Origin: Hyphomicrobium sp.
GTDB lineage: Bacteria; Pseudomonadota; Alphaproteobacteria; Rhizobiales; Hyphomicrobiaceae
Reading direction: 5' to 3'
Length of the DNA stretch: 64,000 nucleotides
NCBI GenBank assembly: GCA_022843145.1
Contig: JALHOF010000010.1
Coordinates: 62,001-126,000, forward strand
A program made the position numbers and the translations under genes. The notes under the pieces were generated by a model that was given only the letters and a program-made list of their open reading frames with translations, did not search any database and was not told where the DNA came from. Below, one piece after another: positions 1 to 64,000 of the stretch; the stretch's first letter is position 1; every line of letters begins with the position of its first letter.

Positions 1-1064
1 TCGGCAATCGTGCGATATTCGGCGCGCGCCTCGTCCTCCGTCTTGCCTTCATCGGCGAGTGACTTGTTCTGGTCCTTGAGGCTCTTTTCGAGCTGGCCCC
101 AGATCTGGTTGAACTCGAAATCGACAAGCGACGGCGGTAGCGCGAAATCGTGCATCTTCTCGAGCTCGTCGAGCAGCTCGCGCTTGAGTTTCATGCGCGC
201 GGCCTGCTCGTATTCCTTTTTGATCTGCTCGCCGACGGCTTCCTTGAGCTTTTCGCCAGTCTCAAGACCGAGCTGCTGCGCGAACGCGTCGTCAATCGCC
301 GGTTTCACGGCGCGCGCGACTTCGGTCACCTTGATGTCGAAGTTCGCGGCCTTGCCGGCCAGCGTCTTGACAGGATAGGCCTCTGGGAAGGTCGCCGTGA
401 TCGTCTTTTCGTCGCCGGCCTTGACGCCGATGAGGCCGTCCTCGAATCCGGGGATCATGTTGCCCTGACCGAGCACTACACCCATGCCTTCGCCGGTGCC
501 GCCTTCGAAGGCCTCGCCGTCGATCTTGCCCACGAAATCAATAGTGACACGGTCGCCGCTTGCAGCCGTGCGGCCGTCCTCGGGCTCGAACGACGTGCTG
601 CGGTTGGCGATGTCGTCGAGCGCCTTGTCGAGCGACGGAGCGTCGACTTCGGCGACCAGCCGCTCGAGCTTCAACTTCGAGAAGTCGGCGAGCGGAATTT
701 CGGGAAGCACCTCGAAGGTCATCGAGTAGGCGAGATCCGCCTTCCCATCGATCACCTTCTCCATTTCCGCCTGATCGCCGTCGAGCGAGATGTCGGGCCG
801 TAGCGCCGGACGCTCTTTCCGCTCGGCGATGGCCTGCGAACTCGTCTCGTTGACGGCCTTCTCCAGCACCTCGCTCATCAGCGACTTGCCGTAGAGCTTC
901 TTGATGTGGGCGACCGGGACCTTGCCCTTTCGGAAGCCCTTGATCTGGACCTGATCTCTCAGTTCGTCGAGACGCTTGTCGAAGCGTTCGGACAGTTCAT
1001 TGGCGCCGACAACGACCTTGAGGGTACGCTTCAGTCCATCGTTGATCGTCTCGGTAATCTGCAT
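1..1064 (-). CDS. tig: Trigger factor, ribosome-associated chaperone (C-terminus cut by window edge)
   Basis: Trigger factor binds the ribosome exit tunnel, shields nascent chains and has peptidyl-prolyl isomerase activity. Translated from the ATG at 1064 the protein starts MQITETINDGLKRTLKVVV. It carries the ribosome-binding signature GFRKGKVP at residues 43-50, followed by an FKBP-like domain (GDRVTIDFVGKIDGEAFEGG, around residues 165-190) and the start of the helical substrate-binding C-terminal domain. About 354 residues are present. The usual family length is 430-490, so the end lies before base 1. It is transcribed leftwards, away from the tRNA-Leu. Identity is close to certain. Confidence 0.96.
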   Translation of the reverse strand, partial: MQITETINDGLKRTLKVVVGANELSERFDKRLDELRDQVQIKGFRKGKVPVAHIKKLYGKSLMSEVLEKAVNETSSQAIAERKERPALRPDISLDGDQAEMEKVIDGKADLAYSMTFEVLPEIPLADFSKLKLERLVAEVDAPSLDKALDDIANRSTSFEPEDGRTAASGDRVTIDFVGKIDGEAFEGGTGEGMGVVLGQGNMIPGFEDGLIGVKAGDEKTITATFPEAYPVKTLAGKAANFDIKVTEVARAVKPAIDDAFAQQLGLETGEKLKEAVGEQIKKEYEQAARMKLKRELLDELEKMHDFALPPSLVDFEFNQIWGQLEKSLKDQNKSLADEGKTEDEARAEYRTIA

Positions 1065-1151
1065 GTCGGCAACCTATGGCTTGTCACTGTGTTGAAATCC
1101 GCCCTCGCCCGGAAAGGCATGGGGCTTCGAATTCTTGTCACGACCCGAGAA

Positions 1152-1236
<85 letters not shown>

Positions 1237-1442
1237 CGGCTCGTGCGGCGTCATAAGCCCTTCTCATATCTCGCGAAACCGCATGCTGACGTGGCGTCTC
1301 CACCACGAATTCAGCTCGCACTCGCCCGCGCAGAGAGGCCAGTTCGCCCGGAGGCACATATATCTGGCGTCCTCGACGAAGATCAATCGCCAATATGACG
1401 CCGCGCGCGGGAGAAATGCTGCTTGGCGGCCGGCGACGGTGC

Positions 1443-1586
1443 TCAACGGCTGCCGATCATAACCCAGGCCACTGCGGCGGACAGCGGCAACAGCATCAGG
1501 CTAAGCCGGGCCGGGCCGTCCTCGAGAACGCCCGAGGCATGAACAATCGCTCCGCCAATTGCAGCCAGGAAAATGATACGCAGCAT
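1443..1586 (-). CDS. Small hydrophobic membrane protein (47 aa), unknown function
   Basis: Reading from the ATG at 1586 gives a 47-residue protein that starts MLRIIFLAAIGGAIVHASGV and ends AVAWVMIGSR. Two hydrophobic stretches (about residues 3-18 and 28-44) separated by a short polar linker, EDGPAR, suggest a hairpin of two membrane segments. It lies between tRNA-Leu and the outer-membrane protein gene on the same strand. No family is recognised. The evidence is the clean hydrophobic pattern with a short charged turn, so it could still be a chance ORF. Confidence 0.5.
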   Translation of the reverse strand: MLRIIFLAAIGGAIVHASGVLEDGPARLSLMLLPLSAAVAWVMIGSR

Positions 1587-1740
1587 GGTGACACCTCGGT
1601 TGACCGCAGCAGTGCCGAACGTATGGCTGCGGCAGTCCCGGCGGCCATGGGGCCATTCGCCCGGGTTGTGCGGGTGGACCTAAGCAAGGATCTTGCCAGG
1701 ACCAGCTAGGGGAGGCGACATAGGATCTGCTCCGCAACGA

Positions 1741-1767
1741 AAAAAGGCCGGACCTTTCGGTCCGGCC
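1741..1767 (-). terminator. Rho-independent terminator after the outer membrane protein gene
   Basis: A perfect 9-bp stem GGCCGGACC/GGTCCGGCC (1746-1754 with 1759-1767) encloses a TTTC loop. On the minus strand it is followed by five T residues (1741-1745). It sits 29 bases past the stop codon of the minus-strand barrel protein gene. Confidence 0.88.
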
Positions 1768-1795
1768 TCTCGTTTACGTGTCCCAGGTGCGGGAT

Positions 1796-2752
1796 TTACT
1801 TCATCTGCGCGTAGGCAGGGGCGCCGCAGCAATCCGACTGGCCGAAGTGATAGCGGAGGCCAACCTTGAACTCGTGCGCCGTGATGTCGTCGATGTTGAC
1901 CCGCGGATTGACGAAGCCGGCGTTGTCGACGCGGCCAGAAGTGGCCTTGCCGAGGTCGATGTAGCGATAGCCGAAGTCGAGGATCGCGCGATCCGAGACC
2001 TGGTAGCCGACGCCGGCCATCAGAGCCCAGGCGAACGACAGGTCGTTGTTGCCCTCGATGCGGTTGGTGAGCGCCGGGTTCTCGGTGAAGTAGACTTCGC
2101 TCATCATGTGGTAGGCGGCACCGATGCCGGCGCCGACGTACGGCGTGAAGTTGCCGAAGCTGCCCAGATCCTTGTAGACGTTCAGCATCATCGTGTAGGT
2201 GCGCAGCGACGTGTGCATCGGGTCGTCGTAGATTTCGGGCACGTATCCGGGGACGGGGGTGCCTGGCGTCGGGCCCGGATCATAGAATTGCGGCTCGCCG
2301 TCAAATTTGCGATCACCGCGATAGCCGAGCACGGCTTCGACGCGGAAACCGCGTGAGCCGGAGCCGCAGCCGATGCCACCTTCGGCAAGCCAAGTGTTCT
2401 CGATGCTGGCATTCGTTACGGCGTCGCCAAGCGGGGTCGTCGCAATTTCGTCTGCGTTAATGATCCCGTCGGGCGGGCCTCCGGCGCCATCACCGGTATC
2501 GCCGGTGAAGACCCGGTTATTGACCGGCCATTTGGCGTCCGGATCGCCCGACAGCGAATAGCCGATGTCGGCGCGGACATAGCAGGGTCCAGCCGCACCG
2601 CGATGCACTTCCGGCATCGGCGCAACGTAGCCGTCCTTGACGGAGCCGCCGCGGCCGTATCCGCCAAGATCGGCGGCAGTTGCAGGGAGAGCGAATCCAG
2701 CAGCAATGGTGAGCGCTGCCGTAGCGATGCCCGCCTTGATTACACGTGTCAT
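1796..2752 (-). CDS. Outer membrane beta-barrel protein (Omp25/31-like)
   Basis: A 318-residue secreted protein. The N-terminus MTRVIKAGIATAALTIAAGF followed by ALPATAA is a typical Sec signal peptide, and the mature start DLGGYG is common in Hyphomicrobiales outer-membrane proteins. The body contains alternating aromatic beta-strand patterns (YVRADIGYSLSG, FRVEAVLGYRGD, FTPYVGAGIGAAYHM, ILDFGYRYIDLG) and a final strand HEFKVGLRYHFG, as in opacity-type 8-stranded barrels. A short tail with two cysteines (SDCCGAPAYAQMK) follows the last strand. A terminator follows, so it is probably monocistronic. It is likely structural in the envelope; no ligand can be inferred. Confidence 0.85.
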   Translation of the reverse strand: MTRVIKAGIATAALTIAAGFALPATAADLGGYGRGGSVKDGYVAPMPEVHRGAAGPCYVRADIGYSLSGDPDAKWPVNNRVFTGDTGDGAGGPPDGIINADEIATTPLGDAVTNASIENTWLAEGGIGCGSGSRGFRVEAVLGYRGDRKFDGEPQFYDPGPTPGTPVPGYVPEIYDDPMHTSLRTYTMMLNVYKDLGSFGNFTPYVGAGIGAAYHMMSEVYFTENPALTNRIEGNNDLSFAWALMAGVGYQVSDRAILDFGYRYIDLGKATSGRVDNAGFVNPRVNIDDITAHEFKVGLRYHFGQSDCCGAPAYAQMK

Positions 2753-2979
2753 GGGCTAGTCCTCTATTGACAGGCACTCGACTGAGTGAGGCCTGCTGAC
2801 CTCAGGTTTGCAGGCTGACAATGCGGCGCTGAGCGTAAATTTGGGGTTAAGCGGCGTATCATTCGTGTACGCCTTGCCCCGAAAATGACGCGCGGGGCGG
2901 CTTGCTCGCCCGGAACGTGGCCGTTAGGGTCTGCTCAAAGTCGACGTGCAGCAGTCGCTGCGTGGGGAGGGAGACGCTG

Positions 2980-4032
2980 TTGGAAGTCGCTAATTCAGTA
3001 GCGGATGCGGTCGGCCGGACGCCGCTCGTCAAGCTGCGGCGGGCCTCGGAGATCACAGGCGCGACGATCCTCGGCAAAGCCGAGTACATGAACCCCGGCC
3101 AGTCGGTGAAGGACCGCGCCGCGCTCTACATCATCAAGGATGCCCTCGCGCGCGGCACGCTGCGGCCCGGCGGAACCATCGTCGAGGGCACCGCCGGCAA
3201 CACCGGCATTGGTCTGACGGTGATCGGGCGAGCTCTCGGCTTCAAGACCGTGATCGTGATTCCCGAGACGCAATCGCAGGAGAAGAAGGACACGCTCCGC
3301 CTTCTGGGGGCGGAACTCGTCGAGGTTCCAGCCGTGCCGTACAAGAACCCCGACAACTATGTGAAATACTCTGCCCGCCTTGCCGAAGCACTGGCCCGCA
3401 CGGAGCCGAACGGCGCGGTCTGGGCCAACCAGTTCGACAACGTCGCCAACCGGATCGCGCACATCGAGACCACAGCCGAAGAAATCTGGAGCCAGACCGA
3501 CGGCAAGGTCGACGGCTTCGTCTCCGCCGTCGGATCCGGTGGCACGCTCGCGGGCGTCTCGCTAGGGCTCAAGGCCAAGAATCGCAACATCCAGATCGCC
3601 CTGGCCGACCCCCCCGGCGCCGCGCTCTTCAGCTACTACACGACGGGCGAACTGAAGGCCGAGGGATCATCGATCACCGAGGGCATCGGACAAGGCCGCA
3701 TCACCCGCAATCTTGAAGGTATCGAGGTCGATCGAGCCTACCTCATTCCCGACGCCGAGGCGGTCGCGACCGCGTTTCAGCTCCTCGACGAGGAAGGCCT
3801 CTGCCTCGGCGCGTCGTCCGGCGTCAACGTGGCGGGGGCGATCCGGCTCGCACGCGACCTGGGTCCGGGCAAAACCATCGTCACAATTCTCTGCGACCAC
3901 GGTGCGCGCTATCAATCCAAGTTGTTCAACCCCGAGTTCCTCCGCTCGAAGAACCTGCCCGTGCCCTCTTGGCTCGACCGCACGGGGCGTACGCCACCCG
4001 ACGTCTTCGAGGCGCGGGCGGGCACCGCCTGA
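2980..4032 (+). CDS. cysK: Cysteine synthase A (O-acetylserine sulfhydrylase)
   Basis: A PLP enzyme that makes L-cysteine from O-acetylserine and sulfide. From a TTG start at 2980 the protein has 350 residues. The PLP lysine is K44 in NPGQSVKDRAA. The phosphate/substrate loop is TAGNTGIGL, and the C-terminal SSG motif is in CLGASSGVN. The TTG is preceded by a GGGGAGGG ribosome-binding site at 2964-2971. The frame stays open to a TTG at 2902, but the extra 26 residues (MLARNVAVRVCSK...) do not look like the family, so 2980 is preferred. The C-terminal tail RTGRTPPDVFEARAGTA is slightly longer than usual. The sulfurtransferase gene follows on the same strand. Confidence 0.93.
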   Translation: MEVANSVADAVGRTPLVKLRRASEITGATILGKAEYMNPGQSVKDRAALYIIKDALARGTLRPGGTIVEGTAGNTGIGLTVIGRALGFKTVIVIPETQSQEKKDTLRLLGAELVEVPAVPYKNPDNYVKYSARLAEALARTEPNGAVWANQFDNVANRIAHIETTAEEIWSQTDGKVDGFVSAVGSGGTLAGVSLGLKAKNRNIQIALADPPGAALFSYYTTGELKAEGSSITEGIGQGRITRNLEGIEVDRAYLIPDAEAVATAFQLLDEEGLCLGASSGVNVAGAIRLARDLGPGKTIVTILCDHGARYQSKLFNPEFLRSKNLPVPSWLDRTGRTPPDVFEARAGTA

Positions 4033-4150
4033 CCGAAATCCATAGGATGGCGTGGTTGCAAGCCGCGAGATCTCTGGCATATGACCAACTGAGTGAATTC
4101 CAGTGACCGCGCCGGCCATTCGCCCGCGGAGCCCCCGAGGAGATACCGAC

Positions 4151-5014
4151 GTGCCGCACAGCATCAACAATTGGATCGTGGACACCAACTGGCTCGCCGA
4201 GCACATGCACGCACCCGATCTCGTGGTGTTCGATGCGTCGTGGCACCTCCCGACCGAGAAGCGCGACGCGAAGGCGGAATACCTGGCCGAGCACATCCCA
4301 GGCGCTCTCTTCTTCGACATCGACGACCTGTCCGACGAGAAATCGAAGTTGCCGCACATGCTGCCGTCGAGTGTAAAATTCGCCAGCCGCATGAAGAAGA
4401 TGGGCGTAGGCAACGGCATGCGCATCGTGGTCTACGACACGGCTGGATTGTTCTCGGCCGCCCGCGCCTGGTGGACGTTCCGCGTCATGGGCTTCGGCGA
4501 TGTGGCGGTGCTCGATGGCGGTCTGAAAAAGTGGAAAGCCGAAGGCCGCGATCTCGAGGACGGCCAGCCGATCAAAAGGAGTGAGCGCCACTTCATCCCG
4601 CGGCAGAACTCCGAACTCGTGCGCGATATCGACGATGTTCGCGCGTTGCTCGGCAAAACGGACACGCAAATCATCGACGCGCGTTCGCCAGGACGCTTTA
4701 CGGCGACCGAGCCAGAGCCCTGGCCCGGCCTGCGCGGCGGCCATATCCCGGGCTCCAAGAACGTGCATTGGGCGACACTGCTCCGCGATGACGGAACGCT
4801 CAAACCGCGCTCGGAACTCGAGCAGATCTTCCGCGCCGCTGGCGTCGATTGGCACCAGCCAATCGTCACGACGTGCGGCTCCGGTGTCACCGCCGCGATC
4901 GTTTCGCTCGCACTCGCGAGCCTCGGCCAAAACAACGCCGCCGTATACGACGGCAGTTGGGCCGAGTGGGGACAGGACAACGGGTTGCCGGTCGCTGCCG
5001 GATCGAGTGGCTGA
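4151..5014 (+). CDS. sseA: 3-mercaptopyruvate sulfurtransferase (tandem rhodanese)
   Basis: Transfers sulfane sulfur from 3-mercaptopyruvate to an acceptor, yielding pyruvate. There are two rhodanese domains in 287 residues: an inactive N-terminal one (WIVDTNWLAEHMHAPDLVVF onward) and a catalytic C-terminal one. The active-site cysteine is C242 in the loop CGSGVTA, the mercaptopyruvate-type loop rather than the thiosulfate-type CRxGxR. A GTG at 4151, eight bases after an AGGAG site, is preferred to the upstream ATG at 4103. That ATG would add a 16-residue Arg/Pro-rich leader. The gene follows cysK, which suggests a shared role in sulfur and cysteine metabolism. Confidence 0.9.
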   Translation: MPHSINNWIVDTNWLAEHMHAPDLVVFDASWHLPTEKRDAKAEYLAEHIPGALFFDIDDLSDEKSKLPHMLPSSVKFASRMKKMGVGNGMRIVVYDTAGLFSAARAWWTFRVMGFGDVAVLDGGLKKWKAEGRDLEDGQPIKRSERHFIPRQNSELVRDIDDVRALLGKTDTQIIDARSPGRFTATEPEPWPGLRGGHIPGSKNVHWATLLRDDGTLKPRSELEQIFRAAGVDWHQPIVTTCGSGVTAAIVSLALASLGQNNAAVYDGSWAEWGQDNGLPVAAGSSG

Positions 5015-5050
5015 GCCCTTGCTCCAGGCAACCGAGGTTCTCGACGTAAC

Positions 5051-6034
5051 ATGACGGATGCTCCGCCCGCACCACCTGGCCGACTCGGACGTGCGGGCGG
5101 CCAACCCGCATCGGCGGCGGACCTCGTCGCTCGCCTCGTCGGCGGCGAGCGGCGGGCCATCGCCACCGCCGTGACCGAACTCGAGCGGATGTCGGACGCC
5201 GTACCCGACCTGCTCGCGGCGATGCAGCCGCATCTTGGCCGCGCCCTCGTCGCCGGTTTCACGGGACCACCGGGTGCAGGGAAATCCACACTCGTCAATG
5301 CCGTCATCGCGCACGCCCGCACCCTGGGTCACCGGGTCGGCGTGATCGCGGTCGACCCGTCGAGCCCGATCTCTGGCGGCGCGATCCTCGGCGACCGCAT
5401 CCGCATGACCGCCGCGCTCGACGACGACGGCGTGTTCGTCCGCTCGCTTGCGAGCCGCGGCTACCTCGGCGGGCTTTCACCCGCCGCCGTCCGCGTCATT
5501 GACGCCCTCGACGCCGCGGGCTTCGACCTGATCCTGCTCGAAACCGTTGGGACCGGGCAAAGCGAGATCGACGTCGCGGAGGTTGCAGACGTGCGCGTCG
5601 TCATCTCCGCGCCAGGGCTCGGCGACGACATCCAGGCGATGAAATCTGGGCTTCTGGAAATTGCCGACATCCTGGTCGTCAACAAGGGCGACCGTCCCGG
5701 CGCCGAGCAGACGCTGCAGCAGTTGGTTGGCGCGCTGTCGATCCGCGCCACCGTGCGTCACGACACGCCCGTCTTGAAGACGATCGCCATGACTGGCGAT
5801 GGCGTCCCAGTTCTTTTTGACGCGATCGAAGCCGTGGGCCGCCGCATCGCCGCCGATCCACCAATGGCGCGACGCCGCCGCCGCGCGCGCTACCTGATCG
5901 CGCGTGCCGCCGCCGACCTCGTGGCCCGGCGCATCAAGGACGGTGCCGGCGCGCAGCTCGATGCGCTCGCCGATCAAGTCCTGTCTGGGTTGCTGACGCC
6001 GGATGCCGCGGCATCGGTGATGCTGGAACGTTGA
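5051..6034 (+). CDS. meaB: MeaB/ArgK-family P-loop GTPase (methylmalonyl-CoA mutase chaperone)
   Basis: MeaB is a G3E-type GTPase that loads and protects the B12 cofactor of methylmalonyl-CoA mutase (or ethylmalonyl/isobutyryl-CoA mutases). The 327-residue protein has a P-loop GPPGAGKST at about residues 72-80, then VIAVDPSSPISGGAILGDR (Mg/switch region), LETVGTGQSE (G3 region) and the base-recognition motif NKGD. The helical C-terminal dimerisation arm is present. It starts 36 bases after sseA. No mutase gene lies in the window, so its partner must be encoded elsewhere. Confidence 0.92.
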   Translation: MTDAPPAPPGRLGRAGGQPASAADLVARLVGGERRAIATAVTELERMSDAVPDLLAAMQPHLGRALVAGFTGPPGAGKSTLVNAVIAHARTLGHRVGVIAVDPSSPISGGAILGDRIRMTAALDDDGVFVRSLASRGYLGGLSPAAVRVIDALDAAGFDLILLETVGTGQSEIDVAEVADVRVVISAPGLGDDIQAMKSGLLEIADILVVNKGDRPGAEQTLQQLVGALSIRATVRHDTPVLKTIAMTGDGVPVLFDAIEAVGRRIAADPPMARRRRRARYLIARAAADLVARRIKDGAGAQLDALADQVLSGLLTPDAAASVMLER

Positions 6035-6043
6035 GCTGCTGGG

Positions 6044-6514
6044 TCAGCGACCCTTGGCAAGCGGGCGCGGCACACCCTTGAAGCGGACTCCGAACTCGCG
6101 ATCCTTGCGCCATGCGATCTCGCAATCGACTTCGATACGGTCAACGCGAAGCACGAGCGTGAACTCCTCTGGAACGCCCGACGGCAAGCCGCGCGTTTGA
6201 TCCGACGTCGGCATAAGACGGATCTTCGCTCCCGTGGCCGACATGTCGACGATCTTGCAGGGGCGTTCAGCAACCATGCTCTTCGACGTGATGACGCCGC
6301 CGATCACCGACGACTTACGCGGCGCGCGACGGCCCTCATCCAATGCTTTCGCCGGCACATCGCGACCCGGCTCCTGCTCGGCCGCCGACACCACGACCGG
6401 CTTTGTGGACATGCGTTTGAGCCGGTCGAGCCCAGTGCTCGTCGATGCATCCGACCGGGCCTGCGCGATGGCGGCATTTTGCTCGGTCTTCTGGCCGTAT
6501 TTGCGCGACAGCAT
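6044..6514 (-). CDS. PilZ-domain protein, putative cyclic-di-GMP receptor
   Basis: A 156-residue protein with a roughly 75-residue basic, Ser/Ala-rich N-terminal region. A PilZ domain follows: RRAPR (the c-di-GMP-binding RxxxR) is followed by CKIVDMSATGAKIRL, matching the D/NxSxxG element. It then continues with VDRIEVDCEIAWRKDREFGVRF, the typical last beta strands. Both nucleotide-binding motifs are intact, so c-di-GMP binding is plausible. The ATG at 6514 was chosen. The frame extends to 6658, but that leader overlaps the cimA end region and looks non-coding. It is convergent with meaB. The target process is unknown. Confidence 0.82.
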   Translation of the reverse strand: MLSRKYGQKTEQNAAIAQARSDASTSTGLDRLKRMSTKPVVVSAAEQEPGRDVPAKALDEGRRAPRKSSVIGGVITSKSMVAERPCKIVDMSATGAKIRLMPTSDQTRGLPSGVPEEFTLVLRVDRIEVDCEIAWRKDREFGVRFKGVPRPLAKGR

Positions 6515-6654
6515 GAGGTCCCCGCTCAATCGAAAAGAGAGTGGCACTCTCCCGCTCTGGAGGCCGACTATACGCACACGATGTAAATTTCCGTTTATTC
6601 GGTCCCATAAAATGCCGTCTATCGGCACAGGTAAGACGGCCGAGCGGCGGCGGA

Positions 6655-8265
6655 TCAAGCCACTTCGGCCCGGTCCTTGACCAACTTGTAGTTGATGCTG
6701 TCGAGTAGCGCCTCGAAGCTCGCATCGATGATGTTGGTCGACACGCCGACCGTGAACCAGCGCTGTCCGGAACTGGTATCTAGGCTTTCGACCAGCACGC
6801 GCGTGACCGCTTCAGTGCCACCGGTCAAAATACGGACCTTGTAGTCGACGAGTTCGACACCTTGCAGATGCCTCTGATAGCGGCCGAGGTCCTTGCGCAG
6901 GGCCCGGTCGAGCGCGTTGACGGGGCCGTTGCCCTCGCCCACCGACCAGACCGGCTCCTGGTCTCCGTTTACGAACACCTTCACCGTCGCTTCCGACACC
7001 GTGACGAGCTCCCCGACCGCATTGTGCCGGCGCTCGACCATCACCCGGAAGCTGTCGACCGAGAAATAGCGCGGCACCTCGCCGAACGCCCGCCGCGCCA
7101 GAAGCTCGAATGACGCCTCCGCCGCCTCGTATGCGTAGCCCTGCGCCTCCTTCGCCTTCACCTCGTCGTAGAGCGCTGAGATACGCGGATCGTCCTTGTC
7201 GATGCGCATCCCGACGCGCTCCAAAGCGGCGATGATGTTGGATTTGCCGGCCTGCTGCGACACGAGCAGACGGCGCTCGTTGCCGACGCTCTCCGGGGCG
7301 ACGTGTTCGTAGGTCTCCGGGTCCTTCATGATCGCGGAAGCGTGGATGCCGGCCTTGGTCGCGAACGCGCTTTCGCCGACATAAGGCGCATGGCGGTTCG
7401 GTGAACGGTTCAGCATCTCATCGAGAACGCGGCTTGCGTGCGTCAATGTCCGCAGCCTGTCGGGCGTGACGCCGGTCTCGAAACGCTCCGCGAATTCACT
7501 CTTCAACAGAAGGGTCGGAATAATGGACGTGAGATTGGCGTTGCCACAGCGCTCGCCAAGCCCATTCAGCGTGCCCTGGATCTGGCGGCAGCCGGCGCGT
7601 ACGGCCATCAGCGAATTGGCGACGGCGTTGTCGGTGTCGTTGTGGGTGTGGATGCCGAGGTGCGTGCCGGGAACGATGGCGGCAACGTCGGCGACGATGC
7701 GCTCGACCTCGTGCGGCAGCGTTCCGCCATTCGTATCGCAGAGCACGATCCAGCGCGCGCCCGCGTCATAGGCGGTCTTGGCCACGGCCAGAGCATAGGC
7801 GCGGTTGCTCTTATAGCCGTCGAAGAAGTGCTCGCAGTCGATCATCGCCTCGCGCTGCGTTTCCGCGATCGCCTTCACCGATTGCGCGATGCTGTCGAGG
7901 TTCTCCTCGTTCGAAATGCCGAGTGCGACGCGGACATGATAATCCCAGGCCTTGGCCACGAGGCACACCGAATCCGCTTTCGATTGCAGCACCTGCTGCA
8001 GCCCGGCGTCATTCGAAACCGACCGGCCGGCGCGCTTGGTCATGCCGAATGCCGTGAAGCGCGCGCGCTTGAAGTCCGGCCGCACGGAGAAGAACTCGGT
8101 GTCGGTGACGTTCGCGCCGGGATATCCGCCCTCGACATAGTCGACGCCAAGGTCGTCGAGCACGGAGGCGAGGCGGCGCTTGTCCTCGACCGAGAAGTCG
8201 ACGCCCGTCGTCTGCGCGCCGTCACGCAGCGTCGTGTCGTACAGGTACAAACGCTCTTTGCTCAT
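6655..8265 (-). CDS. cimA: (R)-citramalate synthase, LeuA/CimA family
   Basis: Condenses acetyl-CoA and pyruvate to citramalate, the first step of the threonine-independent isoleucine route. The 536-residue protein starts MSKERLYLYDTTLRDGAQTT, with the DTTLRDGAQ signature of the HMGL-like TIM barrel. Further features are the metal-binding HTHNDTDNAVAN and the GLGERCGNANL motif, then the communication region and a LeuA-type regulatory domain (KVRILTGGTEAVTRVLVES). The ATG at 8265 overlaps the TGA of the small membrane protein by one base (TGATG), which supports this start over the ATG at 8283. It is last in an operon with cysS. Homocitrate or isopropylmalate synthases are less likely given length and motifs. 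Confidence 0.9.
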   Translation of the reverse strand: MSKERLYLYDTTLRDGAQTTGVDFSVEDKRRLASVLDDLGVDYVEGGYPGANVTDTEFFSVRPDFKRARFTAFGMTKRAGRSVSNDAGLQQVLQSKADSVCLVAKAWDYHVRVALGISNEENLDSIAQSVKAIAETQREAMIDCEHFFDGYKSNRAYALAVAKTAYDAGARWIVLCDTNGGTLPHEVERIVADVAAIVPGTHLGIHTHNDTDNAVANSLMAVRAGCRQIQGTLNGLGERCGNANLTSIIPTLLLKSEFAERFETGVTPDRLRTLTHASRVLDEMLNRSPNRHAPYVGESAFATKAGIHASAIMKDPETYEHVAPESVGNERRLLVSQQAGKSNIIAALERVGMRIDKDDPRISALYDEVKAKEAQGYAYEAAEASFELLARRAFGEVPRYFSVDSFRVMVERRHNAVGELVTVSEATVKVFVNGDQEPVWSVGEGNGPVNALDRALRKDLGRYQRHLQGVELVDYKVRILTGGTEAVTRVLVESLDTSSGQRWFTVGVSTNIIDASFEALLDSINYKLVKDRAEVA

Positions 8266-8384
8266 CACCACAATCCGATCCATCTCGTCGCCAGCGCCAG
8301 AGCGGCGGCCAATACCACCAGCTTCAGCGCCAAGTAGTAGTTCGCGTGCCGCCGGAATGGCGGTTCGGCATCAGGCCCGTTCAT
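8265..8384 (-). CDS. Small single-pass membrane protein (39 aa) between GNAT and cimA
   Basis: The ATG at 8384 opens a 39-codon frame starting [20 protein letters not shown], followed by KLVVLAAALALATRWIGLW and stop. It has a polar, basic N-terminus and one transmembrane helix (about residues 17-36). Its ATG overlaps the TGA of the upstream acetyltransferase (ATGA), and its own TGA overlaps the cimA ATG (TGATG). Two perfect coupling overlaps make a chance ORF unlikely. No family is recognised. Confidence 0.68.
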   Translation of the reverse strand: MNGPDAEPPFRRHANYYLALKLVVLAAALALATRWIGLW

Positions 8385-8884
8385 GTCTTGCGCTCCCCCG
8401 TTGGGGGCATCAGCGGCTTCGTCATCATCGTCGTCGTCAGCCACAGATCGTCGTGCTCGACGGCGATCCGCTGCTCGGCCACATAGCCGCGCGCCTCGAA
8501 AAACGGCACCGCCGTCTCGCTCGACGCCACAGTGATCTTGCCGGCGCCGCGCGCGGCCGCGATGCGCTCCAGGGCATCGGCCAGCGCGGTCCCGACACCT
8601 TCGCCCGCATAGAACGGATGCACGAACAGCATCGCAATCTCGCTGTTGCCCTTGAGTGAGCCGAACCCCAGATGCTCACTGTCAATCTCGACGACGAGCG
8701 TGATCATGCCGCCGAGCTTCTTTGCGAAGGCCTGCGCATCGAGAGCCTGCGACGCCCATGCCGCGCGCTGATCCTCGTCGTAGTCGTCCGCCGTCAACTC
8801 CTCGATGCTGGCCGCCAGCAATTCCCGCAAAGCGATGGTATCGCCCGGTAGAAACGGCCTCAGCGGATAGTCGAGGCGGCTCAC
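8381..8884 (-). CDS. GNAT-family N-acetyltransferase
   Basis: A 167-residue acetyl-CoA-dependent acyltransferase. The conserved GNAT core is visible: [32 protein letters not shown] contains strand beta-4 and the acetyl-CoA pyrophosphate loop (GEGVGTA matches Q/RxxGxG/A). Then come [19 protein letters not shown] and the C-terminal strand. A GTG start at 8884 overlaps the cysS stop codon as GTGA, and GAGG lies just upstream. The longer frame to 8923 would intrude into cysS. The substrate is unknown. It overlaps the small membrane protein gene at its 3' end. Confidence 0.82.
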
Positions 8885-10329
8885 GACCTCGGCTCCGCGG
8901 TGCCGGCGGCGCGCACTTCCCAAGTCGTCACGATCTCCCCGGTTTTGGGGTCCTTGGCGTCCTTGAGCTGCACGCCCATCGCCGACAACTCGTCGCGGAT
9001 GCGGTCGCTTTCCTTGAAGTCCTTGCGTTTGCGCGCATCGAGCCGGGCGGCGATCAACGTTCTTACGCGCGCACCGTCGACCTTGCGTGCTTCAAAGCCC
9101 GGATTGAGGTCCTCGACGCTTTCACCGCCATAGATGCCGAGCAGTTCCAGGGTGGCCATGAACTCGTCTCTGGCATCGGGATTGCGGACCGCCGATTTCA
9201 TCAGCCCATGCAGGATCGAGATCGCCTTCGGGGTGTTGAGGTCGTCCGACAAAGCCGCCACGACCTCCGGATTTGGCGCGGATTTATCGGCTGGGTTGCC
9301 GTGCATCATGCGCGCGATGTCCCACAACGTGTTCCGCGCCTGCAGCAGCTTGTCGGCCGTCCAGTCGATCGGCTGCCGGTAGTGCGTGCCGAGCATGGCG
9401 AGGCGCACGACGCGGCCGTGCCACTGGTTCGACCCGAACTTGTTCGTCGCCAGCAGTTCGTTGATGGTGATGAAGTTGCCGAGCGACTTCGACATCTTCT
9501 CGCCCTCGACCTGCAGGAAGCCGTTGTGCATCCAGACCTGCGCCATCATCGGCGTGCCGTGAGCGCAGCGGCTCTGGGCGATCTCGTTCTCGTGGTGCGG
9601 AAACGCGAGGTCGATGCCGCCGCCGTGAATGTCGAACACCTTGCCGAGGTGCTTCTCGCTCATCGCCGAGCACTCGATGTGCCAGCCGGGACGGCCCGGC
9701 CCCTCGATGCCGCACGGCGACGGCCATGCCGGCTCGCCGGGCTTCGACGGCTTCCACAGCACGAAATCCATTGCGCCCTTCTTGTACGGGGCGACCTCGA
9801 CGCGGGCGCCGGCCTCCATCTCCTCGAGCGAGCGGTTCGACAGCTTGCCGTAGTCTGCCATCGACGACACGTCGAACAGGACGTGGCCTTCGGCGACATA
9901 GGCATGGCCCTTTTGAACCAGCGCATCGCACAGCTTGCCCATCTCGGCGATGTGGTCGGTGGCGCGCGGCTCGACATCGGGTTCGAGAACGCCCAGCGCG
10001 GCGATGTCAGTGTGGAATTGTGCCGCCGTCTCTTCGGTCAGCTTCCGGATCGCGGCTTCCGGTGCAAGATCGGGATAGCGTTCCGCCGCGCGTGCGTTGA
10101 TCTTGTCGTCGACGTCCGTGATGTTGCGCACGTACTTGACGTGGTCCGCGCCATACTCGAGCCGCAGCAGTCGGTAGAGCACGTCGAAGACGATGACCGG
10201 GCGGGCATTGCCGATGTGGGCGAAGTCATAGACCGTCGGCCCGCACACGTACATGCTGACGCGGTTCGGAACCAAGGGCGTGAACGCTTCCTTGCGGCGC
10301 GTCAGCGTGTTGTAGAGCGTAAGCGGCAA
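8881..10329 (-). CDS. cysS: Cysteinyl-tRNA synthetase
   Basis: Class I aminoacyl-tRNA synthetase that charges tRNA-Cys. The zinc/active-site region [20 protein letters not shown] carries the HIGN form of the HIGH motif. The second zinc-ligand region is [15 protein letters not shown], with HHENEIAQS after it. The KMSKS loop is [11 protein letters not shown]. The C-terminal anticodon-binding region is present, giving 482 residues. The first in-frame start is a TTG at 10341. The TTG at 10329, preceded by GGGGG, gives a more typical N-terminus ([15 protein letters not shown]), so the exact start is uncertain. It is first in the overlapping operon cysS-GNAT-small protein-cimA. Confidence 0.94.
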
Positions 10330-10710
10330 ACGAACCCCCAAAGCAAACCGTGGCCGGCGCGCGGGGGCTTTTCTCTGTCTATCGATCAGGCAAAGAAGGA
10401 CCGCGCGCCAGTCTCTTGACTAGCGAATAATGACAATGCCGCAACGAGTGTTGACGGCTGGTTTCGTGCGGTCGCGGAGCATGGCGCACTTATGCTGGGT
10501 CGCTGCCGGACCGTCAAGCGTCCGTTGGGCGCATGGAACGCTGATATATCAGCAGTTTTTGCCCACAGCCCGGGATCCTGGCCGTAATTCCCCCGCATTG
10601 ACCCCCTAGCAGCGAGCGGACATAGTTACCGCGGGTGCCGGGATCGAATCACATCAGTCCCAGGCGCGCCATGCCCGGATGGGGCCGAGGAGCACCGAAG
10701 CGCGACGACC
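10330..10710. other. Intergenic region between divergent cysS and DUF2865 gene, no gene seen
   Basis: About 380 bases separate two divergently transcribed genes, so both promoters should lie here. No ORF with protein-like composition, no RNA fold and no clear repeat was recognised. The longest frames (for example minus 10386-10598) have unconvincing composition. Confidence 0.6.
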
Positions 10711-11814
10711 ATGGCAGCTGGAAAGCAACCACAGCCGAAAACACGGGACTCGCAGACGTGCTCGCGCGGCACTGGCGTGCTGAGCGCGCTTCTGCTCGCT
10801 TTCCTCGCGGCCCCGGCGCTGACGTCGGACGCCCTCGGTCAGGGTTTCAACTGGCCATGGTCGGAGCCGGAACGGAAGCCCGTCCCGCGCGAGCCAGTCT
10901 ATCGTCCGGCACCTGTTCCCGCACCCAATGCCGTTCCAGCGCCCGCGCCCGGCGGCTATACCGGCGCCCGGTCGAACATCTGTCTGCAACTCGAACAGCG
11001 GCTTGTGCAGGAGGGGCAGAAGGGTACGCAGACCCGTGATCTCCTGCCCAAACTGGAGGCCGACCTCAAAATTGCCGAGCGCACCGCCCGAACGTCGGAA
11101 AGCCAGCTCGAACGTCAGGACTGCTACGAGTATTTCCTGTTCTCGAAGACCCTGCGGCGCACCCGTCAATGCATAGACCTCGCCACTCAGGGAGAAACCG
11201 CTCGACGCCGGGTCACGGAGCTCGAGGCCCAGCGCCAGGAGATCGCCGCGTCGTCCGGCCGCTCGTTCCAGGACGACATCATCCGCGAACTTGCCCGGAA
11301 CAATTGCGGCGGCACCTACGCCCAGGAAGCCCGCAAGCGCGAAGGCTCCATCTGGCAGGATGAGGAAGGTGGCGGACCTGGCGGCGCTGCCGGGCAGTTC
11401 GGCGCCCTGCCGTACGCGACCTATCGCACCATCTGTGTCCGCCTGTGCGACGGCTATTATTTCCCGGTGAGCTTCTCGACGCTACCCAACCACTTCCAGC
11501 GCGATAGCGACGTCTGCCAGTCGAAATGTGCCGCTCCCGTCGAACTTTACTACCATCAGAACCCCGGCTCGGCGGTCGAGCAGGCCGTCGGCGCCAAGAC
11601 GCAAGAGCCTTATACCAAGCTCAAGAGTGCGTTCCGCTACCGTAAGGAGTACGTGGCCGGCTGTTCGTGCAAGGCAGCCGAGTACACGCCAGCGCCCGGC
11701 ACGCCGCAAAACTCGGCCGCGCCACCCGACCGCCGCACGGAGGCGCCGGCGACGGCACCAATCACCGCCGCCGCGTCCAATGCAGCGACCGCTCCCGCCA
11801 CGAAGCCGCGTTGA
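10711..11814 (+). CDS. DUF2865-domain secreted protein
   Basis: A 367-residue protein with a hydrophobic signal sequence near the N-terminus (VLSALLLAFLAAPALTSDAL) after an unusually long polar leader. A Pro-rich linker with PVPREPVYRP follows. A helical region rich in Glu/Arg/Gln (residues about 90-190) precedes a cysteine-rich C-terminal domain: TICVRLCDGYYFPVSFST, then CQSKC and GCSCK. The CVRLCDGYYFP block is the hallmark I associate with DUF2865, a periplasmic or surface family widespread in Hyphomicrobiales. Function is unknown. The tail is Ala/Pro-rich. Confidence 0.8.
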   Translation: MAAGKQPQPKTRDSQTCSRGTGVLSALLLAFLAAPALTSDALGQGFNWPWSEPERKPVPREPVYRPAPVPAPNAVPAPAPGGYTGARSNICLQLEQRLVQEGQKGTQTRDLLPKLEADLKIAERTARTSESQLERQDCYEYFLFSKTLRRTRQCIDLATQGETARRRVTELEAQRQEIAASSGRSFQDDIIRELARNNCGGTYAQEARKREGSIWQDEEGGGPGGAAGQFGALPYATYRTICVRLCDGYYFPVSFSTLPNHFQRDSDVCQSKCAAPVELYYHQNPGSAVEQAVGAKTQEPYTKLKSAFRYRKEYVAGCSCKAAEYTPAPGTPQNSAAPPDRRTEAPATAPITAAASNAATAPATKPR

Positions 11815-11952
11815 GAACCAGCATCGCCGTTTCCGCCGTTCTGCGCGACAAGCTGCTGAAGGGCTATCCGTGCCACCGCTCGGACGCTTTTGCTTTGGTG
11901 CTCTGGCTCCGCTTCGGATAAAACCGGGCGGCACAACAGCAGGAGCGGCGAC

Positions 11953-12843
11953 ATGGCGAAGGTTGCGTGGATTGGTCTCGGCGTGATGGGCTACCCGATG
12001 GCCGGACATATCCTGAAGCGAGGCGGCCATGATCTCGTCGTCTTCAACCGCAGTGCGGCAAAGGCGTCTGCGTGGGTCGCGGAATATGGTGCAGGCCGAA
12101 CCGCCGCAACTCCGGCCGAGGCCGCCCGCGACGCCGACATCGTGTTTGCGTGCGTCGGCAACGACGACGATCTCCGCTCCGTCACGATCGGCAAGGACGG
12201 CGCCTTCGAAACCCAGCGCGCCGGGACCATTTTCGTCGATAACACAACGGCCTCCGCTGAAGTGGCGCGCGAGCTTGCCGCGGCTGCATCCGCCAAGGGC
12301 GTCGGCTTCCTCGACGCGCCGGTCTCGGGCGGTCAGGCTGGTGCGCAGAATGGCCAGCTTACGGTCATGGTCGGCGGCGATCAGGCCACATTCGATCGCG
12401 CCAAGCCGGTGATCGATCATTACGCGAAGATGGTCAACTTGATCGGCCCGACCGGAGCGGGTCAGCTCACCAAGATGATGAACCAGATCTGCATCGCCGG
12501 GCTGGTGCAAGGATTGGCGGAAGCAATCCACTTCGGACAGAAGGCGGGGCTCGACATCCCCGCCGTGATGGACACCATTTCGAAAGGCGCGGCTCAATCC
12601 TGGCAGATGGAGAACCGCTGGAAATCGATGGTCGATGGAAAGTTCGACTTCGGCTTCGCGGTGGACTGGATGCGGAAGGATCTTTCGATCTGCCTCGACG
12701 AAGCCCGCGCGAACGGCGCAAGTCTGCCGGTCACCGCGATCGTCGACCAGTTCTACAGCGACGTCCAGAAGATGGGCGGCAACCGCTGGGACACCTCGAG
12801 CCTCGTCGCCCGCCTCGATCCGAGCGCCAAACGAAAAACCTGA
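11953..12843 (+). CDS. NAD(P)-dependent oxidoreductase, 3-hydroxyisobutyrate dehydrogenase family
   Basis: A beta-hydroxyacid dehydrogenase of 296 residues. The Rossmann fingerprint is VAWIGLGVMGYPMAG near the N-terminus. The substrate-binding motif is FLDAPVSGGQAGAQNG. The catalytic lysine is K174 in GAGQLTKMMNQ. These match 3-hydroxyisobutyrate dehydrogenase, tartronate semialdehyde reductase and related enzymes, and the substrate cannot be told apart from sequence alone. The ATG at 11953 lies 7 bases after AGGAG (11941-11945), which decides the start. The gene stands alone between the DUF2865 gene and a convergent NTF2-like gene. Confidence 0.88.
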   Translation: MAKVAWIGLGVMGYPMAGHILKRGGHDLVVFNRSAAKASAWVAEYGAGRTAATPAEAARDADIVFACVGNDDDLRSVTIGKDGAFETQRAGTIFVDNTTASAEVARELAAAASAKGVGFLDAPVSGGQAGAQNGQLTVMVGGDQATFDRAKPVIDHYAKMVNLIGPTGAGQLTKMMNQICIAGLVQGLAEAIHFGQKAGLDIPAVMDTISKGAAQSWQMENRWKSMVDGKFDFGFAVDWMRKDLSICLDEARANGASLPVTAIVDQFYSDVQKMGGNRWDTSSLVARLDPSAKRKT

Positions 12844-12868
12844 CCAAAGGACGAGGCGGCGAGGACCG

Positions 12869-13315
12869 TCAGTTGATCCCGTGGTCCCAGGACGGGGTCA
12901 CGATCTTGCACACGCTACGCGCGTCGACGAGTTTGCGACCCGTGTGATCCATCGTCCAGATGTTGTGGCAGCGCCCCGTGAACTCGGCACCGCTGCCGCG
13001 AAGCTTGACGCTCCATTCGCACACGGCGGCGACGTCACGGCCGACCTGCATCGTCGACAAGACCTCGAGCCCAGTGACGTCGAAGGTCGCGAACTCGAGC
13101 GCATAGAGTTGCATGATGCCGACAGCGCCATTGGCGCGGATCGGCTCCAGAGGGACATGCAGTCCGAGCCTGTTCGCGAGCTTACTGTCGATCACCATCT
13201 TGAGGCTTGCGTGCTGATCGAACGCGTCGGCGATCTTCAGAGCGTCTCCGGCGCGATACGCCTCCAACGATCTCCGCAATACCGCAGGTAGCTCTAACGC
13301 GGAACCGATCAGCAT
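12869..13315 (-). CDS. SnoaL/NTF2-like protein, unknown function
   Basis: A 148-residue soluble protein. It begins MLIGSALELPAVLRRSLEAY and runs through AGDALKIADAFDQHASLKMVID. A series of beta strands follows: VTGLEVLSTMQVGRDVAAVCEWSV, then FTGRCHNIWTMDHTGRKLVDAR. An N-terminal helix pair followed by a curved sheet with W/F-rich strands is the pattern of the NTF2-like fold (nuclear transport factor 2/SnoaL). The ATG at 13315 follows AGGAGG by 5 bases and is preferred over the longer frame to 13360. Catalysis cannot be assumed. Confidence 0.65.
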   Translation of the reverse strand: MLIGSALELPAVLRRSLEAYRAGDALKIADAFDQHASLKMVIDSKLANRLGLHVPLEPIRANGAVGIMQLYALEFATFDVTGLEVLSTMQVGRDVAAVCEWSVKLRGSGAEFTGRCHNIWTMDHTGRKLVDARSVCKIVTPSWDHGIN

Positions 13316-13498
13316 GACGTCCTCCTGGACACACCCCAGAGCGGTGCTCCTCGGGATCAACTAAATCGAGCACAATCGAAATTGGGTATCACGATACAAA
13401 CTTCGGCATGTGAGGCATACCAAGCATGGAAAAAAGATTCCTTGGTCGTGTCGAGCCAGCAACACGCAACGTGCCGAGGCTACCAAAACGCTGCAACA

Positions 13499-14029
13499 TC
13501 AACTCTCGCCGTCGTCACCTCGTGACGTGGACTTGCCTCGAACCTTTCCTTTCGCGGCCTTCGGAGGCAGCGCATAGCTCAGCGGCAATGCCGTCGTGTA
13601 CTTGATCTGCTCCATCGCGAAAGCGGACGAAACCTTAGAGATATCGATCCGCTCAATCAGCCGCTTGTAGAACCCATCGTAAGCCGCAATGTCGGGAACG
13701 ACGACCCGCAGCAGGTAATCAACGTCACCCGACATCCGATAGAACTCGACGATCTCGGGAAAATCGCGCGCGGCCGCATGGAACTTCTCGAGCCACGCCA
13801 AGCTGTGCTGGTCGGTCTTGATCGATACGAACACCGTCACACCGGCATTGATCGCCGCAGGATCAAGCACGGCCACGCGAGAGCGGATCACGCCGCTCGA
13901 CTCCAAGTTCTGGATGCGTCGCCAGCACGGCGTCGTCGACAAGCCGACTTCCTTGCCGATCTCAGCGACCGGGCGCGTGCAATCCTGCTGAAGGATCGCA
14001 AGGATCTTTACGTCCATGTCGTCGATCAC
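13499..14029 (-). CDS. Lrp/AsnC-family transcriptional regulator
   Basis: A 176-residue feast/famine regulator. An N-terminal winged helix (MDVKILAILQQDCTRPVAEI, then LSTTPCWRRIQNLESSGVI) is followed by a RAM/AsnC ligand-binding domain with VSIKTDQHSLAWLEKF and the GDVDYLLRVVVPDIAAYDGF block. A basic, disordered tail (KAAKGKVRGKSTSRGDDGES) extends beyond the usual end at about 155 residues. A GTG at 14029 has GGAG six bases upstream (14036-14039). The TTG at 14041 overlaps that site and is less likely. It is divergent from the DUF442 gene. The effector amino acid is unknown. Confidence 0.88.
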   Translation of the reverse strand: MIDDMDVKILAILQQDCTRPVAEIGKEVGLSTTPCWRRIQNLESSGVIRSRVAVLDPAAINAGVTVFVSIKTDQHSLAWLEKFHAAARDFPEIVEFYRMSGDVDYLLRVVVPDIAAYDGFYKRLIERIDISKVSSAFAMEQIKYTTALPLSYALPPKAAKGKVRGKSTSRGDDGES

Positions 14030-14263
14030 AAGTTTCTCCAAAAGTTAGACTATCATTCTATTTCCTGATCAGTATGTCAGCATGTAGGCTTCGTCAACGC
14101 GCAGGTTGTATAGTTTTTAGTTTTTTCTTCTATTTCAGGCCGACATGACCTTGTGCCAGGCGGGTGCCCTGACTTAAATTACCGTCATCGGATCGGCGCT
14201 AAAATCTCTTTGCGACGCACCGCCTCGACATCGCATTCCTGTGATCGGAACCAGAACACGGCC

Positions 14264-14749
14264 ATGGACAAGATTGTCTACATCACGCCCGAATTCGCTG
14301 TGACCGGCGCTCTCGCCGCCGAGGATTTCGCAGCGATCAAAGCCCTCGGCTTTGGCTCGGTGATCAACAACCGTCCCAACAGCGAGGAAGCGGGACAGTT
14401 GTCAGGCGACGATGAGGCCGCGCTCGCGAAGTCAGCCGGACTCGGCTATCGCTTCATCCCCGCCGCTAAGCTCGATCTGTTCAGCGATCACGTGGTCAGC
14501 GAAATGCAGTCTGCGTTGGCGTCCCTTGATGGCCCGGTACTGGCCCACTGCAAGGCCGGGATGCGGTTGGCTATTGCGTGGGCTGCTGCCAACTCGCACA
14601 CCCAGCCAATCGACGAAGTGCTGGAAAAGGTCGCGGCGGCCGGCTTTGATTTCGATTTTCTGCGTGACGATTTCGAGGCGCTGATCCTCCCCCCACCGGG
14701 CGCCTCGATCGCAACGGAGCAGGCTGTCGAACTCACACGCGCAGCCTGA
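14264..14749 (+). CDS. TIGR01244/DUF442 family phosphatase or sulfurtransferase-like protein
   Basis: A 161-residue protein. It opens MDKIVYITPEFAVTGALAAED and includes LGFGSVINNRPNSEEAGQ, the signature of the DUF442 (beta-lactamase hydrolase-like, BlhA-type) family. The active-site loop is VLAHCKAGMRLA, a cysteine-based loop of the dual-specificity phosphatase or rhodanese type, so the catalytic cysteine is intact. In several rhizobia this domain is fused or linked to persulfide or MBL-fold sulfur enzymes. An MBL-fold gene lies nearby but on the other strand. Its 3' end overlaps the convergent glycosylase gene by 17 bases. Confidence 0.78.
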   Translation: MDKIVYITPEFAVTGALAAEDFAAIKALGFGSVINNRPNSEEAGQLSGDDEAALAKSAGLGYRFIPAAKLDLFSDHVVSEMQSALASLDGPVLAHCKAGMRLAIAWAAANSHTQPIDEVLEKVAAAGFDFDFLRDDFEALILPPPGASIATEQAVELTRAA

Positions 14750-15368
14750 TCTCGTGCCGCAGCACCGGCAGTAGGTCCTGCTCGAACCAGGGCCTGCTCG
14801 CCAGCCAGGCGTTGTTCCGCCAAGATGGATGCGGCAGCGGCATCGAGCGTACGCTTCCTTCGCCCGCGAAGATATCCCGCCACCCCGATACGGCCTCGTC
14901 CATCGATTGCCGCGCATTGCGGCCAAGATGCCAAAGCTGCGCGTACCGGCCGATCAACAGGATGAGTTCGATCTGCGGCATCGCGGCGAACACCTGGGCG
15001 CGCCAAGTACCCGCACACTCGCGGCGCGGCGGCAGATCAGCGCCGTTGGCGCCGAGGCCGGGAAAACAGAACCCCATCGGGACGATCGCAATCCGCGCCG
15101 GATCATAGAACTCCGCGTCCGTCACACCCATCCACGAACGCAGCCTGACGCCTGACGGGTCGGTGAACGGCACGCCCGAAGCATGGACACGGGTGCCCGG
15201 CGCCTGTCCGCAGACAGCAATCTTCGCCGTCGCGCTCATAACCAGAACCGGGCGCGGCTCGTGCGGCAATGGCTGACCGATCGGCATGTCGCGACAAAGC
15301 CGGCAGGCGCGGATGCGGCTGGCCAGCGCCTCGATCTCACGACCTGCTGCTGCTTGCCGCCGAGCCAT
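14733..15368 (-). CDS. Uracil-DNA glycosylase family protein
   Basis: A 211-residue member of the uracil-DNA glycosylase superfamily. The N-terminal CRLCRDM cysteine pair is followed by the active-site strand AVCGQAPGTRVHASGVPFTD (GQAPG motif) and the helix PSGVRLRSWMG. The C-terminal part carries PLPHPSWRNNAW, corresponding to the HPSxRN-type leucine-loop motif. Only two cysteines of the possible iron-sulfur set are obvious, so an Fe-S cluster is doubtful. Activity on uracil is inferred from the family. It ends 17 bases inside the convergent DUF442 gene. Confidence 0.82.
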   Translation of the reverse strand: MARRQAAAGREIEALASRIRACRLCRDMPIGQPLPHEPRPVLVMSATAKIAVCGQAPGTRVHASGVPFTDPSGVRLRSWMGVTDAEFYDPARIAIVPMGFCFPGLGANGADLPPRRECAGTWRAQVFAAMPQIELILLIGRYAQLWHLGRNARQSMDEAVSGWRDIFAGEGSVRSMPLPHPSWRNNAWLASRPWFEQDLLPVLRHEIRLRV

Positions 15369-15380
15369 CGATCCCGCCTG

Positions 15381-16139
15381 TCAGACGTCGAGAATCAGTC
15401 CGTCCTCGGCGATGACGATGCGGCGATCGACGATCTCGCCGCGCCGCGCGAGCATACCTCGTCCCATATGCGTCAGCATGATCCTCGCCGCGTCCAGACG
15501 GTGCAGCTCACGCGCGATGTTCTCCCAGCTCAGGTGATAGCGCACCGGCCCATCGTAAAGGTAGCATTCGGTGATGTAGAGATCGGCCCCGCGCGCTGCG
15601 TCGACCAGCGTCTCGACCCACTCCGTGTCGCCCGAGTAGGCGATCGTCCGCCGCGCCGCGCCGGATCCGGCGGTCAACCGCAACGCATACGACGGTGCGC
15701 CCGATGGGTGCTTGACCGCAAAGACCTGCACCTCCGCCCCGCCCAGCTCGACGGGCTCGCCGGGCGTCAGCTCGACGAACGTCATCACGAACCGCGGCGG
15801 CACGGCGGTCGAGCCGGGATAGAGCGCTTCCGCGGTCGCCTTGAACCGGGCCTCAATGCCGGGCGGCCCGGCGATCTGGAGCGGCTCCGTCCGTCTCACC
15901 ACGTGTTGCCCATGCAGCAGCCACCAGACCAGACCGCCGAAATGATCGCCGTGCAAATGACTGATGAAGATCGTCGCGACGGCGTTGGGGTCGAGCCCGG
16001 CGCGGTCGAGGCCGATCAGTGCGGTTACGCCGCAATCGATCAGGAATGCGCCGCCGCCATCGGGCGCGACGTGAAAGCTGGTCTGCAGCCGGCCACCTGA
16101 ACCGAATGCGTCGCCACTCCCCAAAACGGTGATTCTCAT
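15381..16139 (-). CDS. MBL-fold metallo-hydrolase
   Basis: A 252-residue metallo-beta-lactamase-fold enzyme starting MRITVLGSGDAFGSGGRLQT. The zinc-binding HxHxDH is FISHLHGDHFGG. Later ligands are seen in IAYSGDTEWVETL (Asp) and RIMLTHMGRGML (His). The start GSGDAFGSGGR resembles RNase Z and the PhnP/ribonuclease-like group, so a phosphodiesterase is possible. The exosite of true tRNase Z is not obvious. The ATG at 16139, with GAGGA 6-7 bases upstream, replaces the longer frame to 16304. It lies 12 bases from the glycosylase gene and is probably co-transcribed. Confidence 0.85.
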   Translation of the reverse strand: MRITVLGSGDAFGSGGRLQTSFHVAPDGGGAFLIDCGVTALIGLDRAGLDPNAVATIFISHLHGDHFGGLVWWLLHGQHVVRRTEPLQIAGPPGIEARFKATAEALYPGSTAVPPRFVMTFVELTPGEPVELGGAEVQVFAVKHPSGAPSYALRLTAGSGAARRTIAYSGDTEWVETLVDAARGADLYITECYLYDGPVRYHLSWENIARELHRLDAARIMLTHMGRGMLARRGEIVDRRIVIAEDGLILDV

Positions 16140-16254
16140 GGTGTCCTCGCCAGCGGCACGGGTTGCCGCGTTATCCCGCCCCGGAACATAACCTGGCGCG
16201 CCAAACTGCTTACCGCCTGTTCCCTGGGGAACAGCGCGCTGCCTCGGCGCTGCG

Positions 16255-16866
16255 TCAGGCGGTCGCGCTCGGGCGCGCCGTGACCTCAGCCCGCCAACGC
16301 GCAATGTGCGCGAGACCTTCCGGGATCGTGATGCGCGCGGGTTTCATGAAGTCGATCGCCACCATCGCCGTGATATCCGCGATCGAGAAATTGTCGCCCG
16401 CTAAATACCGCGTCTCACTCAGCCGAGCATCGAGGAGCGACAGCATTTCGAGCGCCTTCGGCTTATTCGCCTCGCCCCAAGCCGCGATCTGCGGCACCTC
16501 GAGATGTGCCATGCGGGGATTGAGATGGCGGAAGGCATGGGCAATCGCACCCAGCAATCCGAACTCGATCCGCCGGTTCCACATTTCGACCAGCGCACGC
16601 TCGACGGGCCCGTCGCCGAACAACGGGGGCGCAGGCTGCAGCTCCTCGAAATAGCGGCAGATGGCGACGGTCTCCGCAATCACCGTCCCGTCTTCGAGGA
16701 CAAGCATCGGAACACGGCGCATGGGATTGAGCGTCGCGTATGGCTGTGTCGCGAGCACGCCCGTCATGAGGTCGACCTCCTCGCATGGCACGGAGATGCC
16801 CTTTTCCGCGAGAAAAATCCGGACCCGGCGAGGGTTCGGCGCTGAGCGCGTCTCGATCAGTTTCAT
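16255..16866 (-). CDS. Glutathione S-transferase family protein
   Basis: A 203-residue protein with an N-terminal thioredoxin-like domain: MKLIETRSAPNPRRVRIFLA, then NPMRRVPMLVLEDGTVIAET, containing the cis-Pro and the E-T/S glutathione-binding motif. An all-helical C-terminal domain follows, with the N-capping motif FSIADITAMVAIDF. The likely catalytic residue is the Ser/Asn region near the N-terminus (SAPNPRR). The ATG is at 16866. It starts two bases before the nuclease-like gene ends (16869), so the two probably share a transcript. The substrate is unknown. Confidence 0.88.
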   Translation of the reverse strand: MKLIETRSAPNPRRVRIFLAEKGISVPCEEVDLMTGVLATQPYATLNPMRRVPMLVLEDGTVIAETVAICRYFEELQPAPPLFGDGPVERALVEMWNRRIEFGLLGAIAHAFRHLNPRMAHLEVPQIAAWGEANKPKALEMLSLLDARLSETRYLAGDNFSIADITAMVAIDFMKPARITIPEGLAHIARWRAEVTARPSATA

Positions 16867-16868
16867 TC

Positions 16869-17501
16869 CTACCCTCCGATGCCATGGTCGCGGCGCCAAT
16901 CGCGCGGACGCTGGAACTCGCCCGACCACAACCCACGCTTCTCGGCTTTGGCTTCGCGCTGCTCCGCTTCGAAGCTGCCGTAGGACATGGCGAACCCTTC
17001 GCGGACCATCTCGCGGTTCAATTCCTTGCCGCCAGCCGAGCAGAAGCCGAGCAGGCGTCCGTGCTGATCGGTTTCGATCGAGTTGCAGCTCACTCGCAGA
17101 CCCGCGATCATGCGGCTCAACTGCCGCCGGGCCTCCTCGCCGCAAGGCCAGCTCTTGCCCTCGCGCGTGCACGTTTGCCGGCCCTCGGGCGCATCAATAC
17201 CCTTCAGCCGGACCTCCTTGCCACCGACAAAAAGGCTGTCGCCGTCGACGAGTTTCGCCGTCCCCTCCGCCGGACCGGCCTCGACCTGGCGGCCGCCTGA
17301 GCCCTGGTTGCCCGGCCCGGCGATCTGCCCGGTGACCGCCGCAACGACCATCAGGATGGCGGCGGCAATCCAGCCGGCCCACGACCGGACACTCTGCGGA
17401 AGGATGTTTTGCAGGACCTGCTGCAATGTCGCTTGCAGGCCCGATCGCAGGTTATTCAGCAAGCGGCCGCCGCCGCCGCGCCCTCGACGCCATTGTTGCA
17501 T
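16869..17501 (-). CDS. Membrane-anchored thermonuclease (SNase)-like protein
   Basis: A 210-residue protein. A basic, glycine-rich N-terminus (MQQWRRGRGGGGRLLNN) precedes one transmembrane helix (WAGWIAAAILMVVAAVTG, about residues 41-58). An SNase domain follows: AKLVDGDSLFVGGKEVRLKG, then IDAPEGRQTC and QHGRLLGFCSAGG. The catalytic-type Asp/Arg pattern (VRLKGIDAPE, DQHGR) is present, with four cysteines that could form disulfides outside the cytoplasm. It could be an extracytoplasmic nuclease or a degenerate binding domain. It is upstream of the GST gene, two bases apart. Confidence 0.78.
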   Translation of the reverse strand: MQQWRRGRGGGGRLLNNLRSGLQATLQQVLQNILPQSVRSWAGWIAAAILMVVAAVTGQIAGPGNQGSGGRQVEAGPAEGTAKLVDGDSLFVGGKEVRLKGIDAPEGRQTCTREGKSWPCGEEARRQLSRMIAGLRVSCNSIETDQHGRLLGFCSAGGKELNREMVREGFAMSYGSFEAEQREAKAEKRGLWSGEFQRPRDWRRDHGIGG

Positions 17502-17664
17502 GTCGTGTTCTTCCTTACGACGCCGCCGGAGTAAACCCTAAGTTAGCGAATTCAGTGGACATTAACCTCGTCGAGCCAGCGGTTTGGATGCCGCCGACGG
17601 TCGGATACTGCCTCTCCTCGTGGGAGCGGCGTCCACGGTCGCAGCGCCCGATACGGCGGACGGG

Positions 17665-19302
17665 ATGAACACGCACGAGAGCAGCCAACAGTTCGCCAGT
17701 CTGCGCGGCCAACGCGACATGCGCAAGCGTGCCGCCGAGGACATCAAAGCCGCGCGCCATCGCCTTGCCAACGGTTCGACCATCAAGCCGGAGTTCGAAT
17801 ACGAGCTCCTGTCGATGTTCGTCCGCAATGAAATCGGCGCCGCTGTCACCATGCCGGCGCTTTCGATCATCTTTTCGCTGGCCTCGATGTTCTGGGCGCC
17901 GGTCCTGCAGGCAAGTATCTGGCTGATCATCGTGATCGCCTCGAAGGTGCTGCTGCTCGAACTCTGCCGCCGCTTCCAGGCCACCCCCCGTGCCGAGATC
18001 GATCTTCGGGTCTGGCGCCGCCGCTTCCTTCTCGCCGAATTTTTGAACGGCTGCACGTGGGCGCTATTCGCACTCGTCGGCATCGGCTCCGCGCTCAACG
18101 CTCCGAGCACGGTCATCTTCTCGTCGCACGTCTTCATCTTCGCCACGCTCATCGTGCTGCTCGCGATCCGCATGACCTTCGCATCGACCGTCATGTCGAT
18201 CCTCTATGCCGGCACGATCCCGATGACTGTCGCGGTGGCAACCCGGCTTCTTCTCCTCAACGATCCATTCTATTTCGCCCTCGCCTCGATGGCGGTCGGC
18301 GTCCACGTCTACTTCGTGTTCCTCGCCAAGGGGCTCAATTCGACCGCTCTCGCCATGCTCGAATTCCGCTCGCAGAAGGATGCCTTGATCGCCGAACTCG
18401 AGGAGCAGAAGGTGATTTCCGACGAGGCACGCCGCCGCGCCGAGACGGCCAACAAGGCCAAGTCCCGCTTTCTCGCCACCATGAGCCATGAGCTTCGGAC
18501 GCCGCTCAATGCCATCATGGGCTTCTCGGAAGTGATGCAGGGCGAAATCCTCGGCCCGATGAGCAATCCGACCTACCGCGAATATGCCGGCAACATCCAC
18601 GAAAGCGGCCGCCATCTCTTGCACCTCATCAACGAAATTCTCGACCTCTCGCGGATCGAGGCGGGGCGCTACGAGTTGCATGAGGAAACAGTTCGGCTGA
18701 GTGATGTCGCTGAAGACTGCCACCGCTTGTTGCGGCTCAAGGCAGACGCCAAAGGCCTGCAGTTCGTCGAGGACTACGCCGACAACCTTCCGCCTGTCTG
18801 GGTCGATCAGCGCGCAATGCGCCAGATCGTCCTGAACCTGATGTCGAATGCCTTGAAGTTCACACCAAAAGGCGGACGGATCACCATCACCATCGCACCG
18901 ACGTCCGACGGCGGGCAGTGGCTCAGCGTCCGCGATACCGGACCCGGTATTCCCGAGGACGAAATTCCAAAGGTCTTGCAGGCGTTCGGCCAAGGATCGC
19001 TGGCGCATCAGACAGCGGAAGGCGGGACCGGCCTGGGTCTGCCCATCGTTCAGAACCTGATCGAGTTGCATGGCGGATCGTTCGAACTGCTCTCGGAGCT
19101 GCGCAAAGGGACCGAGGCCATCGTCGTACTGCCCAAGCAGCGCGTGCTCCAGGCCGTGGGTCCCCTGCAGCCGCTCGGCCAGGAGCGCCACCGTGCTCCG
19201 GATGCCGTCGCAAGCTCGCACGCCCAGAACAATCTGCCTCATAATCGGGCACCACGCCAGCCGCGGATGCGCCAGCGGTCGTCCGGCCACTACGCGGCTT
19301 GA
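17665..19302 (+). CDS. Membrane sensor histidine kinase, PdhS/PleC/DivJ type
   Basis: A 545-residue protein. The N-terminal region has about six hydrophobic segments between residues 55 and 215. A short linker with a coiled coil (EELEEQKVISDEARRRAETA region) leads to the HisKA domain. The phosphoacceptor is H275 in the H-box FLATMSHELRTPLN. ATPase boxes follow: N box LMSNALKFTPKGG, G1 VRDTGPGIPEDE, G2 GGTGLGLPIVQNL. The kinase core resembles the alphaproteobacterial cell-cycle kinases PdhS/DivJ/PleC, but the membrane sensor differs. The tail is Gln/Arg-rich and probably disordered. No response regulator is adjacent. The ATG at 17665 was chosen, and the frame is open to 17584. Confidence 0.88.
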   Translation: MNTHESSQQFASLRGQRDMRKRAAEDIKAARHRLANGSTIKPEFEYELLSMFVRNEIGAAVTMPALSIIFSLASMFWAPVLQASIWLIIVIASKVLLLELCRRFQATPRAEIDLRVWRRRFLLAEFLNGCTWALFALVGIGSALNAPSTVIFSSHVFIFATLIVLLAIRMTFASTVMSILYAGTIPMTVAVATRLLLLNDPFYFALASMAVGVHVYFVFLAKGLNSTALAMLEFRSQKDALIAELEEQKVISDEARRRAETANKAKSRFLATMSHELRTPLNAIMGFSEVMQGEILGPMSNPTYREYAGNIHESGRHLLHLINEILDLSRIEAGRYELHEETVRLSDVAEDCHRLLRLKADAKGLQFVEDYADNLPPVWVDQRAMRQIVLNLMSNALKFTPKGGRITITIAPTSDGGQWLSVRDTGPGIPEDEIPKVLQAFGQGSLAHQTAEGGTGLGLPIVQNLIELHGGSFELLSELRKGTEAIVVLPKQRVLQAVGPLQPLGQERHRAPDAVASSHAQNNLPHNRAPRQPRMRQRSSGHYAA

Positions 19303-19442
19303 AGCCAGCGGCGCGATCGCCGCTATGGCGCGCGGAAGCAATTGTGTTTTGATCAGGCAATACCTAAATCTGCACCGTCGGTGACGCGGTGCCAGCGACG
19401 CACCGCTTATTCACACGCAGTCAACGCAAAGGCCGCCGCCGC

Positions 19443-19646
19443 ATGGAATCGCCTTGCATCAAAATCTGCGTCATCGATCCGACATCGCGCTTGTGCGTGG
19501 GCTGTGCGAGGACTTTGGACGAAATCGCCACGTGGGGTTCGCTGACGGACGGCCAGCGCGCGCGGATCATGTCGGAACTTCCGGATCGGCACGTCGTTTT
19601 GGCGGCCGCCGCGCGCCCCGCCGTCACTGGCGCCATTGGGAGTTGA
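19443..19646 (+). CDS. DUF1289 small cysteine-motif protein
   Basis: A 67-residue protein starting MESPCIKICVIDPTSRLCVG, with the pattern CIKIC...CVGC typical of DUF1289, a short presumed metal-binding domain (about 50 residues). The following ARTLDEIATWGSLTDGQRARIM also fits the family. The start at 19443 removes a 18-codon leader with unlike composition. The stop TGA (19644-19646) lies just upstream of the retropepsin-like gene, suggesting an operon. Confidence 0.85.
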   Translation: MESPCIKICVIDPTSRLCVGCARTLDEIATWGSLTDGQRARIMSELPDRHVVLAAAARPAVTGAIGS

Positions 19647-19650
19647 GTTC

Positions 19651-20358
19651 ATGCTGGGCTGGCTCGTCGTAACACTCGTCGTGCTCGGTCTCCTGTTCGC
19701 CGTGTTGCAGGGCAACCTCAGCGCGCTCGGGCCGTCGGAAGCGATCGACGAGACCATGCAGATCGTCGCCGCGATGCTGTTTGGCGCGTATGCCCTCTAT
19801 CTGCTGTTCGGTCATCGTGGGCGGCTCGGCCAGACGGTGCGCTATCTCGCGATGTGGGCGATCCTGTTCCTGGCCTTCGTCGGCGCTTATGCCTACCGAA
19901 CCGAGATTACCGCCGTCGGCTACCGGGTGATGGGCGAGTTGGTGCCGCCCGGTCAGACCGTAGCCATTGAAACCACCGATGCCGGCGAGCGCGCAGTACG
20001 TGTCCGGCGCCGCCCGGATGGCCATTTCATGGCCCGCGTCGAGGTCAACGGATCGCCGGTCTCCATGCTTGTCGACACCGGCGCGTCCACCGTCGTCCTG
20101 AGGCCGGCCGATGCCGAGCGGGCCGGTATCGAGATAAAGAACCTGAACTTCAGCGTTCCCGTGCAGACCGCAAACGGGACCACGTTCGCCGCGCCCGTCC
20201 GGCTGCGCTCGATCACCATCGGCGGCATCGAGGTGCGCGATGTCGAGACCCTCGTCTCCAAGCCCGGCAACCTCAAGGAAAGCCTGCTTGGTATGACTTT
20301 CTTAAAGCGTCTCCGCTCTTATGAGTTTGCTGGAGAGTTTTTGACGCTGCGCAGCTAG
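19651..20358 (+). CDS. Retropepsin-like aspartic protease, TIGR02281 type (copy 1)
   Basis: A 235-residue protein. Three hydrophobic segments in the first 85 residues (MLGWLVVTLVVLGLLFAV; IVAAMLFGAYALYLLF; LAMWAILFLAFVGAY) anchor a C-terminal single-lobe aspartic protease domain. The catalytic motif is VSMLVDTGASTVVL (DTGA), with downstream TANGTTFAAPVRLRSITIGG and a flap/hydrophobic end ESLLGMTFLKRL. This is the clan AA, retropepsin-like family common in alphaproteobacteria. Substrates are unknown. A second copy follows after a short gap. ATG at 19651 was chosen over TTG at 19636. Confidence 0.85.
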   Translation: MLGWLVVTLVVLGLLFAVLQGNLSALGPSEAIDETMQIVAAMLFGAYALYLLFGHRGRLGQTVRYLAMWAILFLAFVGAYAYRTEITAVGYRVMGELVPPGQTVAIETTDAGERAVRVRRRPDGHFMARVEVNGSPVSMLVDTGASTVVLRPADAERAGIEIKNLNFSVPVQTANGTTFAAPVRLRSITIGGIEVRDVETLVSKPGNLKESLLGMTFLKRLRSYEFAGEFLTLRS

Positions 20359-20399
20359 CCTTGAATTGGCCGGCCGGCGTCGCGAGTTGGAACCGACGC

Positions 20400-20963
20400 A
20401 TGGGATTCACGTCAGGCACGCGCGGACTGCTCGGCGAGGCGATGAGTTGGGTCGCGGCTGCAGGAATGCTTGCGTTCGGTCTTGTCCACTATGACGAGAT
20501 CCGGACCGCCACCAGCGCCGCGCTCGGCATCCCCAGCAGCACCTCCGGACAGCACCAGGCCGATGGCGATTCGGCCCGCCGCGATCATTCGGGCGGAATG
20601 GTCGAACTCAGGGCCGAACGAAGCGGCCATTTCATCACCACCGCCGAGGTCAACGGCCGCGCGGTCGAAATCATGGTCGACACCGGCGCCACATTCGTCG
20701 CGCTGAGCTACGAGGATGCGGAACGCGCGGGCATCTATCTGACGTCGAAAGACTTTACCCACTCGGTCGGAACCGCGAACGGCCGCGCAAGCGTTGCACC
20801 CGTCTCGCTCAGCCGCGTGTCGATCGGCGACATCACGGTGCGCAACGTGCAAGCCCTGGTTTCAGAACCGGGGAAGCTGCAGACGTCGCTGCTCGGCATG
20901 TCGTTCCTGAAGCGCCTGTCGGGCTTCGAGATGCGGTCGGATACGCTCTACCTGAAAGACTGA
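20400..20963 (+). CDS. Retropepsin-like aspartic protease, TIGR02281 type (copy 2)
   Basis: A 187-residue paralogue of the preceding gene. One hydrophobic N-terminal segment (EAMSWVAAAGMLAFGLVHYD) is followed by the protease domain. The catalytic motif is IMVDTGATFVAL (DTGA), with matching downstream blocks TANGRASVAPVSLSRVSIGD and TSLLGMSFLKRL. It has lost two of the three N-terminal membrane segments of copy 1. The ATG at 20400 is preferred, and the frame is open to a TTG at 20361, three bases after copy 1 ends. Tandem duplication followed by divergence is the simplest reading. Confidence 0.83.
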   Translation: MGFTSGTRGLLGEAMSWVAAAGMLAFGLVHYDEIRTATSAALGIPSSTSGQHQADGDSARRDHSGGMVELRAERSGHFITTAEVNGRAVEIMVDTGATFVALSYEDAERAGIYLTSKDFTHSVGTANGRASVAPVSLSRVSIGDITVRNVQALVSEPGKLQTSLLGMSFLKRLSGFEMRSDTLYLKD

Positions 20964-21093
20964 CCCGCAGAATTGCGAACGGCCATCGCGTTGCCACGAA
21001 GCAGGCCATAAGAACCTCTTCAAGCGGCCGAAATTCCGTTGGCGGCGGCATTGCCGTCCGCTACCGTCCGGCCGAATCGTCTGAGAGGCATCC

Positions 21094-22602
21094 ATGTTTC
21101 CCACACCGCGCGCAGATCTCGTTCCCAACACCGCCGACTTCGAGCGCTTGCCGCTGGTCAAGCCGACCGGCTTTCGCGAGTACGACGCGCGCTGGCTGTT
21201 CCCCGAAGAGATCAATCTGATGGGGCTCAACGCAGTGGGCCTCGGCATGGCAGCGCTGTTCGCCGAGCGCGGCGTCCCGAAGCGGATCGTCGTTGGCCAT
21301 GATTTCCGCTGGTATTCGGGCAGCGTGAAGCAGGCACTGATCAATGGACTGCTGGCAGGCGGATGCGAAGTCCACGATATCGGCCTCGCGCTCTCGCCGA
21401 TGGCCTACTACGCTCAGTTCGCGCTCGATGTCGAAGGCGTCGCGATGGTCACCGCCTCGCATAACGACAACGGCTGGACCGGCATCAAGATGGGCCTCGG
21501 CCGCCCCCTCACCTTCGGTCCCGACGAAATGACGCAACTCAAGAAGATCGTGCTCGAAGGCAAGTTTCAGCCGCGCGTCGGTGGCCGCTATATCTTCGTC
21601 CCCGACATGGCCGAGCGCTACAAGGCGTCGCTGCTCGAGGGTCGCGGCAAGCTGAAACGTAAACTTAAGGTCGTCTGCGCCTGCGGCAACGGCACCGCCG
21701 GCGCGTTCGCCCCCGAAGTGCTCGCCGCCGCCGGTTGCGAGGTGGTGCCGCTGCACTGCACGCTCGACCACAGCTTCCCGCATCACAACCCCAACCCCGA
21801 AGACATGGCGATGCTGCGGGCCGTCTCGGCGAAAGTCCTGGAAGTCAAAGCCGACGTCGGGCTCGCTTTCGACGGCGACGGCGACCGCTGCGGCGTCGTC
21901 GACAACGAGGGCCACGAGATCTTCGCCGACAAAGTCGGCGTCATGCTCGCGCGCGACATCTCCGGCCTCTTCCCCAACGCCAAGTTCGTCGTCGATGTCA
22001 AATCCACCGGTCTCTTTGCGACTGATCCGGTGCTGATCGAGCACGGCGCCACCACGACGTATTGGAAGACCGGTCACAGCTACATCAAGCGCTTCTCGCA
22101 CGAGACCAAGGCGCTCGTCGGCTTCGAGAAGTCGGGCCACTTCTTCTTCAACCCGCCGCTCGGCCGCGGTTACGACGACGGCCTCGTCGCCGCCCTCGCC
22201 GTCTGCGACATGCTCGAGCGCAACCCGTCGAAGACGATGGCAGACCTCAAGAACGCGCTTCCGAAGACCTGGCAGTCGCCGACCATGTCGCCCCACTGCG
22301 GCGACGAGGTGAAGTACGGCGTCGTCGACAAGATCATCGAGCACTACAAGACGCTGGCCGCCAAGAGCGCGACCATCGCCGGCCAGAAGATCCGCGAATT
22401 GATCACCGTCAACGGCGTCCGCGTCGTGCTGGCCGACGGCACCTGGGGCCTCGTCCGCGCGTCGTCGAACAAACCTGAACTCGTCGTCGTCGTCGAAAGC
22501 CCGACCTCGGAAGCCAACATGAAGGCGATCTTCGCCGACCTCGACGCGCAGATCTCGCGCCACCCCGAGGTCGGCGCGTACAATCAGAAAATCGCGTCGT
22601 AA
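21094..22602 (+). CDS. Phosphomannomutase/phosphoglucomutase
   Basis: A 502-residue alpha-D-phosphohexomutase that interconverts hexose-1- and hexose-6-phosphates for exopolysaccharide and LPS precursors. It carries all four family signatures. The phosphoserine loop is MVTASHNDNG, with S122. The metal loop is DGDGDR at residues 260-265. The sugar-binding loop is GFEKSGHFFF. The phosphate-binding end is WGLVRASSNKPEL. The family distinction (ManB/AlgC versus Pgm) cannot be made from these motifs. The ATG at 21094 follows GAGAGGC. It is the last conserved gene before the lower-GC insert. Confidence 0.92.
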   Translation: MFPTPRADLVPNTADFERLPLVKPTGFREYDARWLFPEEINLMGLNAVGLGMAALFAERGVPKRIVVGHDFRWYSGSVKQALINGLLAGGCEVHDIGLALSPMAYYAQFALDVEGVAMVTASHNDNGWTGIKMGLGRPLTFGPDEMTQLKKIVLEGKFQPRVGGRYIFVPDMAERYKASLLEGRGKLKRKLKVVCACGNGTAGAFAPEVLAAAGCEVVPLHCTLDHSFPHHNPNPEDMAMLRAVSAKVLEVKADVGLAFDGDGDRCGVVDNEGHEIFADKVGVMLARDISGLFPNAKFVVDVKSTGLFATDPVLIEHGATTTYWKTGHSYIKRFSHETKALVGFEKSGHFFFNPPLGRGYDDGLVAALAVCDMLERNPSKTMADLKNALPKTWQSPTMSPHCGDEVKYGVVDKIIEHYKTLAAKSATIAGQKIRELITVNGVRVVLADGTWGLVRASSNKPELVVVVESPTSEANMKAIFADLDAQISRHPEVGAYNQKIAS

Positions 22603-22609
22603 CGGCGGT

Positions 22610-22633
22610 CTGTATCTGCAGATAGCTTCAGAT
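22610..22633. repeat. Left imperfect direct repeat flanking the ParA-like cassette
   Basis: CTGTATCT (22610-22617), eight bases, then CTTCAGAT (22626-22633). The same two octamers with a nine-base spacer occur at 24351-24375, at the other edge of the low-GC insert. The left copy also contains a perfect 12-base palindrome TATCTGCAGATA (22613-22624). Possible insertion-site duplication; not proven. Confidence 0.5.
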
Positions 22634-22969
22634 CGGCCGGAACTTCTCAGCAACCTTGTTCTTGGCGTCATAGCGAACCAGCTCGACGAAGCGCTTGCTG
22701 ATTTTCTCAATGCCGGCCTTGCGGCTGGCAGCCTTGGCTCCACCTATGCCATAGGAGTTCGCTATAGCAGCTATGTCAGCGGCTGCGACATCAGCGTCAG
22801 TCGTCAAAGTCTTTAGAACAGCGTCGAACGCCGAACGATCCGTCTTCGCAGCGCGAAGACGAGCAACGTAGTCATCGACCTTAGCGTGATTGATCGACGC
22901 CTTGACTGCCTTAGCACGCACCATGTCATCGTCCTCGGTATAGAACCCGAGCATTCGAGCTAGTCCCAT
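22628..22969 (-). CDS. Small helical protein of unknown function, partner of the ParA-like gene
   Basis: A 113-residue, charged and probably all-helical protein starting MGLARMLGFYTEDDDMVRAK. It is rich in Ala, Lys, Asp and Arg, with no signal peptide and no membrane segment. The ATG at 22969 has GAGGGA seven bases upstream; an ATG at 22984 is in frame but has no site. It lies about 90 bases downstream of the ParA-like gene on the same strand, so a common transcript is likely. Base composition is less GC-rich than its neighbours. No known family was recognised. Its position suggests a partner or regulator of the ATPase. Confidence 0.65.
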   Translation of the reverse strand: MGLARMLGFYTEDDDMVRAKAVKASINHAKVDDYVARLRAAKTDRSAFDAVLKTLTTDADVAAADIAAIANSYGIGGAKAASRKAGIEKISKRFVELVRYDAKNKVAEKFRPI

Positions 22970-23060
22970 CGCGTTGTCCCTCATTTAGGCGGGGAGTACG
23001 CGACCACTAGGCTCCTCCAGGATAGTCATTGATATTGTTGCGATTCTGGCAAGACGCAAC

Positions 23061-24293
23061 CTATCGCCACTCATCAAGTTTGATTCGGGCACAGATTTGT
23101 TCGGCGAGTGGAGCGAACACCTGTCGAAACGCTTCTCCATCTTGCCCTGACAAAAGCCAAGCAAACTCTTCACCAGCGGCCCTAGCAACTGCTACACGAC
23201 GCGGGATTGTTCGCTCGAACCTGAAGTCAACACCTTCACGCCAGATCTCGCCAGAATCGCGCAGTGAATTAAATATATCTGATTCAATGCCCGAAAGCTG
23301 TTCGGTACGTGTCAACATCCCCACAATGCCCGCAAGATCGATACTAAGATTCATTTCCTCCTTTAGCACCTTTACCAAGGTCAGGAACTGCGCCACCGCT
23401 TCACCAGACAATTTGTCGAGCACCGTGGGCACAACAATGTGATGGCTCGCAACAAGTGCATTGATGCTGCTCATTGTAAGGCGTGGCGGCATGTCGAATA
23501 TGATTGCAGCGTACTTGCGCCGTACATCGGGGTCGAGAAATAGATGCGCGAGACGATATCGAGCATCAACCACATCATCTCCATCCGTAATCCATCTCAG
23601 CAGTAGCTCATTTTCCAACTGCGCCAGCGGGTAGCTTGCAGGAACGATCCAGCCTCGATTGAGTTTTGGAGCCAAATGCACTTCCTGTGCGACCACCGTC
23701 GCCAGCGATGCTCCTGGCTCAAAGAGCCTATTCACTCGAGATTCGGTCTCCTCCTTCCCGGCCGACAACAGCGCCATGTTCGAGAGGGAGCCCTGATAGT
23801 CTAAATCGACGAGCAGCACAGGAAGCTGTCGTTTCTCGCTGATGTAGGCCGCGAGATTAGCTGCTAACGTGGTCTTGCCGACGCCTCCCTTGAGATTTCC
23901 TACGGTGAGAACCCGTGCACCCTTCGGATCATGTGCCCACTCTCGATAGCGCACAAACGGCCGGTTTGACTTCAACTTCCAGAGCTCGCTTGCCCCCGTC
24001 GTTACTTGACGAAGATCCCTGTCTAGCTTTTCAATCTGCCTGGACCGCAAATCGTTACTGGCGATCGCCCCTTTAAGGGCTTGATCCTTCTCCTCCAATT
24101 GCATCTGGGAGCCGCGAACCTCTTCCTTCAAACGCCCAAGCGCTTCGGCTTGAGCCATGAGTTCACGGCGATCCTTGCGGTTGAAATAAAACGAGACTGC
24201 TGCGATCAATGGGCCGATCACGTATGAAATTATTGGCAGCGATTGCATAAATGCAGCGATGACCCACTCGACAACTGATTTGAGCCAATCCAC
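23061..24293 (-). CDS. Membrane-anchored ParA/MinD-family (SIMIBI) ATPase with coiled coil
   Basis: A protein of about 410 residues. It has an N-terminal hydrophobic segment (VVEWVIAAFMQSLPIISYVI, extended by GPLIAAVSFYF) and a basic/acidic helical stretch with heptad-like spacing (about residues 45-100). A ParA-type ATPase domain follows. The deviant Walker A is NLKGGVGKTTLAANLAAY (residues about 133-150), with VLLVDLDYQGSLSNM as Walker A', and AIIFDMPPRLTMSS as the Walker B region. No DNA-binding N-terminal helix-turn-helix and no ParB gene are present. GTG at 24293 has GAGAGG upstream; a TTG at 24311 is the alternative. Lower GC and imperfect flanking repeats suggest acquisition. The role is unknown; it resembles positioning or signalling ATPases more than a plasmid partition protein. 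Confidence 0.8.
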   Translation of the reverse strand: MDWLKSVVEWVIAAFMQSLPIISYVIGPLIAAVSFYFNRKDRRELMAQAEALGRLKEEVRGSQMQLEEKDQALKGAIASNDLRSRQIEKLDRDLRQVTTGASELWKLKSNRPFVRYREWAHDPKGARVLTVGNLKGGVGKTTLAANLAAYISEKRQLPVLLVDLDYQGSLSNMALLSAGKEETESRVNRLFEPGASLATVVAQEVHLAPKLNRGWIVPASYPLAQLENELLLRWITDGDDVVDARYRLAHLFLDPDVRRKYAAIIFDMPPRLTMSSINALVASHHIVVPTVLDKLSGEAVAQFLTLVKVLKEEMNLSIDLAGIVGMLTRTEQLSGIESDIFNSLRDSGEIWREGVDFRFERTIPRRVAVARAAGEEFAWLLSGQDGEAFRQVFAPLAEQICARIKLDEWR

Positions 24294-24350
24294 GAAGCGC
24301 CTCTCGATCAATCATTGTGCGTCACAGAGTACATGCTTATTCCGCAGGCG

Positions 24351-24375
24351 CTGTATCTAGCGTGCAACTTCAGAT
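24351..24375. repeat. Right imperfect direct repeat flanking the ParA-like cassette
   Basis: CTGTATCT (24351-24358), nine bases, then CTTCAGAT (24368-24375), in the same orientation as the copy at 22610-22633. It lies in the gap between the ParA-like gene and the metallophosphoesterase gene. Confidence 0.5.
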
Positions 24376-24382
24376 TGACCTC

Positions 24383-25327
24383 TCAACAGCACGCTGCCGG
24401 AGCGTCCGCCTCGGCGGCGGTGAGCGGCACGGGCCACGCGGGCCACGCCGCCGATAGTCCCGGCCGCCGTTCAGACGCCAGCCACCGTAACGTGCCGGGG
24501 GTGAGTGCCGCGCCCTGCACCGTGCGCTCGTGCGCCTCGAGCACGTCGCAGCTCGGCCATACGCCGCTTTCGAGCGCCGCGCGGTACTCATCGGGATAGC
24601 CGCCGCGCGCCATCGCCGCCATCGCTGCGCGGTGGTCGTAGTCGAAGGCATGGTGCGTGACTTCGATCGCGCCACGAACCGGCGTCAAGACGCTGTACCA
24701 GCCGCGCGCAGTGCCATCGTTGGCCGGCATCCCCGCGACACCCGCGTTGTGCCAGAGCCGCCCATCGATGACCTGCGTGAACGGCATGCCGCAGTGGCCG
24801 CCGATGATGCCGTGACAGCCATCCGCCAAGCCGAGTGACAGTTGCCGCCGCTTCTCGTCGAGCGGCGTCGTCGCGAACACGAACTGGTTGATGACGTCCG
24901 CACCGCCATGAATGATCCGCAGCCGGCGGCCGCCAATCTCGATATCGAGCCGCCTTGGTAAGGCGGCGAGCCAACGGCGGTCGCTCGCCCCAACTTCGCG
25001 ATCCACGCACTGAAACCACGCCGACGACAGCCGGTCGCAAGCGCCACCCTCCGGAAAGCCGCAACCGCAATCCGGCGCGCCCGTCGCAAGCTGCTCGTCG
25101 CAATTGCCCATGACGACATGAATGCCTGCATCCCTCACCCGTGCGATGGTCGCCACCGGATCGCCGCAGTAGGCCACGAGATCGCCCGTGCAGACGATCC
25201 GCGACGGCGGGATCCCGCGCCCAACCGCAACCGACAGCACCGCTTCGGTGGCCTGGAGGTTGCCATATGGCCCGCCGAAAACGAGCAGCGGACCATCGAT
25301 CCCGATCACCGCGTTGTTCCCCGTCAT
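24383..25327 (-). CDS. Metallophosphoesterase (calcineurin-like)
   Basis: A 314-residue protein of the calcineurin-like phosphoesterase superfamily. Motifs in order: LLVFGGPYGNLQATEAVL (a variant of the DxH start, where the usual DxHGN reads GPYGN), RIVCTGDLVAYCGDP (GDxxxxGxxP), HVVMGNCDEQLA (GNCD/E), RIIHGGAD (GH-like), and IIGGHCGMPF (GHT-like). Replacement of the first Asp and His by Gly and Tyr is notable, because these normally ligand the first metal. The start of the domain may therefore be degenerate. The C-terminal part has HHAFDYDHRAAM, as in cytoplasmic homologues. It is likely soluble; the substrate is unknown. Confidence 0.82.
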   Translation of the reverse strand: MTGNNAVIGIDGPLLVFGGPYGNLQATEAVLSVAVGRGIPPSRIVCTGDLVAYCGDPVATIARVRDAGIHVVMGNCDEQLATGAPDCGCGFPEGGACDRLSSAWFQCVDREVGASDRRWLAALPRRLDIEIGGRRLRIIHGGADVINQFVFATTPLDEKRRQLSLGLADGCHGIIGGHCGMPFTQVIDGRLWHNAGVAGMPANDGTARGWYSVLTPVRGAIEVTHHAFDYDHRAAMAAMARGGYPDEYRAALESGVWPSCDVLEAHERTVQGAALTPGTLRWLASERRPGLSAAWPAWPVPLTAAEADAPAACC

Positions 25328-25430
25328 CAGATATCGGCTCCTTTAGCCCCGCCAACAGACCGGCACCGCAATTGCGGCCGTCCGCCGCCTCCCGGCAAAT
25401 CACACCCGCGTTAGTTTGCCATCATCGGAT

Positions 25431-26117
25431 TCAGGTCGCACTCGGATCGCCGCGCCGGATCGCCACCAGCGCCAGCGCATAGAGCGCCACCGCCAGAAGT
25501 ATGAGCTTGGGCACGAATGGCGCTGGAAACCCGCCTGAGACGACACACATCGCTGCTGCGGCCCACAACGCCGACAGGCCGAGCGTCACGGCGCGCAGCG
25601 ACACCACCCGCATCGGATGAACCCACCGCCACGGCACGAACGTCAGCACCACGCACGTCAAGACGACTGCGGCCGAAGCGAACGGCGGCATGTCGAAGGC
25701 GAAGACATAGAACGCGATCAGGTTCCAAACGGCGGGAAAACCGATGAAGCTGTTGTCCTCGGCCTTGCTCTCGGTATCGGAGAAATGAAACAGCGCCGAC
25801 AGCAGAATCATCGCCGCGAGCACACCGCCCCAGATGCCCGGCAGATAGCCCGCATGAAGCAGGGCGAGCGCGGGGATGAAGACATAGGTCACGTAGTCGA
25901 TGACCAGGTCGAGACGCTCCCCACTGAACCGCGGCAAGCGCTCCTCGACCCGAACCAGCCGGGCGAACGTGCCGTCGACGGCATCGACAACGAAGGCGAC
26001 GCCGAGCCAGATAAACATGCGCTCGTAGGCGCCATCCATCACAGCCAGCGCCGCAAGCAGGGCGCAAACGGCGCCCGTGGCGGTGAACAGGTGAACTGCG
26101 ATGGCGGAGAGTGGCAC
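25431..26117 (-). CDS. pcs: Phosphatidylcholine synthase (CDP-alcohol phosphatidyltransferase family)
   Basis: A 228-residue integral membrane enzyme with about 7-8 hydrophobic segments. The CDP-alcohol phosphotransferase motif is extended as in bacterial Pcs: VDAVDGTFARL, then LPRFSGERLDLVIDYVTYVF, with the catalytic DG..AR...G...D...D residues. The block LDLVIDYVTYVFIPA and FSDTESKAEDNSFIGFPAVWN closely follow rhizobial phosphatidylcholine synthases, which condense CDP-diacylglycerol with choline. The start is a GTG at 26117, with GGGGA upstream. Phosphatidylcholine is common in Hyphomicrobiales membranes, which fits the organism call. Confidence 0.87.
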   Translation of the reverse strand: MPLSAIAVHLFTATGAVCALLAALAVMDGAYERMFIWLGVAFVVDAVDGTFARLVRVEERLPRFSGERLDLVIDYVTYVFIPALALLHAGYLPGIWGGVLAAMILLSALFHFSDTESKAEDNSFIGFPAVWNLIAFYVFAFDMPPFASAAVVLTCVVLTFVPWRWVHPMRVVSLRAVTLGLSALWAAAAMCVVSGGFPAPFVPKLILLAVALYALALVAIRRGDPSAT

Positions 26118-26203
26118 GAGTACATCCCCGATTTGATCGGCGGCGCGCCGCGGTAGTCTCTCGACGCCCTTCCGCCCACTATGCCGATACCGTGCCTGAA
26201 AGC

Positions 26204-26227
26204 AAAAAGGGAGCGCGCTGCGCTCCC
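26204..26227 (-). terminator. Rho-independent terminator after the small secreted protein gene
   Basis: Perfect 8-bp stem GGGAGCGC/GCGCTCCC (26209-26216 with 26220-26227) and a GCT loop. On the minus strand it is followed by five T residues (26204-26208). It lies about 70 bases after the stop of the gene at 26299-26658. Confidence 0.85.
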
Positions 26228-26298
26228 CGTGTCATCGTGCAACCGTCGTTTGCCGTGAACCCGTCTAGTCAGGCTGACCGAAGGCAGCCCGTCGACGA

Positions 26299-26658
26299 TT
26301 ACCAGCGGTGCTTCAGTGTCCCACGGATCGTCAGGTCGTCCTGCTCGCCAGCCGTGCCCTGTTGAGTCTCGGGGGACTTCGCCGCTTCGGCCGCCCCGTA
26401 GAGCAACTCAAGGCCGAAATCCATCTTCGGCAGCACGCCCAGTTTCCCAAGGCCAGGAATCCGAACTTCCGTTCCCGCAGCCGGCTTTGCTGCGACCGCC
26501 GTATCGGCGCCGAGATTGAGATCCTTACCAACCGCTGGCTCTTGCGCCGAGGGGGCAACAACTGCCGCACCGCCCGCGCGCTGCTCTTGGAACGCAAAGG
26601 CAGCGCTGCTGGCGACCGCCAGCGCGAAACCAAGTCCCAAGATCTTCAACGTCTTCAT
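26299..26658 (-). CDS. Small secreted protein of unknown function
   Basis: A 119-residue protein with a clear Sec signal peptide (MKTLKILGLGFALAVASSAA, then FAFQEQ). The mature part is Ala/Pro-rich and low in complexity, with VRIPGLGKLGVLPKMDFGLELLYG and a C-terminal DDLTIRGTLKHRW. The ending LTIRGTLKHRW looks like a final beta strand. No family is recognised. The ATG at 26658 directly begins the signal peptide; the frame continues upstream to 26733 with less convincing residues. A strong terminator follows. Confidence 0.7.
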   Translation of the reverse strand: MKTLKILGLGFALAVASSAAFAFQEQRAGGAAVVAPSAQEPAVGKDLNLGADTAVAAKPAAGTEVRIPGLGKLGVLPKMDFGLELLYGAAEAAKSPETQQGTAGEQDDLTIRGTLKHRW

Positions 26659-26968
26659 CACAAACCCCGCAGTCCCATCGGAGAACACCGACGCGCACGC
26701 TGGAAAAATGCTGCTTCGCACTTCCGAAAACAAGCATCAATCGGTTCTGGTAAATAGCTGATCAACGTTTCGCCCGTGAGGTGTGATCCTCTGGCCATGT
26801 GTCCCGCGAGGCACAACAAAGGACGATCTCATTCCTTCCACAACATCGTCTTCGTTCTGCCCTTGTTCCAACTGGCAGAACGCATCCCTACGGCTGCCAA
26901 AAAGTAGAAAGGCCGCCTGGGCGGGCGGCCTTTCCACGAGAAGAGAGAGAAGAGTGTTTGGTTGGCGA
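26659..26968. other. Intergenic region, porin terminator only
   Basis: About 310 bases between the small secreted protein and the first porin gene, both on the minus strand. Apart from the terminator at 26908-26933 and the expected promoter of the small secreted gene, no gene, RNA or repeat was recognised. Confidence 0.6.
26908..26933 (-). terminator. Rho-independent terminator after porin 1
   Basis: Stem AAAGGCCGCC/GGCGGCCTTT (26908-26917 with 26924-26933), six-base loop TGGGCG. It lies about 35 bases past the stop of the minus-strand porin gene. The A/T base pairs at the foot provide the U-tract. Confidence 0.87.
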
Positions 26969-28207
26969 TCAGAAGTTGATCTTGCCGCCAGCCATGAGCG
27001 ACGAGAAGTTCTCTTCGGTGTTGATACCGGGAACGTCGGCGTCGAAGTTGTTGTAACGAACGTAGAGGTCCATCGCGGCAGCTTCAATGTTCTGGTTGAA
27101 GCCGATGCCCCACATGGTCATGTCGATGCCCGCGGCGCCAGCCGGGTTGTTGGCACCAATCTCCCAAGACTGATACTCGCCGAAGAGCGTCGTCTTGCCG
27201 AGGGGGAACCACTTCCGCTCGATACCAGCCTGCAGGTAGAACTGCGAAGACTTGTCGTCACCGATGAAAACGTTGTCATCGGAACGCTCGCCGTAGGCGG
27301 CATGAACGTAGAGACCCGTAGCGACGTGCATCACAGCGCCCGAGATGCCCCACTGCGAGCAATCCGTGGCGCCAGCGATGGCGACGCAGTTGTATTCGTT
27401 GGTGGTGGCGTCCGTGACCTGCAGATAGCCGGCACCGAGAGCGACCTTGATACCGTTGAATTCGCCTGCATAGCGCAGAGCGACGTCCCACAGATCATCT
27501 TCGCCAAAGGCCGCCGAGAACGTGAAGCCCTGCAGAGCGATCGACTCGAACTTCACGACGTTGTGACGCTCGCCTTCGCCGATCTGGCCAGCCGTGTTGC
27601 CGACGCCGTTGGCGTTGGTGCCGCCCATGAAGCCGCGCAGACGGATGCCGGTACCCTGAACGACGAAGTTGCCGACCTGGGCCGACATGTTCTGCGTCGC
27701 GAAGTGGCCGGCGTTGGCGAGGTTGATCTCCATGATCGCGTCGGTCGCCGACGAGGTCTGACCAACCCAAACCTTACCGATGTCCTTGTTCGACAGCCAC
27801 CAGGCCGAGTGACGAACACCGAGACCAGCGGCCTGGCCATCGTCGTTCGTGGCATCGTTGCCGTCATGACGTGCCGACGCGACGCCGATCTCCATCAAGT
27901 AACCAGCCGACCAGCGATCGTTGATCTTCGCGTCGCCGACGAAGCGGAAGCGCGACTGAGCGACGAGGTTGGTTCCGACGTACGTGTTGCGCTCGACGCC
28001 GTCATCCCAGAACAGGACCGACTCGTTGACCCAACCTGACACGGTGAGCTTGACCTTGCGATTGCCCTTACGGGCGGCAGTGGCTTCGAGTTCGGCGATG
28101 CGCTCTTCGAGGTCGGCGCAGCAATTGCCACCCAGATCCGCAGCCATGGCGCTCGTCGATGCGACGGTCGCGGCGGCTACGAGGGCGATCAGACTGATCT
28201 TTTTCAT
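26969..28207 (-). CDS. Porin (rhizobial Omp2-type), copy 1
   Basis: A 412-residue trimeric general-diffusion porin candidate. Signal peptide MKKISLIALVAAATVASTSA-MAA precedes DLGGNCCADLEERIAELEAT, a short cysteine-pair plus coiled coil typical of Hyphomicrobiales porins. The barrel follows, starting KLTVSGWVNESVLFWDDG, with strands such as RFRFVGDAKIND and KVWVGQTSSATDAI. The C-terminus ends in a beta strand with LMAGGKINF, an aromatic last residue as needed for Bam assembly. The ATG at 28207 follows GGGGGA. It is a paralogue of the next porin gene, with matching N-terminal and C-terminal blocks. Confidence 0.93.
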   Translation of the reverse strand: MKKISLIALVAAATVASTSAMAADLGGNCCADLEERIAELEATAARKGNRKVKLTVSGWVNESVLFWDDGVERNTYVGTNLVAQSRFRFVGDAKINDRWSAGYLMEIGVASARHDGNDATNDDGQAAGLGVRHSAWWLSNKDIGKVWVGQTSSATDAIMEINLANAGHFATQNMSAQVGNFVVQGTGIRLRGFMGGTNANGVGNTAGQIGEGERHNVVKFESIALQGFTFSAAFGEDDLWDVALRYAGEFNGIKVALGAGYLQVTDATTNEYNCVAIAGATDCSQWGISGAVMHVATGLYVHAAYGERSDDNVFIGDDKSSQFYLQAGIERKWFPLGKTTLFGEYQSWEIGANNPAGAAGIDMTMWGIGFNQNIEAAAMDLYVRYNNFDADVPGINTEENFSSLMAGGKINF

Positions 28208-28878
28208 TGGTCCCCCAATAAGGTTTTGAAACGCCAGACGTGGCTTCTCATGCATCCAGAAATCACGCTCGGCGTGGCTTCTATGGCGCCGCTTGAGTCA
28301 GCGTGATGGGCGATCGCGCGAAGGCCCACCGCCTGACGAGGCGGAGCTACGCAAAAAGGACGCTACAGTCGGCTACTGGGAGGCAACGCGGAGGCGGAGG
28401 GCACGAACCAGCCGCACATGCGGCGATGGAGCGCTTTGTTCGATGGTCAACCGGTGGAACACCGCGCTGAAACACCGAAAATCCGACTCGAACATGGTCC
28501 AACTGTTAGTCCACACAGGTGACTCGGGCAAATACCGATGCAGCCCAAGCCGTTGAAGCAGACAGCTATGTGGCCAAGCTGCAACGTTTCACCCCAGGTG
28601 TGGTGCATAAGCTGGGGATGACTGGGATGGGGCTCCCGACGGCTATTTGAACACCATTTGATTGAAATGCAGGCACTTGGCAGGTTCGATTGTGAGGAGG
28701 CGCGACCAGCCAGGGAAGGATCGCTACGCCCACCGCAGAGTTGCACCAGCACACGCCGGTCGCAGCCCCAGCAAGCGGCTTGACGCGAAAGTTGCCATGC
28801 CTCGAAACGAGAAGAGCCGCCCAACTCGTGAGAGTTGGGCGGCTCATCGATTGCAGTCCGATCAGGTCGAGGCGCGGA
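28208..28878. other. Porin-porin intergenic region, no gene seen
   Basis: About 670 bases between the two minus-strand porins. It holds the terminator of porin 2 (28814-28845) and presumably the promoter of porin 1. Several frames of 90-125 codons cross it, but none has protein-like composition, a ribosome-binding site or a recognisable motif. A small RNA cannot be excluded. Confidence 0.6.
28814..28845 (-). terminator. Strong hairpin terminator after porin 2
   Basis: A perfect 14-bp stem GAGCCGCCCAACTC/GAGTTGGGCGGCTC (28814-28827 with 28832-28845) and a GTGA loop. The downstream minus-strand tract is TTCTCGTTTC, only partly U-rich. It lies about 35 bases past the stop codon of the porin at 28879-30156. 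Confidence 0.8.
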
Positions 28879-30156
28879 TCAGAAGTTGATCTTGCCGCCT
28901 GCCATGATGGTCTGGATGTCGCCGTGGCTGAGCGTTACAGCACCAACCGTACGATCTGCATCGTAGTGGTTGTAGCGGATGTACAGATCCATCGCGGCTG
29001 CGTCGATAGATTGGTTGAAACCGACGCCGTACATCGTCATCTCGGTGCTTACGTTGTCGGCGTTCAGGCCGTTTCCACCAACATCCCACTGCTGATACTC
29101 ACCGAACAGCGTCGACTTGCCGATGCCGAAGAAGTTCTGCTCAATACCGGCCTGGACGTAGAGCTGCGTGGAGCTGTCATCCCCGCCCGCGCCGACGTTG
29201 TCGTCAGTGCGAATGCCGTAGGCAGCATGAACGTAGAGGCCAGTCGGGACGTGCATGATGGCGCCCGACATACCGATCTGGCTGCAATCTACGTCGCCCG
29301 GAACGGCGGACTCACGACAATTGTACTCGTTGAGCGTTGCGGTGTTCCCATCTGTCCACTGCAAGTAACCTACACCGGCAGCGATCTTGAACCCCGAGAA
29401 CTCACCGGCATATCGGATCGCGACGTCCCAGAGGTCGTCTTCACCGAATGCGGCCGAGACCGCGAAGCCTGCGAAAGTGGGGCTCTCGTACTTGACGACG
29501 TTGTGACGCTCGCCTTCGCCGATCTGACCGCCCGTGTTGGCGGTCGAGACGCCGTTGGCACCACCCGCGAAGGAACGAATCGTGCGGGCCGGGCCAGCGC
29601 CAGTGAAGGCGAAGCTACCGGCAGCCGCAGCAGAATTCTGCGTCGCGAAGTGCAGCGTGTTGGCGAGGTTGATTTCAGTAATCGCGTCGGTGGCCGACGA
29701 CGTCTGACCGACCCACAACTTGCCGAGCTGCTTGGACTGCAACCACCAGGCACTGTGGCGAATGCCGAGCGCAGCGGCGGTCACGTCGTCGCCAGTGGCG
29801 TCCTGACCGTCGAGGCGAGCGGCGCCAACGCCGATCTCCAAGAGGTAACCAGCCGACCAGTCGGCGTTGATCTTGGCGTTGCCGACGAAGCGGAAGCGCG
29901 TCTGAGCAACAAGGTTCGTGCCGATATAAGCGTTTGACTCGACGCCGTCATCCCAGAACAGGACGGCTTCGTTGACCCAGCCCGAAACCGTGAGCGAGAC
30001 CTTGCGGTTGCCCTTGCGGGCAGTGGTGGCCTCGAGCTCAGCGACGCGCTCTTCGAGGTCGGCGCAGCAGTCGCCACCAAGATCGGCGGCCTGTGCAGAT
30101 GAGATGCCACCCACGATAGCCGCGGCGGCGATCAACGCTACAAAACTCGACTTCAT
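28879..30156 (-). CDS. Porin (rhizobial Omp2-type), copy 2
   Basis: A 425-residue porin. Signal peptide MKSSFVALIAAAAIVGGISS-AQAA precedes DLGGDCCADLEERVAELEAT, nearly the same N-terminal block as copy 1. It has KVSLTVSGWVNEAVLFWDDG, RFRFVGNAKINAD and IGEGERHNVVKYES, also present in copy 1 with small changes. Central strands and loops differ more, as expected for surface-exposed porin loops. The C-terminus is IQTIMAGGKINF. The ATG at 30156 follows GGGGGA. The pair looks like a tandem duplication. Confidence 0.93.
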   Translation of the reverse strand: MKSSFVALIAAAAIVGGISSAQAADLGGDCCADLEERVAELEATTARKGNRKVSLTVSGWVNEAVLFWDDGVESNAYIGTNLVAQTRFRFVGNAKINADWSAGYLLEIGVGAARLDGQDATGDDVTAAALGIRHSAWWLQSKQLGKLWVGQTSSATDAITEINLANTLHFATQNSAAAAGSFAFTGAGPARTIRSFAGGANGVSTANTGGQIGEGERHNVVKYESPTFAGFAVSAAFGEDDLWDVAIRYAGEFSGFKIAAGVGYLQWTDGNTATLNEYNCRESAVPGDVDCSQIGMSGAIMHVPTGLYVHAAYGIRTDDNVGAGGDDSSTQLYVQAGIEQNFFGIGKSTLFGEYQQWDVGGNGLNADNVSTEMTMYGVGFNQSIDAAAMDLYIRYNHYDADRTVGAVTLSHGDIQTIMAGGKINF

Positions 30157-30588
30157 ATGTCCCCCGATCATGACTTACTCTCCGTTGGACTTACTCAAGG
30201 CAACCGACGCCACGAGAAATTCAAAGTCTGGCTCAGCACCACGATTAAGCTCTGACGCTCAGCTGCCTCGGCCATCGGATACACCTGTATCCAGACCTGA
30301 GTTGCCTTCGCTGGATCAAGAACTACCCCACCCCTGCGCGGCGCGTAAACCCGAAAAGCTATTGCGACGGCATTCCCAGTTCCCAAGTGGCGTATTTGCA
30401 ACGACATTGAGTCGCGACTCACACCTTGTGCTCGGGATTGGCGCAAGATTCCAATCTGGCCAAGGAGGCTGTCAACTCCTGAGATTCTGCCGCTGGCGCA
30501 CCTTGGACGACGGCGGATGGGTGCTCTAGACTGGCAACAAAAGCGTATGAGTTGCAGCGACTTGAACATCAATCAGAGAGCGCCGTCC
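30157..30588. other. Intergenic region between divergent porin 2 and FAD monooxygenase genes, no gene seen
   Basis: About 430 bases that must contain the divergent promoters of porin 2 (minus) and the monooxygenase (plus). No protein-like ORF, RNA fold or repeat was recognised. Confidence 0.6.
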
Positions 30589-31800
30589 ATGTCAGTCGAG
30601 ACCATGTTTCCGGCAACTGTCGTCGGCGGCGGACCGGCCGGATTGGCGGCGGCGCTGGCTTTGGCGCGGAGCGGGATCGCAACCGCGCTCGTCGCGAGCC
30701 GGCCGGGCGCCGACGCGCCACCCGACACACGGACGGCGGCGCTGTTTGCGGGTTCGGTGCGGTTTCTGGTCAATCTCGGCGTCTGGACCGAGGTAGAACC
30801 GCGCTCAGCACCGATCAAGGCGATCCGCATCCTCGACGATACCGGCGGGATGCTCCAAGCGCCGGAGACTTCGTTCACGGCGCGAGACGCTGGACGGGAC
30901 ACGTTCGGAATCAACGTGCCCAATCAAGGCTTGGTGACTTCACTTTGGGCGGCCATCGCCGCCGAGCCGCGGATCACGACGTACGGACCGGCGTTGGCGG
31001 AGCGCGTGACGCACGCAGACGGCGCCGTCGTCATCAGCCTCGCGGACGGCCATACGTTCCGCACGCAACTGGTGGTCGCCGCCGACGGCCGCAATTCGAA
31101 GTGCAGGACCGCAGCCGGCATCGAGGCGAAGACCTGGGCCTACGAGCAATCTGCCCTCGCATGCACCTTCACGCACAGTCGCGCGCACCACGACATCTCG
31201 ACGGAGCTGCATCGTCCGGCCGGGCCGCTGACCACCGTCCCGATGCCGGGCCGGCAGTCGAGCCTCGTCTGGGTGGAACGTCCCGACGAAGCCAAGCGTC
31301 TGAAGGAACTGGACGAAGCGGCATTCCGCGGCGAGCTGGAGCAGCGCCTGCAAGGTCTGCTCGGGAGCATTGGAACCATCGGGCCGCGGACGCTTTTTCC
31401 GCTTTCTGGCCTCACCGCGAAGCCGTTCGGCCGGTCGCGGATCGCGCTCGTCGGCGAAGCAGGGCACGTCATCCCGCCGATCGGGGCTCAAGGCCTCAAT
31501 CTCGGACTGCGTGACGCGGCGACAATCGCGGAATGCGCGGCAGACGCCGTCGGCGCGGGCCGCGATCCAGGCGGCGAAGACGTGCTCGCGGCCTATTCCG
31601 CGGCGCGGATGGCGGATGTGACGTCGCGAGTGTGGACGGTGGACGTCCTCAACAGGTCGCTGTTGTCGTCGTTCGTCCCGGTTCAATTGGCGCGCGGAGC
31701 AGGGCTTACCGCGTTGAAAATGCTCGGACCATTGCGGCGCGCGCTGGTGCGGGAGGGGTTGGAGCCGTCGGGCGCGATCCCAGTGTTGATGCGCGAATAG
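30589..31800 (+). CDS. FAD-dependent monooxygenase, UbiH/UbiF family
   Basis: A 403-residue flavoprotein hydroxylase. Motifs: TVVGGGPAGLAAALALARSG (FAD-binding GxGxxG), LVVAADGRNSKCR (DG motif), and RIALVGEAGHVIPPIGAQGLNLGLRDA (the GD/E motif with PxxGQG-like loop reading GAQGLN). These define the class A monooxygenases that hydroxylate ubiquinone precursors (UbiH, UbiF, VisC). The step cannot be assigned from sequence. The ATG at 30589 is chosen; upstream in-frame starts exist at 30517 and 30547. Confidence 0.88.
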   Translation: MSVETMFPATVVGGGPAGLAAALALARSGIATALVASRPGADAPPDTRTAALFAGSVRFLVNLGVWTEVEPRSAPIKAIRILDDTGGMLQAPETSFTARDAGRDTFGINVPNQGLVTSLWAAIAAEPRITTYGPALAERVTHADGAVVISLADGHTFRTQLVVAADGRNSKCRTAAGIEAKTWAYEQSALACTFTHSRAHHDISTELHRPAGPLTTVPMPGRQSSLVWVERPDEAKRLKELDEAAFRGELEQRLQGLLGSIGTIGPRTLFPLSGLTAKPFGRSRIALVGEAGHVIPPIGAQGLNLGLRDAATIAECAADAVGAGRDPGGEDVLAAYSAARMADVTSRVWTVDVLNRSLLSSFVPVQLARGAGLTALKMLGPLRRALVREGLEPSGAIPVLMRE

Positions 31801-31984
31801 CGTGATGGTGCATCCCTGCCCGAGCGGTCTTGATAACCCCCGCAGCGTCCATCGCCGCGCTTGACGACGGCCGTGACGAGCGGGCATGAGCAGCCGATTG
31901 TCGCGTTCGGCCTCGTTCAGGCACAGCGCTCGCGTCGTCGCTCCACCCCCACTCTCGTTCCCAACCTCGACCGGCCACCCCGCG

Positions 31985-32905
31985 ATGACGACGACCGTCA
32001 GCCACTTGCGCGACCTGCAATTCCGCCTCGAATACGCCATGCTGCGCACGGTCGTCGGCGCGGTGCGCCTGCTGCCGATCGACGTTGCGACACGGTCGTC
32101 GGCCTGGGCTTGGCGCGTCCTGGCACCGATCGTCAATCCCAAGCGCCATGCGCGCGCCTTGAGCAATCTGGCGATCGCTTTTCCGGAAAAGAGCGACGCC
32201 GAACGGCTCGCCATTGCGCGGGCGCACTGGGAAAACCTGGGGCGGGTGATGGCCGAGACGATGCAGCTCGACCGCATCGTGCGGGAGCCGCACCGCATCC
32301 GCATCAAGAGCGCGGGCGTGTTCCAGCGCTATCGCAACAAGCTCGGCCCGGCCGTCGGCGTATCGCTGCACATGGGCAATTACGAACTGGCGATTTGGCC
32401 GCTGACCTATGCAGGCGCCAACCCGGCGGCGGTCTATCGGTCGGTCAACAATCCCTATGTCGATCGGTTCCTTCGCGAGCAGCGGCAGGATCTCTATCCC
32501 GGCGGGCTGTTCGGGCGCGGCAAAGTCGAGGGCGAGCACGGCGATACCCAGCGCACGGCGCGGCTGATCACCGACTATGTGCGGCGCGGCGGCAGGCTCG
32601 GGATCGTCTGCGATCTGTTCGACCATACCGGCATCCCGGTGCCGTTCTTCGGCAAGCCGGCGAAAACGCAGGCGATCGCGGCCATGATCGCGCGACGCGT
32701 CGGTGCGCGGATCTGGATGGCGCGCTGTGTGCGGATCGGCACGCTGAGTGAATTCGAGATTGAAATGAAGGAGTTGCGAGTACCGCGCACGTCCAATCAG
32801 GCCGAGGACGTGAAGGCGATCATGACCGAGATGCAGGCTCAGTTCGAAGACTGGGTGCGTGAGGTTCCGGAGCAGTGGATGTGGTCGAACCGGCGCTGGA
32901 GCTGA
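31985..32905 (+). CDS. Lipid A/lysophospholipid acyltransferase (LpxL/HtrB family)
   Basis: A 306-residue membrane-associated acyltransferase. After an N-terminal hydrophobic region (LRTVVGAVRLLPIDVATRSS) comes the catalytic HX4E-type motif VSLHMGNYELAIWP. The second block is GGLFGRGKVEGEHGD, then GRLGIVCDLFDHTGIPVPFFGKPA, in which D/FFG blocks match the LpxL family. The C-terminus ends VREVPEQWMWSNRRW, the family's typical WMWxHRRW variant. It is likely a late lipid A acyltransferase, but other acyl acceptors are possible. The frame extends to 31886. Start MTTTVSHLRDLQFRLEYA fits the family best. Confidence 0.87.
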   Translation: MTTTVSHLRDLQFRLEYAMLRTVVGAVRLLPIDVATRSSAWAWRVLAPIVNPKRHARALSNLAIAFPEKSDAERLAIARAHWENLGRVMAETMQLDRIVREPHRIRIKSAGVFQRYRNKLGPAVGVSLHMGNYELAIWPLTYAGANPAAVYRSVNNPYVDRFLREQRQDLYPGGLFGRGKVEGEHGDTQRTARLITDYVRRGGRLGIVCDLFDHTGIPVPFFGKPAKTQAIAAMIARRVGARIWMARCVRIGTLSEFEIEMKELRVPRTSNQAEDVKAIMTEMQAQFEDWVREVPEQWMWSNRRWS

Positions 32906-33281
32906 TGCGGCCGGCGATTGTGAACGGCTGCATGAACAGTCGGACATGAAGACTGCAAAAGACCGACATGAAGGACCGCCAGAGGCGGTCGTTTGACATG
33001 ACAATGCGCGTTGCAGTTCAGCCACACACACAGGACACACCATTCCTGGCCGAGCACCGGAGCACGGATCTCGCCTGTGGGGATAAGATCCGCCGATAAC
33101 GGTTCGGATCAGATTCCTGTCCGGCGTCCCACGTTCCGGAATTGACAAAATTTTTCCGTACACCAAACTTCCGGTCCGCGCGCTGATCCGCGCGACGGCA
33201 CGTGACCGACCGCTGCCAAAGCAGCGCCACGGCGCGTCAACGCTATAAATGAACTCGACCGAAACCCGCCCGGGGGGGACC
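32906..33281. other. Intergenic region between acyltransferase and autoinducer-domain gene, no gene seen
   Basis: About 376 bases holding the terminator hairpin at 32974-32990 and the likely promoter of the downstream regulator. No protein-like ORF, RNA or recognised repeat was seen. Confidence 0.6.
32974..32990 (+). terminator. Candidate terminator after the acyltransferase gene
   Basis: A short hairpin, GACCGCC-AGA-GGCGGTC (32974-32980 with 32984-32990), followed by GTTT. The stem is strong but the U-tract is short, so termination is only moderately supported. Confidence 0.5.
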
Positions 33282-34190
33282 ATGATCGGCCTCGAGACCG
33301 TCCTCGAGCAGATTGCTCGTGCAACGAGCCAGAACGCGGTCGGGGAAGTCCTGGCCGCGGCGGCGCGCAAGGAAGGCTTCGAAAACCTCGTCCTGGCGCG
33401 ATGCGCCGACGGCGAGATCGTCGATTTGCCGTGGGTCTGGTTCCCGGCCGGTTTCGTCGAGACTTACGCCGTGAACAATTGGGTGCGTTCGGATCCCGTG
33501 CTCTACGAAGCGTTCAGGTCCACAACACCCATCGCTTGGGACGACCTCTTCAAAAAGCGCCGCTTCACGGAGTCGGAGCGCGGCGTGATGGAGGCCGCGG
33601 CGACGCTGGGGGTTCGCGCCGGGCTGACCATTCCACTGCACGGTCCCGGCACGACGTGCGACCTCGTCTCGTTGAGCCTGCGGCATGGCCGCGAGACCAC
33701 CGACCCCGAACGGCACAAGTATATCGCGATGGTCGCGCTCCATGCGATGATCCGGTTCCAGGAACTCGCGGGCTCCGACGACGGCGAAGCGCGCCGCGAC
33801 TTGCGCGATATGCTGAAATATCACCGCAGCGACCGCAAACCGGTCCTGGACGACTTCATGACCCGCGGCCTCAACTCGCCGTTCGTGCTGTCGAGCGCGC
33901 ATCTCAGGGCGCTGGTGTTGATCGAGCTCGGCGACCGGCGCTGGCAAATGGGACTGACGCGTTTAGCCGGCCAAGTCCATCTCCGGCGCTCGACACGCGA
34001 GATCGATGATCTCGAGCGGTGGGGCCTCGCGGTCGAGATCGCCGATGACATGCGCTGGCGCTACTATCTCGCACCGTCCGCACTCGGTCACTACTACCTG
34101 CGCAACCCCGAGGCCGACCGGTTCCGCCATCTCATTCGGGCCGCCGAGGTCGACCGCCGCGAGATCCCGGACGATATCGCGTTCGAATAG
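33282..34190 (+). CDS. Autoinducer-binding-domain regulator with atypical C-terminus (LuxR-like solo)
   Basis: A 302-residue protein. Residues about 1-165 match the LuxR autoinducer-binding domain: LETVLEQIARATSQNAVGEV, a W/Y-rich ligand pocket region (WVWFPAGFVETYAVNNWVRS), DPVLYEAFRSTTPIAWDDL, and GVRAGLTIPLHGPGTTCDLV, a strand with PLxGP. The C-terminal third does not show the LuxR helix-turn-helix. Instead it has SSAHLRALVLIELGDRRWQMGLTRLA, then RSTREIDDLERWGLAVEIADDM, which looks like a winged helix. No acyl-homoserine-lactone synthase is present in the window. The ATG at 33282 follows a GGGGGG tract; the ATG at 33249 is less likely. Confidence 0.78.
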   Translation: MIGLETVLEQIARATSQNAVGEVLAAAARKEGFENLVLARCADGEIVDLPWVWFPAGFVETYAVNNWVRSDPVLYEAFRSTTPIAWDDLFKKRRFTESERGVMEAAATLGVRAGLTIPLHGPGTTCDLVSLSLRHGRETTDPERHKYIAMVALHAMIRFQELAGSDDGEARRDLRDMLKYHRSDRKPVLDDFMTRGLNSPFVLSSAHLRALVLIELGDRRWQMGLTRLAGQVHLRRSTREIDDLERWGLAVEIADDMRWRYYLAPSALGHYYLRNPEADRFRHLIRAAEVDRREIPDDIAFE

Positions 34191-34334
34191 GCGCCCGCCC
34201 CCGCCCCACGGCCACTTTCCATGACGCCTCCGCCAAGTCGCGAGCCGTGACGCCGGGAAGGCTGCGTTGACACGCGGTCCGCGCGCCCTATGGTGCGCTG
34301 CGATAATTTCCGCCATCCGAGGACCCCGCGCGCC

Positions 34335-35432
34335 ATGACCGCCATCCGCACGCCCGCCAAGCACTTCGCTCCGCTCGCCATCGGCGCGCCGGAACCGTAC
34401 CGCGCGCTGCCGGTGCGGCTCGAGCGCATGATCCACTTCATTCCGCCGCACAACGAAAAGATCCGCGCGAAGCTGAAGGAGACGATCAAGTCCGTCGACG
34501 TCGTGCTCGGCAATCTCGAGGATGCGATCGCGGCGACGGAGAAGGAGCAGGCGCGCGCCGGGTTCGTGTCGATGGCCAAGGAATTCGACTTCGGCCAGAC
34601 GGGGCTTTGGACACGCATCAACTGCCTCAACAGCCCGTGGGCGCTCGACGACATCACTCAGATCGTCGAGCACGCCGGCAACAAGGTCGACGTCATCATG
34701 CTGCCGAAGGTCGAGGGACCGTGGGACATCCACTATCTCGATCAGTTGCTGGCGCAGCTCGAAGCGCGGCACAAGGTCCAGAAGCCGATCCTGATCCACG
34801 CCATCCTGGAGACCGCCGAGGGCGTGAAGAACGTCGAGGCCATCGCCGCCGCATCGCCCCGCATGCACGGCATGAGCCTAGGCCCGGCCGACCTCGCGGC
34901 ATCCCGCGGCATGAAGACGACGCGCGTCGGCGGCGGGCACCCTGATTACGGCGTGCTGGCCGATCCGGGCGCCGACACCGGCGCGGGCACATCCTCTCCC
35001 GGGCGCTCCGGGGCAGGCCCCGACGCGCCGCGCGCGTTCTATCAGCAGGACCTCTGGCACTACACCATCGGCAAGATGGTCGATGCCTGCCTGTCGTATG
35101 GCTTGAAGCCGTTCTATGGCCCGTTCGGAGACTTCTCCGACAATGCCGCGTGCGAGGCGCAGTTCCGCAATGCCTTCCTGCAGGGCTGTCTCGGTGCCTG
35201 GTCGCTGCACCCCTCGCAGATCGACATCGCCAAGCGTGTGTTCTCTCCCGACGTGAAGGAAGTGCAATTCGCCAAGCGCATTCTCGACGCCATGCCCGAC
35301 GGGACCGGAGCGGTGATGCTCGACGGCAAAATGCAGGACGACGCGACCTGGAAGCAGGCCAAGGTGATCGTCGATCTGGCGAAGATCGTCGCCTCCAAGG
35401 ACGCCGAGCGCGCCACGGCATATGGACTTTGA
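34335..35432 (+). CDS. HpcH/HpaI-family CoA-ester lyase, malyl-CoA lyase-like
   Basis: A 365-residue TIM-barrel enzyme of the HpcH/HpaI aldolase/citrate lyase beta family. Features: [25 protein letters not shown] (the GDLEDA-type metal-binding region, here NLEDA), [49 protein letters not shown], and [15 protein letters not shown]. These resemble malyl-CoA lyase (serine cycle, ethylmalonyl-CoA pathway) and related CoA-ester lyases. A Gly/Ser/Pro-rich stretch at residues 214-235 ([19 protein letters not shown] region) looks like an insertion between conserved blocks. The exact substrate is not fixed by the sequence. The ATG at 34335 follows GAGGA at about 12 bases. Confidence 0.82.
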
Positions 35433-35481
35433 CGCTGGCGCGCGGGTTGTAGAGGACGGGCGGGCTGCGAATTACGGCGGC

Positions 35482-35510
35482 GTCAACTGTCGACAGTGAG
35501 GTGAGTTGAC
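35482..35510. promoter_or_regulatory. Palindromic site upstream of hspQ
   Basis: A perfect 12-base palindrome ACTGTCGACAGT (35486-35497) lies inside a wider inverted pair GTCAAC (35482-35487) and GTTGAC (35505-35510). It is 30-60 bases upstream of the hspQ start and could be an operator or a promoter-overlapping protein-binding site. No regulator is known from the sequence. Confidence 0.35.
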
Positions 35511-35540
35511 AGCCGGCCCGCACTCCCATGGAATGGTGCA

Positions 35541-36191
35541 ATGGACAAGACCAAGACCCCGAAGCGACGCTCAGCGCCCGCCGCCAAAGATTCAGCCGAA
35601 AACACGAGCAAGGAGACTGGCAAGGTCTCTCGCACCGTGACAGCCACGACCCGTCCCGCGAAAGCCGCAACCGCGCCATCCACAGCGAAGCCTCGCGCGC
35701 CCACCGCGAAAGCGAGCGAGCCGGACCGTGCCGTGGCACGCGGCAAGGCGGCTCGCGCCGCTAAAACCGCGGCACGGCCGGAGACGCCGGTGGCGGCGGC
35801 GCGGAAATCATCCCCGAAATCAGGTGCGAAGGCCTCAGGCGCGCGACAGAGCGCCAAGCGCAAGGCGATGCGGGAAGCGAAATTCGCGGTCGGTCAGGTG
35901 GTGCGCCATCGCGTCTATCCGTTCCGTGGCGTGGTGTTCGACATCGACCCGGTGTTCAACAACACCGAGGAGTGGTGGCTGTCGATCCCCGAGGAGATCC
36001 GGCCGCGCAAGGACCAGCCGTACTATCATCTGCTCGCCGAGAACGAAGAGACCGAGTACATCGCCTACGTCTCCGAGCAGAACCTGCTGCCCGACCAGAC
36101 CGGAGTGCCGGTGCGTCATCCACAGGTGGCGGAGATGTTCGCGGAAGACGACCGTGGGCAGTATCGCGCGCTGTTCCTGCAGGCGCACTGA
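35541..36191 (+). CDS. hspQ: Heat shock protein HspQ with long basic N-terminal tail
   Basis: A 216-residue protein. Residues 112-216 form the HspQ/YccV domain (hemimethylated-DNA-binding/Lon-adaptor family): REAKFAVGQVVRHRVYPFRG, VVFDIDPVFNNTEEWW, PYYHLLAENEETEYIAYVSE, and QNLLPDQTGVPVRHP. HspQ in enterobacteria is a specificity factor for the Lon protease. The first about 110 residues are Ala/Lys/Arg/Thr/Pro-rich and disordered, resembling histone H1 tails. E. coli HspQ is about 105 residues and lacks this tail. An ATG for a short form exists near 35868. Neighbouring genes give no function. The domain call is firm; the tail's role is inferred. Confidence 0.85.
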   Translation: MDKTKTPKRRSAPAAKDSAENTSKETGKVSRTVTATTRPAKAATAPSTAKPRAPTAKASEPDRAVARGKAARAAKTAARPETPVAAARKSSPKSGAKASGARQSAKRKAMREAKFAVGQVVRHRVYPFRGVVFDIDPVFNNTEEWWLSIPEEIRPRKDQPYYHLLAENEETEYIAYVSEQNLLPDQTGVPVRHPQVAEMFAEDDRGQYRALFLQAH

Positions 36192-36194
36192 TAA

Positions 36195-36242
36195 GTGGGC
36201 CCTTCGGTTGCCCACTCTTTTAGTTGCGCTTCGGTTGCCCAC
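36195..36242 (+). repeat. Dispersed hairpin repeat, two copies after hspQ
   Basis: Two copies: GTGGGC-CCTTCGGTT-GCCCAC (36195-36215), an inverted repeat, and GTTGCGCTTCGGTTGCCCAC (36223-36242). They share the core GCTTCGG(A/T)TGCCCAC with copies at 48.1 and 63.7 kb. The elements begin directly after the hspQ stop, so they may also act in 3' end formation. Confidence 0.6.
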
Positions 36243-36342
36243 CAGCAACCGCGCGGGCAACCGCGCCGGCCAGCGGCGAGATCACGAGTCGCGCCGAGAC
36301 GGGTCGCGTCGCGGGGCAGGCACGGTGACGTAGGGGAGCAAG

Positions 36343-36750
36343 GTGACGCCCGAGGACCGTTCGACCATGGATGCCCAGCGAAGGTGGGTACGTGATCACG
36401 TGCCGCCACACGCGCAAAGCACGCTCGACGATTGGGACGGCAAACTCAAGCTGGTCAACGCGATCCTCGCCAATCGCCTGATCGAGCCCCACGAAACACT
36501 CAAGCTGCAAAGCCTCGGGATCGTCCTCGGCGACGCACTGGCGCAAGTCCTGGATCTCGAATGGATCGTGGTCGAGGACGAGATCGGCCGCAGCCCGGCG
36601 TTGATGGCGGCGGGTACGTCGATTCGTATTTTTCCGCAGACCATGATTTCAAAGCGGATCGAGCGCGGCGAGACGGTCGACGTGTTCGATCTCTTCTCGA
36701 AAACCTGCCGCGCGGTCGCCGACGCCCGCCGCGATTCTCGCGTCGAGTGA
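36343..36750 (+). CDS. DUF3806-like protein
   Basis: A 135-residue soluble protein. The start is probably the GTG at 36343, with GGGGAG five bases upstream, and an ATG at 36367 as alternative. Blocks LQSLGIVLGDALAQVLDLEW, IVVEDEIGRSPALM, IRIFPQTMISKRIERGE and DVFDLFSKTCRAVAD resemble the DUF3806 family (a small alpha/beta domain with a conserved W..V.DE.G pattern and a P..MISKR element). Function is unknown. It is followed by a bidirectional terminator shared with the convergent ialB gene. Confidence 0.68.
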   Translation: MTPEDRSTMDAQRRWVRDHVPPHAQSTLDDWDGKLKLVNAILANRLIEPHETLKLQSLGIVLGDALAQVLDLEWIVVEDEIGRSPALMAAGTSIRIFPQTMISKRIERGETVDVFDLFSKTCRAVADARRDSRVE

Positions 36751-36780
36751 GGGATCGGGCATCCGGAACGCCGACGAAAA

Positions 36781-36808
36781 AAGCCGCCTGGATCGCTCCG
36801 GGCGGCTT
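36781..36808. terminator. Bidirectional terminator between DUF3806-like gene and IalB gene
   Basis: Stem AAGCCGCC/GGCGGCTT (36781-36788 with 36801-36808), about 12-base loop, with A-rich sequence upstream (GAAAAAA) and T-rich sequence downstream. The position between convergent genes suggests it acts on both. Confidence 0.75.
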
Positions 36809-36837
36809 TCTGATGTGTCGGTGTCAGAGGCGAGCGA

Positions 36838-37677
36838 TCACTTCTTCTCGCTGGCCTTGTCCTTGGCATTCTTGACGGCGGCGGCCGGCGGCGCGGGCGG
36901 AACCGGGACACCGGTTTCCTTCGCCGACTGCTCCTTCTTGTACTGCTCGACGAGCTCGGCCTGACGCTGCTTGATCTGGCCCATGAGCTGGCCGCGCGCC
37001 TTGGCGTACTCGGCGTTGTCGACCGGCTTGCCGGAGAACGCTTCACCGAAGCCGTCGAGCGGAACCGGGAAGCCGATAGGCTGCGCGGCGGCGTTCATGG
37101 CGAGAACCATCAGGCCGGCGCCACCCTTCAACTGCGTGATGATGTCGGCGGACGCCTCGACCTCGGCGGTGCAGCCGGCGGGATGGCAGAGCGAGTACTT
37201 GAGCTCGATCGGCTTCAGCGCCTTCTCGTCGATCTTCTCGTTCTTCGACGCCTTGTCCCACTGGTCCTTGGAGTAGACGGCGGCGCGGACGCCAGCAGGG
37301 ATCGCCATGCCGATCGGCACCATGATCATGAGGTGCTGCTTGTCGCTGCCCTCGACCTGGCGAATGGCGGCGGAGACGAGCACCATGCCGGTGTTGCCGT
37401 CGAGACGCTCGTGGTGCGTCAGGCAGATGTTCTTCTCGTCTTTGATGTCCTTGCCGTCCTTGTCCTTCTTGTTGAAGGCGGCCTTTTCGCACAGCTTGAC
37501 CCATGCGCTCTTGTTGGCGGCAGCCGCCGCAGGCGCGGCAGCGGCAGCAGGGGCAGCGGCCGGCTTGGCCGCGTCCTTCTTCTGCGCCTGTGCGAAGGCC
37601 GGCGAACCCGCCGCGATACCCACAGCGGCCATCGCTGCGATCGCGGCGATACGTGTGGTGATACCAATCGTTTTCAT
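36838..37677 (-). CDS. Invasion-associated locus B (IalB) family protein
   Basis: A 279-residue secreted protein with a Sec signal peptide (MKTIGITTRIAAIAAMAAVG, then IAAGSPAFAQAQ). A Lys/Ala-rich linker (KKDAAKPAAAPAAAAAPAAA) is followed by the IalB domain: SAWVKLCEKAAFNKKD, CLTHHERLDGNTGMVLVSAA, HLMIMVPIGMAIPAGVRAAV, and the CHPAGCTAEVEASADIITQL pair of cysteines. IalB family proteins are periplasmic or outer-membrane-associated in alphaproteobacteria; Bartonella IalB affects erythrocyte invasion, but free-living members have unknown roles. The C-terminus is Pro/Lys-rich. Confidence 0.86.
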   Translation of the reverse strand: MKTIGITTRIAAIAAMAAVGIAAGSPAFAQAQKKDAAKPAAAPAAAAAPAAAAANKSAWVKLCEKAAFNKKDKDGKDIKDEKNICLTHHERLDGNTGMVLVSAAIRQVEGSDKQHLMIMVPIGMAIPAGVRAAVYSKDQWDKASKNEKIDEKALKPIELKYSLCHPAGCTAEVEASADIITQLKGGAGLMVLAMNAAAQPIGFPVPLDGFGEAFSGKPVDNAEYAKARGQLMGQIKQRQAELVEQYKKEQSAKETGVPVPPAPPAAAVKNAKDKASEKK

Positions 37678-37968
37678 GAAGTCCGTTGCCTCTTCGTTGA
37701 GAGCCGGTCCCGCCAGCTCAGCTCACGTCCGGCGCGCAACAACACCGCGCGGCCAGCGGCGCTCCAGGCGCCTGCTGCGCCGGACTAAGGCTTGGAATAA
37801 GGCAATCCCGTGGCCGAGAAAGGCGGCTCCTGCCGATATGCCCATCGGGATTGTTGGCCCGTGGCAAAGCCGCCACGCATGGGCCGGCCGACGGCCCATC
37901 ACCGTCATGCCACGAATATGCTAGAGGACGGGGATCGCACGGCTATTCCGATCCAACGCTGGAGATCC

Positions 37969-39855
37969 ATGAGTATCGATACCTGGCTGCGACGAACGGC
38001 ACACGCGACGCTGCTTCTGACCTGCGGCGTCTTGACGGCGGCTGTGGACAACGCACGCGCCGCCTCGGATGCCCCGGCGCGGCAACATGCCATCGCCATG
38101 CACGGAACGCCGGCCGAGCCCGCCGGGTTCACGCACTTCCGGTTCGTCAATCCAGAGGCGCCCAAGGGCGGCCGCGTGACGCTCGGCGTCAGCGGATCGT
38201 ACGACAGCCTCAACCCGCTGATCGTGCGGGGACAGGCAGCGGCGGGCGTGCGGGAATTCGTTGTCGAGAGCCTGCTGGCGCGCGGCTATGACGAGCCGTT
38301 CTCGCTCTATGGGCTGTTGGCCGAGAGCATCGAGGTGCCGGACGACCGCAGCGCGATCACGTTCCATCTCAATCCCAAGGCGGCGTTCTCCGACGGCAAG
38401 CCGGTGACGGCGGAAGACGTGCTGTTCTCGTACGAATTGCTGCGCGAGCGCGGCCGGCCGAACTATCGCACGTACTACAAGAAGGTGGCGAAGGCGGAGC
38501 AACTCGGCGAGCGTAGCGTGCGCTTCGCGTTCAGCCCGGAAGATCCGGCGCCAGCCACGGGCGCGGCCGATGCGAGCGCGGGTGCTGCGAAATTCGACCG
38601 CGAAATGCCGCTCATCATGGGGCTCATGCCGGTACTGGCGAAACACCAGTTCGACGCCGAGAGCTTCGAACGGACTTCGCTCGAGCCATTCATATCGTCG
38701 GGGCCATACACGTTCGGGCGCATCGATCGCGGCCGCTCGATCAGCTACAGCCGAAATCCGAATTATTGGGGCAAGGATCTGCCGGTCAACCGCGGCCGGT
38801 TCAACTTCGACGAGGTCCGCTACGACTACTATCGCGACGCCTCGGTGATGATCGAGGAGTTCAAGACCGGACAGATCGACATCCGGCCCGAGGAGGATCC
38901 GGCGCGGTGGGCGGAGGGCTACAAGGTGCCCGCACTCGGCGAAGGCCGCATCGTCAAACGCGAGATGGACGTCGCGGTGCCGGCCGGAATGACCGGGCTC
39001 GCGTTCAATACGCGGCGGGAAATCTTCAAGGACCAGCGGGTGCGGCGGGCGCTGAACCTGCTGTTCGACTTCGAGTTCATCAACCGCTCGCTGTACTTCG
39101 GGTTGTTCAAGCGCACGGCGAGCTATTTCGAACGCTCGATGCTGTCGGCTATAGGACGGCCCGCGGACGCGCGGGAGACGGCGCTCTTGGCGGCGTTCCC
39201 GGATGCGGTCGCGCCGGCGGTCATGGCAGGCACGCACAAGCCGCCGCAATCGGACGGTTCGGGACAGAACCGCGACAACTGGCGGCTGGCGTTCGCGCTG
39301 TTGAAAGAGGCGGGCTACGAGCAGCGCGCGGGCAAACTCGTGAACGCCGCGACGGGGAAGCCACTGACGTTCGAGATCCTCGCCAACTCCACCGCGCACC
39401 CGCGCCTGCTCGCGAGCTTTACCGGCGACCTCGCGCGGCTCGGGATAACCGCCAGCGTGCGCGTGGTCGACAGCGCGCAGTATCAGGCGCGGCTGACAGG
39501 ATACGACTACGACATGATCCAGACGACGTGGCCGTCGTCGCTGTCGCCGGGGAACGAACAATTGTTCCGCTGGTCGCGGCGGGCGGCGGCGACGGAGGGC
39601 ACGTACAATTTCGCTGGCGTCGAAAGCGAAGCCGCCGACCGCATGATCGCGGCGATGCTGTCGGCCAAAACGGCGGAGGCGTTCGTGTCGGCGGTGCGCG
39701 CGCTCGACCGCGTGCTGATCTCGGGCGACTACGTGATCCCGCTGTTCCATGTGCCGAAGCAGTGGATCGCGCATTGGCGGCACATGAGAGTGCCCGCGGT
39801 GACGCCGATCTCGGGTTACAATCTCGACATCTGGTGGATCGAGGGCGAGAAGTAG
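37969..39855 (+). CDS. ABC transporter extracellular solute-binding protein, family 5 (oligopeptide type)
   Basis: A 628-residue substrate-binding protein. After a twin basic start and hydrophobic signal (MSIDTWLRRTAHATLLLTCG, then VLTAAVDNARAA) comes HFRFVNPEAPKGGRVTLG, the usual opening of YejA-like peptide-binding proteins. The SBP family 5 block is ITFHLNPKAAFSDGKPVTAEDVLFSYELL. Other blocks are FISSGPYTFG, YSRNPNYWGKDLPVNRGRFNFDEVRYDYYRD and WPSSLSPGNEQLF. It probably binds oligopeptides (or microcin C-like peptides as in YejABEF). No permease or ATPase genes are adjacent; a ligase gene follows 10-20 bases downstream. The ATG at 37969 follows GGAG. Confidence 0.88.
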   Translation: MSIDTWLRRTAHATLLLTCGVLTAAVDNARAASDAPARQHAIAMHGTPAEPAGFTHFRFVNPEAPKGGRVTLGVSGSYDSLNPLIVRGQAAAGVREFVVESLLARGYDEPFSLYGLLAESIEVPDDRSAITFHLNPKAAFSDGKPVTAEDVLFSYELLRERGRPNYRTYYKKVAKAEQLGERSVRFAFSPEDPAPATGAADASAGAAKFDREMPLIMGLMPVLAKHQFDAESFERTSLEPFISSGPYTFGRIDRGRSISYSRNPNYWGKDLPVNRGRFNFDEVRYDYYRDASVMIEEFKTGQIDIRPEEDPARWAEGYKVPALGEGRIVKREMDVAVPAGMTGLAFNTRREIFKDQRVRRALNLLFDFEFINRSLYFGLFKRTASYFERSMLSAIGRPADARETALLAAFPDAVAPAVMAGTHKPPQSDGSGQNRDNWRLAFALLKEAGYEQRAGKLVNAATGKPLTFEILANSTAHPRLLASFTGDLARLGITASVRVVDSAQYQARLTGYDYDMIQTTWPSSLSPGNEQLFRWSRRAAATEGTYNFAGVESEAADRMIAAMLSAKTAEAFVSAVRALDRVLISGDYVIPLFHVPKQWIAHWRHMRVPAVTPISGYNLDIWWIEGEK

Positions 39856-39876
39856 CGCGATCCGGTGGCGAGCGAG

Positions 39877-41388
39877 ATGACGGCCTACTTCAACATGGCG
39901 GCCTATTGCCTCGCGGCGAGGGCGGCGGCGACACCTGCCAAGCCCGCGCTCGTGGTGATGACGGACGCGGCGGCGGATGCGCCTCCGAGCGAGACCTGGA
40001 GCTATGCCGAGGCGGAGGATGCGGTGCTGCGGCTCGCGGCGGCGCTCGGCGCGCGCGGACTGCGGCGCGGCGACCGCGTGATGATCCGGCTCGAGAATAC
40101 CAGCACGTATGCGCTCATGTTTTTCGGGGCGATCGCGGGTGGGTTCGTGCCACTGCCGGTGTCGAGCCAGCTGACCGGCAGCGAGGCGTCGTTTCTTCTG
40201 GCCGATAGCGGCGCGGCGCTGCTGGTGCTCGATGAGCGGCTTGCGATGGGCAAGGTGCCGGCGGGCGTTGCGGTGATCGCGTCAGACGAGGTGGAGGCAG
40301 CGCTTCGGCATGGCCGCAGAGGAAACTATGCGGCGACGGCCGCCGACGATCCGGCTTTCTTGATCTACACGTCGGGCACGACGGCGCGGCCGAAGGGCGT
40401 GCTACACGCGCAGCGCTCGGCGCTCGGCCGGCGCCCGATGTATCAGGGCTGGTACGGCATCAGGGCCGACGACCGCATGCTGCACGCGGGCGCGTTCAAC
40501 TGGACGTTCACGCTCGGCACCGGCTTGACCGACCCGTGGGCCAACGGCGCAACCGCGATCGTGTACACCGGACCGCGCGAGCCGGAGGTGTGGCCGCGGC
40601 TCATCGCATCGACGGAGGCCACGCTTTTTGCCGCAGTGCCTGCCCTTTGCCGGCAGATCGTCAAATACGCGCCGGATGCCTTGCGCCGGTTGCCGTCGCT
40701 GCGGCATGGGCTGATCGCGGGCGAGACACCGCCGCCGGATCTGTTCGACAATTGGAGATCTGCGTCGGGAACGGACCTCTACGAGGCGCTCGGCATGAGC
40801 GAAATCTCGACCTACGTGTCGTCGTCGCCATCGGTGCCACGGCGGCCGGGCACGGCCGGAAAGGCGCAGGCGGGGCGGCGCATCGCAATCCTCGACCCGA
40901 ATGGTGGGACCGAGCCGATGCCTACGGGCGCCGAGGGGCTACTCGCCGTCCACCGCAGCGATCCGGGCCTCATGCTCGGCTATTGGAACCGGCCCGACGA
41001 GGAAGCCGACGTGATGCGCGGCGAATGGTTCGCGGGTGGCGATCTCGCGGTCATGGACGCAGACGGCTATGTCACGCATCTTGGACGCTCCAACGACGTC
41101 ATGAACGCGATGGGCTATCGTGTCAGCCCGCAGGAGGTCGAGGCGGTGCTGATGGCGCATCCGGCCGTGGCGGAAGCGGCGTGCGCGGAGATCGCGGTGG
41201 CCGAGGGCGTGCATGTCATCGCGGCGTTCGTGGTGCCGCACGATGGATTGGCGTGCGCGCCGGATCATCTTCGAGACTTCGCCGCGAGCCGGCTGGCCGC
41301 TTACAAAGTGCCGCGCGAGGTCCGGATCGTCGCGGCGCTGCCGCGCACGGCCAACGGCAAGGTGCAGCGGCGGCGGCTGGCGCTTTGA
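39877..41388 (+). CDS. AMP-dependent acyl-CoA synthetase (benzoate/acyl-CoA ligase-like)
   Basis: A 503-residue ANL-superfamily enzyme. A3 motif: LIYTSGTTARPKGVLHA (P-loop). A5 motif: YEALGMSEISTYVSS. A7/A8 motifs: GEWFAGGDLAVMDADGYVTHLGRSNDVMNAMGYRVSPQEVE, including the hinge Asp and the GYRVSP block. The catalytic lysine region near the end is RTANGKVQRRRL. Length and the YSGTT-type pattern fit benzoate-CoA ligase or short/medium-chain acyl-CoA synthetases. The substrate is unresolved. The solute-binding protein gene immediately upstream suggests a shared transcript, but a functional link is unclear. GTG at 39865 is the alternative start. Confidence 0.85.
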   Translation: MTAYFNMAAYCLAARAAATPAKPALVVMTDAAADAPPSETWSYAEAEDAVLRLAAALGARGLRRGDRVMIRLENTSTYALMFFGAIAGGFVPLPVSSQLTGSEASFLLADSGAALLVLDERLAMGKVPAGVAVIASDEVEAALRHGRRGNYAATAADDPAFLIYTSGTTARPKGVLHAQRSALGRRPMYQGWYGIRADDRMLHAGAFNWTFTLGTGLTDPWANGATAIVYTGPREPEVWPRLIASTEATLFAAVPALCRQIVKYAPDALRRLPSLRHGLIAGETPPPDLFDNWRSASGTDLYEALGMSEISTYVSSSPSVPRRPGTAGKAQAGRRIAILDPNGGTEPMPTGAEGLLAVHRSDPGLMLGYWNRPDEEADVMRGEWFAGGDLAVMDADGYVTHLGRSNDVMNAMGYRVSPQEVEAVLMAHPAVAEAACAEIAVAEGVHVIAAFVVPHDGLACAPDHLRDFAASRLAAYKVPREVRIVAALPRTANGKVQRRRLAL

Positions 41389-41492
41389 ACGTGCCCCTTT
41401 GCAATCCAGCGAAAATCGAGTGGTATGACCGCATTTGAGACGAACGTCGCGGCGGCGGGACCGGGACACGGGGACTTTTCGAGGAGGCGACG

Positions 41493-41834
41493 ATGGTTCA
41501 GGACATTATTCAGTATCTGAGCACGCATCCGGGCATCCTGGCGGCGCTTTTGCTGTTCTGCTTTCTGGCGCTGGTGGGCGGATGGTACGTCATCCACCAC
41601 CACCTCAAGCTGATCCTGGTCACGCTCTTGTGCGCGGGCGGCTTCGCGTCCGGCGTGCTCGTCGCCTATCGCGGCGTCAAGGGCGACATGCGCGACCTGG
41701 TCGCGATCGGGTTGTTCCTGATAGCGATCTTCCCGGTCATTTTCACGCAAGCCCTCAAGACCTCGAAGATCGCCTATGGCTCCTCGCGGCCGTCGCCGAC
41801 CGACAAGGGCCATGCGCGGCGCGCGGGGGTGTGA
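41493..41834 (+). CDS. Small membrane protein of unknown function
   Basis: A 113-residue protein with three hydrophobic segments (about residues 18-35, 39-58, 68-88). It has a His-rich segment GGWYVIHHHLKLILV between the first two segments. The C-terminal tail (SSRPSPTDKGHARR) is polar. No family is recognised. It has an ATG at 41493 with GAGGAGGCGACG upstream. The C-terminus stops 21 bases before the convergent mfd stop. Confidence 0.65.
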   Translation: MVQDIIQYLSTHPGILAALLLFCFLALVGGWYVIHHHLKLILVTLLCAGGFASGVLVAYRGVKGDMRDLVAIGLFLIAIFPVIFTQALKTSKIAYGSSRPSPTDKGHARRAGV

Positions 41835-41855
41835 AGGCGATCACGGTGACGGCGA

Positions 41856-44800
41856 TCACGCGGCCTTCTTGACCTGGCTGGCGATGCGCGCCAATTCGCC
41901 GGCGAGGCCCTTGACGCCCGCGAGGCGCTTCTCGGGCAGATCCCAATCGGCCTTGAAGACGACCTTGTGATCGGCCTGCATTTTGACGAGGCCGCGCGAC
42001 GCCTGCATGAACTGCACGAGACCCTGCGGATTGGCGAACGTGTTCTTGTGGAAGGTGATGACGCAGCCCTTCGGACCCGCATCGACTTTGCCGATAGCGG
42101 CCAGACGGCAGAGCCCCTTGATCTCCATGACGGCGAGCAGATGCTCGACCTCGGGCGGCATCTGGCCGAAGCGATCGACGAGCTCAGTGGCGAAGCCGTC
42201 GATATCCTCGCGCGTCTCGAGCGTCGACAGCCGGCGGTACAGGCCAAGGCGCAATTGCAGATCGGTGACGTAGGTTTCGGGGATGAGCACGGAGGTGCCG
42301 AGCGCGATCTCCGGGCTCCAGCGGTCCTCGCTCTCGGCGAGGTCGCCACCCTTCATGGCCGCGACGGCTTCCTCGAGCATCGACTGATATAGCTCGAAGC
42401 CGACCTCGCGGATGTGGCCGGACTGTTCCTCGCCCAAGAGATTGCCAGCGCCACGGATGTCGAGATCGTGGGAGGCGAGCGAGAAGCCCGCGCCGAGCGT
42501 ATCGAGCGATTGCAGAACCTTGAGGCGGCGTTCGGCGCCCTCGGTCAGCGCCTGCCCGGGCGGCGTCGTGAAGTAGGCGTAGGCGCGGGTCTTGGAGCGG
42601 CCGACGCGGCCGCGCAACTGATAGAGCTGAGCTAGTCCGAACATATCGGCGCGGTGCACGATCAGGGTATTCGCGTTGGGCACGTCGAGGCCGGATTCGA
42701 CGATGGCGGTCGACAGCAGCACGTCGTACTGGCCCTCGTAGAACGCAGTCATGATGTCTTCGAGTTCGGTCGGCGACAACTGGCCATGGGCCCGCGCGAC
42801 CTTCAGCTCGGGCACGGTGTCGCTGAGGAACTCGGCCACCTCGTCGAGATCGGCGATGCGCGGCACGACATAGAACGTTTGCCCGCCGCGATAACGCTCG
42901 CGCCTGAGCGCGTCGCGCAGGATGACCGGATCGAACGGCGAGATGTAGGTGCGCACGGCAAGGCGATCGACGGGCGGCGTGGTGATCAGCGACAGCTCGC
43001 GCACGCCGGTGAGCGCGAGTTGCAGCGTGCGCGGGATCGGCGTGGCCGACAGCGTGAGCACGTGCACGTCCTCGCGCAACTGCTTCAGACGCTCCTTGTG
43101 GGCGACGCCGAAGTGCTGCTCCTCGTCGATGATGAGGAGGCCCAGGCGCGCGAACTGGATCTGCTTGCCGAGCAGCGCGTGGGTGCCGATGACGATGTCG
43201 AGCTGGCCGCTCTTGAGGCCGTCCTTGACCTCGGCCAGCTCCTTGGGTCCGACGAGACGCGACGCCTGCGCGACCTTGACGGGAAGACCACGGAAACGGT
43301 CGGAGAAGGTGCGGTAGTGCTGACGCGCCAGCAACGTGGTCGGCACGACGACGGCCACCTGCATGCCGTTGATGGCGGCGACATAGGCGGCGCGGAGGGC
43401 GACCTCGGTCTTGCCGAAGCCGACGTCGCCGCAAACGAGGCGGTCCATCGGGCGGCCGGAGCCGAGATCTTCGAGCACCTGCTCGATGCTGGCGGCCTGA
43501 TCCTCGGTCTCCTCGTAGGGGAAGCGGGCGACGAACTCGTCGTAGGCGCCGTGCGGAGGCGTGACGGGAGGCGCCTCCTTCAACTGGCGGAGAGCCGCGA
43601 TCTTGATCAGCTCGGACGCGATCTCGCGCAGCCGCTTCTTGAGCTTGGCCTTGCGCGACTGCCAGGCGACGCCGCCGAGCTTGTCGAGCTGGCCGTCTCC
43701 CTCGTCGTTGCCGTAGCGCGACAGAAGCTCGATGTTCTCGACCGGCAGGAACAGCTTGTCGCCGCCGGCATAGTGCAGCTCGACGCAGTCGTGCGGGTTG
43801 CCGAGCGCGGTGATGGTCTTGAGGCCGGCGAAGCGGCCGATGCCGTGGTCGGCGTGCACGACGAGATCGCCGACCGCGAGGCTGGTCGCTTCGGTCAGCA
43901 CGTCGGCGGCACGGCGGGCCTTGCGGCGGGGACGCACGAGACGGTCGCCTAAAATGTCCTGCTCGCCGATGACCGCGAGGTAGGGCGTCTCGAAGCCCTG
44001 CTCGATGCCGAGTACGCACAGCGCGGTGTGTCCGGCCGGGAGCTTCAACGCATCCGCGTAGCTCTCGACCTTGACGATGTCCTTGAGGCCATGATCGGCC
44101 AGAAGCGACGCCAGCCGCTCGCGCGCGCCTGCCGTCCAGGCGGCGACAACGACGCGGCGCTTGCCGGAATGCAGACCGCGGATGTGTGTGACGACGGCAT
44201 CGAACACGTTGAGGTCGGGGTTCTGACGCTCGGCAGCGAAGGTGCGTCCGAGGCGGCCGGCGAACGCGCGCACGCTGTCGGAGGCCGCGACTTCGAATGG
44301 CGTGAGGCGTGAAACAGGATGCCGGCTCAGCACGTCGATCCAGGCGCGGCCGTCGAGGAACATCTCGCCGGGCGGAACGGGCTTGTAGGGCGCGGCACCG
44401 AACGTCTTGACTTCGAGCGCTTCGATCCGCGCCTCGTAATGCTCGCGGATCTGGGCGAACCGGTTCTTCAACTGCTCGTCGGCGAGATGGTCGAAGCTGA
44501 CGTGCGCGCCGGGGAGATAGTCGAACAGGGTTTCGAGCGCGGGATGGAACAGCGGCAGCCAGTGCTCCTGGCCGGGATAGCGGCGGCCGGCGCTGACGGC
44601 TTCATAGAGCGGATCGTCGCCGGTCGCGCCGCCGAACAGCGCGACGTAGCGGCGGCGGAACTCTGCAACGCCGCTCTCGCCCGCCGAGACCTCGCTGATC
44701 GGCATCAACACGAGCTTCTGCACGGGCTTGGTCGTCCGCTGCGACTGGGCGTCGAACGCCTTGATGCTTTCGAGCGTGTCGCCAAAGAAGTCGAGGCGGA

Positions 44801-45350
44801 CCGGGTTCTGGCGGCCGGGCGGAAACAAATCGACGATGCCGCCGCGAACCGCGTATTCGCCGGGCTCCATCACGGCGCTCGACCGCGTAAAACCGGCCTG
44901 TTCGAGACGCTCGATGAGCTTGGCGCGATCGACGCGCTGGTCGGCCGCCATCGGTTTCAGCGATTGCTTGATGAAGGCGCGCGGCGGCACGCGCTGCAAG
45001 ATCGCGTTGATCGTGGTGAGGACGATCGTCGGCTCCTTGCGGCTCGCAGCCAAAGCGAACTTCGACAGTGCGGTGACGCGGCGGGCGACGATCTCGGCGT
45101 TGGGGCCGACGCGATCGTAGGGGACGGTATCCCAGGCCGGGAACGGCACGACCTTGACGTCGGGGGCGAAGAACTGCAGCGCGTGCTCGAGCGCGTCGAG
45201 GCGGCGGTCGTCGCGCGCGATGTGGATGAGGACGCCGGCTGCATCCGCCTTCCCGGCCTCGGCGACGAGTCCGGCCAGAACCATCGCGTCGAGTCCCTCG
45301 GGGACGCCGGAGAGAAGGTAATCGCTGCGGCGCGGCTGGTCGGTCGGCAT
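41856..45350 (-). CDS. mfd: Transcription-repair coupling factor
   Basis: A 1164-residue DNA translocase that removes stalled RNA polymerase and recruits UvrA. The N-terminal UvrB-homology region is followed by a CarD-like RNA-polymerase-interaction domain (LAVGDLVVHADHGIGRFAGL). The helicase core has Walker A CGDVGFGKTEVALRAAYVA, the DEEQ box IIDEEQHFGVAHKERLK, LSATPIPRTLQLALTG, and motif VI LYQLRGRVGRSKTRAYAYF. The C-terminal TRCF domain is present (ETYVTDLQLRLGLYRRL). This length is typical. ATG at 45350. The sdhE gene lies just upstream on the same strand. Confidence 0.97.
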   Translation of the reverse strand: MPTDQPRRSDYLLSGVPEGLDAMVLAGLVAEAGKADAAGVLIHIARDDRRLDALEHALQFFAPDVKVVPFPAWDTVPYDRVGPNAEIVARRVTALSKFALAASRKEPTIVLTTINAILQRVPPRAFIKQSLKPMAADQRVDRAKLIERLEQAGFTRSSAVMEPGEYAVRGGIVDLFPPGRQNPVRLDFFGDTLESIKAFDAQSQRTTKPVQKLVLMPISEVSAGESGVAEFRRRYVALFGGATGDDPLYEAVSAGRRYPGQEHWLPLFHPALETLFDYLPGAHVSFDHLADEQLKNRFAQIREHYEARIEALEVKTFGAAPYKPVPPGEMFLDGRAWIDVLSRHPVSRLTPFEVAASDSVRAFAGRLGRTFAAERQNPDLNVFDAVVTHIRGLHSGKRRVVVAAWTAGARERLASLLADHGLKDIVKVESYADALKLPAGHTALCVLGIEQGFETPYLAVIGEQDILGDRLVRPRRKARRAADVLTEATSLAVGDLVVHADHGIGRFAGLKTITALGNPHDCVELHYAGGDKLFLPVENIELLSRYGNDEGDGQLDKLGGVAWQSRKAKLKKRLREIASELIKIAALRQLKEAPPVTPPHGAYDEFVARFPYEETEDQAASIEQVLEDLGSGRPMDRLVCGDVGFGKTEVALRAAYVAAINGMQVAVVVPTTLLARQHYRTFSDRFRGLPVKVAQASRLVGPKELAEVKDGLKSGQLDIVIGTHALLGKQIQFARLGLLIIDEEQHFGVAHKERLKQLREDVHVLTLSATPIPRTLQLALTGVRELSLITTPPVDRLAVRTYISPFDPVILRDALRRERYRGGQTFYVVPRIADLDEVAEFLSDTVPELKVARAHGQLSPTELEDIMTAFYEGQYDVLLSTAIVESGLDVPNANTLIVHRADMFGLAQLYQLRGRVGRSKTRAYAYFTTPPGQALTEGAERRLKVLQSLDTLGAGFSLASHDLDIRGAGNLLGEEQSGHIREVGFELYQSMLEEAVAAMKGGDLAESEDRWSPEIALGTSVLIPETYVTDLQLRLGLYRRLSTLETREDIDGFATELVDRFGQMPPEVEHLLAVMEIKGLCRLAAIGKVDAGPKGCVITFHKNTFANPQGLVQFMQASRGLVKMQADHKVVFKADWDLPEKRLAGVKGLAGELARIASQVKKAA

Positions 45351-45411
45351 CGGGGCGTGGATCCTGGATATCGGCGGTGCGGGTCGGGTCAGCGGCGCTG
45401 TGGCCGGCCGA

Positions 45412-45702
45412 TCAGGCGGGCGCGGGCAGGCCGTGGAAGCGGCGGACGGCGAACACCAGATCGGCGAGTTCGTGGCCGGTCAGCGCGGCGGCGGGTTGGG
45501 GTTCGAGGATCCACTTTTGCAGCTCGGGATCGGGTAGCGCGAGCAGCCGCTCGAAGCGGGTCAATTCGACATCGCCCATCGCCGCCAACTTTGCCTCGGC
45601 GAAGCGGGTCATCAGAATGTCCATCTCCTTCGTGCCGCGATGGGCGGCGCGATAGGCGGCGCGGCGGCGGCGGACGTCGAGGTCCGCGCTGTCGTCGGTC
45701 AT
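45412..45702 (-). CDS. sdhE: FAD assembly factor SdhE (DUF339)
   Basis: A 96-residue protein of the SdhE/Sdh5 family that helps flavinylate succinate dehydrogenase SdhA. The RGxxE motif is present as HRGTKEMDILMTRFAEAKLA, followed by ELTRFERLLALPDPELQKWIL. ATG at 45702 with GGAG upstream is chosen. The longer frame adds a 13-residue leader. The gene lies between mfd and recG, an arrangement repeatedly seen in alphaproteobacteria. Confidence 0.92.
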   Translation of the reverse strand: MTDDSADLDVRRRRAAYRAAHRGTKEMDILMTRFAEAKLAAMGDVELTRFERLLALPDPELQKWILEPQPAAALTGHELADLVFAVRRFHGLPAPA

Positions 45703-45950
45703 GTACGGTCTCCACGGGTGCGTGCCCGGCAAATCTTTCAATCAGGCCAAAACGGTTGGACGACAACGCGATCCGGCAACGCCTAATCGGCGGCACGGGA
45801 TAAATGCACCCGTCCGCTTGACCCGGGGCCGTTTCCCCGTTTGGTTGCCGAGACCGCCGCCGGGCCGCCTCATGGGTTTCATATAGCGCCGCGTCCGGGG
45901 CGGCGCCAGGGCCGCCGCACGCACCATCCGCAGCACGACGCCGAGTAGAC

Positions 45951-48083
45951 ATGCGACCGAACGACCTCACACCGCTGTTCGCGTCGGCCGGCTCGCTCAC
46001 GGGCATCGGCCCGCGCATGCTGCTGCTGTTGAAAAAGGCGCTGCGGCTGCCGCCGGGGGTCACCGAGCCGCGCGTGCTCGATCTGTTGTGGCACCTGCCG
46101 ACGGGGGTCATCGACCGCCGCGCCGAGCCAACGGTCGCGGTCGCCGTCCCCGGCACCATCGCGACGTTGAAGGTCCGCGTCCTGAAGCACAAGCCGCCGC
46201 CGCGCGGAAACGACAAGGCTCCGTACAAGATCACTTGCGAGGACGACACCGGGCGGCTGGAACTGGTGTTCTTCCGCGCCGAACGGAAGTTCATCGAGCG
46301 GCAGTTGCCGGAGGGAGAGGAGCGCTATGTCTCGGGACGGGTCGAGAAGTACAACGACATCCTCCAGATGGCACACCCCGACTACATCGTACCGCCCGAC
46401 CGGCGCGGCGAACTGCCGATGCTGGAGCCGGTCTATGGGCTGACGGCGGGACTCTCGGGCAAGGTGCTGGTCAAGGCGGCACGGCAGGCGGTGGAGCGCG
46501 TGCCGGAGATGGACGAATGGCAGGATGCGGCCTGGCTCAAGAGCCGGGGCTGGCCCGGCTTCAACAATGCGGTGCGGCGGTTGCACCAGCCCGACGACGG
46601 CACCGACGTCTCGACCGGCGGCGCGCCGTGGCAGCGGCTGGCGTTCGACGAACTCTTGGCGGGGCAGCTTGCCCTCGGGCTCGTGCGGCAGAGCCAGAAG
46701 AGCCAGCGCGGCCGCTCGATCGTCGGGGACGGACGCATCAGGGCGCGGATCGCGGATGCGCTGCCGTTCTCGCTGACCAACTCGCAGAGGACGGCGATCG
46801 GCGAAATCTCCGACGACATGGCCGCGCCAAACCGCATGTTGCGATTGCTGCAGGGCGATGTCGGGTCAGGCAAGACGGTCGTCGCGCTGATGTGCATGGC
46901 GATCGCGGTCGAGGCCGGCGCGCAGGCGGCGCTGATGGCGCCGACGGAAGTCCTGGCGCGGCAGCACATGGAGACGATCGCGCCCTTCGCCGAGACCGCG
47001 CGATTGCGCCTCGGTCTGTTGACCGGCCGTGAGAAGGGCAAGACGCGGCGCGAGGTGCTGGAGCGGCTGGCCGCGGGCGACATCGACATCCTGATCGGCA
47101 CACACGCTCTGTTCCAGCCGGATGTGATCTATCGCGATCTGGCAGTGGCGGTGATCGACGAGCAGCATCGCTTCGGCGTGCATCAGCGGCTGGCGTTGCA
47201 AAGCAAGGGCGGGGCCGCTCAAGGCGGCGTGGGCAGCGGCGCCGACGTTCTGGCCATGACGGCGACGCCGATCCCGCGCACGCTGCTGATGACGCACTAT
47301 GGCGATCTCGACGTGTCGCGGCTGACGGAAAAGCCGCCGGGCCGCAAGCCGATCACCACCAAGGCGGTGCCGCTCGATACGATGGAGCGGCTGATCGAGC
47401 GCATCCGCGCGCAGCTTACGGAGGGCGCGCAGGTTTATTGGGTGTGCCCGCTGATCGAGAGTTCGGAGAAGAGCGAGCTGGCGGCGGCGGAAGAGCGGCA
47501 CGCGCATCTCAAGCAGACGTTCGGCGACGCGGTCGGGCTCCTGCACGGCGCGATGAGCGGAGCAGAGAAGGACGCGACGATGGCCGCGTTCTCGGAGAAC
47601 CGGCTCAAGATCCTGGTGTCGACGACGGTGATCGAGGTGGGCGTCAACGTGCCCAACGCCAACATCATGGTGATCGAACACGCCGAGCGGTTCGGTATCG
47701 CGCAATTGCATCAGTTGCGCGGGCGCGTGGGACGCGGCACCCGCGAGAGCTTTTGCATGCTGCTGTACAAGGCGCCGCTCGGAGAGACGGCGCGGCAGCG
47801 GCTGGAGATGATGGAGCGCACGGAAGACGGGTTCCTCATTGCCGAAAAGGACCTCGAACTGCGCGGCGGCGGCGAGGTGCTGGGCGCGCGGCAGAGCGGG
47901 TTGCCCGAGTTCCGCGTCGCGGATGTGCCCGGGTTCGAGACGCTGTTGGCGGTCGCCCGTGACGATGCGCAGATGGTGCTTCAGGCCGATCCCCACCTCG
48001 AAGGCGCGCGCGGGCGGAAATTGAGGCACCTGCTCTATCTGTTCGAATGCGACGAGGCGGTGCGTCTGTTCCGGGCGGCGTAG
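45951..48083 (+). CDS. recG: ATP-dependent DNA helicase RecG
   Basis: A 710-residue branch-migrating helicase acting on stalled forks and Holliday junctions. N-terminal wedge/OB domain contains VRVLKHKPPPRGNDK and ITCEDDTGRLELVFF. The helicase core has LTNSQRTAIGEI (Q-like motif), Walker A LLQGDVGSGKTVVALMCMAI, DEQH box VIDEQHRFGVHQRLAL, TATPIPRTLLMTHY and the C-terminal LHQLRGRVGRGTRESFCML. The last segment FRVADVPGFETLL matches RecG. It is divergent from sdhE-mfd. The 3' end is followed by repeats of the dispersed family. Confidence 0.96.
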   Translation: MRPNDLTPLFASAGSLTGIGPRMLLLLKKALRLPPGVTEPRVLDLLWHLPTGVIDRRAEPTVAVAVPGTIATLKVRVLKHKPPPRGNDKAPYKITCEDDTGRLELVFFRAERKFIERQLPEGEERYVSGRVEKYNDILQMAHPDYIVPPDRRGELPMLEPVYGLTAGLSGKVLVKAARQAVERVPEMDEWQDAAWLKSRGWPGFNNAVRRLHQPDDGTDVSTGGAPWQRLAFDELLAGQLALGLVRQSQKSQRGRSIVGDGRIRARIADALPFSLTNSQRTAIGEISDDMAAPNRMLRLLQGDVGSGKTVVALMCMAIAVEAGAQAALMAPTEVLARQHMETIAPFAETARLRLGLLTGREKGKTRREVLERLAAGDIDILIGTHALFQPDVIYRDLAVAVIDEQHRFGVHQRLALQSKGGAAQGGVGSGADVLAMTATPIPRTLLMTHYGDLDVSRLTEKPPGRKPITTKAVPLDTMERLIERIRAQLTEGAQVYWVCPLIESSEKSELAAAEERHAHLKQTFGDAVGLLHGAMSGAEKDATMAAFSENRLKILVSTTVIEVGVNVPNANIMVIEHAERFGIAQLHQLRGRVGRGTRESFCMLLYKAPLGETARQRLEMMERTEDGFLIAEKDLELRGGGEVLGARQSGLPEFRVADVPGFETLLAVARDDAQMVLQADPHLEGARGRKLRHLLYLFECDEAVRLFRAA

Positions 48084-48091
48084 AGTCTTTA

Positions 48092-48207
48092 GTGGGCGCT
48101 TCAGATGCCCACTCGGCATCCGCGCCGGTCTAGTGGGCGCTTCGGATGCCCGGCGCGGTTGCTCGTGGGCAACCGAAGCGCCAAGCAAAGTCGCATCCGC
48201 GCCGGTC
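48092..48207 (+). repeat. Dispersed hairpin repeat cluster between recG and DUF502 gene
   Basis: Three core copies: GTGGGCGCTTCAGATGCCCAC (48092-48112), GTGGGCGCTTCGGATGCCC (48133-48151) and an inverted copy whose reverse complement is GGCGCTTCGGTTGCCCAC (48165-48182). The unit GCATCCGCGCCGGTC also occurs twice (48116-48130, 48193-48207). A further hairpin GGTTGC/GCAACC (48157-48162 with 48169-48174) is inside. The cluster fills the 122-base convergent gap and its last unit reaches the DUF502 stop codon. Confidence 0.65.
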
Positions 48208-49120
48208 AGCGGCCGCGCAGGCGTTTGGGGCGGCGGTGCTGCGATTGGCCGGCGGTGGTATCGGCGGGCGGCGGCGTGGCGGGTGCGTGCGGCGGCGACG
48301 CAGGCGGTGTCGCGTGCGCCGCGACTTCGGCGCCGGAGAGCAACTCAAGCGGACCCTCGGCGCCGCGCTCGGCCGCTGCGCGCTCAAGCTCTTCGCGGAA
48401 CTCCGGCGTCACCATGCCGCCGGAGATGACGATCTTGGCGGCGTCCTCGAGCTTCATCGAGAGAAAGATGACGTCCTTGCGCGGCACGAAGCAGACAAAG
48501 CCCGTGGGCGGCACGATGCCGGTCGGCATGAAGACCGAAAGCAGATCCTCCTGGCCGCCAGGCTTCGCCGCCGCAATCTCACCGGCTGCCTCGCCGGTGA
48601 CGAACACGATCGACCACAATCCCTTCGAAGGGAACTCGATCATCCCGACTTTTTGGAAGCCGCTCGACGGCGCCGCCGCCGTCACCACGCTTTCGAAGAG
48701 CTGCTTCAGCGCCCGATAGACGTTGCGCACGATGGGCATGCGATCGAGCATCAGCTCGCCGTAGCTGATGAGGGTGCGTCCCAAGAGGTTGGCGGCAAGC
48801 GCGCCGATCATCGTCAGGACGGCGATGGCGAACAACAGGCCGATACCCGGCAGCGCGAACGGAAGATAGGTGTCGGGGTTGTAGATCTTCGGAACGAACG
48901 GCTTGATCCACGCGTCGACGACGTTGATCAGCCACCAGATGATGTAGACTGTGATGGTGACAGGGCCGACGATGACGAGGCCGGTGAGGAAATAATTTCG
49001 CAGCCGCGCGCCGAAGTGGGACGAGCCGCGCTTGTCGTCCGTGGCCAGCTCTTGTAGTCGCGTGCGCAGCTCGGGCGTATCGGACGACGTCCCTGATCCG
49101 GTCTTCTTCGCCCTGTTCAT
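48206..49120 (-). CDS. DUF502 membrane protein
   Basis: A 304-residue inner-membrane protein. A polar N-terminus is followed by hydrophobic helix LRNYFLTGLVIVGPVTITVY and IIWWLINVVDAWIKPFVP. Then LPGIGLLFAIAVLTMIGALAA and NLLGRTLISYGELMLDRMPIVRNVY are the hallmarks of DUF502. The C-terminal soluble part has IEFPSKGLWSIVFVTGE, SVFMPTGIVPPTGFVCFVPR and LSMKLEDAAKIVISGGMV. The tail is Pro/Ala-rich. Its function is unknown. ATG at 49120 was chosen over the longer frame to 49165. Convergent with recG. Confidence 0.86.
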   Translation of the reverse strand: MNRAKKTGSGTSSDTPELRTRLQELATDDKRGSSHFGARLRNYFLTGLVIVGPVTITVYIIWWLINVVDAWIKPFVPKIYNPDTYLPFALPGIGLLFAIAVLTMIGALAANLLGRTLISYGELMLDRMPIVRNVYRALKQLFESVVTAAAPSSGFQKVGMIEFPSKGLWSIVFVTGEAAGEIAAAKPGGQEDLLSVFMPTGIVPPTGFVCFVPRKDVIFLSMKLEDAAKIVISGGMVTPEFREELERAAAERGAEGPLELLSGAEVAAHATPPASPPHAPATPPPADTTAGQSQHRRPKRLRGR

Positions 49121-49249
49121 GCCCGCTATCCCAATTGCCGCCGCGCCGCCGAGCGACGGCGACACCCTAGCATTTTAAGATAGAGGCGCGACCGCCAGTT
49201 GAGCAATGCCGCACTGCGCCGATCGAAACCGTGCGCGGACGACCCGTCG

Positions 49250-50431
49250 TTACTGGGTTACGACGAGGCAATCGAAGCCGTCGGGCTTGATGCGCGCGCA
49301 CAGTTGGCGCGGCTCGTTGGCATCGGCGTAGGGGCCGACGCGGACACGGTAGAAGGTGCCCATCGCACCGATAACGGATTGCTCGATCGCGGGTTCCCGT
49401 CCGCCGATTGCCGCGCCGTGCGCCTGCTTGAGCTTCTGCGCCAGTGCCTCTGCTTCGGCGCGCGAGCGGACGGCGGCGACTTGAAGCCGGAACTTGCCCT
49501 TGAATGCCGGTGCGGCGGGTGCGGCCAGCGCAGCGGGTGCCGCGGCGGCGACTTTGACGTTGGGCGGCTGGGCTGTCGCGGGCGGAGCGGTGGCCGCTGC
49601 TGCGGACGGGCGGGCCTTGCTGGCGGCAACGGAGGTGGCGTCCCCCCAAGACGAGGTCGCGGTCACGGGACTGGCGGGAGCGCTGGTCGAAGCGGTGGTC
49701 GACGGAGCCGGCGCGGCGGCGCTCGACGACGAGCCACCAAAGAGGCCGCTGAAAAAGCTCCCGACGCCGCCGGAACTGCCGGAGGCTTGCGGTGCGGCGG
49801 GCTCGTCGGGAGCGGCCGACAATTTCGGCGTCGATGTGGACGAACCCGATGCGGTGGCGGTCTGCCAGCCCGATGCCGGAGCGGCGGCGGAGCGTGAGGC
49901 GTCGCTGGCGACAGGCGCGGGATCACCGATGCCGGCCTCGCGATACGCGGCGGCGCGGCTCTCGATCGCGTTGGCGCGCTCGGCATCGGCCAGTCCGCCC
50001 TTCAGCCAGATGGCGCTGGTCAGATCGGAAATTGCCTGGGCGGGCTTGGCCTGCTTGCGGAAAGCGAGGCCGCGATAGTAGAGCGCGCGGGCCATCTGCT
50101 GACTGGGAAGGCCGGCCGAGAGCGCCGACGTGAGCTGCTGGACGGCGGGTTCGAGCTTGCCGATCTCGTAGGATTTGATGCCCGTCTCGAGCGAACGCAG
50201 CGCGACGGCGGGGTCCCTCTTGGCCTCGGCGTCGGCGGGCTGGCCCTTTGGAGCGCCTTTGCCAGCGGGGCCCTTGGCGGCAGCCGCCGGCTCGGGGCCA
50301 GAGGGGATCATCTGCGCGTCGGCGGACGGAATGGCCGCCGGAAGACCGATAACGAACAAGGCCGCCGCAGCGACAGCGATCAGGCGCCCGGCCGACCCGC
50401 GTCCGATCATCTCGTGGTCGTCAGGGAACAT
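49250..50431 (-). CDS. SPOR-domain, TPR-containing envelope protein
   Basis: A 393-residue protein. The N-terminus has a hydrophobic segment (LIAVAAAALFVIGLPAAIPS) acting as signal peptide or anchor. Residues about 80-170 contain a TPR-like helical array (LETGIKSYEIGKLEPAVQQL, MARALYYRGLAFRKQAKPAQAI). A long Ala/Ser/Pro linker follows. The C-terminus is a SPOR domain (KFRLQVAAVRSRAEAEALAQ, FYRVRVGPYADANEPRQLCA), which in characterised members binds denuded peptidoglycan glycan at division sites. ATG at 50431 or 50410 are both possible. It lies downstream of glmS on the same strand. Confidence 0.8.
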   Translation of the reverse strand: MFPDDHEMIGRGSAGRLIAVAAAALFVIGLPAAIPSADAQMIPSGPEPAAAAKGPAGKGAPKGQPADAEAKRDPAVALRSLETGIKSYEIGKLEPAVQQLTSALSAGLPSQQMARALYYRGLAFRKQAKPAQAISDLTSAIWLKGGLADAERANAIESRAAAYREAGIGDPAPVASDASRSAAAPASGWQTATASGSSTSTPKLSAAPDEPAAPQASGSSGGVGSFFSGLFGGSSSSAAAPAPSTTASTSAPASPVTATSSWGDATSVAASKARPSAAAATAPPATAQPPNVKVAAAAPAALAAPAAPAFKGKFRLQVAAVRSRAEAEALAQKLKQAHGAAIGGREPAIEQSVIGAMGTFYRVRVGPYADANEPRQLCARIKPDGFDCLVVTQ

Positions 50432-50542
50432 CGTCCAATCCCTTGTAGGTGGCGCGGCCACAGCCACTCGATTCACGCGGAACGTATGACAAACCCAACA
50501 TCGTGGCAAATCGGCGATGGGATAACTCGCTCAGTTCGGCGG

Positions 50543-52363
50543 TTATTCCACAGTTACGGATTTCGCCAGATTGCGCGGCTGATCGACGTCCGTGCCCATG
50601 AATACGGCGGTGTGATAGGCGATGAGCTGGATCGGAACGGCATAGAGCAGCGGCGTCGCGAATGGGTGAGCCTTGGGCACGCGGATGTGGGTCGCAAGGC
50701 GGCAGCCGACCTTCGATGATTCGGCGTCCGAGACGAGGATGATCTGTCCGCCGCGGGCGGCGACCTCCTGCATGTTCGACATCGTCTTCTCGAACAGTTC
50801 GTCCTCCGGCGCGATGACGACGACCGGGACGTTCTCGTCGATGAGAGCAATCGGACCGTGTTTCAGTTCACCCGCGCCGTAGCCTTCGGCGTGGATGTAC
50901 GAGATTTCCTTGAGCTTCAGCGCGCCTTCGAGCGCCAAAGGGTAGCTGGTGCCGCGGCCGAGATAGAGCACGTCGCGCGCCTTGGACAACTCGTGGGCGA
51001 GCTTCTCGTACTCGTCCTCGTTGCGGAGAACGGTCGAGATCAGGCGCGGGATTTCGGTCAGGGCCTTGACGAGCTCGGCCTCCTGCGCGGCGTCGATGGT
51101 GCCGCGGGCGCGGCCCAGCGCGATGGCGAGGCAGGCGAGCACGGACAACTGGCAGGTGAACGCCTTGGTCGAGGCGACGCCGATCTCGGGACCGGCGAGC
51201 GTCGGCAGCACGGCGTGGGATTCGCGCGCGATGGTCGACGTGCGGACGTTGACGATCGAGGCGATCCGCTGGCCGTTCGCCTTGCAGTAGCGCAGCGTGG
51301 CCAGCGTATCGGCGGTTTCACCCGACTGCGACACGAACAGCGACAAGCCTCCCGGCGACAGCGGCGGCTCGCGGTAGCGGAATTCGGACGCGGTGTCGAT
51401 CTCGACCGGGATGCGGGCGATGCGCTCGATCCAGTACTTGCCGACGAGGCCGGCGTAATAGGCCGTGCCGCACGCGGAGATCGTGACGCGGCTGACGGAC
51501 GCGAGGTCGATGCCGAGGGGCGGGAAGTTGACGGTGCCCGCGGCCATGTCGAGATAGTTCGCGAGCGTGTGGCTGATGACTTCCGGCTGTTCGTGAATCT
51601 CTTTGGCCATGAAGTGGCGGTGGTTGCCCTTGTCGACGAGCAAGGCGCTGGCCACGGCCTTGACCAGCGGCCGCTCGACGCGAGCACCAGCGCGGTCGTA
51701 GATCTCGGCACCGGTACGGCGGAGAACCGCCCAGTCGCCTTCCTCGAGATAGGTGATGGTGTCGGTGAACGGGGCGAGAGCGATGGCGTCGGAGCCCAAG
51801 TACATCTCGCCGGTGCCGTGGCCGAGGGCCAGCGGGCTGCCCTGCCGGGCCGCGATCATCAGGTCGTCGTGCCCGGCGAAGATGATGCCGAGCGCGAACG
51901 CGCCTTCGAGGCGGCCGAGCGCGGCGCGCACCGCCTCGATCGGTCCGAGACCCTGCTGCATTCCGTCGGTGACGAGGTGGACGACAGCTTCGGTGTCGGT
52001 GTCGGTCTCGAACGTGTGGCCGCGCGCGGTGAGCTCGGCCTTAAGGTCGCGGTAGTTCTCGATGATGCCGTTATGGACGACCGAGACGCGATCGGACATG
52101 TGCGGATGCGCGTTGCGTTCAACCGGACGCCCGTGGGTCGCCCAGCGCGTATGTCCGATGCCGGTGCGCCCGGTGAGCGGTTCGGTCAGCAGGCGCGTTT
52201 CGAGGTTGCGGAGCTTGCCCTCGGCGCGGCGGCGCTCAAGGTGGCCATTCTCGACGGTGGCGATACCGGCACTGTCGTACCCGCGGTATTCCAGCCGGCG
52301 CAGCGCGTCGACGAGATCGGTCGCGACCGCCTTTGTTCCGAGAATTCCGACGATGCCGCACAT
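50543..52363 (-). CDS. glmS: Glutamine-fructose-6-phosphate aminotransferase (isomerizing)
   Basis: A 606-residue enzyme making glucosamine-6-phosphate, the first step of UDP-GlcNAc synthesis. MCGIVGILG gives the N-terminal Cys nucleophile of the glutaminase domain. GIGHTRWATHGRP and NGIIENYRDLK are further Ntn motifs. Two SIS domains contain FVSQSGETADTLATLR and YLGRGTSYPLALEGALKLKE, and the C-terminus DQPRNLAKSVTVE is canonical. The ATG at 52363 is needed to place Cys at position 2; the in-frame extension upstream was rejected. glmU lies upstream on the same strand, 173 bases away. Confidence 0.96.
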   Translation of the reverse strand: MCGIVGILGTKAVATDLVDALRRLEYRGYDSAGIATVENGHLERRRAEGKLRNLETRLLTEPLTGRTGIGHTRWATHGRPVERNAHPHMSDRVSVVHNGIIENYRDLKAELTARGHTFETDTDTEAVVHLVTDGMQQGLGPIEAVRAALGRLEGAFALGIIFAGHDDLMIAARQGSPLALGHGTGEMYLGSDAIALAPFTDTITYLEEGDWAVLRRTGAEIYDRAGARVERPLVKAVASALLVDKGNHRHFMAKEIHEQPEVISHTLANYLDMAAGTVNFPPLGIDLASVSRVTISACGTAYYAGLVGKYWIERIARIPVEIDTASEFRYREPPLSPGGLSLFVSQSGETADTLATLRYCKANGQRIASIVNVRTSTIARESHAVLPTLAGPEIGVASTKAFTCQLSVLACLAIALGRARGTIDAAQEAELVKALTEIPRLISTVLRNEDEYEKLAHELSKARDVLYLGRGTSYPLALEGALKLKEISYIHAEGYGAGELKHGPIALIDENVPVVVIAPEDELFEKTMSNMQEVAARGGQIILVSDAESSKVGCRLATHIRVPKAHPFATPLLYAVPIQLIAYHTAVFMGTDVDQPRNLAKSVTVE

Positions 52364-52470
52364 ATCAACCATCCCGATTCGAGTGTTGTATAGAACCGTG
52401 AGCCTTGCGGCAGCGGCATTCAAGTCAAACCTTGTTACCCATTTTGACCCATGCCGGCCGCCCTCAGACC

Positions 52471-52597
52471 TTGGCTTTGCGCCGGGCCATCATGGTCCGG
52501 AACTTGGCCGCCCAGCCTTCTCGCGCTTTGTCGCCTTCAGCCTTTGGCTTTGCGCCGGGCCATCATGGTCCGGAACTTGGCCGCCCAGCCTTCTCGC
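52471..52597. repeat. 54-bp direct repeat of the glmU 3' end
   Basis: Two identical 54-bp blocks, 52471-52524 and 52544-52597, with a period of 73 bases. The second is the end of the glmU coding region. The first lies beyond the glmU stop codon and, read in the same way, encodes the same C-terminal residues ([18 protein letters not shown]) plus V and a stop. It is likely a tandem duplication remnant. Confidence 0.85.
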
Positions 52598-53907
52598 TCC
52601 TCTTGCGAGGATCGTTCCAACGCGAGGGCATCGGCGGAAACGTTCTTGGTAATGACGCTGCCCGAGCCGATGTAGGCCCCGGCTCCGATCTTGACGGGGG
52701 CGACGAGGGCGGAGTTGGAGCCGACGAAAGCCCCGTCGCCGATCTCGGTCCGATGCTTCAGGAAGCCGTCGTAGTTGCAGAAGATGGTGCCGGCGCCGAT
52801 GTTGGCCTTGGCGCCGACCGAGCCGTCGCCGAGGTAGGCGAGATGGTTCGCCTTGGCGCCCGCTCCCATGCTGACGTTCTTGACCTCGACGAAGTTGCCG
52901 ATATGGACGTCGGCGCCCAACGTCGCGCCGGGCCGCAGACGGGCGAACGGGCCGACACGCGCGCCGCGCCCGATGACCGCGCCCTCGATATGGCAGTTGG
53001 CGTTGATGCGGACGCCGTCCTCGACGACGACGCCGGGACCGAAGAACACGTTGGGCTCGATGACGACGTCGCGGCCGACGACGGTGTCGGCGCTGAACCA
53101 GACGGTCTCAGGCGCAATCAGCGTGGCGCCGTCGCGCATGGCGGCGCGGCGGCGGCGAGCCTGGAAGATGGCTTCGGCGGCGGCCAGCTGATCGCGGGCG
53201 TTGACACCGAGCACTTCGTCCTCCGGGCATTTGACGACGGCGGCTCGGAGGCCATCGGCGCGGGCGATCTCGACGGCGTCGGTCAGGTAATATTCGCCTT
53301 TGGCGTTGGCATTGCCGATGCGCCCGAGCAGACCGGCGAGGCCGGAAACGCGAAACGCGACGACGCCGGAGTTGCAGAGGCGCACCTCGCGCTCGGCGCC
53401 GGAGGCGTCCTTGTCCTCGCGGATGGCGGCGAGCGACCCGTCGGCGTCACACAGGAGGCGACCGTACCCCGCCGGGTCGACGGCGTCGAAGCCGAGGACG
53501 ACGACATTGGATCCCGCTGCGAGAGCCGCGCGCAGCCGCGCTATGGTGTCAGGTTCGATCAGCGGCGTATCGGCGTAGAGGACGATGACGTCGCCAGTGT
53601 GGGCGGCGATCGCCTCGCGGGCGGCGAGCACGGCGTCGGCGGTGCCGCGCTGCTCGTGCTGGACGAAGACGCGGGCATGAGGAGCGCGCCTGGTGACCTC
53701 GGCACGGACGTCGTCCATGCCCGGGCCGATGACGACGGCGAGATCAGCCGCAGCCGCGCCCTCCCCGCCTGCCGAAGCCGCAAGCGAAAGGACGTGACCG
53801 AGCATCGGCACGCCAGCGACCTGGTGCAGGACCTTGGGCAGGTCGGACTTCATGCGGGTGCCCTTGCCGGCGGCGAGGACGACGATCAGCAGCTTGGGCT
53901 CGGTCAT
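52537..53907 (-). CDS. glmU: Bifunctional UDP-N-acetylglucosamine pyrophosphorylase / glucosamine-1-phosphate acetyltransferase
   Basis: A 456-residue enzyme acting after glmS. The pyrophosphorylase domain has the nucleotide loop [20 protein letters not shown] and the substrate strand [15 protein letters not shown]. The left-handed beta-helix domain with hexapeptide repeats runs through [60 protein letters not shown] and [20 protein letters not shown]. The C-terminal tail is basic ([16 protein letters not shown]). The last 54 bases are duplicated just downstream of the stop. It is followed by glmS, giving a glmU-glmS amino-sugar unit. Confidence 0.96.
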
Positions 53908-54355
53908 GGGGCTCTACGGTGTGCGTGGCTGGCGCCGGGTAAGAGGCATTCGTCAGAATCAGGCCGGCCCGTGCGCCGTGCCGGACCCAGCAGGTACGGG
54001 ACCGGAATCAAAACCCGTATCCCGCGATGCATAGCGCTCCGGGCGCGACATCCACAAGTCGGCTTCCGGCAAAGGAGTACCGCGTCCGGCGGCGATCCGA
54101 TAACGGCCAGGACCGGCCGGACCCCGGAAAATGCCAGCGAAAGCGGCGCTCACGGCAGATCGGCAAGCCATAGGTCATCCACAACTGGGCGCGCGCGCGA
54201 GGTGCGGCGGCGTTGACCCGGCAAAAGGACTCACACCAGGGTTGGGATTGCAATTGAACCTGCGTCAACGCGTACCTCCGCGCTGATCCGGCGGCGCCTG
54301 CACTTCGCCGGACACGAGCTTTTTGCCATTCCACTCTGAGTGTTGGACGACCGCC
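53908..54355. other. Intergenic region between divergent glmU and SPOR-like gene, no gene seen
   Basis: About 450 bases between glmU (minus) and the plus-strand envelope protein gene. It must carry the promoters of both. No protein-like ORF, RNA fold or repeat was recognised. Confidence 0.6.
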
Positions 54356-55411
54356 ATGACATCCGACGACCGCTCGACACCCGTCCCCGCGAAGCCTGCC
54401 GGCAACCGCCGAACCTTCGGCGCGTACGTCGTCGCCTGGGCTGCGCTGGCACTTCTGGCCACGTTCTATCTGACCGCGCTCGCGCTCAAGCCCGAACTCG
54501 TGACGGAACAGCTGCCGATTTTCCGGCCCGGCGAGCCCGAGGGCAACCAGGGCCAGCGCGCCATGTCGAAGGCGTTGGCCGAAGTCCAGGGTCTGCGGCA
54601 GAGCGTCTCCCAGATGCAGCTCGAATTGGCCAAACTTAAGACCGAGGTGAGCGCGACGCAGGATCAGGACAAGGCCATCGCGACGCGGATCGCCCAGCTC
54701 GAAGAGCGGGTGGCGGCGGCCCAGCCGACTTTGGCGAATGCGGCGGCGAAGGCGGCGACGGTCAGCGAGGCGAAGGTGGCCGAAGCCGCCCCCGCCGAGA
54801 AGGCTGCGCCGAAGCCGGCTGCGCGCAGCGAGCCCGCGCAACCCGGAAGGATCGAGACTGGACGGATCGAGACGGGCAGCATCGTGCCGGCCAAGTCGGG
54901 ACCGACGGTGGCATCGGCGCTCGCGTCGTCGGAGCCCGTTTCGATCGTGCGCCCGAAGGTGATCAACGCGCCGCAGCCTGCCGCCGCGGCGGCGCCATTG
55001 CCCGTCGTCGCGCCCGTCGCGGTTGCCCAAGCCGCGACAGCAGCGAAGTCTACCGCACCCGTCGTCACGTCGGACGCGGAGGCCGCCACGCTGACGAAGT
55101 TCGGCCCGGCGACGGTGACGCCGTCCAAGCCGGAAGCGGCAACAGGTCCGATCGGCTTGCGCATTTCGAACGGTCCGTCGCTCGACGCGTTGCGGCTCAG
55201 TTGGAGCCTGCTCGCCGATCGCCATCCGGCGCAGCTCGGAAGCATGGAAGCCCGCTATGCAGCGCGGGTTCCCGAAGGCGACGGCGATCCGACGTTCGAC
55301 CTCATCGCCGGACCGGTCAAGTCAACGGCTGATGCAAAACGGATTTGCAAGGCGCTGGCGGCGAAGAATATCCCCTGCCAGATCGGCAGCTTCGGCGGTC
55401 CCTCGCTTTAA
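54356..55411 (+). CDS. Membrane-anchored protein with coiled coil and SPOR-like C-terminus
   Basis: A 351-residue protein. After a basic N-terminus there is one transmembrane segment (AYVVAWAALALLATFYLTAL, about residues 22-41). A coiled coil (AMSKALAEVQGLRQSVSQMQLELAKLKTEV and following heptads) spans about residues 65-130. A long Ala/Pro/Lys linker follows. The C-terminal region (ISNGPSLDALRLSWSLLADR, then FDLIAGPVKSTADAKRICKA) resembles SPOR-like or divergent peptidoglycan-associated domains; this assignment is tentative. Cytoplasmic start and periplasmic tail are inferred. It is divergent from glmU. ATG at 54356. Confidence 0.7.
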   Translation: MTSDDRSTPVPAKPAGNRRTFGAYVVAWAALALLATFYLTALALKPELVTEQLPIFRPGEPEGNQGQRAMSKALAEVQGLRQSVSQMQLELAKLKTEVSATQDQDKAIATRIAQLEERVAAAQPTLANAAAKAATVSEAKVAEAAPAEKAAPKPAARSEPAQPGRIETGRIETGSIVPAKSGPTVASALASSEPVSIVRPKVINAPQPAAAAAPLPVVAPVAVAQAATAAKSTAPVVTSDAEAATLTKFGPATVTPSKPEAATGPIGLRISNGPSLDALRLSWSLLADRHPAQLGSMEARYAARVPEGDGDPTFDLIAGPVKSTADAKRICKALAAKNIPCQIGSFGGPSL

Positions 55412-55451
55412 TCAAGCGGGCACGCGGGCGACAAACCGGGTGGCGGCGCTA

Positions 55452-55673
55452 TCAGGGCTTCTTGGCCTCGGCGCGCGTGTCGATGCCAAGCAGGCGGTAG
55501 AGCCAGCAGCGCCCGGTCAAAACCGTGACAAGTGGATAGAGGCCGATCCAGCCCCACGGCTGCATCGAGGCCGGCGTGTTGCCGGCGTCGTGTAATCCGA
55601 GCGCCGCACCCACGAGCAGCAACCCGATCACGAAGCGGACGGCGATGTCCGCTTCACCGATGTTCGGTGTCAT
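55452..55673 (-). CDS. DUF2892 family small membrane protein (copy 1)
   Basis: A 73-residue protein with two hydrophobic segments (VRFVIGLLLVGAALGL and GWIGLYPLVTVLTGRCWLYRLLGI). It starts MTPNIGEADIAVR and ends LGIDTRAEAKKP. The pattern MTxNIGxxDxxVR...C(P/W)xYxxLG is that of DUF2892 (YgaP-like transmembrane domain). It is a paralogue of the next gene, 11 bases apart. Function is unknown. Confidence 0.85.
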   Translation of the reverse strand: MTPNIGEADIAVRFVIGLLLVGAALGLHDAGNTPASMQPWGWIGLYPLVTVLTGRCWLYRLLGIDTRAEAKKP

Positions 55674-55684
55674 CGTGGCGAACC

Positions 55685-55888
55685 TCAGGCCTTGCGGCCG
55701 CAGGTGTTGACGCCGAGGATGGAATAGGCCGGGCAGTTGCCGATCAGCGCGGTGCCGAGCGGGACGAGGCCGAGCCAGCCCCAGATCGACGGTGCGACGC
55801 CCGGGATCAAGCCGAGCGCGAGCGCGACGAGACCGAGCCCGACGACGATGCGGACGATGCGGTCGAGCGATCCGATGTTCGTGGTCAT
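55685..55888 (-). CDS. DUF2892 family small membrane protein (copy 2)
   Basis: A 67-residue protein starting MTTNIGSLDRIVRIVVGLGL, with a second hydrophobic segment GWLGLVPLGTALIGNCPAYS and the end ILGVNTCGRKA. The CPAY...LGVNTC pattern is typical of DUF2892. Its stop is just before the start of copy 1, so the two are probably co-transcribed. Confidence 0.88.
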   Translation of the reverse strand: MTTNIGSLDRIVRIVVGLGLVALALGLIPGVAPSIWGWLGLVPLGTALIGNCPAYSILGVNTCGRKA

Positions 55889-56054
55889 ATGCAGATCTCC
55901 AAGGTCAATTGCGCGATGCGGCGCGTGCCGGCATCACAACGAGAAGTCGGGGCCTAAACTAGCACGCGAAGGGCTGACCTGACTGATCGAAATCAAACCG
56001 CGCCGGTCGTCCCCGGCGAACGGGCGCCCGCTGTCAGACGTCTTAGGTCAGAAG

Positions 56055-57050
56055 TCAAACGTCATCGGCATTGAAGGTGTCGCAGACCTGCATCTTGCCG
56101 TTCTCGAAGCCCTTCTTGAACCAGCGCACGCGCTGCGCCGACGAGCCGTGCGTGAAGGCGTCGGGGACGACGTGGCCCTGCGTCTTCTTCTGGATCATGT
56201 CGTCGCCGATGGCGCTGGCGGCGTTGAGGCCTTCCTCGATATCGCCGGGCTGCAGTCGGTTGTTGAGCTGGTGGTTGAGATTGGCCCAGACGCCGGCGAG
56301 GCAATCGGCCTGCAACTCCATCCGCACCTGGATCTGATTGGCGAGGCGCGGGTTACGGCTTTTCAGCTCCTGCACCTTGTCGGCGATACCGAGAATGGTC
56401 TGAACGTGATGGCCGACCTCGTGCGCGATGACGTAGGCCTGCGCAAAGTCGCCCGGCGCCTGGAAGCGGCGCTTCAATTCCTCATAGAACACGAGATCGA
56501 CATAGATCTTCTGATCGAGCGGGCAATAGAACGGCCCCATCGCCGACTGGCCGACGCCGCACGCGGTCTGCGTCGCGCGCGAGAACAGCACGAGACGCGG
56601 CTCCTTGTAGGACTTGCCGAACGATTGGAACACGCGCGTCCAAACGTCCTCGGTGTCGGCGAGCACGCGCTTGATGAACGTGCCCATCTCGTCGTTGCCG
56701 GCCGGCGATTTCTGCGCCGCGCCGCCGGGCGAACTGCCTTGTCCGCCGGGGAGCCCGGGGATATCGAAGGGTGTTTTCTGCGAGGTCTGGGTGGGACGGC
56801 CGGCCTCGGAGCGCGGCATCTGCGGCACGTCGGGGAAAGCGCCGGGGCTGCCGCCGCGCAGGAGATCGAGCGGGTTCAGCCCGAACAACAGCATGACCGC
56901 GCCGATGATGAGCATCGTCGTCAAGCTCATGCCGCCGCCGCCGATGGGGATCTGGATGCCGCGGCCGCCGGGGAAACCGAAGCCGCCGCCGCCCTGGCCG
57001 CGCCGGTCCTCGACGTTTTTGCTCTCGCGATCCTGTTCGTCGTAGCGCAT
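56055..57050 (-). CDS. Neutral zinc metallopeptidase, YpfJ family
   Basis: A 331-residue membrane-anchored peptidase. The Gly-rich N-terminal part (GQGGGGFGFPGGRGIQIPIG) is followed by one transmembrane helix (LTTMLIIGAVMLLFGLNP). The catalytic zinc motif is VIAHEVGHHVQTILG with H210, E211 and H214. Upstream is FYCPLDQKIYVDLVFYEEL, and downstream ELQADCLAGVWANL supplies the third ligand region. All match the putative neutral zinc metallopeptidase family (KPN_02809/YpfJ). The C-terminus FKKGFENGKMQVCDTFNADD is conserved. Substrate is unknown. ATG at 57050. Confidence 0.93.
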   Translation of the reverse strand: MRYDEQDRESKNVEDRRGQGGGGFGFPGGRGIQIPIGGGGMSLTTMLIIGAVMLLFGLNPLDLLRGGSPGAFPDVPQMPRSEAGRPTQTSQKTPFDIPGLPGGQGSSPGGAAQKSPAGNDEMGTFIKRVLADTEDVWTRVFQSFGKSYKEPRLVLFSRATQTACGVGQSAMGPFYCPLDQKIYVDLVFYEELKRRFQAPGDFAQAYVIAHEVGHHVQTILGIADKVQELKSRNPRLANQIQVRMELQADCLAGVWANLNHQLNNRLQPGDIEEGLNAASAIGDDMIQKKTQGHVVPDAFTHGSSAQRVRWFKKGFENGKMQVCDTFNADDV

Positions 57051-57281
57051 GGGGCCTGCTCCTGGTGCCGCAGCGTAAGCCCGGCGGATGGTTACTGTTG
57101 CGTTGATTCAGCACGAGGACGGCTGTGACACAAGAGGCGGGCACGGCGATACGCGGTTTTCGGAGGCTGCTGGATCCGCACGGCGGGCACCGGGACGGCA
57201 CGCATTAACCGTTCGTCAACCATCGTCGGGCAAGCTCGGGATTAACGTTTTGGAAACCCTGCCTGAAGCTTGGCGCACACC

Positions 57282-57860
57282 ATGGACACCCCCGTTTTCG
57301 ATTGCGGCGAGATCGCTCGTTCGACGTCCTCGCTGAACGACGTCAAGAACGACACCGGGCGGGTCGCGTTCTGCGGCCCCTACGTGCTGTCGGCGATCAC
57401 CGGCTTTCCGATCACCCGCATCGAGGGCGTGATCAACGAGTATCGTGACGTTCCAGAAGGCCGGAAGCCGGTCGTGCGCGGGACCTACTCGGACGAGGTC
57501 GAAGTCGCGTTGCACGCGTTCGGCTACCGGATGGAGCTGAAGGAAGGCTTCATGCACATGGAGCGCAAGGCGCGGCCGACGGTGATGGGGTGGATGCAGA
57601 AGCCGCGCAACACCTGGGCGCACTACATCCTGGCCATCCACAAGGGCAAGGAAGGCCACTGGATCCTGATCAAGGGCGTCAAGATGTGCGATACCTTCAC
57701 GGAGGGGAAATGGACCTTCGTGGTCGACGGCCCGCACCGCGGCTGCCGGATCATGGAGGTGTTCGAGGTCAAGCGCGCGACGAAGGAGCTGGAGCGCGAT
57801 TACGACTTCGGCGCGCGTCCGCAAAACCAAACGGCGGCCGTGGATACGACCGCCGCTTGA
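57282..57860 (+). CDS. Putative cysteine-peptidase-like protein, unknown function
   Basis: A 192-residue soluble protein. It has C31 in VAFCGPYVLSAITG, an N-terminal Cys followed by a helix, like papain/C39-like enzymes. It continues with HYILAIHKGKEGHWILIKGV (H114 or H126) and MCDTFTE (D137). Cys, His and Asp in this order with a beta strand GHWILI around the His suggest the papain-like fold, but the usual Q/N before Cys is absent. It may also be an inactive relative. It starts with an ATG at 57282. It is convergent with efp, whose stop is 25 bases past its end. Confidence 0.6.
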   Translation: MDTPVFDCGEIARSTSSLNDVKNDTGRVAFCGPYVLSAITGFPITRIEGVINEYRDVPEGRKPVVRGTYSDEVEVALHAFGYRMELKEGFMHMERKARPTVMGWMQKPRNTWAHYILAIHKGKEGHWILIKGVKMCDTFTEGKWTFVVDGPHRGCRIMEVFEVKRATKELERDYDFGARPQNQTAAVDTTAA

Positions 57861-57884
57861 TCAATCTCTGCTGGAGCTGAAAGC

Positions 57885-58454
57885 TCAGTCCTTGGCACGT
57901 TCGACGTACTCGCCGGTCTCGGTCATGATGACGACGCGGGTGCCGGTGCCGATGTGCGGCGGCACCATGATGCGGGCGCCGTTCGAGAGCTTCGCCGGCT
58001 TGTAGGACGACGACGCCGTCTGGCCCTTGACGACCGGATCGGCCTCGACGATCTCCAGCGTCACGCGCTGCGGCAGCTCGATCGCGATCGGCACGCCGTC
58101 ATGCAGCGACACCGAGCACGTCATGTTCTCCTGCAGCCATTGCGAGCTGTCACCGATCACCTCCTTGGGGATCGAGATCTGGTCGAACGATTCAGGCTGC
58201 ATGAAGTTGTAACCCATGTCGTCCTCGTACATGTAGTTGTAGTCTTTCTCCTCGAGGTAGGCGCGCTCGACCTGGTCGGTGGTGCGATAGCGCTCGACGA
58301 CCTTCACGCCGTCGGCGATGCGGCGCATTTCGAGATGGGTGACGGGCGTGCCCTTGCCGGGATGGATGTTCTCGGCGTGCATGACGACGGCAAGCCGGCC
58401 TTCCAGATCCAGAACATTGCCCTTGCGGATCGAGCTTGCGATGACCTTGACCAC
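57885..58454 (-). CDS. efp: Elongation factor P
   Basis: A 189-residue protein that relieves ribosome stalling at polyproline stretches. The three OB-like domains are present: [48 protein letters not shown] and [20 protein letters not shown], ending [18 protein letters not shown]. The modified lysine is K34 in HPGKGTP, the position lysylated by EpmA. A GTG start at 58454 with GGAGAT eight bases upstream is chosen. The in-frame extension to 58772 runs through tandem repeats. Divergent from epmA. Confidence 0.95.
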
Positions 58455-58530
58455 TAACGTATCTCCAATGTTGCAGGCCCGCTTGCGATGGCGCCGTGAC
58501 CCTGAACAGGGAACGCGCGGCCGGACGCGG

Positions 58531-58586
58531 TGCCAGTGACGTAGTGCCAGTGACGCAATGCCAGTGACGCAATGCCAGTGACGCAA
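58531..58586. repeat. Tandem 14-bp repeat array upstream of efp and epmA
   Basis: Four 14-base units: TGCCAGTGACGTAG (58531-58544), then three copies of TGCCAGTGACGCAA (58545-58558, 58559-58572, 58573-58586), followed by a partial TGCC. It lies in the 326-base gap between divergent efp and epmA, so it may overlap a promoter of either. The rest of this gap shows no gene or RNA. Confidence 0.88.
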
Positions 58587-58780
58587 TGCCTGGACGCCGT
58601 GTCTGGGACCGGGGGCGGTGCAGAAAGCCGGGACATTCCGGGAATCTCGGGGTTCTCTTAGCCCGTCCCGCGCCCGAGGCCAAGGGGGCAGGACGGCGGG
58701 CGGCGTGCCCGCATGGCCGCAGCGCCCGTGTCCGGAAAGCCTGCGACGACCCCAACGACGGAAGCGAACCACGGGACCCG

Positions 58781-59845
58781 ATGAAGACGACGACGCCCTT
58801 CTGGGATAAAGACCGGCACGCCGACCGCAGGCCGATGCTGTTGGCGCGGATGCGGATCAAGGCGGCGATGCGCGTCTGGTTCGAAGCGCAGGGCTTCGTC
58901 GAGGTCGAAACCGGCTGCCTGCAGGTGTCACCGGGAAACGAGACGCACCTGCATGCGTTCGCAACGGACCTCGTCGGCACCGATCTCGCCCGCACGCGGC
59001 TCTATCTGCACACCTCGCCCGAGTTCGCGATGAAAAAGCTCGTGGCGGCGGGGGAGACGCGGATCTTCAGCTTCGCGCCGGTGTTCCGCAATCGCGAGCG
59101 CGGTCCGCTGCACGCACCCGAGTTCACCATGCTCGAATGGTACAGGGCGGGAGAACCATGCGAGCAGTTGTATGCGGACTGCGCGGCGTTGGCGCGGATC
59201 GCGGCGGAGGTCACGGGACGCGCGGAATGGATCTGGCGTGAACGGTCGTGCGACGTGATGCGGTCCTACGACGAGACGAGCATTGCGCAGGCCTTCATGG
59301 AATTCGCTGGCATCGCGATCGAGGAGACCTACTCGGCCGATGCGACCGATCGCGACGCGCTGGCGGCACAGGCTCGGGCGCAAGGCATCGCGGTGCGCGA
59401 CGGCGACGGCTGGCCGGATATCTTCTCGAAGGTTCTGACCGAGCGCATCGAGCCGTATCTCGGGCGCTTGCGGCTCGAATGCCTGACGGACTACCCGATC
59501 CACGAAGCGGCGCTGGCGCAGCCGGTCGCGGGCTTCCCGCACCTCGCGCAGCGGTTCGAACTCTATTGCTGCGGCGTCGAGCTTGCGAACGGTTTCGGCG
59601 AACTGACGGACCCGGTGCGGCAACGGGCGAACCTCGAAAGCCAGATGCGCGCGCGCGTCGCGATCCATGGCGAGCGCTACCCGATCGACGAGGACTTCAT
59701 CGCCGCGCTGGCGCACATGCCGGCGACGTCGGGATGCGCGATGGGCTTCGACCGTCTGGTAATGCTGGCGACCGGGGCGACCCGCCTGGAACAGGTGATA
59801 TGGTCGCCCCTCCCCGCCGCAGAAATCATCGGCCCTCGTCGATAA
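58781..59845 (+). CDS. epmA: EF-P (R)-beta-lysine ligase EpmA (PoxA/GenX)
   Basis: A 354-residue class II lysyl-tRNA-synthetase-like enzyme without an anticodon domain. It starts [20 protein letters not shown]. Class II motif 2 region is [20 protein letters not shown] and LEWYRAGE; motif 3 is [20 protein letters not shown]. The mid-section ([16 protein letters not shown]) matches EpmA. The missing anticodon-binding domain fits an enzyme modifying K34 of EF-P. ATG at 58781. efp is divergent upstream, and epmB lies downstream after a 466-base gap, so all three components are clustered here. Confidence 0.93.
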
Positions 59846-60311
59846 TCGACTGCGACGTGGTCTTGCCCGCAATAGCGGCCGAGCAGCGTTGCCTTGTGGC
59901 CGTCATATCGCGAGACGATCGCGAGGTTCGTCGATCAGACTTGGAATGCCGTCCATCAACATCGTCGCTGCCGATCACGCGAACGAGGCGTGATCGGTAG
60001 CGATGGAGTTCGTGGTGAAATGCGTGCGCATCTTGAGTGTGCTTCACGTTAGTTGGCCCTGGCTTGGCGCCGCGGACCGATGAAAATGTAAGATGCGGAA
60101 CTCGTGCTCCGAAGTATGCAGTGCTCAGTCAACGAAGCCAATCGAGCTGAAAGGTGTGCTCGGCGGCGAGACGAGTAAAGGACCGAGACGTTAATTCGTC
60201 AAGTGATCATACGCGCACGTTTCAACAATCTTGCAAAGCGCGAACGGATGCAGCCGCGCGGCAACAGCCATGACGCTCGCAGCGCTGCTTTGCGCGTGCT
60301 ACGGCAGGCTG
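59846..60311. other. Intergenic region between epmA and epmB, no gene seen
   Basis: About 466 bases with lower coding signal than the flanks. No protein-like ORF was recognised. The minus-strand frame 59826-60047 has unlikely composition (HAFHHELHRYRSRLVR) and runs across the end of epmA. A promoter for epmB is expected here. Confidence 0.6.
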
Positions 60312-61412
60312 ATGACCGAGCCCAGTTCCCTGACTTATGTCACTTCTGGAGGTGCGCCTCCGCGCGCGCGCACGCTACGAACCGCGGCGGATCTCGTCGA
60401 TGCGGGTCTCGTTGAAGCCGCTGACGCCGACGACGTGGCGCGCGTGGCTGAGCGCTATGCGGTGGCGGTGACGCCGGAGTTGCGGGCGCTGATCGACGCG
60501 TCGGATGCGCGCGACCCGATCGCGCGGCAATTCGTGCCCGATAAGGCGGAACTCGAAACGCATCCGGCCGAATTGGCCGACCCGATCGGCGACCACGGCA
60601 AAAGCCCGGTCAAAGGCCTCGTTCATCGCTATGCCGACCGCGTGTTGCTGAAGGTCGTCGGCGTTTGCCCGGTCTATTGCCGGTTCTGCTTCCGCCGCGA
60701 GATGGTTGGGCCCGACGCGGGCGCGAACCTGACCGACGCCGAGATCGCGGCGGCACTCGACTACGTGCGCGCGACACCGGCTGTATGGGAGGTGATCCTG
60801 ACCGGCGGCGATCCGTTCGTGCTGTCGCCGCGCCGCATCGACAGCCTGACGCGCGAGATTGCCGCGATCCCGCACGTCGGCGTCATCCGCTGGCACACGC
60901 GGATGCCGGTCGCGAGCGGGCGCACGGTCAGCACCGATCTGGTCGCGGCGCTGAAGGCGGGCGGCAAGCCGGTGGTGGTGGCGCTGCACACCAATCACCC
61001 GCGCGAACTCACCGTCGAGGCGCGGGCGGCGATCGCACGCCTGGCCGATGCCGGCATCACGGTGCTCAGCCAGAGCGTTTTGCTGCGCGGCGTGAACGAC
61101 GACGCCAATACGCTCGAAGCGTTGATGCGCGCGTTGGTCACGGCGCGGGTCAAGCCCTACTACCTGCATCACGGCGACCTCGCGCCGGGGACCGCGCACT
61201 TCCGCGTGCCGCTGTCCGAAGGGCAAGCGCTGATGACGGAGTTGCGGCGGAGATTGTCGGGCATAGCGATGCCGACGTACGTGCTCGACATTCCGGGCGC
61301 GCACGGCAAGGTGCCGGTGACAGCAGCGCACGTCGCTGCGGCGGGCGACGGCTGCTACCGGATCACGGATGCGGCGGGCAAAGTCCATAGCTACCGCGAC
61401 GCGGTTCGTTGA
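60312..61412 (+). CDS. epmB: EF-P beta-lysylation protein EpmB (lysine 2,3-aminomutase family)
   Basis: A 366-residue radical SAM enzyme converting (S)-lysine to (R)-beta-lysine for EpmA. The radical SAM cluster motif is CPVYCRFC (C119, C123, C126). The PLP site is expected near the C-terminal HHGDLAPGTAHFRV. Features of KamA/EpmB proteins: VILTGGDPFVLSPRRI, RWHTRMPVASGRTV, VVALHTNHPRELT and VLSQSVLLRGVNDDANTLEAL. MTEPSSLTYVTSGGAPPRAR is the likely start (ATG at 60312). The frame continues upstream to 60231 without support. It lies in the same cluster as efp and epmA. Confidence 0.92.
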   Translation: MTEPSSLTYVTSGGAPPRARTLRTAADLVDAGLVEAADADDVARVAERYAVAVTPELRALIDASDARDPIARQFVPDKAELETHPAELADPIGDHGKSPVKGLVHRYADRVLLKVVGVCPVYCRFCFRREMVGPDAGANLTDAEIAAALDYVRATPAVWEVILTGGDPFVLSPRRIDSLTREIAAIPHVGVIRWHTRMPVASGRTVSTDLVAALKAGGKPVVVALHTNHPRELTVEARAAIARLADAGITVLSQSVLLRGVNDDANTLEALMRALVTARVKPYYLHHGDLAPGTAHFRVPLSEGQALMTELRRRLSGIAMPTYVLDIPGAHGKVPVTAAHVAAAGDGCYRITDAAGKVHSYRDAVR

Positions 61413-61523
61413 CTGGCGCTTGCCCTTCCTGCCATTCGATGACAGGTTGTCGCGGCAAATTGACGTAGGTCAGCGCCGAGCACCCGCGCCAAGCGGGGCC
61501 GCAGGAAACGCCGGAGAACCCCG

Positions 61524-63656
61524 ATGAACGAGCAGCTCAAGGCCGACACCTTTTTCGGCGCGTGCCCGCACGATTGCCCCGACACATGCGCCATGATCTA
61601 CGAGACCAAGGGCGGCAAACTGGTCGACGTGCGCGGCAACAAGGAGCACCCGATCACGCGCGGCGGACTGTGCGTCAAACTCAAGGACTTCCACGACCAC
61701 CACGCCAACCCCGACCGGCTGATGTACCCGATGCGGCGGACAGGGCCGAAGGGATCGGGCCAGTATGAGCGAATCTCTTGGGACGCGGCGATCTCCGAAA
61801 TCGGCAAGCGCTGGCGTGAGATCATCGCGCAGTATGGTGCGCAGGCGATCATGCCGCAGAGCTATCTCGGCAACATGGGCCTCGTGCAGGGCATCAACTC
61901 GGGCGATCCATTCTTCAATCGGCTCGGCACCACGGTCAACGAGAAGACCTACTGCACGTCGGGCTCGTCGACGGCGTGGCTCTTGACGCACGGCCCGACC
62001 GGCGGCGTCGATCCCGAGAGCTTCGTCCACTGCAAGTACATCGTCATCTGGGCGTGCAACTCGATCTCGACCAACCTGCACCACTGGCCGTTCGTTCTCG
62101 AGGCGCAGAAGCGCGGCGCGAAGATCGTGGTCATCGACAGCTACCGCTCGCGGACCGCCAAGGCGGCCGACTGGCACATCTGTCCGAAGCCCGGCACCGA
62201 CGGCGCACTCGCGTTGGGCGTCATCCGGTCGCTCGTCGAACAGGGGCTCGTCGATCAGGACTATGTGACGAAGCACACGGTCGGCTTCCCGGAGCTTGCC
62301 GAGCGCGCCGACGATTTCACGCCCGAGTACGTCGAGAAGATAACCGGCGTGAAGGCGTCGGATGTGGCCAAGTTCGCGCGCGAATTCGCGACCTCGCAGC
62401 CGTCCGCGATCCGCATCGGCGTCGCCATCGAACGCTCGGCCGGCGGCGCGCAGGCATCGCGCGCGATCTATGCGCTTCCGGCAATCGTCGGGTCGTGGCG
62501 GCATGTCGGCGGTGGCATGTTGCAGCTGCCGCTGTGGGATTTCCCGATCGACTGGGTGAAGGCGGCGCGGCCCGACTGGATCAAGCCCGGCACGCGCGTG
62601 GTCAACAATCTCAGGCTCGGACAGGCGCTCATCGGCGAGATGGCGCTCGACCCGCCGATCAAGAGCCTGTTCGTGTTCTGCACCAATCCGGTGATCCAGT
62701 CGCCGGAGACCAACAAGATCGTCGAGGGCCTGAAGCGCGAGGACCTGTTCACGGTCGTCGCCGAGCACTTCCTGACCGACACCGCCAAGTATGCGGACAT
62801 CGTGCTGCCCGCCGCGATGGCCGGCGAGGCCGAGGACATGATGTGGTCGTGGGGGCACTTCTACTTCACGTACAATCAGAAGGCGGTCGAACCGCCGGGC
62901 GAGTGCGTGCCGACGTCGGGGCTGTGGCGCAGGCTCGCCAAGGAAATGGGCTTCGACGACCCGGTCTTCAAAATGACCGACAGCGAATTGTGTGCCGCCT
63001 ACATCAACTGGGACGACCCCAAGATGGGCGGCATCGATATGGAGTACTTCAAGAAGCACGGCTATTACCGGATCGACGTCGGCGGCGTCGACACGCGGAC
63101 ACCGCACGCGGAGGGCAAGTTCCCGACGCCCTCGGGCAAGGTCGAGATCATGCTGAAAGACGCGAAGAACTTCGTCGCCCCGCCGTTCCGCGCGATGTAC
63201 GAGGGCGAGCAGTCGGGCGAGCCGATCGATCCGCTGCCGGGATATGTCGCGCCGCGCGAGGCACCGGACACCAATCCCGAGCAGGCCAAGACGTATCCGC
63301 TCAACATCATCTCGCCGAAGAGCCACGCGTTTTTGAACTCGTGCTATGCGAACGAAAAGCACAAGATCAAGGCGCAGGGCGAGCAGTTCGTCATGATCTC
63401 GCCGGCCGACGCGGCGGAGCGCAACATCCGCGAGGGCGATCCAGTGCGCGTGCACAACGCGCGTGGCGCATTCGAGGGCGTGGCGCGGGTGACCGACGAC
63501 GTCAACCCCGGGATCGTCGTCGCCACCCTCGGTTATTGGCGCTCGCTCAACCGCTCTGACGGGTCGGTCAACTCGATCTCGTCGGACGCCTGGTCCGGCC
63601 TCGGCCGCGCGCCGACGTATTCGGACAATCTGGTGCAGGTGGTGCGCGTGAATTGA
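61524..63656 (+). CDS. Molybdopterin-dependent oxidoreductase (DMSO reductase superfamily)
   Basis: A 710-residue bis-MGD molybdo- or tungsto-enzyme. The N-terminal Fe4S4 motif is C14-x3-C18-x3-C22-x27-C50 (FGACPHDCPDTC ... GGLC). The Mo-cofactor region includes TYCTSGSSTAW, where a Cys may ligand Mo, and VVIDSYRSRTAKAADWHICP. Further conserved blocks are VIWACNSISTNLHHWPF, RIGVAIERSAGG and PVIQSPETNKIVEGL. The C-terminal aspartate-decarboxylase-like domain has ISPKSHAFLNS and FVMISPADAAERNIREGDPV. There is no twin-arginine signal, so it is probably cytoplasmic. Substrate is unknown; formate dehydrogenase- or BisC-like functions are options. ATG at 61524 follows CGGAG. Confidence 0.88.
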   Translation: MNEQLKADTFFGACPHDCPDTCAMIYETKGGKLVDVRGNKEHPITRGGLCVKLKDFHDHHANPDRLMYPMRRTGPKGSGQYERISWDAAISEIGKRWREIIAQYGAQAIMPQSYLGNMGLVQGINSGDPFFNRLGTTVNEKTYCTSGSSTAWLLTHGPTGGVDPESFVHCKYIVIWACNSISTNLHHWPFVLEAQKRGAKIVVIDSYRSRTAKAADWHICPKPGTDGALALGVIRSLVEQGLVDQDYVTKHTVGFPELAERADDFTPEYVEKITGVKASDVAKFAREFATSQPSAIRIGVAIERSAGGAQASRAIYALPAIVGSWRHVGGGMLQLPLWDFPIDWVKAARPDWIKPGTRVVNNLRLGQALIGEMALDPPIKSLFVFCTNPVIQSPETNKIVEGLKREDLFTVVAEHFLTDTAKYADIVLPAAMAGEAEDMMWSWGHFYFTYNQKAVEPPGECVPTSGLWRRLAKEMGFDDPVFKMTDSELCAAYINWDDPKMGGIDMEYFKKHGYYRIDVGGVDTRTPHAEGKFPTPSGKVEIMLKDAKNFVAPPFRAMYEGEQSGEPIDPLPGYVAPREAPDTNPEQAKTYPLNIISPKSHAFLNSCYANEKHKIKAQGEQFVMISPADAAERNIREGDPVRVHNARGAFEGVARVTDDVNPGIVVATLGYWRSLNRSDGSVNSISSDAWSGLGRAPTYSDNLVQVVRVN

Positions 63657-63683
63657 GGGATTGCGCGAGTTAGGGGACGTCCC

Positions 63684-63699
63684 TGGCGCTTCGGATGCC
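63684..63699 (+). repeat. Dispersed hairpin repeat, single copy after molybdo-oxidoreductase gene
   Basis: TGGCGCTTCGGATGCC (63684-63699), the same core as the copies near 36.2 and 48.1 kb. It is followed by GACAAGCATCCGTGCGGCC, related to the GCATCCGCGCCGG unit at 48.1 kb. It lies 28 bases after the stop of the oxidoreductase gene. Confidence 0.55.
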
Positions 63700-63757
63700 G
63701 ACAAGCATCCGTGCGGCCTCTCGCGCCTCGACACAAGGGCGGTTAGGATCTGTGACG

Positions 63758-64000
63758 ATGATCCGAACCGCCCTCACCCTCGCTGTTTCGCTGCTCGCCC
63801 TGCCCGCGACGACCGCGCACGCCGAAACGCCGACCGACCGCGCTGGCGCGTCGACCGCGCGCGCCGCGACGCCCGCGCAATCGCTCGACCTGATGGCCGT
63901 GTGGCGAACGCTTCTCGCGCGTCCCACGGGCATCCTGCCGCCCGCGCCGCCGGACAACCCGACCACCGCCGCAAAGGTCGCGCTCGGCCGCGATCTGTTT
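63758..64000 (+). CDS. Putative di-haem cytochrome c peroxidase, 5' end (cut by window edge)
   Basis: The first 81 codons of a secreted protein, open to the window end. Signal peptide: MIRTALTLAVSLLALPATTA-HAE. A low-complexity linker (TDRAGASTARAATPAQS) is followed by PPDNPTTAAKVALGRDLF. The KVALGRDLFFD-type ending is how di-haem cytochrome c peroxidases and MauG-like proteins begin after their signal. The haem motifs would lie beyond the window, so the identity is tentative. Confidence 0.65.
   Translation, partial: MIRTALTLAVSLLALPATTAHAETPTDRAGASTARAATPAQSLDLMAVWRTLLARPTGILPPAPPDNPTTAAKVALGRDLF

Follow-up and report, generated by a model that had tools for sequence, protein, structure and literature searches.

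The window analysed here is a stretch of 64,000 nucleotides from a Hyphomicrobium genome (contig JALHOF010000010.1, positions 62,001 to 126,000 of the forward strand). On its minus strand, at 22628-24311, lies a two-gene cassette with both open reading frames present, a ParA-family ATPase gene followed by the gene of a small partner protein that we call S. The cassette occupies the 1780 bp that separate two convergent genes, one for a phosphoglucomutase/phosphomannomutase and one for a metallophosphoesterase. An earlier, sequence-only reading of this DNA had the cassette interrupting housekeeping genes; instead it sits in the intergenic gap and no gene is broken. The features are as follows, with the edges of the insertion given relative to genome G002, in which the same site is empty.

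21094-22602, plus strand: phosphoglucomutase/phosphomannomutase gene, ending at 22602, convergent with the cassette
22603-22627, no strand: short spacer separating S from the convergent phosphoglucomutase/phosphomannomutase gene; the insertion's right edge
22628-22984, minus strand: partner protein S; the first ATG would give 118 aa, and the likely start, M26 (22909), gives about 93 aa
22643-22888, minus strand: conserved helical C-module of S, about residues 33-114 (alignment and model)
23061-24311, minus strand: ParA-family ATPase, 416 aa, with N-terminal membrane anchor (ORF, Pfam, hydropathy and AlphaFold)
23868-23891, minus strand: deviant Walker A motif KGGVGKTT, residues 141-148, with signature lysine K141 and P-loop lysine K146
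23970-24170, minus strand: predicted continuous helical stalk, residues 48-114 (AlphaFold, moderate pLDDT of about 45-79)
24183-24239, minus strand: predicted transmembrane segment, residues 25-43 (hydropathy and AlphaFold)
24312-24382, no strand: gap between the metallophosphoesterase stop and the ATPase start, which presumably holds the promoter; the insertion's left edge
24383-25327, minus strand: metallophosphoesterase gene, its stop-side end at 24383 as given

The GC content of the cassette is 0.534 compared with 0.648 for the whole window, in agreement with the sequence-only impression that it is less GC-rich than its neighbours, and a value this low is found in only 0.3% of 1684-bp intervals, exactly those that overlap the cassette. 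Two further gene pairs lie in the window, namely two adjacent paralogous membrane-anchored retropepsin-like aspartyl proteases (19636-20963) and, on the minus strand, adjacent paralogous outer-membrane porin genes (26969-30171).

The ATPase starts with a TTG at 24311 and matches Pfam AAA_31 (E=2.9e-27). The two Walker lysines are kept in 34/34 family ATPases, as are the aspartates of Walker A' and Walker B, and the AlphaFold model, with a pLDDT of about 90 in its core, has a ParA fold that is closest to Soj/ParA (E about 1e-16). In motif, aspartates, and fold the protein is thus a member of the ParA/MinD (deviant Walker A) superfamily. The model further predicts a helix of residues 2-23 ahead of the transmembrane segment and a single helix of residues 48-114, a stalk of ~67 residues that would join the membrane anchor to the ATPase head. 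The anchor is the only hydrophobic segment of the ATPase (residues 25-43, mean Kyte-Doolittle value 1.86), and its flanking net charges, -1 N-terminally and +2 C-terminally, predict a cytoplasmic ATPase domain. These results bear out the earlier description of a ParA-like ATPase with KGGVGKTT and one N-terminal hydrophobic segment. Across the family, an N-terminal hydrophobic segment with a positive C-terminal flank is present in 27/35 ATPases at a strict hydropathy cut-off, and most of those that fail lie just below the cut-off or are cut by contig ends. The family also differs from 29 comparator ATPases in its motifs: DLD[YF]QG is found in 33/34 members, as against DLDPQG in 18/29 comparators, and DxPPR occurs in 34/34 members but is missing from the residues listed for the comparators. 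The canonical DART arginine is part of the Soj DNA-binding surface; its position holds R or K in 21/29 comparators and mostly S, Q, or A in the family. Family ATPases score at least 174 bits with a subfamily profile, whereas the nearest ParA relatives on viral contigs score at most 127 bits. With the NCBIfam RepA and SopA models the window ATPase matches below threshold, and it reaches no curated NCBIfam equivalog cut-off. Judged by these sequence characters, the ATPases are a distinct ParA subfamily with a conserved predicted N-terminal anchor.

The partner protein was previously read as a 113-residue helical protein of no recognized family. The absence of a family stands, in that S has no Pfam, NCBIfam, or PADLOC match, no significant PHROGs match, and, for the window copy, no match in IMG/VR. 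The start is to be revised, as M26 is probably the true one given that homologs from genomes G003 and G012 align with it and that a GAGGA lies a few bases upstream. S proteins are modular, with a conserved C-module of ~80 residues; many members have, ahead of it, a Lys/Pro-rich segment together with a helical N-module in zero to two copies. Window S is essentially the C-module alone. The linker ahead of the C-module is basic in many S proteins, and the 28-residue linker has a net charge of zero or below in about 10 of 29. The C-terminal tails vary by clade, some ending in W, Y, or F and others in GRxAA or xAI. The model of window S is of low confidence (pLDDT 69), with a predicted topology of helix 68-77, loop, and helix 88-114; it has no fold match, and against solved chains only weak matches to designed or coiled helical proteins were obtained. 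The likeness of this modeled helix-loop-helix to SAP/Rho-N-like modules is a lead only, and the SAP, Rho-N, and HeH families are absent among the 25 Pfam matches listed for 29 S proteins. Known domains were rejected for S, the matches being scattered over single members, for example GemA in 1/29 S proteins.

The ATPase and S form one co-inherited unit. Separate searches of 100 related genomes with the two proteins led to the same loci, and a scan of 297 genomes of the order, with profiles based on 23 ATPase and 29 S sequences, detected the ATPase (profile E at most 1e-50) in 17 genomes and S in 16 of the same genomes; in the single genome with an ATPase and no S, the ATPase is truncated by the end of a contig. 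At 35/35 loci with readable downstream DNA, the window included, S follows directly after the ATPase in the same orientation. The earlier proposal that S is the partner of the ATPase, which was open to refutation at each of these loci, is upheld. Since about ten of the S proteins in the profile had initially been picked by their position beside an ATPase, a fair test of pairing is confined to the nine loci retrieved once the profile existed, and at 9/9 of them S is found beside the ATPase, two with weak S scores (8.6e-5 and 0.0016). The gap between the two genes has a median of 3 bp and is at most 60 bp in 22/28 loci, and at least five loci with larger gaps have between them a gene of ~62-71 aa that resembles the N-terminal module of longer S proteins. 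Furthermore, ATPase and S distances are correlated (r=0.38, above all 5000 permutations), and 28/34 S proteins share their C-terminal tail class, as defined after looking at the data, with the S of the nearest ATPase.

In a sample of the class, 3 non-self genomes of 340 carry the cassette, and in a sample of the phylum 2 non-self genomes of 347 do so, both of them already among the known carriers. The neighboring genes are different housekeeping genes almost every time (among them thrS, recG and mfd, clpA, dnaX-recR, ruvA, lysyl-tRNA synthetase, mutY, and uvrB, several recognized by eye and several by Pfam), and no recurrent neighbor gene family surrounds the cassettes. Because the pair recurs side by side at unrelated sites in about 6% of the order, it looks like a real accessory module, as the sequence-only reading had it. 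Three states of the site of the window cassette are found within the genus. In G002 (L124, G002:C209) it is empty, with 58 bp between two stop codons; in G003 (L065 8142-8438, G003:C1) it holds S alone, 48% identical and under constraint (pN 0.30, pS 0.75); and in the window it holds both genes. Four S-only loci are known (two in G003 and one each in G067 and G042) and no ATPase-only locus, and in G027 (L050 6983-8230) the ATPase has one premature TAG and the S gene is intact. Small as these numbers are, the one-sided loss fits an S that is antidote-like or independently useful, and given the S-only loci S may also act alone. The roaming of the cassette between housekeeping genes, together with its one-sided decay, suggests a conditional benefit.

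With regard to how the cassette moves, the 3' end of the upstream clpA is duplicated after the S stop in G027 (L050, 24/25 bp), and in G033 (L052) the 3' end of the upstream gene, which ends in ERRRPPRG, is repeated after S (26/26 bp). These duplications, seen in 2/32 loci and starting 5-21 bp beyond the S stop codon, are the pattern that site-specific integration at gene ends leaves. No integrase lies within the cassette. Direct repeats around the window copy were rejected, none being above shuffles and the ATCTGAAG pair being at chance level (p=0.40), as was a shared cis element such as a parS-like site or element ends, no k-mer of 9-11 being present in more than 4 of 32 flanks. Within a single genus, cassettes of different clades occupy different sites in different species, and G012 has two cassettes that belong to different clades.

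A stand-alone S C-module of 89 aa is encoded in a prophage of G042 (L134 6771-7040, G042:C7), where it adjoins P27 small and large terminase, portal, and prohead protease genes of an HK97-type prophage. An identical C-module is found in the IMG/VR contig L232, and G042 also carries a full cassette elsewhere.

Among described systems, the ATPase shares its fold and catalytic motifs with the ParA/Soj of chromosomal ParABS but differs from it in its N-terminal anchor and stalk, in having DLD[YF]QG and DxPPR where ParA has DLDPQG and DxPPS, and in lacking the DART arginine. Neither an adjacent ParB nor parS was found, and the downstream gene encodes S, which is unrelated to ParB. The ATPase scores 66.4 bits against a cut-off of 180 with NF041546 and 54.4 against 348 with TIGR03453, and a canonical ParA-ParB pair is encoded elsewhere in the same genome. 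A canonical partition system was rejected on these low equivalog scores, the separate ParAB pair, and the absence of S from plasmids; the sequence-only reading was accordingly right that the cassette is without ParB. The cassette would work like MinD-MinE in that both pair a ParA-superfamily ATPase of the membrane surface with a small protein. However, MinD binds by a reversible C-terminal amphipathic helix and the cassette ATPase by a predicted N-terminal hydrophobic helix, the ATPase scores 22.7 bits against the cut-off of 212.9 with the MinD equivalog TIGR01968, and no minC or minE was recognized beside cassettes. The ATPase also falls short of the cut-offs of the bacterial tyrosine kinase (Wzc/CpsD) models (eps_fam 12.1 against 108 bits, Wzc 12.7 against 1068 bits). 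The second refutation proposed in the sequence-only reading, that the ATPase belongs to a known chromosome-partition or polysaccharide system, failed on the separate ParA-ParB pair and the unreached equivalog cut-offs. The best match of the ATPase in a family library is phrog_164, a ParA-like partition protein (E=4.5e-35, residues 121-411), but the match is limited to the ATPase head, and none of the 80 viral ParA loci that we fetched carries S or attains the scores of the subfamily. McdA-McdB shares with the cassette the two-gene logic of a ParA-type ATPase and a small adaptor that is unrelated to ParB and works without a centromere. McdA is a soluble protein that works on the nucleoid, whereas the cassette ATPase is predicted to be membrane-anchored; S is predicted to be helical. 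McdB and McdB-like proteins end in an aromatic residue (PMC11321042), which is shared by only some S clades and so is not an invariant of the family. The BMC domain PF00936 is encoded in 0/12 carrier genomes, with positive controls, and identity with McdAB was ruled out on this ground.

Four other explanations of the cassette have to be weighed. It could be a captured partition system of a plasmid or integrative element, composed of a ParA and a centromere-binding protein that is not ParB. A ParA fold beside a small partner with a basic segment recalls ParA-ParG or delta-omega, and the sub-threshold RepA and SopA matches point the same way. We nevertheless hold this to be very improbable, as S is unmatched in 72,556 plasmid records, no plasmid match covers 80% of the ATPase, the anchor is permanent, the DART arginine is lost, and there is no conserved upstream repeat or site. 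Fainter still in our estimation is that the cassette positions a known large cargo, such as a microcompartment, chemosensory array, flagellum, or conjugation machine, and is a disguised McdAB, ParC/PpfA, FlhG, or VirC1. The ATPase superfamily is the same and several S proteins end, like McdB, in tryptophan, tyrosine, or phenylalanine, yet carriers are without BMC genes, no cargo genes lie by the cassette, and the remaining tails are not aromatic.

A third possibility is an anti-phage or conflict module, in which the membrane ATPase would sense or execute and S would control it; a defense role had also been raised by the sequence-only reading. Patchy carriage, a GC content below that of the flanks (30/32 loci), and variable sites are traits that defense genes have too. 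The empty, S-only, and full states of one site, the different clades at different sites of one genus and within G012, and the lone C-module encoded by a carrier's prophage, a possible decoy, also speak for such a module. Against it, no PADLOC family matches the ATPase or S, the neighbors are housekeeping genes with no recurrent defense, restriction, or integrase gene among them, and the pair is without a nuclease, NADase, protease, or pore domain. Single PADLOC matches among the neighbors, for example to Clp and helicases, look like housekeeping cross-matches, and a defense island was rejected. We regard this reading as unlikely. The one-sided loss, the constraint on S at the syntenic site of G003, and the intact S beside the interrupted ATPase of G027 speak for an addiction-like pair, with S as antidote to a membrane-bound ATPase that does harm when unregulated. 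We consider such a pair distinctly improbable, since four loci against none is weak, the ATPase gene comes first and the S gene second, no known toxin fold is present, and constraint on S fits an independent role too.

What is established is that the cassette represents a real, recurrent, unnamed two-gene family of the ParA/MinD-plus-partner kind; the pair is undescribed in the profile libraries and open-licence literature searched, which is a weak negative. As to its function, the reading that we favor, and to which we give an even chance, is that of an accessory, horizontally spreading operon that pairs a membrane-tethered ParA/MinD-type ATPase with S as its dedicated adaptor or regulator. 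ParA/MinD ATPases dimerize on ATP, and their partners stimulate them, usually by means of an N-terminus that is disordered and positively charged (PMC10241942). In the cassette, ATPase heads would be held on the helical stalk at the cytoplasmic face of the inner membrane and would dimerize on ATP; S would dock on the ATP dimer, probably via its basic flexible segment, and stimulate hydrolysis; the C-module and the clade-specific C-terminal tail of S would hold a cargo or target; and ATP turnover would position, cluster, or release that target at the membrane. In its working the system would then resemble MinDE or McdAB, except that a permanent membrane anchor would substitute for binding to nucleoid DNA. 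The suggested role in positioning rests on family membership. Against the operon reading, the basic segment is not universal, S also occurs at loci of its own, the model of S is of low confidence and matches no fold, and no recurring neighbor names a cargo. Many ParA/MinD ATPases are orphans without a known partner (PMC10241942), and the family described here comes with a recognizable obligate partner. This partner and the fixed, stalked membrane anchor make both the membrane-versus-nucleoid question and the partner rule directly testable.

A more far-reaching version, which we think rather improbable, is that they form a new class of mobile cassette in which a stalked, permanently anchored ParA and a fast-evolving modular partner recognize foreign or variable cargo. 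If so, an ATP-driven membrane system would recognize, for example, incoming DNA or phage structures, and phages would carry stand-alone S C-modules as decoys or for their own use.

Finally, genus g57 encodes a second ParA, which is soluble and is accompanied by a small protein of its own with a basic C-terminus (L131 8173-9644, L132 8512-9952). The small protein beside this second ParA (G128/G158) was rejected as a relative of S (hhalign probability 0.3). The second pair lies beside the cassette and recR, and the two species have the cassette in opposite orientations.
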